The notes beneath the pieces were generated by a model that worked only from the letters and a program-made list of their open reading frames with translations, ran no database searches and was not told the DNA's origin. Shown here in pieces: positions 1 to 35,754 of a DNA stretch of 35,754 nt. Each line of letters begins with the position of its first letter. Position 1 is the stretch's first letter. The DNA lies in assembly GCA_022750125.1 (NCBI GenBank), contig JAKIWH010000003.1, forward strand, positions 5,655 to 41,408, given 5' to 3'. Origin of the DNA: Thermoplasmata archaeon. Its GTDB lineage: Archaea > Thermoplasmatota > Thermoplasmata > Lutacidiplasmatales > UBA184. A program made the position numbers and the translations under genes.

Positions 1-1238
1 ATCGCGTTCTCCCGGACCCCAAAGTGGAGGTTCCGACCGCACTCCCCCTCGAAAGAGAAATCCCCGACCCCCTCGAGGTGGGTTTTCGTGGAGGGCGTGA
101 GGTCGGCGGAGCCCCCTAGGAACCCAGGAAGGCTCGCGGCGATCGCCTGCATCACTTTCGCCGATGCGTCCCGGGTCGCAAGCTCGGGGGAACCTGCCGG
201 GAACGTGGGAAGCGAGGCGTCCCATCGCTCGGGGAGCCGTCCGTCCAGGAGCCGCGCGAGTTCTTGAGCGGGCTCGGGGTACTCGGCCGCGTACCGAAGC
301 CAGAGCTCCCGCCAGCCTCCTTCGGCGGCCGTTCCCCGCTCTCGGCACCGGGCCCGATACGCCTCCGCCTCGGGAGGGATCAGGAACGGAGGTGCCACGG
401 GCCACCCTAGTTTCTCCTTCGTGGCCCGGGTCGCGTCTGGGCCGAGCGGCTCCCCGTGCGCGTCCTTCGTGTCCTGTTTCGGGCTGCCGTAGCCGATATG
501 AGTCCGGACCCGAATCAGCTGAGGACGGTCGGGGTGCTGCCGGGCGGTCCGCAGCGCCGCTTCGAGAGCCCCAAGGTCGTTGCCGTCCTCGACGTGCGAG
601 ACCCGCCAGCCGTACGCCTCGAACCTCTTCCCTACGTCTTCCGTGAACGACCATCGCGTCGGGCCCTCGAGCGAGACGTGGTTGTCGTCGTAGAGGTACA
701 CGAGCTTGCCCACCTTGAGCGTGCCCGCGAAGGAGGCGGCCTCCGAGCTGATCCCCTCCATGAGGTCCCCGTCGGAGCAGAGGCCGTACGTCCAGTGATC
801 GACGACCGGGTAACCCGCGCGATTGAAACGGCTCTCGAGATACCGCTCCGCGAGCGCCATCCCGATCCCCATCGCGAACCCCTGGCCGAGCGGGCCGGTC
901 GTAGCTTCCACCCCGGCGGTCAGGCCATGTTCGGGGTGACCGGGCGTCCGGCTCCCGAACTGACGGAATCGCTCGAGTTCGTCGAGCGGAAGGTCGTAGC
1001 CGGAGAGGTGGAGGAGGGAGTAGAGGAGCGCGGACCCGTGGCCCGCGGAGAGGACGAACCTGTCGCGGTTGGCCCACTGGGGATTCTGCGGGTTGAATCG
1101 GAGGAATCGGTCCCAGAGCACGTACGCCATCGGTGCTGCGCCGAGCGGAAGCCCCGGGTGGCCCGATTTCGCCTTCTCCACCATGTCGACAGAAAGGAAG
1201 CGGAGGGTGTCGACGACACGTTGGTCGGCGTCGCTCAC
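1..1238 (-). CDS. tkt: Transketolase, N-terminal about 412 aa, 3' end truncated by the left window edge
   Basis: Reverse-complement reading from GTG at 1238 gives [55 protein letters not shown]...[20 protein letters not shown]...[17 protein letters not shown]...[16 protein letters not shown]...[15 protein letters not shown] motif GDLMEG and PYR-domain motifs are present. Open at the window edge, so missing from the ORF track. Confidence 0.95.
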
Positions 1239-1672
1239 GGTTCGCCCCGCACTGCGTCGCGGACGAGCGCGGCCCGATCTAAGACGCCGACGCCCGGACC
1301 GTGTAGGATTCGGAGGACGCAGAACCCCCGCGTCCACGCGCCACGATCCACCTTGAACGTGGACCCGCCGGCGCTAGCCTTCTCAGATCGAACGCGCTCC
1401 TTCGGTGGCTGAGGATGAAGGCGCCGGAGCGTCGCTGACATCATGAACCCGATCCGAGTCACACTGGCCACAGCCTCGGAACTTGAGATGAGACAGAGCC
1501 CGAACGGATAACGGTTCGGTGACTCAGGCGCCGAGCAGGCTTGCGGGGGCGCCGGCTGACGTTGCCACCAGTTCTGCCGGGATAACTTCGCCCCGAAGGA
1601 TTGCTACCGCGGCCCCCGGGACGGCTCGGAGAGACCCGTGCAGCGATGCGCGGTGTCCCGACAAGCGTACTT

Positions 1673-2215
1673 TCAGGGCGTGGTGCCGCCGGCCGATGCG
1701 GTAGGGGAGACGATCCGCCGAGAATCACCCGATCCCGACGCACCAGGGCTTTCCGCGATTCGGGGCAGGAAGAATTCCCAGCTGTCGAGGTGGCCTTGGC
1801 GCTGCTCCACCCCTTGGGGAGAGTCCGCGTAGGGACCCTGGCGAACGAACAACGTCGCACCCCTCGCCTCCCGCGGCTCGATCGTGACCTTGACGACGCA
1901 CACTAGGTTTGGCTCATGCTTCCACCGCCAGCTGAAGGCAATCTCCGTCGAGGGAACGAGAGAGAGATACTCGCCTTCGAGCTCCCATCCCCCCTCGGGC
2001 CACGAAAATCGGTACCTCCCACCTACGCGAAGATCGAGTTCTGCTACCGGGGGCCACCAGCGGGTTAGGAGCTCCGGCCGGGTCCAGCGGTCGAAGACGG
2101 CCACCGGCCGAATCCGTGGATAGTCCGCCCGAAGGAGAAGGAAGCTCGGCTCGGGCGACACCACCGCGAGCTTGAACGCGGGCGCTGGCGACGGACCTCG
2201 CTCCTTTGGCAACAT
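1673..2215 (-). CDS. AHSA1/SRPBCC (START-like) domain protein
   Basis: C-terminal half of ORF 1673..2746, probable start ATG at 2215 (MLPKERG...). FDRWTRPELLTRWWPPVAELDLRVGGRYRFSWPEGGWELEGEYLSLVPSTEIAFSWRW is typical AHSA1. Confidence 0.8.
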   Translation of the reverse strand: MLPKERGPSPAPAFKLAVVSPEPSFLLLRADYPRIRPVAVFDRWTRPELLTRWWPPVAELDLRVGGRYRFSWPEGGWELEGEYLSLVPSTEIAFSWRWKHEPNLVCVVKVTIEPREARGATLFVRQGPYADSPQGVEQRQGHLDSWEFFLPRIAESPGASGSGDSRRIVSPTASAGGTTP

Positions 2216-2299
2216 CACCCGGATCCGAGAGCTCTCCCCGAGAGTACTTCTCTCTCCCCCTAGAAGAACTCGTCGACCCGAACGGTCCGGGAAGATGAG

Positions 2300-2716
2300 T
2301 TGAAAAGCCCTCGCAAGGTGCCCTCTTCGATGCCGGCGATGAAGATGCCTGGGGCCGATCCCGCAGCGATCGCGAAGTTCGAAGCGCTGCGGCCCAGGAG
2401 GCCCGATGTGATCGTCAAGAAGGTGTTCGGTCACCCGGCGGCCTTCGTGAGGGGCAACATGTTCATGGGAGTCTTCGGCGAGCAGGTGTTCGTCCGGCTC
2501 TCCGAGCCTGCGCTCGCAGAGCTTGGGAAACACCCAGGGGTCCGGTTCTTCGAACCGATGCCTGGGAGAGCGATGCGCGGGTACGCTGTCCTCCCCGCCA
2601 CCCTCCTCGCCAAACCGCGGGCGGCGGGAGCCTGGGTGCAGAAATCGTTCGAGTTCGCCTCGAGCCTGCCGCCCAAGGGCACTGGCCCCAAGAAGGCCAC
2701 GAAAAAAGTCGCCTGA
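2300..2716 (+). CDS. TfoX N-terminal domain-like protein with a basic C-terminal tail
   Basis: VIVKKVFGHPAAFVRGNMFMGVFGEQVFVRLSEPALAELGKHPGVRFFEPMPGRAMRGYAVLP resembles the TfoX_N fold; Lys-rich tail PPKGTGPKKATKKVA. Confidence 0.7.
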   Translation: MKSPRKVPSSMPAMKMPGADPAAIAKFEALRPRRPDVIVKKVFGHPAAFVRGNMFMGVFGEQVFVRLSEPALAELGKHPGVRFFEPMPGRAMRGYAVLPATLLAKPRAAGAWVQKSFEFASSLPPKGTGPKKATKKVA

Positions 2717-2726
2717 ACGTCTTCGC

Positions 2727-2930
2727 TCAGAGGGGCTTTTCGGCATGGCTCCGACTACGACGCCAGTGCCAAACTACGGCGCCTACCGCGATAACCGCGA
2801 GTCCGACTGCCCCGACTCCCACTTCCGCGAGAGTTCCCCCGGTCAGCGAGGAACTCGTAGGGTGAGGGGTGCCCCCCGTCACCGTGAGCCGGACTTGAGC
2901 ACTCGCTCCGCGTCCGTTGTTGTCGTTCGG
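2727..2930 (-). pseudogene. Probable remnant of the C-terminal membrane anchor of a secreted protein
   Basis: Minus-strand open segment PNDNNGRGASAQVRLTVTGGTPHPTSSSLTGGTLAEVGVGAVGLAVIAVGAVVWHWRRSRSHAEKPL* has beta-like sequence, a Ser/Thr/Gly linker, a TM helix and an Arg stop-transfer. It has no start and is preceded by an in-frame TAG at 2931-2933. Confidence 0.4.
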
Positions 2931-3199
2931 CTAGCCTCGCCCCGTTAACCTCGAGATGGAGATCGGCCGCTGGTACGGGTGGATAGCCTCCTGACGGTGG
3001 GCCGCTGGGCGGAGGCGAGGTTTACCTGCGCCCGTTTCAGTTCGACGAGCTCTTTCGAAGGACGGGCCGCGGTCCGGAGTCGGTTGCCTTCCTCGCCCGA
3101 GATCCCCCGGACCCGATGCACGGTGCTGGGGTTGGGAGCCCACGCCGGCACCCGCCTTTGGAGTCGGAAAGAACCCACGCTTCCTTCCTAGACGAGCCA

Positions 3200-3895
3200 C
3201 TAGGTAGTGACCTCGACCCGGCCCGGCCCCCTATCGAGGCGATCCACTGCCGTTGGTCTCCATGCGCGCGCAACGACAAGCGCCCCGAGCGGGACCGCAA
3301 GCAGGTACACCCAGAGCCCAGTGTAGGTGCCGGAGAGCACCGCCGGCGCCAGCGTTCGAACAGGGTTCAGGGAGCTACCGGTTAACGGTCCGATGAGGAA
3401 GGTGGAGACCCCGACCACGAGGGGGGGAAGGCTCACTCTCCATCGGTGTCGCCCTTCACCTTCGTCCGAAAGGATGAACACCGACCCCACTAGGGCGGCG
3501 GTGAAACCGAGTTCTAACCCGAAGGCCAGCGCGACCCCACCGTCGGAAGGAACTGTGGCGCCGAGGCGATCCGTACGACCGAGAAGTCCGAGGACCGTCG
3601 CGCTGCCGAGAAAGGCTCCCGAGAGTTGGCCCGCGAGATAGGCAGGGGCCTCCCGCCAAGCGACCCGTCCGCTCGCGGCGAGAGCGAGCGTGACGGCGGG
3701 ATTTAGATGGGCACCGGAGACATGGATGAAGAGCAGTATCGGCAGCAGTACCGCGAGGAACCATGCCGCGGCCAACTCCCACTGCGGCAGACCCCCGGCT
3801 CGGGCTCCCCACACGATGGACCCGGTCCCGATTCCCACGAGGAGCGCGGTGCCCGCGGCCTCCGCCAAGCAGCGGCCGAGTAGACCCGCTCTCAC
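3200..3895 (-). CDS. MIP/aquaporin-family channel
   Basis: 231 aa, multi-TM, HLNPAVTLALAASG (NPA box 1) and SSLNPVRTLAPAVLSG (NPV in box 2). GTG start overlaps the arsC stop (GTGA). Confidence 0.9.
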   Translation of the reverse strand: MRAGLLGRCLAEAAGTALLVGIGTGSIVWGARAGGLPQWELAAAWFLAVLLPILLFIHVSGAHLNPAVTLALAASGRVAWREAPAYLAGQLSGAFLGSATVLGLLGRTDRLGATVPSDGGVALAFGLELGFTAALVGSVFILSDEGEGRHRWRVSLPPLVVGVSTFLIGPLTGSSLNPVRTLAPAVLSGTYTGLWVYLLAVPLGALVVARAWRPTAVDRLDRGPGRVEVTT

Positions 3896-4338
3896 TGGGT
3901 GCGGAGTTCGAGAGCCCTAAGTCGGCGATCCCTCAACACGAGCTCCGTTCTCAGTACCTGCATCCTGCTCCGAATCTCGTCCCGGACTCCACGCGCCCCG
4001 GCATCATCGAGTCGGGCCGGGTCAGGCAGCTCCCAGTCGCTCATTTTCAGGGCCTTGAGGTTCGCGGGGCAGCTCGCGTCGTCCAGGCAGCCCATCGAGA
4101 TCCGGACGGTAGCCGCTTCGATCATCTCCGGGGTGGCGAGTTGGGGCGCGTGGGCCGGTAGGGTCAGCCCGATTTCGGCCAGAAGCGTTCTGGTCCGAGG
4201 GTGCGGTTCCGTCGCCGGCCGAGTTCCCCCCGACGTCGCCCGCCAGCCGGGCGCTGGATGGGCGTTGAAGATTGCTTCCGCCATTAGGGATCGGCCCGCG
4301 TTCTCGACGCAAACGAACAGCACCGTCCGTTCGTTCAT
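3892..4338 (-). CDS. arsC: Arsenate reductase, LMW-PTP (thioredoxin-coupled) type
   Basis: 148 aa; P-loop VFVCVENAGRSLMAEAIFN (CX5R); downstream Cys pair ISMGCLDDASCP; WELPDP motif. Confidence 0.85.
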   Translation of the reverse strand: MNERTVLFVCVENAGRSLMAEAIFNAHPAPGWRATSGGTRPATEPHPRTRTLLAEIGLTLPAHAPQLATPEMIEAATVRISMGCLDDASCPANLKALKMSDWELPDPARLDDAGARGVRDEIRSRMQVLRTELVLRDRRLRALELRTQ

Positions 4339-4428
4339 GCGCGCGCCTCACTCCCTCGGGTCGCCGCTCCTGGGGAGTACGGTTCCGGAGTGCGGAGCCA
4401 TCCCCCCGGAGCTGGCAGGCATGCTACT

Positions 4429-4447
4429 CACTTCAAAGTCTGAAGTG
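4429..4447. promoter_or_regulatory. Perfect inverted repeat CACTTCA-AAGTC-TGAAGTG, candidate operator
   Basis: 7-bp perfect arms with a 5-bp spacer, between divergent arsC (start 4338) and the hxlR-type gene (start 4479), just upstream of the TATA-like TCTTAAG. Confidence 0.6.
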
Positions 4448-4455
4448 CTCTTAAG
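4447..4455 (+). promoter_or_regulatory. TATA-like element of the HxlR-type gene
   Basis: gctcttaag lies about 26 nt upstream of ATG 4479, consistent with a leaderless archaeal transcript. Confidence 0.4.
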
Positions 4456-4478
4456 CGACCGCTACGTACGGAGAAAGC

Positions 4479-4799
4479 ATGCCCCGGGGGCTATCGCTGG
4501 TCTGCCCCTGCCCTCCGGCCGGCCTGGTCGACGTGGTGGGCAAGAAATGGGCGGTCTGCGTAGTCACTCTCTTGGGGCATCACGGCGCCCTCAGGTTCGC
4601 GCCGATACAGAGGTCGCTCCCAGCCGTTAGCCCAGCCACACTCACCTCCACGCTCCGTTCGTTGGAGCGAGAGCACTTGGTCGCTCGAGTCCGAATCTCG
4701 ACCGACGGGCGCGCGACAGGGGCGTACGCGCTGACCGAGCGCGGGGAAGCCCTCTATCGGAGCCTTGTTCCCTTCGCCTCCTGGCTCAGGGCAGCCTAG
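4479..4799 (+). CDS. HxlR-family winged-HTH transcriptional regulator
   Basis: 106 aa, CPCPPAGLVDVVGKKWAVCVVTLLGHHGALRFAPIQRSLPAVSPATLTSTLRSLEREHLVAR...YALTERGEALYRSL; HxlR hallmark CP...VVGKKW. Confidence 0.85.
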   Translation: MPRGLSLVCPCPPAGLVDVVGKKWAVCVVTLLGHHGALRFAPIQRSLPAVSPATLTSTLRSLEREHLVARVRISTDGRATGAYALTERGEALYRSLVPFASWLRAA

Positions 4800-4956
4800 C
4801 ACCTCGCCCAGGTGGTCCGGGATGGGCGGACCAATTTCGCAACGCGAGTCGACTCCCGGCTTGGGGTCGTAGGAGCACGAAGACGCCCCGGACGCAAGAA
4901 AAGTTCGTACCCTTCGTACGCAGGGAGGATTACGCTCCCAGGCTCCCTGCCACCGG

Positions 4957-5652
4957 ATGGAACCTGAGAACGCTGGCATCGCGCTTTCCTTGCTTCTTCT
5001 CTGCGCCGTCCTGGGATTCCTATCTATCCGTGGGCTAGTTCGCGCTGCCAAGGTCCGCTCTCGCCACCAGCTCATGTTTGGCAGCGGACTCGGCCTTGGC
5101 ACGGCGGCCGTTGCCATTGAGGTTCTCGCGTACGTGGGGATTGTGAACACGCCGATGCTGCAAGCGTACGTGTTCTTCTCCGCGGCGATCGTGGGGATCC
5201 TGTCGCTGGGATCCGCCGCGTCGCTGAGGCCGGGGCGATTCGAGGACGTCTACTCCGCATTCATCCTCGCGGGCTGCGCGATCGTCGGTTTCGTGAGTTT
5301 CACTACTCCGGTACCTGTGTCGATCGTTCGGAGCGGAGTGATCTCAGGCAATCCGCCTCTCCTGCTGCTCCTCCTCTCTTCCCTCGTGACGGTGCCCGCG
5401 ACGGTGGTGTTGCTCACGGCCTCGGTGCTTCACCTCCGTCGCCACTTCCATGCCCGAGGGCTGATGATGGTCGCTGGGGCCTCCATCCTCGGCGCGGGCG
5501 GTGCCTTCTACATCGCCTCCTTCCCGGTGGCGCTCTACTATGCTGAATTTTTGGGAATCCTGATGCTTTTCCTTGGGCTCGTGGATCTCTCGCGGTTCTC
5601 GCTGCGTGCCTCTGCGCCCGCAACCACTGCCGCGCCCAGCGCCTCTCGGTAG
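4957..5652 (+). CDS. Multi-pass membrane protein, unknown function
   Basis: 231 aa, about 7 hydrophobic segments, no recognised catalytic motif. Confidence 0.75.
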   Translation: MEPENAGIALSLLLLCAVLGFLSIRGLVRAAKVRSRHQLMFGSGLGLGTAAVAIEVLAYVGIVNTPMLQAYVFFSAAIVGILSLGSAASLRPGRFEDVYSAFILAGCAIVGFVSFTTPVPVSIVRSGVISGNPPLLLLLLSSLVTVPATVVLLTASVLHLRRHFHARGLMMVAGASILGAGGAFYIASFPVALYYAEFLGILMLFLGLVDLSRFSLRASAPATTAAPSASR

Positions 5653-5705
5653 CTTACCTGAATGTTGCGCCTGGGGAGGCGCGCGTAGCCCGTCGCCGGG
5701 CGGTG

Positions 5706-6119
5706 CTAGGCACTCGCTGATTCAGCGCTGCCCGTTGCCGGCGCTGAATCGGGGCGGAACACCATCGAGATCGAGTTTACGCAGTGGCGCGTGTTCTTGG
5801 GCGTCATTCGCTCGCCCTCGAAGACGTGGCCAAGATGGGCGCCGCAGCGGGCACATTGAATCTCGACCCGGTGCCCGTCGGCGTCCGCCAGACGCCGGAC
5901 AGCGCCTGGAAGCTCATCGTCAAAGCTGGGCCAGCCACAGCCAGAGTCGAACTTCGCTTCGGACCGGAAGAGCGGGGCATCGCACCGCTTGCACACGTAG
6001 AGACCTGGACGAAACTGGTGGTCGTACTCTCCCGAGAACGCCGGCTCGGTCCCCTTCCGAAGGATGACGGCCTCCTCGCTCCGAGAGAGCTTCCGCAACG
6101 GAACGGTGGGTTGCGCCAT
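5706..6119 (-). CDS. msrB: Peptide methionine-(R)-S-oxide reductase
   Basis: [26 protein letters not shown]...[33 protein letters not shown]; two Zn CxxC motifs and the catalytic RHCVNS. Confidence 0.95.
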
Positions 6120-6170
6120 GCGAGTGGGAGGGGGGAGGGGAATATGAGAGTCCGGGCGAGCGCGGTTTGC

Positions 6171-6662
6171 TTACCAGCTCATCACCGGGCGCAGTCGCCG
6201 CCCGTTGGTCGGTGGCAAGACAAACTCGCGGCGAGGAACCTTGCCCTCCGTCGACAGGAGGACCGGCGACCGTGGACTCGGGGAGGGGCGGGACGAGGGG
6301 TGGATCATCCCCACCGCTCGAGGCCGGCGCTGCCGAATGAACCGGGGTTGCCCGCGGCGCGGCTCGTTCACGAGGCGCCGGAGCGAGACGCCAACGAGGT
6401 CCGGTTCCGCCTCGAGGCCAACCTCGGCCAGAGCCGTGGGCACCACGTCCACCAGGCTCGCGGTGCGACGGCCGATGGTCCCCTGCATGGGCTCGTCGGG
6501 GAAGTTCACAAAAAGCGGAACTTGAGCTCCGGGTTCTCGCGAGTTGGGGCGCTCGAGTTGGGAGGGGAGCTGCGAGAACGCGAGTTCCTCCCAGTTCGAT
6601 TCTAGTAGTCTACGCACGAGGTGGGCGTGGTCGTGTACTGGCCGCGGAGGTTCGGGCATCAC
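6171..6662 (-). pseudogene. Possible 5'-truncated sulfatase/alkaline-phosphatase-superfamily remnant
   Basis: AQVPLFVNFPDEPMQGTIGRRTASLVDVVPTALAEVGLEAEPDLVGVSLRRLV resembles the C-terminal segment of sulfatase-like proteins. No metal-binding N-terminus is present in this ORF or immediately upstream. Confidence 0.5.
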
Positions 6663-6827
6663 TGGAACTCACGTGTGGACTCTTGGGTGCCTGACGCTTG
6701 GAAGCGGTCGGTGGGCGTACATAATGGGTGGGCGCGACGGGAAACTGGCGGAGGGCTCGCGTCGCGCTCCGAGTCCTGATTCGGCCCGTACGCACGGTTT
6801 ATCGGACCTTGGCTCGTCGTAAGGACC

Positions 6828-7661
6828 GTGGGGGACCCGGACGCCGCGCGCAAAGGAGCGGCCGCGGGTCCCGCGGGGCGTTCCGTCAGCGCCGTGATCC
6901 CCACCAAGAACGCGGGTCGTACACTCCTCGGCTGCCTAGCCTCCCTCGCGGAGCAGACTCATCCGATCAGCGAGATCATCGTCGTGGACAGCCTCTCCAC
7001 GGATGAGACGCCGAGGATCGCCTGCACGCGAGCCCGACTGATCAGTCGGCGCTGCGGTATGACGATGGGACGTCTCCTCGGCGCAGAGGCCTCGAAGGGC
7101 GACTACGTTCTGAGCCTCGACGCCGACCAGCTGCTCGACCCGCGCGCGGTCGAGCAGGCACTTGCCACGGGACGACCCGCCGTCGCGCTCGGCGAGCAGA
7201 GCACGGGTTCTGGAGTGGTTGCGTGGCTCAACGAGATCGACCGCCGCGGGATCGAGGGGAGCTGGCAAGCGAACCTCGACCCGCTGCGAGGCTCGATCCG
7301 CCCCCGGTTCTTTCGACGGGATCTCCTCCTCCGGGCGTTACGAGCGATTCCAGCAGAGCTCGTTGAGATCGAGCCCGCACCGTACTCGGAGGACAGCCTC
7401 ATCTACCTTCACACAGGCTTACAGCCTGAGGAGGTCGGCTACGTGCCTCGCGCCCTCCGGCATGTCGAAGCTCCGCTCCTCGCCTACTTGCGGAAGTGGC
7501 GGGGCTACGGGATCTCCGCGCAAGTCTATCGAGGGACTCAGTGGGAGGGCCTCGTCAATCGCCGCGGGAAACGAGGGGGGTCGCTCGGGATCCGCGCCGC
7601 CGCGATCCCCGCCCTGCTCCTCAAGGCCGTCCCGTTCGCGATAGGCTACAACTCTGGGTAA
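6828..7661 (+). CDS. Glycosyltransferase family 2
   Basis: VSAVIPTKNAGRTLLGCLASLAEQTHPISEIIVVDSLSTDETPRIA...GDYVLSLDADQLLDP; GT-A fold with DxD (DAD). GTG start. Confidence 0.88.
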   Translation: MGDPDAARKGAAAGPAGRSVSAVIPTKNAGRTLLGCLASLAEQTHPISEIIVVDSLSTDETPRIACTRARLISRRCGMTMGRLLGAEASKGDYVLSLDADQLLDPRAVEQALATGRPAVALGEQSTGSGVVAWLNEIDRRGIEGSWQANLDPLRGSIRPRFFRRDLLLRALRAIPAELVEIEPAPYSEDSLIYLHTGLQPEEVGYVPRALRHVEAPLLAYLRKWRGYGISAQVYRGTQWEGLVNRRGKRGGSLGIRAAAIPALLLKAVPFAIGYNSG

Positions 7662-7679
7662 CCGGGGCGAACGACAGGC

Positions 7680-10600
7680 ATGGATGCTCCCAACTCGGCC
7701 GATACGCGAGAACCCAGCCCGCCGGTCGAACCTCGGGTCCTCGCGTTCGGCCGTCAGCTCCTCGCGCTAGCCCGACGGGCGGCCCGGAGAGCCGGCGGTT
7801 GGCTACAGACCCGCGAAGGTCGCGTCTTTCTCGGGTTCGCCGCGGTCGCGACGTTCATCACCCTGGTGAACTTCCGGGGACTCTTCACGGTACACTTCAT
7901 CGATAACTCCTGGCCGCAGGACCCGAGCGGCCAGCTCCGCTCTCTCGTCTACGCCTGGGGACCCGACCGGTTGGGCTACCTCAACCTACTCGGGCCGATC
8001 GCGATACCTAGCACCACCTTCGCAGCGGGGTTACAGCTGCTAGGAGCGCCGTCCGGAGTTCAGGAGATCCTGCTCCTGGTTCTCCTCCTGACGGTGGCCC
8101 TCTACTTCACTTACCGGCTGCTGGCTCGGTATGTTCTTCGGCAGGTCGAGCCGGAGCTTCGACAGCTCCTCGCCGTTGTCGGCGCGCTTCTCCTCGTGAC
8201 CAGCTTCTACGTTCAAACCGTCTACTGGTGGGACTTCCTGCCGGATGGATTCCTCCTTCTTGCGGCGGGGTCGGTCCTCCTCTACTACGCGACAGCAGCC
8301 CTTTCCGACGTGCTTGGTCAGCATCCCCAGCCGCGGGGCCGGCTCGTACTGCTGGCCGTCGCTTCGACCCTTGCGTTTAGCGTGAACATTCCGTTCAACC
8401 TCTCGCTCCTCTTTCTCGTATTCACCCTCCCGGCCCTCGCGGTGATCGCGGCTGGGCGCGCGAAATTCAGGGTCGGCCCGTGGCTCCGGTTCGAGGTTCT
8501 GCTCGCGGCTCTCGTCGCTCTCACCTCGCTCTGGTGGCTCCTTCCCTCTGCCGAGTTCGCCACCATCGCGCCGGCGTACGTCACGACCCAGTCGGTCGCC
8601 ATCGACAGCCATGCGATCTTCGTAAGCAGTACGAGCGGTATCGACCTCGTAGGCCTCCTCGAAGGACAGCTCGGCTACCCGCTCTACAACGCGGGCCACT
8701 TCGGGCTCACTTCGGCGATCCACGCCGACCTCGGCGTTCCCCTCTCCGTCCTCTTCCTGGGTGTGCTCGCGGGTGGCCTCCTGCTCTGGAAACGTCGCGA
8801 GCACCTTGCGCTCACGCTCGCGACGGGACTCATGCTCTTCCTTGCGCTCTTCGTCACCGGGGTGAACTCGCCGTTCTACCCCGTAGTCTTCGGCTTCCTG
8901 TTCCAGTCGCCGCTCCTCCTCACGTCGCTCCGGACGCCGTTCGTGGCGTTCGGGCTCGCCTTCGAGGAGTTTTGGGTCTGCGCGATGTGTCTCGGTGCGA
9001 GTTCCTGCTACGGATGGCTGCGCGGTCAACTTGATCGGCCCGTCGGCGAAGTCGCGGCGTCGCCGCCGACACACCGCTCGATCCGCGCGCTCCGGTCCCG
9101 GGCGCCACGTCTTCTCGGTCCAGTGCTGATCGGCCTCCTACTGCTTGTTCCGGCCGCAACGCTCGCTCCGGGCGCCTGGGCGGGAGACGCCGTTCCCGTT
9201 GCGCCGTACCAGGCCCGCATGGAGGTGGCCCCGTACGAGGCCTCGGTTGCCTCCTTCCTTCGCGGGCACCTCGACGGTCGAGTAGCCATGCTGTACCCTG
9301 GGGGGTTCCTCGAGCAGAATTGGACCCACGGGTACGACGGCTACGACGTGCTTCCTTCCCTGCTCCCCGGGGAGCTCCTGATCGACAACTACCGGGAGGG
9401 GTTTGTGGCCACCAACAACTCCCTGCTCACTCTCGCGTACTCGACCCTCGACAACGGCAATCCTCGTTCGGCCGGATTCGGCACTCTCCTCGCCCGGCTG
9501 GGCGTCGCCTACCTCGTCGTTGAGGGGGACGTCGGAGGAAACTTCCCGTTCGGACAGAGCACGCCTCCGAACTACGCGGCGCTGCTCGGGTCGTTGAACG
9601 CCTCGGTGAACCTGAGCCTCGCGGCGACCTTTGGCCCCGACTACGTCTACGGCGTCGCCTCCCCGCGGGGACTTGTCTCCCTCGTCGACTCGACGGTCTC
9701 CGAAGCGGGGCTCGTCCAGGCCGAGGTCCAGCCGAGCCTGGACCTCACCCGAGCCTACTTCAACGCAACACGAATCGTGACCACCTCGGTTCCGTTTCCG
9801 CCGGTCGCCGCCCGCTGGCAGAACGGTATCAACTTCACGGCGGCTCCCGGGGACAAGATTCGGATCGCCGCTTCGGACGCAGAGCAGGCTCCGCCGCTGC
9901 CGGGTCCGATCACCCTCGTGAACGGCTACCCGCTCGACCTGAATGTTTCCGCCGGCGACACGCTCCTACTCAACTTCTCGACGAACGCGGCTACGGCGAT
10001 CTCCGTTTCCCTGATCGTCGCTCCCACGCTCACGGGACTTCCGCTTGGATCGGTGTACGCGGCCACGTATTCGGTGGGCGCCCCTGCCGACAACCTCGGA
10101 ACCGGCGACGCGGCGCTCGTACCGGCCTACGGGGCCAACCACTTCGTGAGTCCGGGCCATTTCACGCTGCTCTCCGACGACCTCGCCGCGACGCTACGTG
10201 GAGTGTCGAACCCCACCATCCACTTCCTCGCGATCACCCTCTGGCCCGTGAATCCGGACGGCTCCGGAAACCGCGGTGCTCCGGTTGCCGCTTGGCCCGG
10301 GAGCCAATCCGTCCAGATCTCGAGCCTCGAGCTCGGAACCAATCTGTTCCTCGGGCCGGCCCTGCTCCCTGCAGACCCGTTCGCGGGGGGATGGGCTTCC
10401 GGGACGAGTCCGGTCGACCTCCTTCCCGCAGTTACCGTCGGGCTTCGGACGAACAGCTCCCTAGCTCCGCCGCACACGCTCTTTGAGACCGGGGTGAACG
10501 GTTCGGTTGGGATGGTCTTCGGTCCCTCCGCCAAGTCGAACTGGTCCTCGCACCCGCTCGGTCCCCCCTTCGCTCCTTACGGGCCGCCGACGTACTTCTC

Positions 10601-11501
10601 CGCCAATTCCCTCGGCGTGAACGTTAGCCGCACGCCGTTTCTCACGCTCAACCTTACGAGTGCTCGGGACACAGCATTCGCGGTCGCGGTCGTGCCGGAC
10701 AGGAATCTCTCCTCCCTCTCCTCCAGCAGCTTCGCTCGCGACACCTTCTTCCTCGGCGGGGTAGGGAGCACGGCGGGGGAAGGAGATCCGCTCCTGACCC
10801 CGACCTACGGGACGCGCCACTACGACTCGAACGGGAGCTGGCTCCGCTTCACCGAGGTGCTCTCAACGCTGCTCCCAGGCGCGAGCCCGTTCGTAAACCA
10901 CCTCCTCTTCGAGCTGTTCTACGTTTCCCCCAACGGGAGCGGCGTCCGCGGCCTATCACCGGAAGCCTGGCCCGGCACCCAGACGCTGCTCCTCGGTTCC
11001 GCGGAAGCCAGTCCATACCTCGTCGACGGTAGCCCGCCGACCGGACCGCTTCCTTCGCTCATGGGGATCCCGTTCGCGGCAGCCGTACCGGGAGGACTTC
11101 CGCTCGACGCCGCGAGTCTCGCAGGGCCTCCAGCGAGCTTCGATCGGAACGTGAGCCTCACCTACAGCTATCCCTCGCCGACGAACTTCAAGGTCCGCCT
11201 CTCGACGACCGACCCGAGCTCCCCGAAGCTGGAGGTGCTGGTCGAGCTCGCGCAGACGTACTTCGGCGGCTGGCAACTGGAGAACCTGCACGGGATCGTT
11301 TCGTGGAGCCAGGTGCGCCTCGACGGCGCCCTCGATGGTTTCCTGGTCGAGCTCGCGCCGGGTGCCGTGACGGCGAGCTTCGACATCACCTTCCTTCCGC
11401 AGACGCTCTACACGGTCTCGCTCGTGCTGGGACTGCTCGTCCCCGCCTCGATCGGCGTGTACCAGTGGCTCGTCCCCCTCGTCCGGAGGCGGCTCCGTTG
11501 A
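7680..11501 (+). CDS. Large multi-TM protein with extracellular beta-rich domains and a C-terminal TM, candidate GT-C-type glycosyltransferase
   Basis: 1273 aa; about a dozen N-terminal hydrophobic helices, an acidic extracytoplasmic loop (FIDNSWPQDPSG), a long Asn-X-Ser/Thr-rich ectodomain with internal duplication, and a C-terminal TM (TLYTVSLVLGLLVPASIGVYQWLVPLVRRRLR). Sits in a GT cluster. Confidence 0.7.
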   Translation: MDAPNSADTREPSPPVEPRVLAFGRQLLALARRAARRAGGWLQTREGRVFLGFAAVATFITLVNFRGLFTVHFIDNSWPQDPSGQLRSLVYAWGPDRLGYLNLLGPIAIPSTTFAAGLQLLGAPSGVQEILLLVLLLTVALYFTYRLLARYVLRQVEPELRQLLAVVGALLLVTSFYVQTVYWWDFLPDGFLLLAAGSVLLYYATAALSDVLGQHPQPRGRLVLLAVASTLAFSVNIPFNLSLLFLVFTLPALAVIAAGRAKFRVGPWLRFEVLLAALVALTSLWWLLPSAEFATIAPAYVTTQSVAIDSHAIFVSSTSGIDLVGLLEGQLGYPLYNAGHFGLTSAIHADLGVPLSVLFLGVLAGGLLLWKRREHLALTLATGLMLFLALFVTGVNSPFYPVVFGFLFQSPLLLTSLRTPFVAFGLAFEEFWVCAMCLGASSCYGWLRGQLDRPVGEVAASPPTHRSIRALRSRAPRLLGPVLIGLLLLVPAATLAPGAWAGDAVPVAPYQARMEVAPYEASVASFLRGHLDGRVAMLYPGGFLEQNWTHGYDGYDVLPSLLPGELLIDNYREGFVATNNSLLTLAYSTLDNGNPRSAGFGTLLARLGVAYLVVEGDVGGNFPFGQSTPPNYAALLGSLNASVNLSLAATFGPDYVYGVASPRGLVSLVDSTVSEAGLVQAEVQPSLDLTRAYFNATRIVTTSVPFPPVAARWQNGINFTAAPGDKIRIAASDAEQAPPLPGPITLVNGYPLDLNVSAGDTLLLNFSTNAATAISVSLIVAPTLTGLPLGSVYAATYSVGAPADNLGTGDAALVPAYGANHFVSPGHFTLLSDDLAATLRGVSNPTIHFLAITLWPVNPDGSGNRGAPVAAWPGSQSVQISSLELGTNLFLGPALLPADPFAGGWASGTSPVDLLPAVTVGLRTNSSLAPPHTLFETGVNGSVGMVFGPSAKSNWSSHPLGPPFAPYGPPTYFSANSLGVNVSRTPFLTLNLTSARDTAFAVAVVPDRNLSSLSSSSFARDTFFLGGVGSTAGEGDPLLTPTYGTRHYDSNGSWLRFTEVLSTLLPGASPFVNHLLFELFYVSPNGSGVRGLSPEAWPGTQTLLLGSAEASPYLVDGSPPTGPLPSLMGIPFAAAVPGGLPLDAASLAGPPASFDRNVSLTYSYPSPTNFKVRLSTTDPSSPKLEVLVELAQTYFGGWQLENLHGIVSWSQVRLDGALDGFLVELAPGAVTASFDITFLPQTLYTVSLVLGLLVPASIGVYQWLVPLVRRRLR

Positions 11502-12751
11502 GGGACGGAAGCGGATCCAAGCCACGACTTCTCGTCCTGTACCCTGCGGGCCTCCCCCACTACGCGGACCGTGAGCTCCTCGCACTGCTGCCTCGGTTCG
11601 ACACGACCTTCGTGGTGCCCGAGGATTCGTCCCGTGAGCAGTTTACGACCCCTCCCGCGCTCATCCTTCCCGCACGGTACCGCCGCGTCCCCGGTCTCGC
11701 CCCGTTCAACGCGACCGTCGCCGGGGGACTCCCCGACCTCGAAACACTGATCGACAGGACCGAGCCCGACCTTGTCGCGACGTACGAACTCTTCAGCGCT
11801 CTAACCCACCAAGTGACGAAGACTCCCCACAGGTCCAGATTCTTCCACCTCGTCGTGAGCTACGAAACGACCCGCGCACCGGACGGAGCCTGGGGTCACT
11901 ACCCGCTCGCTCGGCGCTGGGCGAAGGACGCGGTCCGGCACGCCGACCTCCTCCTCGTCCACACCGAGCGCGCTCGGGATGCGCTTCGCGAGTTCGGAGC
12001 CCCTCCCGAAAAGCTCTGGCTCAATCCCCCCGGCATCTACGTCCGTGACTCGGTACCGGCCCGAGGCGCTCCTCGGGTACCAGGTCCCCTGCGGGCGCTC
12101 TTCGTGGGCGGACTTCGTCGAAACAAGGGGGTGCTGAGCCTCCTGGCAGCGATCCGGGAGCTCGCCTCGGTGCACGCGGAGTTTCGGTTCGTGGGCGACG
12201 GACCGCTCGAGGGAAAGCTACGAGCTGCGGCACGAGCCGATCCGAGAATCCTCGTGGAGGGACGGCTCAGCGAGACGGAGAAGCAGGTTCGCCTCGACAC
12301 CGCGGACCTCTTCGTGTATCCGAGCGAGGACCTGCGCCTCGGACCGTGGATCCGCTGGGAGGAGCAGACGGCCACGAGCGTCCTTGAGGCGATGGAAGCC
12401 GGACTTCCGGCCCTCGGAACCTCGTCCGGCGCGCTCCCCGAGATCATCGGAGACCCCACGATGGTCGTCCCCCAGCACTCCCCGGCGGCGCTCGCCGGTC
12501 GCCTCCGGGAGCTCCTATCGGATCCTCCCGAGCTCGGACGGCGGGGGCGCGGTTGCCGGGAGCGGGCCCGCACCAGGTTCAACCTCCGGCTCGCCGCTGT
12601 TCGGGCGGACGAGGAGCTCTTCCGGAGGTGGGGGACTGCCCGTTCGGCTCCGCGAGGTCGAGAAGCGGCGCCCTCCCCGGACCCGGGGCCCGCGGTTCCC
12701 CGCGCCACGACGGGGGGCCACCGACGCGCCGAGCTGACGGAGCAGGAATGA
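11498..12751 (+). CDS. Glycosyltransferase family 4/1 (GT-B)
   Basis: Probable TTG start overlapping the upstream TGA; RALFVGGLRRNKGVLSLLAAIREL...FRFVGDGPLEGKLRAAA...DLFVYPSEDLRLGPWIRWEEQTATSVLEAMEAGLPALGTSSGALPEII. Confidence 0.88.
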   Translation: MRDGSGSKPRLLVLYPAGLPHYADRELLALLPRFDTTFVVPEDSSREQFTTPPALILPARYRRVPGLAPFNATVAGGLPDLETLIDRTEPDLVATYELFSALTHQVTKTPHRSRFFHLVVSYETTRAPDGAWGHYPLARRWAKDAVRHADLLLVHTERARDALREFGAPPEKLWLNPPGIYVRDSVPARGAPRVPGPLRALFVGGLRRNKGVLSLLAAIRELASVHAEFRFVGDGPLEGKLRAAARADPRILVEGRLSETEKQVRLDTADLFVYPSEDLRLGPWIRWEEQTATSVLEAMEAGLPALGTSSGALPEIIGDPTMVVPQHSPAALAGRLRELLSDPPELGRRGRGCRERARTRFNLRLAAVRADEELFRRWGTARSAPRGREAAPSPDPGPAVPRATTGGHRRAELTEQE

Positions 12752-13473
12752 GAGACGCCGAGGCGATGGCCTATCGTCTACTCCACGAGACCGGCCTTCT
12801 CCGCCCCGCAACGCGGCTTCTCGCCTCCCCGGCCCTCTGGCGAGCGAGCGGGCTCCTCGAGGCTGCCGCGCTGTTTGCGACCGGCGGTTCGGCGGGTAGC
12901 ATCCAGGAGTACGTTCAGAGCATGGAGGCACGATGGACTCCCTTCGGGCGGTGGTTCACCGACGCTCCCCGCGTCCTCGACTTTGGAACGGGCCTAGGCG
13001 GAAACCTGCTCGGACTCCGTGCCCGTGTCGGGAGCGGGCTCGGGATTGACGTCAATCCGTTCTACATCACCCGCGCCCGTCGGCTCGCCGAGAGGTACGG
13101 TGCCCGTCAGCTGCGTTTCGAAGCGTACGATGGGGTCCACCTTCCGCTCGAGCCCCCGTACGACGTCATCCTCTCCACGGGCACGTTCGAGCGACTTTCC
13201 AAGCCGGCGGTGAGGCGGTACGCGGGACTCCTAGCGGCCGCGCTCGCCCCTCGGGGACGTTTCATCGCGTACTTCCTGACCACGAGCGCGCGGGAGCGGG
13301 GGTTCGGGAGGCTCCTCGGCCAGGAATCGTACGTCTTCTGGGAGGAGTCGGAGCTCGATTCGCTCGTCCGGTCGAGCGGGCTCAAGCTCGAGGAGCGGAT
13401 CGCCCGGTTCCCGACGAGCGGGGACGTGCTGGTGATGCGTCCCGCCGGCTCAGGCCCGCACGCGGCGCCGTAG
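12748..13473 (+). CDS. Class I SAM-dependent methyltransferase
   Basis: ATGA overlap with the upstream GT. RVLDFGTGLGGNLLGLRARVGSGLGIDVNPFYITRARRLAERYG...YDVILSTGTFERLSKP is SAM motif I and beyond. Confidence 0.85.
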   Translation: MRDAEAMAYRLLHETGLLRPATRLLASPALWRASGLLEAAALFATGGSAGSIQEYVQSMEARWTPFGRWFTDAPRVLDFGTGLGGNLLGLRARVGSGLGIDVNPFYITRARRLAERYGARQLRFEAYDGVHLPLEPPYDVILSTGTFERLSKPAVRRYAGLLAAALAPRGRFIAYFLTTSARERGFGRLLGQESYVFWEESELDSLVRSSGLKLEERIARFPTSGDVLVMRPAGSGPHAAP

Positions 13474-14223
13474 AAGGCCACGCCGCCCGGGGGTGAGCCC
13501 GCCGACCGCCTCCAAGGCGACGCCGGTCGCAAAGGTGCTGAACGCTGAGTTCCAGGTCACGTCGTCGGCGTAGAGGAACCCTCCCGCACAGAGGTGCGGC
13601 CAGGCCGCCTCAAACTCGAACCGCATCGTTTCCATCGAGTGCTCGCTGTCGTGGAAAAAGAGCCCGACCTCGCCGAGTCGTGCGAGGAGCCCGGGGAGGA
13701 GCTCGTCGCTCCGTCCGAGCTGGAGCTCCCAACTGGGTCGGAGCTCCTCCGGAACGAGCCACCCCGGTGCGAGCTCCTTCGGAAGGAACACGCGCTCGCG
13801 CCGGCCGTCGCTGTTGAGGTAGCCTCCCGCGCTCCGGCTCGGGAGGTCGATCGAGTAGAGCCGCCCCGAGCCGTTTCTCCGAAGTGCCTCAAGAATGATC
13901 GTCGAGGAGAGTCCGGAGGCCACGCCGGTCTCTACCACGACGTGAGGGCGCGCGCTCCGTACGAGCAGATAGATCTCCTGGTTCGCGAGGCTTGGCCCCC
14001 AGCCGGTCAAGAGCCTCTCCGCGAGACTCGCACCCTTGAGCCCGGCCCCCATTCGAGCCGGGTCGCCGGAGTACGCCTGCGCGAGGCGGTTCGCGAGCGA
14101 GCGAAACAGCTCGCTGCCCCGAGCAAACTCTCGCAGATGCTCGCGCTGGCGGGCGCGGTCGATGCCCAGGACCGATTCGTAGAAGCTGGAACGTCCGAGA
14201 TATCCCGCGAGCCTCCCTCCCAT
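13450..14223 (-). CDS. Class I methyltransferase, glycan O-methyltransferase/MTase24-like
   Basis: Start ATG at 14223 (MGGRLAGYL). HVVVETGVASGLSSTIILEALRRNGSGRLYSIDLPS...VGLFFHDSEHSMETMRFEFEAAWPHLCAGGFLYADDV. Confidence 0.82.
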   Translation of the reverse strand: MGGRLAGYLGRSSFYESVLGIDRARQREHLREFARGSELFRSLANRLAQAYSGDPARMGAGLKGASLAERLLTGWGPSLANQEIYLLVRSARPHVVVETGVASGLSSTIILEALRRNGSGRLYSIDLPSRSAGGYLNSDGRRERVFLPKELAPGWLVPEELRPSWELQLGRSDELLPGLLARLGEVGLFFHDSEHSMETMRFEFEAAWPHLCAGGFLYADDVTWNSAFSTFATGVALEAVGGLTPGRRGLLRRRVRA

Positions 14224-14237
14224 GAAACCTCCCGGAG

Positions 14238-15509
14238 CTACGTGGCGGCGGGGGCCGGCTCCACCCCTGCCACCCGCCGAAACTCCGACTCGAGTCGATC
14301 GACGATCTCCTCCCAACGGTACTGGGCGGCTCGGAGCCTGCCTGCGATCCCGAGCCTTCGACAGAGCTCCGTGTCCTCGAGCAGCCGTGAGAGCTGGTCG
14401 GCGAGCCTCTGGCGATCCCCCACGGGGTAGTAGAGTCCCTCGACTCCGTCGTCCACGAACTCCGAAACCCCGAACACTTCCGGGTACTTGGGTACGGCAA
14501 CAACGGCGGGAAGGCCGTGAGCGAGTCCTTCGAGGGCGGCGAGCGAGAATCCCTCGCGCTCGGAGGGGAGGACGAGGACCCGACTCGACCGCAGGGTCTC
14601 GTTGCGGAACGCGGGAGAGGCGAAACCCGGGAGCTCCACCTGGGACTCCAGGCCAAGGCGTCGAACCAGCTTCCGGCTCGGTTCGAGCCGTGGACCCGAG
14701 CCGAGCAGCACCGCGCGACCGACCCAACCGTGCTGCGCTCGAAGGAGGCCTAGCGCGCCGATGAAGTCCTCCGGCCGTTTCTCCCGGACCATTCGACCCA
14801 CATACGCGAAGTCGAACCGGGGCTCTGCGACGGGCGCGGCGGTGCGGCCGGTGGACGCGACGGGAGTCTCCGGGGCGAGAGGGATCACGCTCAACCGACC
14901 GGGGTCCGCGCCGAAGTTCCTCTCAAGACTCTGGGCCGTCACTCGCGAGATGGCGATCACCCAATCCGAATCGCGGACGCCCTTTCGCAGGAGGCGGGCG
15001 ATCACGTGGGTCATCGAGGAGCCGAGCGGTCCCCGCCAGTAGGGGTAATCGAGCCACGCCTCGCATACATCGATGGCGAGAACGCATCCCAACTCCCTCG
15101 CCCAACGATCGACGCTCCGAAGGTGGAGGTAGGGGATCGCCTCAACGATCACGAGGTCCGGCTTCCAGGCCACGAGCCCTGGGGGCGGATGGCGGAGCGC
15201 GAGAGCGAACCGGAGCCCGTGGAGGAGACTTCGTTGGCCCGAGTGCTGGGCTTGGAAGGTCAGAGACGAACACCGAACGAACTGTACACCCTCCCGCTGG
15301 ACCGAGGCCACCGGCAGCGATGTGTACACTCGGACGTCGTGGGACACGGCGAGGCCCTGAGCGAGCGCGAGAACGCGGTGCTCGTATCCGCCGGTGAACC
15401 ATGGCTCACATTTGTCCACGATGAACGCCATTCGGAGCTTCCGATCGGCGAAGAGGGGTGGGGAGCCTCGATAGCGAGAGACCTTCGGACCAGCGGCGCC
15501 CCCGATCAC
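14238..15509 (-). CDS. Glycosyltransferase family 4
   Basis: MAFIVDKCEPWFTGGYEHRVLALAQGL...FDFAYVGRMVREKRPEDFIGALGLLR...SSRVLVLPSEREGFSLAALEGLAHGLPAVVA. The start may be the internal MAFIVDK. Confidence 0.88.
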   Translation of the reverse strand: MIGGAAGPKVSRYRGSPPLFADRKLRMAFIVDKCEPWFTGGYEHRVLALAQGLAVSHDVRVYTSLPVASVQREGVQFVRCSSLTFQAQHSGQRSLLHGLRFALALRHPPPGLVAWKPDLVIVEAIPYLHLRSVDRWARELGCVLAIDVCEAWLDYPYWRGPLGSSMTHVIARLLRKGVRDSDWVIAISRVTAQSLERNFGADPGRLSVIPLAPETPVASTGRTAAPVAEPRFDFAYVGRMVREKRPEDFIGALGLLRAQHGWVGRAVLLGSGPRLEPSRKLVRRLGLESQVELPGFASPAFRNETLRSSRVLVLPSEREGFSLAALEGLAHGLPAVVAVPKYPEVFGVSEFVDDGVEGLYYPVGDRQRLADQLSRLLEDTELCRRLGIAGRLRAAQYRWEEIVDRLESEFRRVAGVEPAPAAT

Positions 15510-15554
15510 TAGCGTGCCTCTACCACCGCTCGGATGGGACGGCCCACAGGGTCG

Positions 15555-17015
15555 CTAGGAGTACCCCCACGCAGCAAGATGTTCCTCAATCGGGGTGATC
15601 GACTTAGGTTCACGCTGGAGGAAAGGAAGCTCGGAGGGTCCCTCTCGCATCGGAGCCGGGAACAATCGGGCGGCCAACTGGACCGCCTCTTCCCCCACCA
15701 CGATCTCGCGCGGGGGCCGGTCGTGGTCTCCGTTGCCGCTCCAGCGGCCGAGGGTGCCGGTGTCCAGATCGAGTACCGCCTTTCCCTCCTGATCGTAGCG
15801 GGCAACCAGGCGGTGGTTCCACGAGGCAGACATGAACCTCATCGCAAATACGGAGTTCACCTCGTGCGCAGGACTGCCTTCGCAGAACACGGCGGGAGCT
15901 TCTCGCGAGGTCCTCCCGTTCGGGGAGATTCGCTCGCCAGATCCCTCGAACGGTGGTTCGCCCACGGCGAGTGCCAAGGACCAGTCCGAGATCGAGCAGA
16001 GGCTCGTCCAACGGTCCGAGCGTCCCCGCAGCCGCATCGTGTCGGGCAAGCGAGCGAGGAGGGGGACGCGTGCCACAGCGTCGCTCACACCTCCGGAATG
16101 AAACACGTTCCCCTCCTCCCCGAACTGCTGCCCATGGTCGGAGGTGACGAACACTGCGCTCTCTCCGAGGAGGCCGGTCCGCTCCAGCGCACCGAGTATC
16201 AAGCCCACCTTCCGGTCGGCCCGGGCGATCTCGAGGACATAGGCCTGCTCGAGCCGCTCGAGCGCGGCGCGCCGCGAGCGCTCGGAGGTCTGAAGGAGCA
16301 GACTCGCAGGAAGCAGCCCCAGCAGTTCGGAAGGGCGGAGTGGGGGAAGTCCGGGGCCGCGTAGGGTGTAGGGTTCGTGGGCATCGACGCAGTTGAGCAG
16401 GAGGTGAAACGGGCGGTCGCGAGGGCGGCCCGAGATCCACCGGCACGCTTCTTCCACCAGGGTCGGGGCGGTCAATCGTTCCTTGAGCTGCAACCGTTCC
16501 CGGTGGACGAGGAAACCTACGGGCAGCGCCAACGCCGCCCTTCTTCCTTTGAAGAGCCGCGCAAGCGCGTCCATTACGCTCGCTTTCGCCGTGCCGGGGA
16601 TTGGGAGGCCCGTGGCAAGACCGCTCACCTCTCCGACCGAGTTGCCGCTCGTCCGGCAGTACTCGTACCCCTCGGCGAGGCCAGAGTCGCTACTCAGGTG
16701 GGCCTGTTCGGTGAAGAGTGCCGTGGAGAATCCGGACGCGCGGAGCCGCTCGGCGAGGAGCGGCACCGTCGCCCGGGAGCGTCGCTGGACGCTCCTTACC
16801 CTGTGCGAGCTCGGATACAGGCCCGAGAGGAGCGACATGTGCGAAGGGAGGGTCCAATTGGCAGCGGCGACGGCGTGCGTGAACTCCATCCCCTCCGTAC
16901 GGAGGCGGTCGAGCGCGGGGGTGGACGGGGGGCTCACCCCGTCCCTGCTCTCGAGGTTCTTCTGGCGGACGCAATCGAGTACGATGACGACGATGTTGGG
17001 TGTACCCGAGCGCAT
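15555..17015 (-). CDS. Sulfatase-like/alkaline phosphatase superfamily hydrolase or phosphotransferase
   Basis: MRSGTPNIVVIVLDCVRQKNL (metal Asp), ANWTLPSHMSLLSGLYPSSH (nucleophile region with Thr), VFVTSDHGQQFGEEG (metal DH). Confidence 0.88.
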   Translation of the reverse strand: MRSGTPNIVVIVLDCVRQKNLESRDGVSPPSTPALDRLRTEGMEFTHAVAAANWTLPSHMSLLSGLYPSSHRVRSVQRRSRATVPLLAERLRASGFSTALFTEQAHLSSDSGLAEGYEYCRTSGNSVGEVSGLATGLPIPGTAKASVMDALARLFKGRRAALALPVGFLVHRERLQLKERLTAPTLVEEACRWISGRPRDRPFHLLLNCVDAHEPYTLRGPGLPPLRPSELLGLLPASLLLQTSERSRRAALERLEQAYVLEIARADRKVGLILGALERTGLLGESAVFVTSDHGQQFGEEGNVFHSGGVSDAVARVPLLARLPDTMRLRGRSDRWTSLCSISDWSLALAVGEPPFEGSGERISPNGRTSREAPAVFCEGSPAHEVNSVFAMRFMSASWNHRLVARYDQEGKAVLDLDTGTLGRWSGNGDHDRPPREIVVGEEAVQLAARLFPAPMREGPSELPFLQREPKSITPIEEHLAAWGYS

Positions 17016-17236
17016 TGCCCTCCATCGGTATGGATGCCGGCTCCCCCCATATGAACCGGAGCCCCTGCTCGGAGCGGAGCGAAGGGAGGTGAGGGCAGGA
17101 AGACCCTCCGCCCCGCCTTTCGGCCCCTTTGCCGCAGATTCGGCGGGTTTCTCACCCTCGGAACTCGACGAACAGGATTATCTCCCCCACCGTCCAAATC
17201 TCACACAGGCCAACCAAGTTTTGGGGGTGTACACAG

Positions 17237-20200
17237 GTGCTGGCGGGAGCCCGCTCCGCCAAGCCACTTGCGAGCTGGGCCGGGTCGCTCGCAATGCTTG
17301 CGCTGCTAAGTGCGTCGCTGTGGGGATCCGGGGGGACCCCCGTTGGGATCCCTCTGGCCAGTCCGATTGCCGCCGGATTGAGCGGTGGACACGCCCAAGC
17401 GTCGATCCCAAGCCCTCCGCACCTCCCGTCGCCGGCGAGTCGTTCCAGCCCCTCCCAGAGTGTAACCCCGCTTCTCCCACGCCCGTTCAGCGGGCAGGGA
17501 TCGATCCCGTCGGTGAACGCGTCGCTCGTTCTGTTCAACGGGACCGTCGTTGCAGGTCTCGGGCGGGCCGTGCCCAACGATGCGCCAAGCGCCATCGCGA
17601 CGGACCCATCCGCGTCCCGGCTCTATGTGGCGGACCAGAACTCGAACCTCGTCAGCGTGGTGAATCTCACGAGCGGCAAGGTGCTCGGGACCCTCGCCTT
17701 CCCGAGCGGGGGGCCGCTCTCCTCGCTTGCTGTCGACAGTCGGAGCAACGAGCTGTACGGGATCGACCCCACGAAGGGGTACCTGGATGCGGTAAACCTG
17801 AGCGGAAACCATTCCACCGCGGCGCAGATCGCGCTGAGCTCTCCGGAAGAGCTCCTCTACGATCCCGCCTCGGGGGAGGTGTTCGTCACTTCGGGGTCCC
17901 CGAACCAGCTCCTCGTGTACAACGGGACCAACCACACGCTACTGAGTTCGTTCTCCACGACCGGAACTCCGGCCGGCATCGCCCTCGATGGAACTGGCCC
18001 GTTCGCGTACGTGGCAGCCTCTTCCTCGAATTCGGTCGACCGAATCGACCTACTGAACGGCTCCGTTCAGAGCCTCCCGGTCGGCACGGATCCGACCGGG
18101 GTTGCGGTCTCGACCGCCAACCACACGCTCTTCGTCACGAACGCGGGCTCCGACAACGTAAGCCTCCTGAATCTGACCACGCTCGCCTCCCGCACGGTCG
18201 CGGTGGGAACCTCGCCGGAGGCCGTACTCTACGACAGCGCGACCGAAAGGGTGTATGTCGCCAATTCGGGAGGGGACAACGTGAGCGTGTTCAACTCCAC
18301 CAGCACCGCTCGGCCCGCCTCGCTCGCCGTCGGTGACTTCCCGGACTACCTGGCCGTGGACCTCCCTCGCGCCGAGCTCTACGTCTCCGCAAGCTCACGG
18401 TACAACATTACCGGCGTGAACACCACGAGCGGAAACGTGTCGCGGGAGATCTCCGTCGGAAACGTTCCCACGTTGGTCAGTTGGAACCCCGGCAGCAGCA
18501 CACTGCTGGTGAGCGACGCCTTGTCGCGATGGGGCTACGAAGTGAACGGAAGCAGCCTCTCGGCGCACGCAGTGCCGATAGCGGGCACCCACGACCTGTC
18601 GAGCGCCGTCGCCCCCTCGATCGGAAAACTGTTCCTCGCGTCCGCCGTCGACAACCGAATCTGGTCTCTCTTTCTTTCGAACGGTAGCGTAGCCACCTCC
18701 GCAGCGCTGCCGTACGGGCCTGTCTCGCTCGCCTACGACCCGGGGACGGAACGGCTGTTCGCCGCGGACCCGACCGCCTCGAGCGTCGCCGTGTTCGATG
18801 CCGGCACCCTGACCGAGCTGGGCGCGATCCAGTTCCCTACCCCGGCGCTGAACGTCTCCCTCTCGGGGATGGCGGTCGACCCTTCCACCGAGCAGCTCTA
18901 CGTGGGCGAGCACGCCGCGGGGAGAGTTGCGGTCCTCAACACCACCACCCTTCGTTTCGTAACGAACCTGAGCATCGCGAGCCCTTCCGCCCTCACCTTT
19001 GTCTTCACCTCGAACCGCGTTGCGGTCGCGTCGGGCACCAACCTCGTGTTCGTGAACGCGTTGAACCGGGCAACCCTCGCGAGCGTCCGACTCGGCTCCC
19101 CGGCGGGCTCCGTGAGCCTTTCGCCTTCGACCGGTGATCTCTACGTCGCCTCCACGAGCAACGACTCGATCGAGATCGTGCAACCGAACCCCGCCGTCGC
19201 GCGAGGAAACATCTCCCTCGCCGCGGTGGCCGGAACTCCGGGGCTCGACGCCGCGAGCGGCACGCTCTGGATACCCGAACCCTCGCTCGGTGTGATCGCC
19301 GGAGCGCCTCTCGGGGGGAAGAACCCGCTCTGGATCCGAAACCTGAGCGCGACGGTCTCGTCGATTCCCGTCGACCTCTCGATGAATTTCACGGCGGACG
19401 TGGCGGGTGGGGTCGCGCCGTACCGGTACCTGTACATCGGCCTCCCGTCCGGGTGCGCGCCGCTCAACCGCTCGCGGTTGCCCTGCTCCCCCGACCTCGC
19501 GGGCAACTACACCGTCCGGCTCGAGGTGAAGGACGCGACCGGAAACTCGACCAACGCGACCGTCTCGCTGAACGTGAGCGCCCTCCCGACCGTGCTCATC
19601 CAGGGGTTCTCGGCGGTGCCTCCGCGGCTCGACCTGGGAGCATCGACCGTTCTGCACGTCCTCGCGTCGACCAACTTGGGCACGATCAACTTCGCGTACA
19701 CCGGGCTCCCGCCAGGATGCAGCTCTTCCAACACTCCGACTCTACCGTGCACCCCCACCACGACCGGCAATTTCACCCCCCACGTCACGGTCACGGGCAT
19801 CCTCGGGATCCAGGCGAACACGTCGCTCCTCCTCTCCGTCTATCCGTATCCCGGGATCGCCTCCTTCCAATCGACGCTCACCCACCTTGACGCCGGCGAG
19901 ACCACCGTACTGTCGGTCGTTCCCACGGGGGGCGACGGACCTTTTGCCCTCGCCTACACGGGCCTTCCCTCGGGCTGCGTTACCTCGAACTCGACGAGCC
20001 TGAGCTGCCGACCCTCTGGTGCGGGGAACTTCACGGTCCAGGTGACCGCCTCGGATTCCGCGGGCGGGCAGGCGAACGCCTCTCTGCAGATGGTCGTGAC
20101 TCCCGCGACGGTGATCGGCTCCTTCGAGGCTAGCCCCGGCGCGGCCGACGTGGGCGAAACGGTCGCCTTCACTGCGCAGGCGGGCGGGGGAGCCGGATTC

Positions 20201-21277
20201 CTTGCGTTCAGCTACGCGGGGTTGCCGCCGGGATGTGTGGGGGCGAATCTGAGCGCGATCACCTGCGTCCCCTCCCAGCCCGGCAACTTTACAGTCACGC
20301 TCTCCGTGAAGGACTCCCTCGCTCCTGCCGTCCAAAGATCGCTTGAGCTCCCGGTCGCCGCTCGGCCCCAGGTTTCGAGCTTCGCCGCCTCCCCGAGGTT
20401 CGTCGAGACGGGCGGTGTGGTGACCCTGAACGTCCTCACGACGGGCGGGACAGGGCTCCTGGTGTACAGCTACGTGGGACTGCCGGCTAGCTGTGGGGTG
20501 CCCAGCACACCCTCCGTAGTGTGCCAGGTGACGCAGGCGGGAACGTTCACCGCGAGCGTAACGGTGGTCGACGGCGCGAAAGTCTCGACCACCGCCTCTA
20601 CGAGCTTCGAAGTGCTCCTCCCTGGGACCGTCCATCCGACCATCCAGTCGTTCGTGGCCACTTCCACGAGGATCACCGTCGGCCAAGCGACGATCCTGAC
20701 CGTTCAAGTTTCGAACACCTCGGCGTGGTTTGGGTACGCGTATTCGGGACTTCCCACCGGGTGCGGCTCGTTGAACGAGAGCGTGCTCTCCTGCACCCCC
20801 ACGGGACCGGGATCGTTCACCGTCACGGTCCTCGTTTCGAGCCCGTACGGTGGCTCGGCGCGGCAAGCCCTCAATCTGACGATTCTCCCCTCGGCCTCCC
20901 TGGGAGGAACTTCGGCTTCCCGCCCGTCGGGACCTCCCCTCTTCTCCCTCGTCCTGGCAGGGGCGCTCGGGCTGTTTGCGGTCCTTCTTGCCATGCTCTA
21001 CCGACAGCAGCGCCGTCGTACGGCTCGCGAGGTTCGCGCGGCCCCGCCTCCCCCTCCCTTCGCGGCCTTGGCGGAGCCCGCCCCCTCCCCTCCGCCCCTC
21101 GAGGAGCCGGCAGCTGTGGTCGAGGAGCCTACTCCCGTGGCGACGGAACCTGCCGAGGCAGCCAACATCGACCCGCTGGCCGAGCTCCAGCTGGAGCTGG
21201 ATCTCCTCACGAAGGAGCTGAGCGACCGCGAGCAGCAGGGGGAGTCGGCTCTCGACCGTCAGAACGAGAACGAGTAA
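17237..21277 (+). CDS. Giant surface protein: signal sequence, YVTN-type beta-propeller, six Ig/PKD-like CX9C modules, TM, cytoplasmic acidic coiled-coil tail
   Basis: Track ORF 17129..21277. Probable GTG start at 17237 gives an N-terminal hydrophobic signal. Repeats such as RLYVADQNSNLVSVVNLTSGKVLGTLAF and RVYVANSGGDNVSVFNSTS are YVTN propeller blades. TM is PPLFSLVLAGALGLFAVLLAMLYRQQRRR, followed by a Pro/Glu linker and LAELQLELDLLTKELSDREQQ. Confidence 0.88.
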   Translation: MLAGARSAKPLASWAGSLAMLALLSASLWGSGGTPVGIPLASPIAAGLSGGHAQASIPSPPHLPSPASRSSPSQSVTPLLPRPFSGQGSIPSVNASLVLFNGTVVAGLGRAVPNDAPSAIATDPSASRLYVADQNSNLVSVVNLTSGKVLGTLAFPSGGPLSSLAVDSRSNELYGIDPTKGYLDAVNLSGNHSTAAQIALSSPEELLYDPASGEVFVTSGSPNQLLVYNGTNHTLLSSFSTTGTPAGIALDGTGPFAYVAASSSNSVDRIDLLNGSVQSLPVGTDPTGVAVSTANHTLFVTNAGSDNVSLLNLTTLASRTVAVGTSPEAVLYDSATERVYVANSGGDNVSVFNSTSTARPASLAVGDFPDYLAVDLPRAELYVSASSRYNITGVNTTSGNVSREISVGNVPTLVSWNPGSSTLLVSDALSRWGYEVNGSSLSAHAVPIAGTHDLSSAVAPSIGKLFLASAVDNRIWSLFLSNGSVATSAALPYGPVSLAYDPGTERLFAADPTASSVAVFDAGTLTELGAIQFPTPALNVSLSGMAVDPSTEQLYVGEHAAGRVAVLNTTTLRFVTNLSIASPSALTFVFTSNRVAVASGTNLVFVNALNRATLASVRLGSPAGSVSLSPSTGDLYVASTSNDSIEIVQPNPAVARGNISLAAVAGTPGLDAASGTLWIPEPSLGVIAGAPLGGKNPLWIRNLSATVSSIPVDLSMNFTADVAGGVAPYRYLYIGLPSGCAPLNRSRLPCSPDLAGNYTVRLEVKDATGNSTNATVSLNVSALPTVLIQGFSAVPPRLDLGASTVLHVLASTNLGTINFAYTGLPPGCSSSNTPTLPCTPTTTGNFTPHVTVTGILGIQANTSLLLSVYPYPGIASFQSTLTHLDAGETTVLSVVPTGGDGPFALAYTGLPSGCVTSNSTSLSCRPSGAGNFTVQVTASDSAGGQANASLQMVVTPATVIGSFEASPGAADVGETVAFTAQAGGGAGFLAFSYAGLPPGCVGANLSAITCVPSQPGNFTVTLSVKDSLAPAVQRSLELPVAARPQVSSFAASPRFVETGGVVTLNVLTTGGTGLLVYSYVGLPASCGVPSTPSVVCQVTQAGTFTASVTVVDGAKVSTTASTSFEVLLPGTVHPTIQSFVATSTRITVGQATILTVQVSNTSAWFGYAYSGLPTGCGSLNESVLSCTPTGPGSFTVTVLVSSPYGGSARQALNLTILPSASLGGTSASRPSGPPLFSLVLAGALGLFAVLLAMLYRQQRRRTAREVRAAPPPPPFAALAEPAPSPPPLEEPAAVVEEPTPVATEPAEAANIDPLAELQLELDLLTKELSDREQQGESALDRQNENE
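19342..20893 (+). repeat. Six tandem about 85-95 aa Ig/PKD-like modules with consensus Y-x-GLP-x-x-C-x9-C
   Basis: YIGLPSGCAPLNRSRLPC; YTGLPPGCSSSNTPTLPC; YTGLPSGCVTSNSTSLSC; YAGLPPGCVGANLSAITC; YVGLPASCGVPSTPSVVC; YSGLPTGCGSLNESVLSC; each followed by G-x-(F/Y)-T-x-x-(V/L)-x-V. Confidence 0.85.
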
Positions 21278-21390
21278 TCCTACCCCGAGCCGCGGATGGA
21301 GTCCCGAGTCGCTCCTCAGATTCTTCCAAGCCAGCGAGACGGTCCCGCCCGGCAATCCAAATGTAGTCGACCGCGTTCCTGCCGCGGAGC

Positions 21391-21849
21391 GTGCCCAGCA
21401 TGGTGGTAGATTTTGAGTTCAGGAAGAGCCCGGCGCTTCGACTCGCGACGTTCGCGTGGAAAGGGTCCTGGAACGAGAAGCGGATTCGCTCGGAGTTCGA
21501 GAAGCTGGACCGATGGGCGAAGAAGCGCGGCATCCGCACCGGCAAGTGGGTGTTCATGGAACCGTCCTCGCGACACTGGAAGGTGGGTATCGAGGTCAAA
21601 GGCAAGAGCCGAGGGGAAGGGGCGATCCGCCTGACGACGCTGCCCGCGAGCAAGGTCGCCTGCGTCGTCTACGACCCGGACAAGGTCTCCCCCCGCGTCG
21701 TGTACCACGGTCTCACCGACTGGCTCCGCTGGAGGCGCAAGGAGGGCGACATCAAGGGCGTCGGCGCCTACCGCGAAGTGTACGACGGCAACCCTTGGAC
21801 GAACGCCCGTGCTTGGGCGAACTCCTGTGTCCAGGTCGTAGTCCGTTAG
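21391..21849 (+). CDS. GyrI-like/effector-binding small-molecule-binding domain protein
   Basis: LATFAWKGSWNEKRIRSEFEKLDRWAKKRGIRTGKWVFME...KVGIEVKGKS...IRLTTLPASKVACVVYDPDKVSPRVVYHGLTDWLRW...YREVYDGNP matches the GyrI-like pattern. Confidence 0.72.
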   Translation: MPSMVVDFEFRKSPALRLATFAWKGSWNEKRIRSEFEKLDRWAKKRGIRTGKWVFMEPSSRHWKVGIEVKGKSRGEGAIRLTTLPASKVACVVYDPDKVSPRVVYHGLTDWLRWRRKEGDIKGVGAYREVYDGNPWTNARAWANSCVQVVVR

Positions 21850-22171
21850 GTCCCGGGTCGACGGACGTCTACTCACGAAGCGAGCGAGGACCGGGACTCC
21901 CGACCGGCCCCAGGGAAGGGCTGCGACCCGGACCGGGCCCAATCGGGCCTGGCACGAGGCACACCGCTTCCCGAAGGGGGCCTCTGGGAAGGTGCGAGCT
22001 TCGTGGTTGCGAGAACATGCGGCGCGATGCGGTTGCAAGGAAGCAGAGAGTTACGGCGTGCGCATTGGTAAGGCGCAGGTAGGCGGTCGGGAACGCGCAC
22101 CGCCTCGACGTGCAGCCCAACCTAAACCAGCTCCCGCGAGCCTGCCCGCCCCCTCTCCGGGAACGCCATCC

Positions 22172-22576
22172 TTGCGGGAGTCGAGGGACTTGATCGAGAA
22201 CGTTGAAGAAGGATTCGACGAGGCGACCCTCCATCTCCTGCGGGAGCCAAGCTACGCCAACTGGTCGTCCGGCCCGGTCCTGCCCATCCCGCTCGATGAC
22301 CTGGCCGCGGGCGAACTCGGGTGGTTCCGAAAACTTGAGGGACCGAAGGGACGCGTGCTCGTGGAGTACCACCTGCTCCCCCGATCGGGGCGCGCGAGTT
22401 CGCCGAGAGCACCCCTGCGCCGCGATCGGAGCGGTGAGCTCGCGCTCCATCGGGTGATCCCGGGCAGCCCTCCCGGAACTCTCGTCGTGCGGGCCGCCAC
22501 GCCAGCCGAGCCTCGCTGGGTCCGGGCCCTGCTCGACGACCTCTCCGGGAAGCTCAGCGCCTCGGAAGAGGAGTAG
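22172..22576 (+). CDS. Hypothetical protein, start uncertain (ORF opens at 21992)
   Basis: Plausible globular sequence from about LRESRDLIENVEEGFDEATLHLLREPSYANWSSGPVLPIPLDDLAAGELGWFRKLEGPKGRVLVEYHLLPRSG...; residues before it look low-complexity. Confidence 0.5.
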   Translation: MRESRDLIENVEEGFDEATLHLLREPSYANWSSGPVLPIPLDDLAAGELGWFRKLEGPKGRVLVEYHLLPRSGRASSPRAPLRRDRSGELALHRVIPGSPPGTLVVRAATPAEPRWVRALLDDLSGKLSASEEE

Positions 22577-22655
22577 GCCCAGCCGCAGGCGGGCGCCGGC
22601 CCCCCGGCCGCGGCCCGCGGCCAAGGGCAATCCGACCAGTACTACTCTTTTGGAA

Positions 22656-22674
22656 AAGCGCATACGCTTAAATT
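22656..22674 (+). promoter_or_regulatory. Palindrome AAGCG-CATA-CGCTT overlapping TATA-like CTTAAATT, candidate NikR operator/promoter
   Basis: Perfect 5-4-5 inverted repeat at 22656-22669. TATA-like sequence at 22667-22674 is about 26 nt before an in-frame GTG at 22696. Confidence 0.5.
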
Positions 22675-22695
22675 CCTCGGCCGGTGGGAGTCCTC

Positions 22696-23802
22696 GTGGC
22701 GTCCGACCAGGGGCCGGCCCTCTCGCCGGGCGATGCTCACCTCTCCTCCAGGGAACGGCAGCTCCTCATCGGACTCTACACCGCAATCTTCGCCGTGACG
22801 ATCGCCGGATTCGTGGCGGCGTTCGCGTACCTGCCGCACCAGTTCGCGGGGGGCGTGGCGGGCGGCGGGCTCATCTTTTCCGGTCTCGCCATCACGGCGT
22901 ACGTCCTTGGTCTCCGCCACGGCTTCGACGCGGACCACATCGCGGCCATCGACAACACCACCCGGAAGCTCCTCAACGACGGTCAGCGCCCGCTCACGGT
23001 CGGGACCTGGTTCTCGCTCGGTCACTCGACGATCGTCTGCGGCATGGTCGCCGTGTTCGTAGTGGCGACCGAGACCGCCCGCACCTACTACCACGCGCTC
23101 GCCTCCACCGGGGCGGTCGTCGGCACGCTCGTCTCGGGAACGTTCCTCTTCGTGATCGGGCTCGTGAACGTACTGATCGTGCTCGACGTCTACCGGCTCT
23201 TCAAGGGATTGCGGGACCGGGAGCTCGACCAGAAGGGACTCGACGAACAGATGGAGAGGCGGGGGTTCCTCTACCGCTACTTTTCGGGACTCTTCCGGGT
23301 GGTCCGTCGGCCGCGCGACATCTATCCCATTGGCGTCCTTTTCGGACTCGGGTTCGACACCGCGACCGAGGTGGTGCTCAGCGCCTTCAGCGTGGGGTTC
23401 GCCGTCTCCACGGCCGTACCCTTCTGGGCGGTCATGCTCCTTCCGCTCCTCTTCACGTGCGGGATGGTGCTCTCCGACACGACGGACGGGTTCGCGATGC
23501 GCTACGCCTACGGCTGGGCGTTCCTGAAGCCGATCCGGAAAGTGTACTACAACCTCACCCTCACGGTGATCTCGGTCCTTGTGGCGTTCGCGATCGGTGG
23601 CGTCGAGCTTCTCCAGGTGTTGTCGCAGGAGCTCGGCTGGAGCGGCCCCTTCTGGTCGGTGGTCCAGAACCTCAACTTCGAAACGGTGGGGATCGGGATC
23701 GTGGTCCTCTTCCTGGCCGCCTGGGGGATCGCCATGGCGATCTACCGGTACAAGCGGTACGAGGAGATCGGGTTCGGTCCCGCCCCGGCGACGGGACCGT
23801 GA
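22696..23802 (+). CDS. NiCoT-family nickel/cobalt transporter
   Basis: LGLRHGFDADHIAAIDNTTRKL (HX4DH signature), GTWFSLGHSTIV, LFGLGFDTATEV. Track ORF starts at 22684; GTG at 22696 fits the promoter spacing better. Confidence 0.92.
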   Translation: MASDQGPALSPGDAHLSSRERQLLIGLYTAIFAVTIAGFVAAFAYLPHQFAGGVAGGGLIFSGLAITAYVLGLRHGFDADHIAAIDNTTRKLLNDGQRPLTVGTWFSLGHSTIVCGMVAVFVVATETARTYYHALASTGAVVGTLVSGTFLFVIGLVNVLIVLDVYRLFKGLRDRELDQKGLDEQMERRGFLYRYFSGLFRVVRRPRDIYPIGVLFGLGFDTATEVVLSAFSVGFAVSTAVPFWAVMLLPLLFTCGMVLSDTTDGFAMRYAYGWAFLKPIRKVYYNLTLTVISVLVAFAIGGVELLQVLSQELGWSGPFWSVVQNLNFETVGIGIVVLFLAAWGIAMAIYRYKRYEEIGFGPAPATGP

Positions 23803-24287
23803 CGGGCCACGTCGTCCGGACGGCGGTCTCCCTCGAGCCCGCCGTGCTCGCGGCCCTCGACCGGTGGGTTCGGCAACGGAATTCGGCGAGCCGCTCGGAG
23901 GCGATCCGGTTCCTGGTTCGGAAGGAACTCTCGGAGGGCCGCCTGGGGGAACCCGACTCCGACGCCGTCGGGACGGTCATGGTCCTCTACGACCACCGCT
24001 CGCCCACCGTTCAGCGGAGGCTCACCGCGGCGCAGCACAAGTGGGGCGAGCACATCCGATCCTCGAGCCACGTTCACCTCGAAGGGGACGTCTGCCTCGA
24101 GGTGATGGTCATCGTCGGCCAGCGGAGCGAGCTCGAGCGCGCCGCCGAGGACCTTCGGGGCGTGAAGGGCGTGAGTCAGGGGGACTACCTGCTCGCGACG
24201 CCGGGGATCGCGGGGGGCCACTCCGGGCACCGTCACCCCCACGCTCACCGAACAAATCTTCGTCGAAGGCGCGGTGGCCCACCTTAG
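23799..24287 (+). CDS. nikR: Nickel-responsive regulator NikR, RHH DNA-binding plus ACT-like domain
   Basis: GTG overlaps the transporter stop (GTGA). VVRTAVSLEPAVLAALDRWVRQRNSASRSEAIRFLVRKEL is the RHH domain; HKWGEHIRSSSHVHLEGDVCLEVMVIVG holds the H-x-H...C nickel site. Confidence 0.92.
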   Translation: MTGHVVRTAVSLEPAVLAALDRWVRQRNSASRSEAIRFLVRKELSEGRLGEPDSDAVGTVMVLYDHRSPTVQRRLTAAQHKWGEHIRSSSHVHLEGDVCLEVMVIVGQRSELERAAEDLRGVKGVSQGDYLLATPGIAGGHSGHRHPHAHRTNLRRRRGGPP

Positions 24288-24320
24288 GAGCTGCGGCGAG
24301 GGCCGCTGCTGACTTGGGCG

Positions 24321-24767
24321 CTAGGATTCGAGCAGCGGTCGAAGCTTGACGAGGGCGCTGTCCCAGCTCTGCTGTTGCCAGGCGCGGGCCGCGGTCCATC
24401 GGTCTCCCTCTCCCCACCCCAAGTGCTCGAGATGGAGCCGGCTTCGGGAGGGGCCGAGGGGCTGAAACCGCACGAAGAGCGTCGTGGGAAGCGGGGTTGC
24501 GTTCATGACGTCGGCAAACTCCGGCGGCCCGCGCCAGTCGGTCCTGAGGGAGTACTCTTCCTCGAGGGACTGAATCCGGCAGCCGAGGGTGCTGTTCCCC
24601 TCGGGGTGCTCGGGGTCCCAGAACAGTTCGTAGGCGCCCCCTTCCTCGAGGACGATGTTCGCCTTGGAACACAGCCACTTGGCAATGCGGTCCTGATCGG
24701 TGAACGCGGCCCAGAGGTCCTCCACCGGCGCCGCGAACTCGAGGTCGATCACAATGGACGGCATCAT
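24321..24767 (-). CDS. AHSA1/SRPBCC domain protein
   Basis: MPSIVIDLEFAAPVEDLWAAFTDQDRIAKWLCSKANIVLEEGGAYELFWDP...GWGEGDRWTAARAWQQQSWDSALVKLRPLLE. Confidence 0.85.
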   Translation of the reverse strand: MMPSIVIDLEFAAPVEDLWAAFTDQDRIAKWLCSKANIVLEEGGAYELFWDPEHPEGNSTLGCRIQSLEEEYSLRTDWRGPPEFADVMNATPLPTTLFVRFQPLGPSRSRLHLEHLGWGEGDRWTAARAWQQQSWDSALVKLRPLLES

Positions 24768-24807
24768 CGTCGGGAGCCGCGGAGCGGCTTAGGAGTTTGC
24801 GTGCCGT

Positions 24808-25239
24808 CTAGGGCGGTCCGGGTCCGACACCCAGCTCGACGCGAAGGGCGGCGCAGAGCGATTCCATCTCGAGGAGCACTCGCGCCTTGGCCCAGAGATG
24901 GACCGAAGCATTCTCGGCCACGAACGATGCGATCTCGACCGGGGTCACGCCCTCCCTCGAGTCGGGGGCGATCGTCGGTTCGAGCTGCGCGCGGGTTCCG
25001 ACCGGGCTCACGAGCAGGTAGAGGTGGCCCCAATGGACGGCGCCGGTCCCGGGGGTACGGCGAAGCAGCGCCCGCTTCCACGCGAACGCGCCGTCGCGGT
25101 CCACGGCCACCTCCCACCAGGGGGAAGCGTACACCTCCTCTCGGCCGGGGGAGCGAAGAGTTCTCTCGAGAACCGAATCCAGCCGGTCCCTGAACGCACG
25201 GGCGTACGCTCCGAGATCGGTCGCAGTATCCCCCGACAA
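24808..25239 (-). CDS. Hypothetical protein
   Basis: 143 aa globular-looking ORF (WWEVAVDRDGAFAWKRALLRRTPGTGAVHWGHLYLLVSPVG); no family recognised. Confidence 0.6.
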   Translation of the reverse strand: MSGDTATDLGAYARAFRDRLDSVLERTLRSPGREEVYASPWWEVAVDRDGAFAWKRALLRRTPGTGAVHWGHLYLLVSPVGTRAQLEPTIAPDSREGVTPVEIASFVAENASVHLWAKARVLLEMESLCAALRVELGVGPGPP

Positions 25240-25341
25240 CGTGGGAACCGTGAGCTAGCTCCCCCCGATATCGGCTCCCGAGCTGGTGGCTGAGGAACGG
25301 CGACCGAACGCTTATCCCCCCCTTCGATTCGGGCCGGGCCG

Positions 25342-26064
25342 ATGCCGGGGCCGCAGGAGTACATCCGCTCGGTGGAAGAGGAGCGGAGGCAGAAGGACGG
25401 GTTCATGGCGCACCACCCCGAGTCTCCCTTCGTCGACGCTGCGGTAGCCGGGTTCGCGGGCCTGCGGTACTTTCCCATCGATCCGGAGTATCGGGTCCCC
25501 GCGAAGCTCGAGCGCCGGGGGCGCGCCGCGGAAGCGTTTCTGCGGACCAACCGGGACGGCCAGATGGAGTGCCGGTACGTCGGGGATCTCCGGTTCCGGC
25601 TCGGGGGAGAGCCGCTCCGGCTACGAGTCTACTTTGCGGGGGAGCAGGTCGGACCGAGGGTGTTCGTGCCGTTCCGCGACGCCACCTGCGGGAAGGAGAG
25701 CTACGGCCCGGGCCGGTATCTCACGCTCGAGCTCACGCCCGACGACAAGTACGACCTCGACTTCAATCTCGCCTTCAACCCCTACTGTGCCTACACCGAC
25801 AGCTACGAGTGCGGCTTTCCGCCGGCCGAGAACGACCTACCGGTGCCCGTGCCCGCCGGGGAGCGGGCCTGGTCCGACGCACGCAATCCCGCGGGGCCGA
25901 GCTCGGCGATCGCGGAGATGACCGAACGGGCCCTCGATGCAAAAGATCCCGAGCGAAAGAAACCGGTGTCGCGTACGACCCCACGGCTTGCGCGTACCGG
26001 TGCGCGGCGAACGCCCGCGGTCAAGCCACGCACGTCGCGCGCGCGACCCGTGAAGAAGAAGTAG
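25342..26064 (+). CDS. DUF1684-family protein with an Arg/Lys/Pro-rich C-terminal tail
   Basis: LRYFPIDPEYRVPAKLERRG...PLRLRVYFAGEQVGPRVFVPFRDATCGKESYGPGRYLTLE...YDLDFNLAFNPYCAYTDSYECGFPPAENDLPVPVPAGE is a typical DUF1684 core. Confidence 0.88.
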   Translation: MPGPQEYIRSVEEERRQKDGFMAHHPESPFVDAAVAGFAGLRYFPIDPEYRVPAKLERRGRAAEAFLRTNRDGQMECRYVGDLRFRLGGEPLRLRVYFAGEQVGPRVFVPFRDATCGKESYGPGRYLTLELTPDDKYDLDFNLAFNPYCAYTDSYECGFPPAENDLPVPVPAGERAWSDARNPAGPSSAIAEMTERALDAKDPERKKPVSRTTPRLARTGARRTPAVKPRTSRARPVKKK

Positions 26065-26079
26065 CCGCCGTGGGCCGCC

Positions 26080-26343
26080 CTAGCGGTGGGCGGTGTGGTG
26101 GGGCTTGGGCTCGAACCCGGTCGCAAGGTAGCGGTCGATCGCCTTCGCCCGCTCCCCCTCTCCAGCGCGTCGGAGCAACTGCGCGAACTCCACCAGGGCA
26201 CGAGCCTCCTCGGGCCGGTCGCCGCGAGATCGGATAGACGCGAGCAGCCGCTGGGATTCGACGAACGCGAGGTCGATGGCGCCTGCCGTTAGGGCGGCGT
26301 CGCGACGCTGAGCGAGCTCGATCTCCGCCTGGGATCTCGACAT
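26080..26343 (-). CDS. Small hypothetical alpha-helical protein
   Basis: 87 aa, MSRSQAEIELAQRRDAALTAGAIDLAFVESQRLLASIRSRGDRPEEARALVEFAQLLRRAGE; TPR-like helical pattern. Confidence 0.55.
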   Translation of the reverse strand: MSRSQAEIELAQRRDAALTAGAIDLAFVESQRLLASIRSRGDRPEEARALVEFAQLLRRAGEGERAKAIDRYLATGFEPKPHHTAHR

Positions 26344-26379
26344 CTCCTCCCTTTCGCCCTACCCGAGAAAGCGTCCCCG

Positions 26380-27195
26380 CTAGAAACGGACGATGCTCCC
26401 CGTACGGAGCGCCTGGCGCTCGAACACTCCCCAGAGTCCCATGGCAAGGCCGAGCGTGATGGCGGTCGACAGGACGAGGGCGCCCCACAACGGCAGGAGC
26501 GTCATGAGGCCCGCGCCCGCGGCGGTGGCACGGATCGCCGAGATACCCCAGGTAAGGGGGAGCAGGTAGCCCAACCACACGAGCGGGAGCGGCAGGAAGC
26601 TCACCGGGAAGTTCGCACCCGAGAGGAGGAGTCCGATGAAGAGGAAGATGTTCCCAAGGATGATCGAGGTGCGCAGGAAAAGGGCGACCCCTCCGAGCAG
26701 GAGGCCGAACCCCACCATCGAGACCGAAAGCAGTCCGACCGAGATCGCGATGGGACCGGTCGACCCGGCCGCGAACGGGACGTGGAACAGGAACGCTGCG
26801 TAGAGCAAGCCCACCGCGAGCGTGGCGACCGAGGCGAGGATGGGGAGGAGTCCCCGACCGAGGTAGAGGGCGGCGCGGTTCGTCGGGGAGACGAGGAGGT
26901 GTTCCATGGTGCCTTGATGCTTCTCCGAGTCGGTCGTCTGGCAGACGCTGAAGATGCTCGAGTAGGTCACCGGGGCGATCGCGTTCCCGAGCACGACGAA
27001 AGCGACCGGCGCCGACGGGTTGCCGGCGAGCTGGGCCACCACCGCGAAGAAGAGCATCTGGGTGAACGGGACGATGAGGACGGTCCCGAGCACGTAATCG
27101 ATCCGCATGAACCCGAGCGTGGTCCGCGGAGCGAACACCGCGTTGGTCCAGAGGACGCGAAGAAGGTTCGGCGTTCTCGTGACGGGGGCGGCCAC
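26380..27195 (-). CDS. ABC-2 type transporter permease
   Basis: Real frame inside ORF 26380..28158, probable GTG start at 27195. Six hydrophobic helices, KHQGTMEHLLVSPTNRAALYLGRGL. Confidence 0.85.
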   Translation of the reverse strand: MAAPVTRTPNLLRVLWTNAVFAPRTTLGFMRIDYVLGTVLIVPFTQMLFFAVVAQLAGNPSAPVAFVVLGNAIAPVTYSSIFSVCQTTDSEKHQGTMEHLLVSPTNRAALYLGRGLLPILASVATLAVGLLYAAFLFHVPFAAGSTGPIAISVGLLSVSMVGFGLLLGGVALFLRTSIILGNIFLFIGLLLSGANFPVSFLPLPLVWLGYLLPLTWGISAIRATAAGAGLMTLLPLWGALVLSTAITLGLAMGLWGVFERQALRTGSIVRF

Positions 27196-27197
27196 GG

Positions 27198-27998
27198 TCA
27201 GTACTCCTGCAGATTGCCGACGGTGAGCACGTGCTGTTCCACGCGGTGGTAGACGGAGCCTGCGGCCGCGAGGTAGACGAGCATCGTCCCGAGGGCCCCG
27301 AGCAGGTCTACCGTGAACCCCCAGCTGAATCCAGTGTAGCCCGGGAGGGCGGCGTAGCGGAGCGCGTCGAGCGCCCAAGTGGGCGGTAGGAGCAGCGCAA
27401 TGGGGCTCGTCCAGAACGGAAGCAGGACGACCGGGAACATCGAACCCGTGATGATGTAGAACCCGAACTCCCCAAAGTTGTTGATGAACCCGGCGTAGCG
27501 GGTGTACACGTAGACCGCGGAGAGGACGAGCCCGACGCTCGCGAGGGTGACGAGGACGAAGGCGAATAGGAGCACGAACTCGAGCGGCGCTCGGAGCGGG
27601 AGCGGGTGGGGGTAGGCGAACGAGACGACCGCGAACACCACGAGGCCGCCAACGAGCCCCGTGACGGCGTTCACCACGATCCGGCCGAACACCACCCAGA
27701 GGTACGAGGTGGGGGTCGAGAGGGTCGGCTCGAGCGTGCCGAGCTCCCGGTCCTGGCCGGTCGCCCAGCCGGCACCGTAGAGCGTCTGGCCCCACATCGA
27801 CATCATCCCGGCGCCGAGGATCGCGTACAGGACGAGCGTCGCGCCCGACCCCCGATACAACTCGAAGGCGGCGAACCCAAAGATCACGGGAGCGATCGTC
27901 GCCGGGATCACCCACTGGGGGTCGGCGAGGAACAGCAGGAGAGAGAGGCGGACGGAGGCGAGGAACGCCCGCGGGCGCGACGGCTCTACCTTCCCCAT
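27198..27998 (-). CDS. ABC-2 type transporter permease
   Basis: 266 aa, GQDRELGTLEPTLSTPTSYLWVVFGRI and several TM helices; adjacent to the ATPase and a second permease. Confidence 0.85.
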   Translation of the reverse strand: MGKVEPSRPRAFLASVRLSLLLFLADPQWVIPATIAPVIFGFAAFELYRGSGATLVLYAILGAGMMSMWGQTLYGAGWATGQDRELGTLEPTLSTPTSYLWVVFGRIVVNAVTGLVGGLVVFAVVSFAYPHPLPLRAPLEFVLLFAFVLVTLASVGLVLSAVYVYTRYAGFINNFGEFGFYIITGSMFPVVLLPFWTSPIALLLPPTWALDALRYAALPGYTGFSWGFTVDLLGALGTMLVYLAAAGSVYHRVEQHVLTVGNLQEY

Positions 27999-28978
27999 CA
28001 GTTCGGTTCCTCTTCGACGAGGTCGAGGTAGATGTCCTCGAGCGCGGTGCGTCGCTCGCGCACCTCGAGTTCGGGGTGGCCCGGGAGCGCTTTCGCGACC
28101 CGGTCGAGTTCGAGCTCGGGACTCCGGACCCGGAGCGTGATGCGCAGGCGCGGGCCAAACTCCTCGGTGACGAGGCGAGAAACGCCCGGCAGCGCCTTCA
28201 CCCGGGCGAGCTCGGCGTCCTCGAACCCGTACCCGTCGATCTCGAACGTCCGGTCCCCGCCCACGAGGTGCCGGAGGCCCGCCACCGTGTCCGAGGCGAC
28301 GATCTTCCCTTTCGAGATAACAGCGATCCGCTGGCAGAGCTCCTCCGCCTCGAACATGTAGTGCGTGGTGAGGAAGATCGTCACGCCTTCGGCGAGCAAC
28401 GCGCGCACGAACTTCCGTGTTTCCCGCGCGCTCTTCGGGTCGAGCCCGATCGTCGGTTCGTCGAGGAAGAGGAGCTCCGGTTGGTGGAGCAAGCCCCGAG
28501 CGAGGTGGAGCTTCTGCTTCATCCCCCGGGAATACTCCTCGACACGTTGATCGCCGGCCGCGCCGAGCCCCACGCGCTCGAGCATGTCCGAGATCCGTCC
28601 CTCGCGCTCCCCGCGAGGGATCCCGTACAGGTCCGCAAAGTACCGGAGGTTCTCTCGACCGCTGACCCGGTAGTAGAGTCCCCGCTCCCCACCCAGAACG
28701 AGTCCGATTCGAGGCCGAAGCCGCTGCGCGTCCCGAACGACGTCGAGCCCGAGTACGCGAGCCGAGCCGGACGTGGGGATGAGCAGGGTGGAGAGGACCT
28801 TCGCGAGCGTAGTCTTACCCGCGCCGTTGGGGCCGAGCAGGCCGAACAGTTCGCCCGGAGCGATCTCGAGGTCCACACCCCGCAGAGCCTCGGTCCGAGT
28901 AACCTCGCTGAAGAGGAAGCCCTTCCGGGAAGAGTACACCCGGGTGAGCTGCCGGACGGAGATGGCGGAGTCGACCAT
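27998..28978 (-). CDS. ABC transporter ATP-binding protein (ABC-2 exporter)
   Basis: Walker A GLLGPNGAGKTTLAKVL; signature EYSRGMKQKLHLARGLLHQPELLFLDEPTIGLDP. Track ORF starts at 29008; ATG at 28978 is preferred. Confidence 0.93.
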   Translation of the reverse strand: MVDSAISVRQLTRVYSSRKGFLFSEVTRTEALRGVDLEIAPGELFGLLGPNGAGKTTLAKVLSTLLIPTSGSARVLGLDVVRDAQRLRPRIGLVLGGERGLYYRVSGRENLRYFADLYGIPRGEREGRISDMLERVGLGAAGDQRVEEYSRGMKQKLHLARGLLHQPELLFLDEPTIGLDPKSARETRKFVRALLAEGVTIFLTTHYMFEAEELCQRIAVISKGKIVASDTVAGLRHLVGGDRTFEIDGYGFEDAELARVKALPGVSRLVTEEFGPRLRITLRVRSPELELDRVAKALPGHPELEVRERRTALEDIYLDLVEEEPN

Positions 28979-29156
28979 GGGAACGAAGCTCGAGGGGGCG
29001 CCGACCATAATCCTTCGCGTGGGGAGGCACTGAAACGGTCGCGCGGGGCATCGCGTGGAGCCTCAACTGGAGGCCCCGGTCCGAACCGTCTCCGGACGAA
29101 TCCTCCGACGGAAAAACCACCTTTTCCGTCGCCCGGAACCGCGCGCGTCGGGGCAC

Positions 29157-29165
29157 CTTTATATC
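29157..29165 (+). promoter_or_regulatory. TATA box of the 2-oxoacid dehydrogenase operon
   Basis: ctttatatc about 26-30 nt upstream of in-frame GTG 29190/ATG 29199, suggesting a leaderless mRNA. Confidence 0.6.
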
Positions 29166-29189
29166 GCAACCCTCGCTCGCCCGCGCCGG

Positions 29190-30281
29190 GTGGCTTCGAT
29201 GGCGGAAGCGCGACCGGCGCCGACCGAGACGCCCACCGCTCCGACCGACGAACCGCCGCTCTCCGACGTACTTTCCGCCTACCGAATGATGGTGGTCGCG
29301 CGGGTGATGGACGAGCGGTGCCTCACCCTACAGCGTCAAGGGAGGATCGGCTTCTACGTCCCGTTGCAGGGCCAGGAGGCCGCGCAGGTGGCCTGCGGCT
29401 GGGCCTTGAACGACGAGGACTGGATCTTTCCGGCGTACCGCGAAATGGGGATTGCGCTCGCCCGCGGCATCCCGCTCGCGCTCCTCATGAACCAGTTCTT
29501 CGGGAATTCCGGAGATGAGCTCAAAGGTCGGCAGATGCCGAACCATTACGGATTCCGCCGGTTCCGGTTCGTTACCGCTTCGAGCCCGGTCGGGACACAG
29601 ATCTCGCACGCCGTGGGTGCGGCCATGGCCGCGCGGATGAGGAAGGATCCCATCGTCACGGTGAGCTTCTTCGGGGATGGAACGACGAGCTCGAACGACT
29701 TCCACGCGGGCCTCAACTTCGCTGGAGTTTTCCAAGCACCGACGATCTTCTTCTGCCAGAACAACCAGTGGGCGATCTCGCTGCCGCGGGAGAAGCAGAC
29801 CCGGAGCGCCACGCTCGCCGAGAAAGCGCTCGCGTACGGGTTCCCGGGCGTCGTGGTCGATGGGATGGACTTCCGCGCCGTGTACCGTGCCGTCGCCGAG
29901 GCGCGCGCGCGTGCCATCGCGGGAGACGGCCCTACTCTCATCGAAGCGCAAGTGTACCGCCTCGGTCCGCACTCCACCTCGGACGACCCGCGACGGTACC
30001 GATCCGATGCCGAGCTCGCGGAGTGGAAGGAGAAGGACCCCGTAGCCCGGCTGAAGCACGAGCTTCGGGCGTCGGAGGCGCTCACCGAGGAGAACGACCA
30101 GGCGATCTGGGAAGCGGCGAAGCAGGAGGTGGCCCGTGCGGTCGAGGCCGCCGAGAAGCTCCCCGCGGTCGACCCGCTCACCCTATTCGACGACGTCTAC
30201 GCGACGCGCACCCCGGCGCTCGAGCGCCAGCGCGAGGAGCTTGCCCGCGAGCTCGCCGGGGCAGCAGGAACTTCGCCGTGA
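29190..30281 (+). CDS. 2-oxoacid dehydrogenase E1 alpha subunit, copy 1 (branched-chain-like)
   Basis: RQGRIGFYVPLQGQEA...WIFPAYREMG...KGRQMPNHYG...SSPVGTQISHAVGAA...GDGTTSSNDFHAGLNFAGVFQAPTIFFCQNNQWAISLP...HSTSDDPRRYR; TPP motif GDG...NN. Confidence 0.93.
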   Translation: MASMAEARPAPTETPTAPTDEPPLSDVLSAYRMMVVARVMDERCLTLQRQGRIGFYVPLQGQEAAQVACGWALNDEDWIFPAYREMGIALARGIPLALLMNQFFGNSGDELKGRQMPNHYGFRRFRFVTASSPVGTQISHAVGAAMAARMRKDPIVTVSFFGDGTTSSNDFHAGLNFAGVFQAPTIFFCQNNQWAISLPREKQTRSATLAEKALAYGFPGVVVDGMDFRAVYRAVAEARARAIAGDGPTLIEAQVYRLGPHSTSDDPRRYRSDAELAEWKEKDPVARLKHELRASEALTEENDQAIWEAAKQEVARAVEAAEKLPAVDPLTLFDDVYATRTPALERQREELARELAGAAGTSP

Positions 30282-31255
30282 CCGAGCTCACGCTCGTCCA
30301 GGCCGTGAATCGTGGCCTCCAGCAGGCGATGCACGACGACGGCGACGTGATCCTCCTCGGCGAGGACATCGGACTCAACGGCGGCGTCTTCCGCGCTACG
30401 GACGGTCTCCAGAAGGAGTTCGGGGCCGAGCGGGTGATCGATACGCCGCTCTCGGAGACCGGCATTGTCGGCACCGCGATCGGGATGGCGCTCTACGGGC
30501 TCAAGCCCGTGCCCGAGATCCAATTCCAGGATTTCATCTACCCGGCGTTCGACCAGATCGTGAGCGAGCTTGCAAAGTTCCGGTACCGGTCGGGAGGCCA
30601 GTACCCGTGCCACGTCGTCATCCGCGCTCCGTACGGCGGGGGCGTGAAGGGAGGCCTCTACCATTCCCAGAGCGCGGAGGCGTACTTTGCCCACACCGCG
30701 GGGCTCAAGGTGGTCATCCCCTCCACCCCCGCCGATGCGAAAGGGCTCCTCCTCAGCTCTATCCACGACGAGGACCCAGTGCTCTTCTTCGAGCCAAAAC
30801 GAATCTACCGGGCGGTCTCGGGCGAGGTGCCCGAGGGGGACTACCGCGTTCCCCTGGGCGAGGCGCGGATCGCACGCGAGGGGAGCGACCTCTCGGTGTT
30901 CGCCTACGGCGCGATGGTCCATCCGGCGCTGCAGGCTGCCGAGTCGCTCGCCGAGAGCGGACCTAGCGTCGAAGTCGTCGACCTCAGGACACTGGCTCCC
31001 CTCGACGAAAAGACGGTCCTCGCCTCGGTCGAAAAGACCGGGCGGGCGGTCATCGTCCACGAAGCGCCCCGCTTCTGCGGGTACGGCGCGGAGCTCGGCT
31101 CGCTGTTCGCCGAGAAGGCGCTCTTCTCGCTCAAGGCGCCGGTCGTCCGGGTGACCGGATTCGACACGCCGTTCCCCTACGCGCTCGAGCACCTCTACCT
31201 CCCGAACGCGCCCCGGATCCTTCACGCCATCCGCGAGACGATGGCGGCGGGCTAG
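30278..31255 (+). CDS. 2-oxoacid dehydrogenase E1 beta subunit
   Basis: GTGA overlap with E1 alpha; LTLVQAVNRGLQQAMHDDGDVILLGEDIGLNGGVFRATDGLQKEFGAERVIDTPLSETGIVGTAIGMALYGLKPVPEIQFQDFIYPAFDQI. Confidence 0.95.
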   Translation: MTELTLVQAVNRGLQQAMHDDGDVILLGEDIGLNGGVFRATDGLQKEFGAERVIDTPLSETGIVGTAIGMALYGLKPVPEIQFQDFIYPAFDQIVSELAKFRYRSGGQYPCHVVIRAPYGGGVKGGLYHSQSAEAYFAHTAGLKVVIPSTPADAKGLLLSSIHDEDPVLFFEPKRIYRAVSGEVPEGDYRVPLGEARIAREGSDLSVFAYGAMVHPALQAAESLAESGPSVEVVDLRTLAPLDEKTVLASVEKTGRAVIVHEAPRFCGYGAELGSLFAEKALFSLKAPVVRVTGFDTPFPYALEHLYLPNAPRILHAIRETMAAG

Positions 31256-31263
31256 GGGTAGCT

Positions 31264-32625
31264 GTGCCGTTCGAGTTCCGGCTCCCGGATATCGGGGAAG
31301 GGGTCGCCGAAGGGGAGGTCGTGAAGTGGTTCGTCAAGGAAGGCGACACCATCGCCGAGGATGCGCCGCTCGTCTCGGTACTGACCGACAAGGCGAACGT
31401 CGAGATCCCCTCGCCCCGCGCCGGCACGATACGAACGCTCCACGCCAAGGAGGGAGAGAAAGTGAAGGTCGGCGGGCTCCTCGTAACTATCGACACGAAG
31501 GACGGAGATGCTCCCGCAGCCCAAGCACGTCCGCCCGAGGCAACGGAAGCTAGCGCTGCCCCAACCGCCTCCCCCGCTCCCACGCCGCCGGCAAGGCCGA
31601 CCGGGGGCCGGGTGCTCGCAAGCCCGCACGTTCGGAGGCTCGCCTCGGAGAAGGGGATCGATCTTGGTCAGATCACCGGAACGGGACCGCAGGGCCGCAT
31701 TACCGAAGCGGATCTTACCGCGGCCACGAAAGTGCCAGAGGCGGCCGAGGCGAGTGCACCCGCCGACGGCGCTCCGGCGGCCACCGAAGCGGACGCGGCC
31801 GGTTCGGATCCCTCGAACCCACCGCCGATCTCGACCGGCGAGGAAACCGCCGTGGCGGGCGCTCCGGCAAAGTCCCCTGCATCTACTCCCGACGCTCCGC
31901 ACGGGCGCCCACCGGACCCAGAGATCGAGCGGGTGCCCATCCGTGGACTCCGGCGGGTCATCGCGGAGCACATGACCGAGGCAACGCACCGCGCGGCCCA
32001 CTTCACCTACGTCGAGGAGGTCGACGCCACCGAGCTCGTCCGGACTCGGGATCGGATGGCGATGCACCTCGAGGAGAAGGGCGTGAAACTCTCGTACCTT
32101 CCTCTCATCCTGAAGGCGATCGTGGCCGGGCTCCGCGAGCACCCCCGGATGAACGCGACGATGGACGACGAGGCGAACGAGCTCCTCGTCCATCACCGGT
32201 TCAACATGGGGATCGCGACCGCCACCCCCGACGGACTCCTCGTCCCGGTGGTGCGCGACGTCGACCGGAAGAGCGTTGCCGAGCTCGCCCGCGAGATCCA
32301 GCAGCTCTCCGAGCGCGCCCGCGCCGGGAAGCTCGCCCGCGCCGAGCTCACGGGAAGCAGCTTCACGATCACGAGCTTGGGCGCGCTGGGCGGCGTCCTC
32401 GCCACCCCCATCCTCAACTATCCGGAGGTAGCGATCCTGGGGGTCCACCGGATCGTCCGTCGCCCGATCTACCGCGAGGACGGCACGCTCGCTCCCGCGC
32501 ACCTGATGAACCTCTCCGTCTCCCTCGACCACCGGGTGCTCGACGGGATCGAGGGCGCACAGTTCCTCGCCGTCGTGAAACGCCACCTCGAGGACCCGCA
32601 CCTCCTGTTCGCGTACCTGGTATGA
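31264..32625 (+). CDS. Dihydrolipoamide acyltransferase (E2)
   Basis: Lipoyl domain TDKANVEIPSP, Pro/Ala linkers, E3-binding domain ASPHVRRLASEKGIDLGQITGTGPQGRITEADL, catalytic DHRVLDGIEGAQFL. Confidence 0.95.
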   Translation: MPFEFRLPDIGEGVAEGEVVKWFVKEGDTIAEDAPLVSVLTDKANVEIPSPRAGTIRTLHAKEGEKVKVGGLLVTIDTKDGDAPAAQARPPEATEASAAPTASPAPTPPARPTGGRVLASPHVRRLASEKGIDLGQITGTGPQGRITEADLTAATKVPEAAEASAPADGAPAATEADAAGSDPSNPPPISTGEETAVAGAPAKSPASTPDAPHGRPPDPEIERVPIRGLRRVIAEHMTEATHRAAHFTYVEEVDATELVRTRDRMAMHLEEKGVKLSYLPLILKAIVAGLREHPRMNATMDDEANELLVHHRFNMGIATATPDGLLVPVVRDVDRKSVAELAREIQQLSERARAGKLARAELTGSSFTITSLGALGGVLATPILNYPEVAILGVHRIVRRPIYREDGTLAPAHLMNLSVSLDHRVLDGIEGAQFLAVVKRHLEDPHLLFAYLV

Positions 32626-33677
32626 CCGCCGAACCGGTCGCGCTGCCCTACGACCGGCCGGCGCTCGCGCAGGCGCTGGGCGCCGACTACGAGGAACGGC
32701 TCCTCGCGGCCCATCACTGGATGACCCTCGCCCGCGAGCTCGACAGCCGGATGCTCGGCCTCCAGCGGCAGGGACGGATCGGGTTCTACGGCCCCGCGAC
32801 CGGGCAGGAGGCGGTGAGCGTCGCCGCGGGGCTCGCGAGCCGTCCCGAGGATTGGATCATCCCCGGACTGCGCGAGCAGCTCATCGCGCTCGTTCGGGGT
32901 CACTCGCTCGCCCGGTACGTGCACCACCTCTTTGCGAACGACCGCGATCCGGCCCGGGGCCGGCAGATGCCCTGCCATCCCACCGCGCGCGAGGTGAAGT
33001 ACGTCTCGATGTCGAGCGTGGTCGGGACGCAGATCACCCACGCGGTAGGGATCGCCTACGGCCTCAAGCTTCGGAAGGACACGGGGGTGGCGCTCGCCTT
33101 CTTCGGGGACGGGGCCACGAGCGCGAACGATTTCCACGCCGGCCTCAACTTCGCGGCCGTGCTCGGGCTGCCCGTGCTCTTCTGCCTCACGAACAACCAG
33201 TGGGCGATCTCGGTCCCCGTCGAGCGGCAAACGCACGTGAAGGAGCTCGCGATGAAGGGGGGCGCCTACGGCATCCCGAGCCGCCGCGTCGACGGCACCG
33301 ACTTCGTCGCCTGCTACGCAACCTTCGCGGAAGGGCTCGAGGCGGCGCGGGCGAGCCCGGGACCGCTGCTCGCGGAGTTCCTCCTCTACCGCATGACGCC
33401 GCACTCGAGCTCGGACGACCCGAGCCGCTACCAGGCTCCCGACTGGATGGCGCAGGCGCTCGCGCACGACCCCGTCCGCAGGATGGAGGAGCTGCTCACC
33501 CGACTCGGGATCCTTTCCGACGCCGCACGGACCTCGGTGCGCGAAGAGGCCGCGCGGCTCGTGAAGGAGGCCGTGAACGAGGCGGAGTCGGTGGGGACCC
33601 CCACGCCGGAATCGATGCTGACCGATGTGCTCGCGACGGCTCCGTCCCCGGTCGCGCCCCGCTCGGAGCCGGCCTAG
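32622..33677 (+). CDS. 2-oxoacid dehydrogenase E1 alpha subunit, divergent copy 2
   Basis: ATGA overlap with E2; RQGRIGFYGPATGQEAVSVAAGLASRPEDWIIPGLREQL...GDGATSANDFHAGLNFAAVLGLPVLFCLTNNQWAISVPVERQT...HSSSDDPSRYQ. Confidence 0.93.
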   Translation: MTAEPVALPYDRPALAQALGADYEERLLAAHHWMTLARELDSRMLGLQRQGRIGFYGPATGQEAVSVAAGLASRPEDWIIPGLREQLIALVRGHSLARYVHHLFANDRDPARGRQMPCHPTAREVKYVSMSSVVGTQITHAVGIAYGLKLRKDTGVALAFFGDGATSANDFHAGLNFAAVLGLPVLFCLTNNQWAISVPVERQTHVKELAMKGGAYGIPSRRVDGTDFVACYATFAEGLEAARASPGPLLAEFLLYRMTPHSSSDDPSRYQAPDWMAQALAHDPVRRMEELLTRLGILSDAARTSVREEAARLVKEAVNEAESVGTPTPESMLTDVLATAPSPVAPRSEPA

Positions 33678-33679
33678 CG

Positions 33680-35104
33680 ATGGCCGGGACGTACGCCCGC
33701 GAGACCGAGACGCTCGTGATCGGCGGCGGTCCGGGCGGCTACATGGCCGCGATCCGGCTCGGCCAGCTCGGTCGGAAGGTGCTGCTCGTCGAGCGCGCCG
33801 AGATCGGGGGCGAGTGCCTCAACCGCGGCTGCATCCCGTCCAAAGCGCTGCTTCACGCGGGAGGACTGTTCCGAAGCCTTCGCGCCGACGGCGAGTTCCT
33901 GGGCATCCGGTCGACCGGGCTCGAGTTTGACCTCGCCGCGACCCAGCGGGGCAAGAAGGCGATCGTCGAGAAGGAACGGCAGGGCGTGAAGCTGCTCCTC
34001 AAGAGCGCGGGCGCGACGGTGCTCCCCGGTGAGGCCCGGTTCACCGGACCTCGGACGGCGGAGCTCGTCGGACCGGACGGGGGCCGGGAGCGCGTGGATT
34101 TCCAGAACGCGGTGGTCGCGACCGGTGCGATTCCCATCGAGCTTCCCGGGTTCGAGGTGGACGGCGACCGGGTGATGAACGCTGCCCAGCTCCTCGACCT
34201 CGAGACGCTCCCGCACTCCCTCCTGGTGCTCGGCGGAGGCGTGAGCGGCTGCGAGTTGGGCCAATTCTACGCGGAGGTCGGTGTCGCGGTCACGATCGTG
34301 GAACTACTTCCGAACCTGCTCCCGGGTCTCGAACCGGACCTCTCGGCGGAGCTCACCCGCGCGCTTACGGCGCTCGGGGTGACGGTACGGACCGGGACTC
34401 GGGCCACCCGGCTCGAACGCGACGCGAACGGTGTCCGGCTCACCGTGGACGGAGGCGCGGGCGAAGAGACGCTCGCGGCGGACCGGCTCTTCGTGACGAT
34501 CGGCAAGCGCGCGGACACCGCGCGACTCGGCTGCGAGGAGGCCGGGCTCGAGCGCGACCCGAGAACGGGATTCCTCGCCGTGAACGACCGGCAGCAGACG
34601 AACGTGCCGCACATCTACGCCGTGGGGGACGCCTGCCGCGCGCCCATGCTCGCCCACAAGGCGTACCGTGAGGGGGTCGTGGCGGCCGAAGTGATCGCGG
34701 GCCGCCCCACCCGCTTCCAGTTCCAGACGATCCCCTCCGTCGTGTTCACGACCCCGGAGCTCGCGACCGTCGGCCTCACCCGCGCGGAAGCGGAGCGGCA
34801 GGGCCGGGCGCCGCGCGAAGTGAAGTTCCCCTACGCCGCGCTCGGCCGCGCGCACGCGGCCCACGCGACCACCGGCTGGACCAAGATCGTGGCCGAGGAA
34901 TCGACGGGCCTTCTGCTCGGCGTCCACGCCGCGGGAGAAGGAGCCGGGGAGTTCGTCACCGAGGCGGGGCTCGCCCTCGAAATGGGTGCGACCGTCCGCG
35001 ACCTAGCCGGTACCATCCATCCGCATCCGACCTTCTCCGAGAGCCTCCAGGAAGCGGCGTTCCTCTGGCTCAACGAGCCGATGCACGTCGTACGACGGAA
35101 GTAG
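33680..35104 (+). CDS. lpdA: Dihydrolipoamide dehydrogenase (E3)
   Basis: TLVIGGGPGGYMAAIRLGQLGRKVLLVERAEIGGECLNRGCIPSKALLH (FAD plus redox CX4C), SLLVLGGGVSGCELGQFYAEVG, IYAVGDACRAPMLAHKAYREG, HPHPTFSE. ATG at 33680 inside longer ORF 32852..35104. Confidence 0.96.
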   Translation: MAGTYARETETLVIGGGPGGYMAAIRLGQLGRKVLLVERAEIGGECLNRGCIPSKALLHAGGLFRSLRADGEFLGIRSTGLEFDLAATQRGKKAIVEKERQGVKLLLKSAGATVLPGEARFTGPRTAELVGPDGGRERVDFQNAVVATGAIPIELPGFEVDGDRVMNAAQLLDLETLPHSLLVLGGGVSGCELGQFYAEVGVAVTIVELLPNLLPGLEPDLSAELTRALTALGVTVRTGTRATRLERDANGVRLTVDGGAGEETLAADRLFVTIGKRADTARLGCEEAGLERDPRTGFLAVNDRQQTNVPHIYAVGDACRAPMLAHKAYREGVVAAEVIAGRPTRFQFQTIPSVVFTTPELATVGLTRAEAERQGRAPREVKFPYAALGRAHAAHATTGWTKIVAEESTGLLLGVHAAGEGAGEFVTEAGLALEMGATVRDLAGTIHPHPTFSESLQEAAFLWLNEPMHVVRRK

Positions 35105-35105
35105 C

Positions 35106-35754
35106 ATGCTCGAGGTCCGGGAGTGGGGGGTCCGACCGTACCCCGAGTCGCTCGCGGAGATGCGGGCCCTTCGCGCCGCGCGCCGTCGAGGAGAGATCCC
35201 CGATACGCTCCTTCTCGTCGAGCACCCGGCGGTGATCACCGTGGGGGTACAAGGGGCGGAGCTCGAGAGCTTGCCCGCGGGGATCCCGGTCGTCCAGGTG
35301 GAACGCGGGGGCCACAGCACGTACCACGGTCCGGGCCAACTGGTGGGCTATCCTATCGTCGACCTCGACGCACGGGGACGCAACGTTCGCGGGTTTGTCG
35401 GCTCGCTCGAAACGCTGATCGTGGCGGCCCTCGCCGAGCTCGGGCTCCCGGCGGGCACCGTGGCGGGCCAGCGCGGGGTATGGGTGGACGGGGAACGGAA
35501 GATCGCCTCCGTCGGTATCGCGGTCGAAGAGTGGGTGAGTTTCCATGGGTTCGCCCTGAACGTAGACCCTGACCTCTCCGTGTTCGCGGCGTTCCAGCCG
35601 TGCGGTCTGGATGGCCGGCGGATGACGTCGGTAGCAAGGGAGCTCGGTCACCCCGTATCGGTCGAGGAGCTCCGGCTCCCCGTCCGTCGTGCGTTCCTGC
35701 GCGAGTTTGGGGAGCGCGCTTCCCCGCTCGCCGAGCCGGGCCCGCCCCCGACGG
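35106..35754 (+). CDS. lipB: Lipoyl(octanoyl) transferase LipB, truncated by the right edge
   Basis: Frame open to the window end, so absent from the ORF track: MLEVREWGVRPYPESLAEMRALRAARRRGEIPDTLLLVEHPAVITVGVQG...VERGGHSTYHGPGQLVGYPIVDLDARGRNVRGFVGSLE...GVWVDGERKIASVGIAVEEWVSFHGFALNVDPDLSVF...PCGLDGRRMTSV. Confidence 0.94.
   Translation, partial: MLEVREWGVRPYPESLAEMRALRAARRRGEIPDTLLLVEHPAVITVGVQGAELESLPAGIPVVQVERGGHSTYHGPGQLVGYPIVDLDARGRNVRGFVGSLETLIVAALAELGLPAGTVAGQRGVWVDGERKIASVGIAVEEWVSFHGFALNVDPDLSVFAAFQPCGLDGRRMTSVARELGHPVSVEELRLPVRRAFLREFGERASPLAEPGPPPT

Follow-up and report, generated by a model that had tools for sequence, protein, structure and literature searches.

PKD domains (PF00801 / PF18911) are β-sandwich repeats of 80–90 residues found in extracellular proteins, with a WDFGDG...HxY core. 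He_PIG domains (PF05345) and the cadherin-like repeats of the S. aureus adhesin SraP (PDB 4m00/4m02/4m03) have a GLPxG turn followed by xxGTPT.xGTyTvtV.atD, and an archaeal surface-layer protein (PDB 1l0q) joins a YVTN propeller to a PKD domain. The protein encoded by ORF 17129..21277 on the + strand of the window (the whole stretch of DNA analysed, 35,754 nucleotides) likewise has a YVTN propeller followed by PKD-type domains, the arrangement of archaeal YVTN-PKD surface proteins, but differs from 1l0q in carrying six Cys-paired beads and a C-terminal transmembrane (TM) helix. Taken as a whole, the best explanation of the six repeats, and one we consider very likely, is that they form a stalk, built of Cys-paired beads, in an archaeal surface protein anchored to the membrane.

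17129..21277, + strand: whole ORF, 1382 residues counted from TTG; true start uncertain
17483..19306, + strand: N-terminal head of YVTN/YncE-like β-propeller repeats, ~600 residues (TIGR02276 and PDB 1l0q matches)
19307..19570, + strand: module 1, CX9C motif 19433-19486
19571..19834, + strand: module 2, CX9C motif 19697-19750
19829..20092, + strand: module 3, CX9C motif 19955-20008; AlphaFold pLDDT 95.7
20087..20350, + strand: module 4, CX9C motif 20213-20266; folded jointly with module 3
20345..20608, + strand: module 5, CX9C motif 20471-20524; GLPASC variant
20615..20878, + strand: module 6, CX9C motif 20741-20794
20927..21007, + strand: C-terminal TM helix (residues 1267-1293) with basic residues at its end, from hydropathy
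21008..21274, + strand: acidic Pro/Glu-rich C-terminal tail, from sequence

An ATG at residue 56 of the ORF falls within the hydrophobic N-terminal segment. The head matches NCBIfam TIGR02276 (1.9e-16) and, as its best PDB match, 1l0q (2.3e-19); judging from its length, it probably comprises two propellers. The Pro/Glu-rich tail is presumably cytoplasmic, a topology suggested by the basic residues that follow the TM helix. A same-genus orthologue (L132) with 67% identity, NG86 dN/dS values against it of ~0.17 for the propeller and ~0.25 for the modules, and the retention of the 12 module Cys residues together indicate a real gene. Twelve of the 13 Cys residues of the protein sit in the six motifs; the orthologue keeps 12/12 of these, and the 13th, N-terminal Cys is an Arg there.

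Signature and fold class of the six modules

The exact pattern Y.GLP..C.{9}C occurs six times in the protein (residues 769-786, 857-874, 943-960, 1029-1046, 1115-1132 and 1205-1222) and in none of 20,000 shuffles of its sequence; CX9C alone occurs 6 times, compared with a shuffle mean of 0.11 and a maximum of 3. Six tandem modules with this signature, as reported in an earlier note on this DNA, are therefore confirmed, and the span given there (19342..20893) is close to the module bounds found (~19307..20878). The modules are spaced 86–90 residues apart and share 23–42% pairwise identity. This, together with the absence of a DNA-level tandem repeat, suggests old copies with a retained motif. 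Columns invariant across all six are Y, G, L, P, C, C, G and T. The consensus YxGLPxGC proposed earlier holds for the six only in the form YxGLPxxC, because module 5 reads GLPASC instead of GLPxGC. Strict invariance, including that claimed for the nine-residue spacing, is limited to this protein; over the family the signature is looser, with the spacing found in 326/354 two-Cys modules and, among 320 unique modules with that spacing, Y in 59% or W in 27%, G in 68%, L in 88%, P in 90%, and Gly preceding the first Cys in 95%. We dropped the idea of a hypervariable loop between the Cys residues, as the loop shows conservation at positions 2, 4 and 8 (S, N/D and L).

Pfam PKD (PF00801) matches four stretches of the whole protein (1.5e-13, 50.9 bits, cut-off 23.5); modules 1 and 3 taken singly score 20.8 and 20.2 bits, under that cut-off. 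The landmarks GG.GPY.Y.W and aGtYtVtltVtD are shared with PKD domains, but the WDFGDG and HxY core is missing from 6/6 modules, which instead have YxGLPxxC and CxP/CxV (YxGLPxGC...LxCxP). The He_PIG motif GLPxGL...xGTPT occurs in a form in which both its Leu and its Gly are replaced by Cys. Single modules match He_PIG weakly (module 1, E 0.0041, 18.0 bits, under the gathering score of 24). He_PIG and SraP rank with the best matches by sequence profile and by fold. Searched against the PDB, a profile built from the six copies finds SraP, in which the Leu of 'GLPSGL' and the Gly of 'NSIIGTPT' lie opposite or adjoining the two Cys residues.

AlphaFold models of module 3 (pLDDT 95.7, 141 sequences) and of modules 3-4 together (pLDDT 97.5, pTM 0.81) point to the same class. 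Foldseek matches the module 3 model to Sas6, SraP, PKD domains and 1l0q, and SraP ranks first for modules 3-4; the PKD domains 6aem, 4l9d and 4jrw align with TM scores of 0.67–0.70 at modest E-values (0.008–0.03). By sequence and model, the modules are assigned to a sub-family of PKD/He_PIG-type Ig-like β-sandwiches, with no new fold. The earlier proposal of an undescribed domain family stands in so far as no model in Pfam or NCBIfam describes the CX9C module, so that the six copies do not merge into a family already defined by it; it does not extend to the fold, given the PKD match above cut-off and the PKD and SraP folds. The best reading is of a clade-expanded, Cys-stapled version of a known PKD/He_PIG domain, the version itself being new. 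A dedicated HMM would improve the annotation of many hypothetical proteins.

Position and pairing of the Cys residues

The AlphaFold model of module 3 puts the first Cys (residue 50) in the loop that follows the third main strand (40-44), and the second (residue 60) closes the strand after that (57-60). From these positions, the predicted bond would fasten a loop onto a strand; the disulfide hairpin envisaged in the earlier note is not supported by the model. Both Cys residues lie outside strands 26-33 and 69-75 and do not occupy the position of the classical Ig B-strand to F-strand disulfide. The likely disulfide would thus occupy a site that classical Ig domains do not use.

A census with a Cys-masked profile, covering 453 unique modules drawn from the window plus 80 further stretches, found both Cys residues in 354, neither in 95 and one in 4. 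Of the four single-Cys modules, two contain a different Cys pair close by, one carries two displaced Cys residues, and one is a truncated match. The Cys-free modules in these genomes mostly belong to another sub-family, GDG-type PKD, and the residues most often found at the two positions in Cys-free PKD modules are Asp and His; the 354/95/4 table therefore reflects few independent events. Since nearly every module has either both residues or neither, a disulfide is the natural interpretation, and each module probably contains an intradomain bond. The earlier description of a disulfide-stapled, lineage-specific surface module is thus supported as to evolutionary pairing and strong clade restriction, the bond itself being read from sequence.

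Metal sites, too, can contain paired Cys residues at a fixed spacing, and the pair in these modules could in principle bind a metal or cofactor, or form a redox-active site, in place of a structural disulfide. We regard this as very unlikely: each module offers two Cys residues only and no conserved His, conservation around them is of Gly, Pro, Thr and Leu, an extracellular location is predicted for the protein, and the Cys positions are Leu and Gly in Cys-free relatives. Slightly less improbable, but still unlikely, is that the Cys residues link different modules or molecules in a covalent cross-linked lattice. A lattice would accord with the many copies per genome, and disulfide links can occur between surface-layer proteins, e.g. 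the DR_2577 dimers (PMC4419837). Against this, the two Cys residues of a module are separated by 10 positions within a single bead and are retained or lost as a pair, and modules with an odd Cys, which partners located elsewhere would lead one to expect, hardly occur. The least probable reading, to which we give hardly any weight, is that these are ordinary PKD repeats whose Cys residues arose by incidental clade-level drift and have no role; the PKD matches and the concentration in mostly one clade agree with it, but 204 of the 354 copies that keep both Cys residues are <50% identical to one another, and L132 keeps 12/12 with a third of its residues changed. An intradomain disulfide remains the preferred reading.

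Distribution, VKOR association and proposed origin of the module

The window's genome contains 46–64 profile matches, and in a first draw 24/24 other genomes of the same family (f1) had matches, from 5 to at least 134 each. Four genomes of genus g3 of f1 (G007, G012, G017 and G022; 2.5–3.6 Mb) have at least 134 modules each and 403–697 first-look candidates; in one, 134 of 697 first-look candidates were scored. Across 300 genomes of the class, matches were found in 60/62 members of f1, and strong matches elsewhere were few; a phylum draw at E 1e-12 gave matches in 14 f1 genomes, which were all those listed, and in one other. Among the inspected matches from other families of the class, those at E 1e-4 to 1e-11 were for the most part PKD repeats of the ordinary kind that lack the motif. 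Cys-bearing modules outside f1 were found in f25 (L058, L059, L065 and L070), those of L058, L059 and L065 (genomes G222, G225 and G229) being isolated strong matches; horizontal transfer or MAG contamination could account for them. Cys-free modules were seen in f11.

Further afield, no match was found in plasmids by tblastn, and a DNA pattern search of viral contigs gave two matches, neither of which encodes the module. Among 150 genomes around a Bacillota MAG there was one match, with He_PIG-type modules without Cys, and 149 genomes around a Proteobacteria MAG gave 0 at E 1e-10 in a run without positive control. A contig scan with the whole protein as query returned propeller relatives, AcS1-67 and SubAcS10-22 among the named ones. 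The CX9C module is strongly clade-restricted and rare outside f1, and the earlier claim of lineage specificity is upheld by the HMM search of archaeal genomes.

AcS1-67 and SubAcS10-22, MAGs of the Ca. Lutacidiplasmatales study (PMC9287336), have 28 and 58 module matches, and the match places of SubAcS10-22 mostly coincide with those of an f1 genome (G128); by sequence, f1 is taken to contain Ca. Lutacidiplasmatales MAGs, and the window would accordingly derive from an archaeon of the Lutacidiplasmatales. PKD is unmentioned in the main text of that study, and among the papers searched none linked 'PKD domain' with Thermoplasmatota. The signature can serve as a marker of one archaeal family, in which the module is strongly amplified.

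VKOR was detected in 58/62 f1 genomes compared with 23/238 other members of the class (Fisher 6.5e-38, uncorrected for shared ancestry), and f1 is one clade, so the association does not represent independent events. In some bacteria and archaea, VKOR generates disulfides de novo in proteins that are exported, and the module is thereby tied to a candidate oxidase; aerobic life could be an alternative cause of VKOR presence. The four f1 genomes with modules but without a VKOR match (G006, G011, G199 and G293) are drafts. A DsbA-like protein (PF13462) is found in only 5/25 f1 genomes, so a full oxidative pathway is putative. What gives the module interest beyond the window is how far it has been amplified and how it correlates with VKOR.

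In f11, a family of the same class, the module GLPAGLVSVNTTSISGTPS has Leu and Gly at the Cys positions with the same nine residues between them. Its members (L060, L061, L063, L064 and L074; module match E ~1e-20) resemble the CX9C module in this spacing and adjoin GDG-type PKD repeats, but in GLPAGL...SISGTP modules Leu/Ile/Met and Gly replace the two Cys residues, and the VKOR matches include none of the f11 genomes. As SraP and f11 carry a Leu-type residue and Gly there, the CX9C module is the common GLPxG-type PKD/Ig-like domain with two substitutions. The best explanation of the aligned sequences is a double change to Cys, one of the Leu in a GLPxGL turn and one of the Gly in the xSGTP strand that comes next. 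We tentatively propose, at somewhat less than even odds, that this paired change took place at the base of one archaeal family, jointly with VKOR-based oxidative folding, and was followed by expansion until each genome held copies in the dozens or hundreds; disulfide-locked Ig-like beads with exchangeable propeller and hydrolase heads would then make up a large part of the cell surface in these acid-soil archaea.

Proposed stalk architecture and genomic surroundings

Of 74 complete ORFs that hold at least two modules, 72 have a TM helix after the last one, and Kelch propeller, PNGaseA-like or phosphoesterase regions are found in other module proteins encoded by the window's genome. These observations suggest that the modules are stalks for exchangeable heads. 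One such protein of this genome (L093:2614-5139) joins a PNGaseA-like N-glycanase region to PKD/CX9C modules and a TM helix, and the L118 ORF at 4615 (+) encodes 2940 residues with 26 modules and 42 Cys residues within modules. In the proposed arrangement, an intradomain disulfide would tie the loop that follows the third main strand of each bead to the end of the strand after it; the bond would be expected to form and to stabilise the bead, with oxidation probably taking place outside the cell by a VKOR-type system. Beads in series without flexible linkers would make a rod, whose stiffness we infer, as we do any binding by the head, and the rod would hold the N-terminal β-propeller off the membrane. 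A possible reliance of the acid-soil archaeal envelope on disulfide-stabilised stalks can thereby be put to a direct test.

Near the stalk gene, a sulfatase-like ORF (15555-17015, −) is divergent from it and matches choline-sulfatase/arylsulfatase profiles (best E 3e-21, under curated cut-off). A defence role was considered and dropped, since PADLOC found nothing. Further upstream, a 1273-residue protein (7680-11501, +), for which Pfam and NCBIfam gave no match, has a multi-TM N-terminus and a long, probably extracellular C-terminal part. Just 3' of the stalk gene lies a GyrI-like small-molecule-binding protein (21391-21849, +; 26.5 bits, cut-off 26), and the window also encodes a NicO high-affinity nickel transporter (22684-23802, +; E 7e-89), a DrrA/DrrB-like ABC exporter pair (26380-29008, −) and, side by side, pyruvate/2-oxoacid dehydrogenase E2 and E1-alpha (31264-33677, +).
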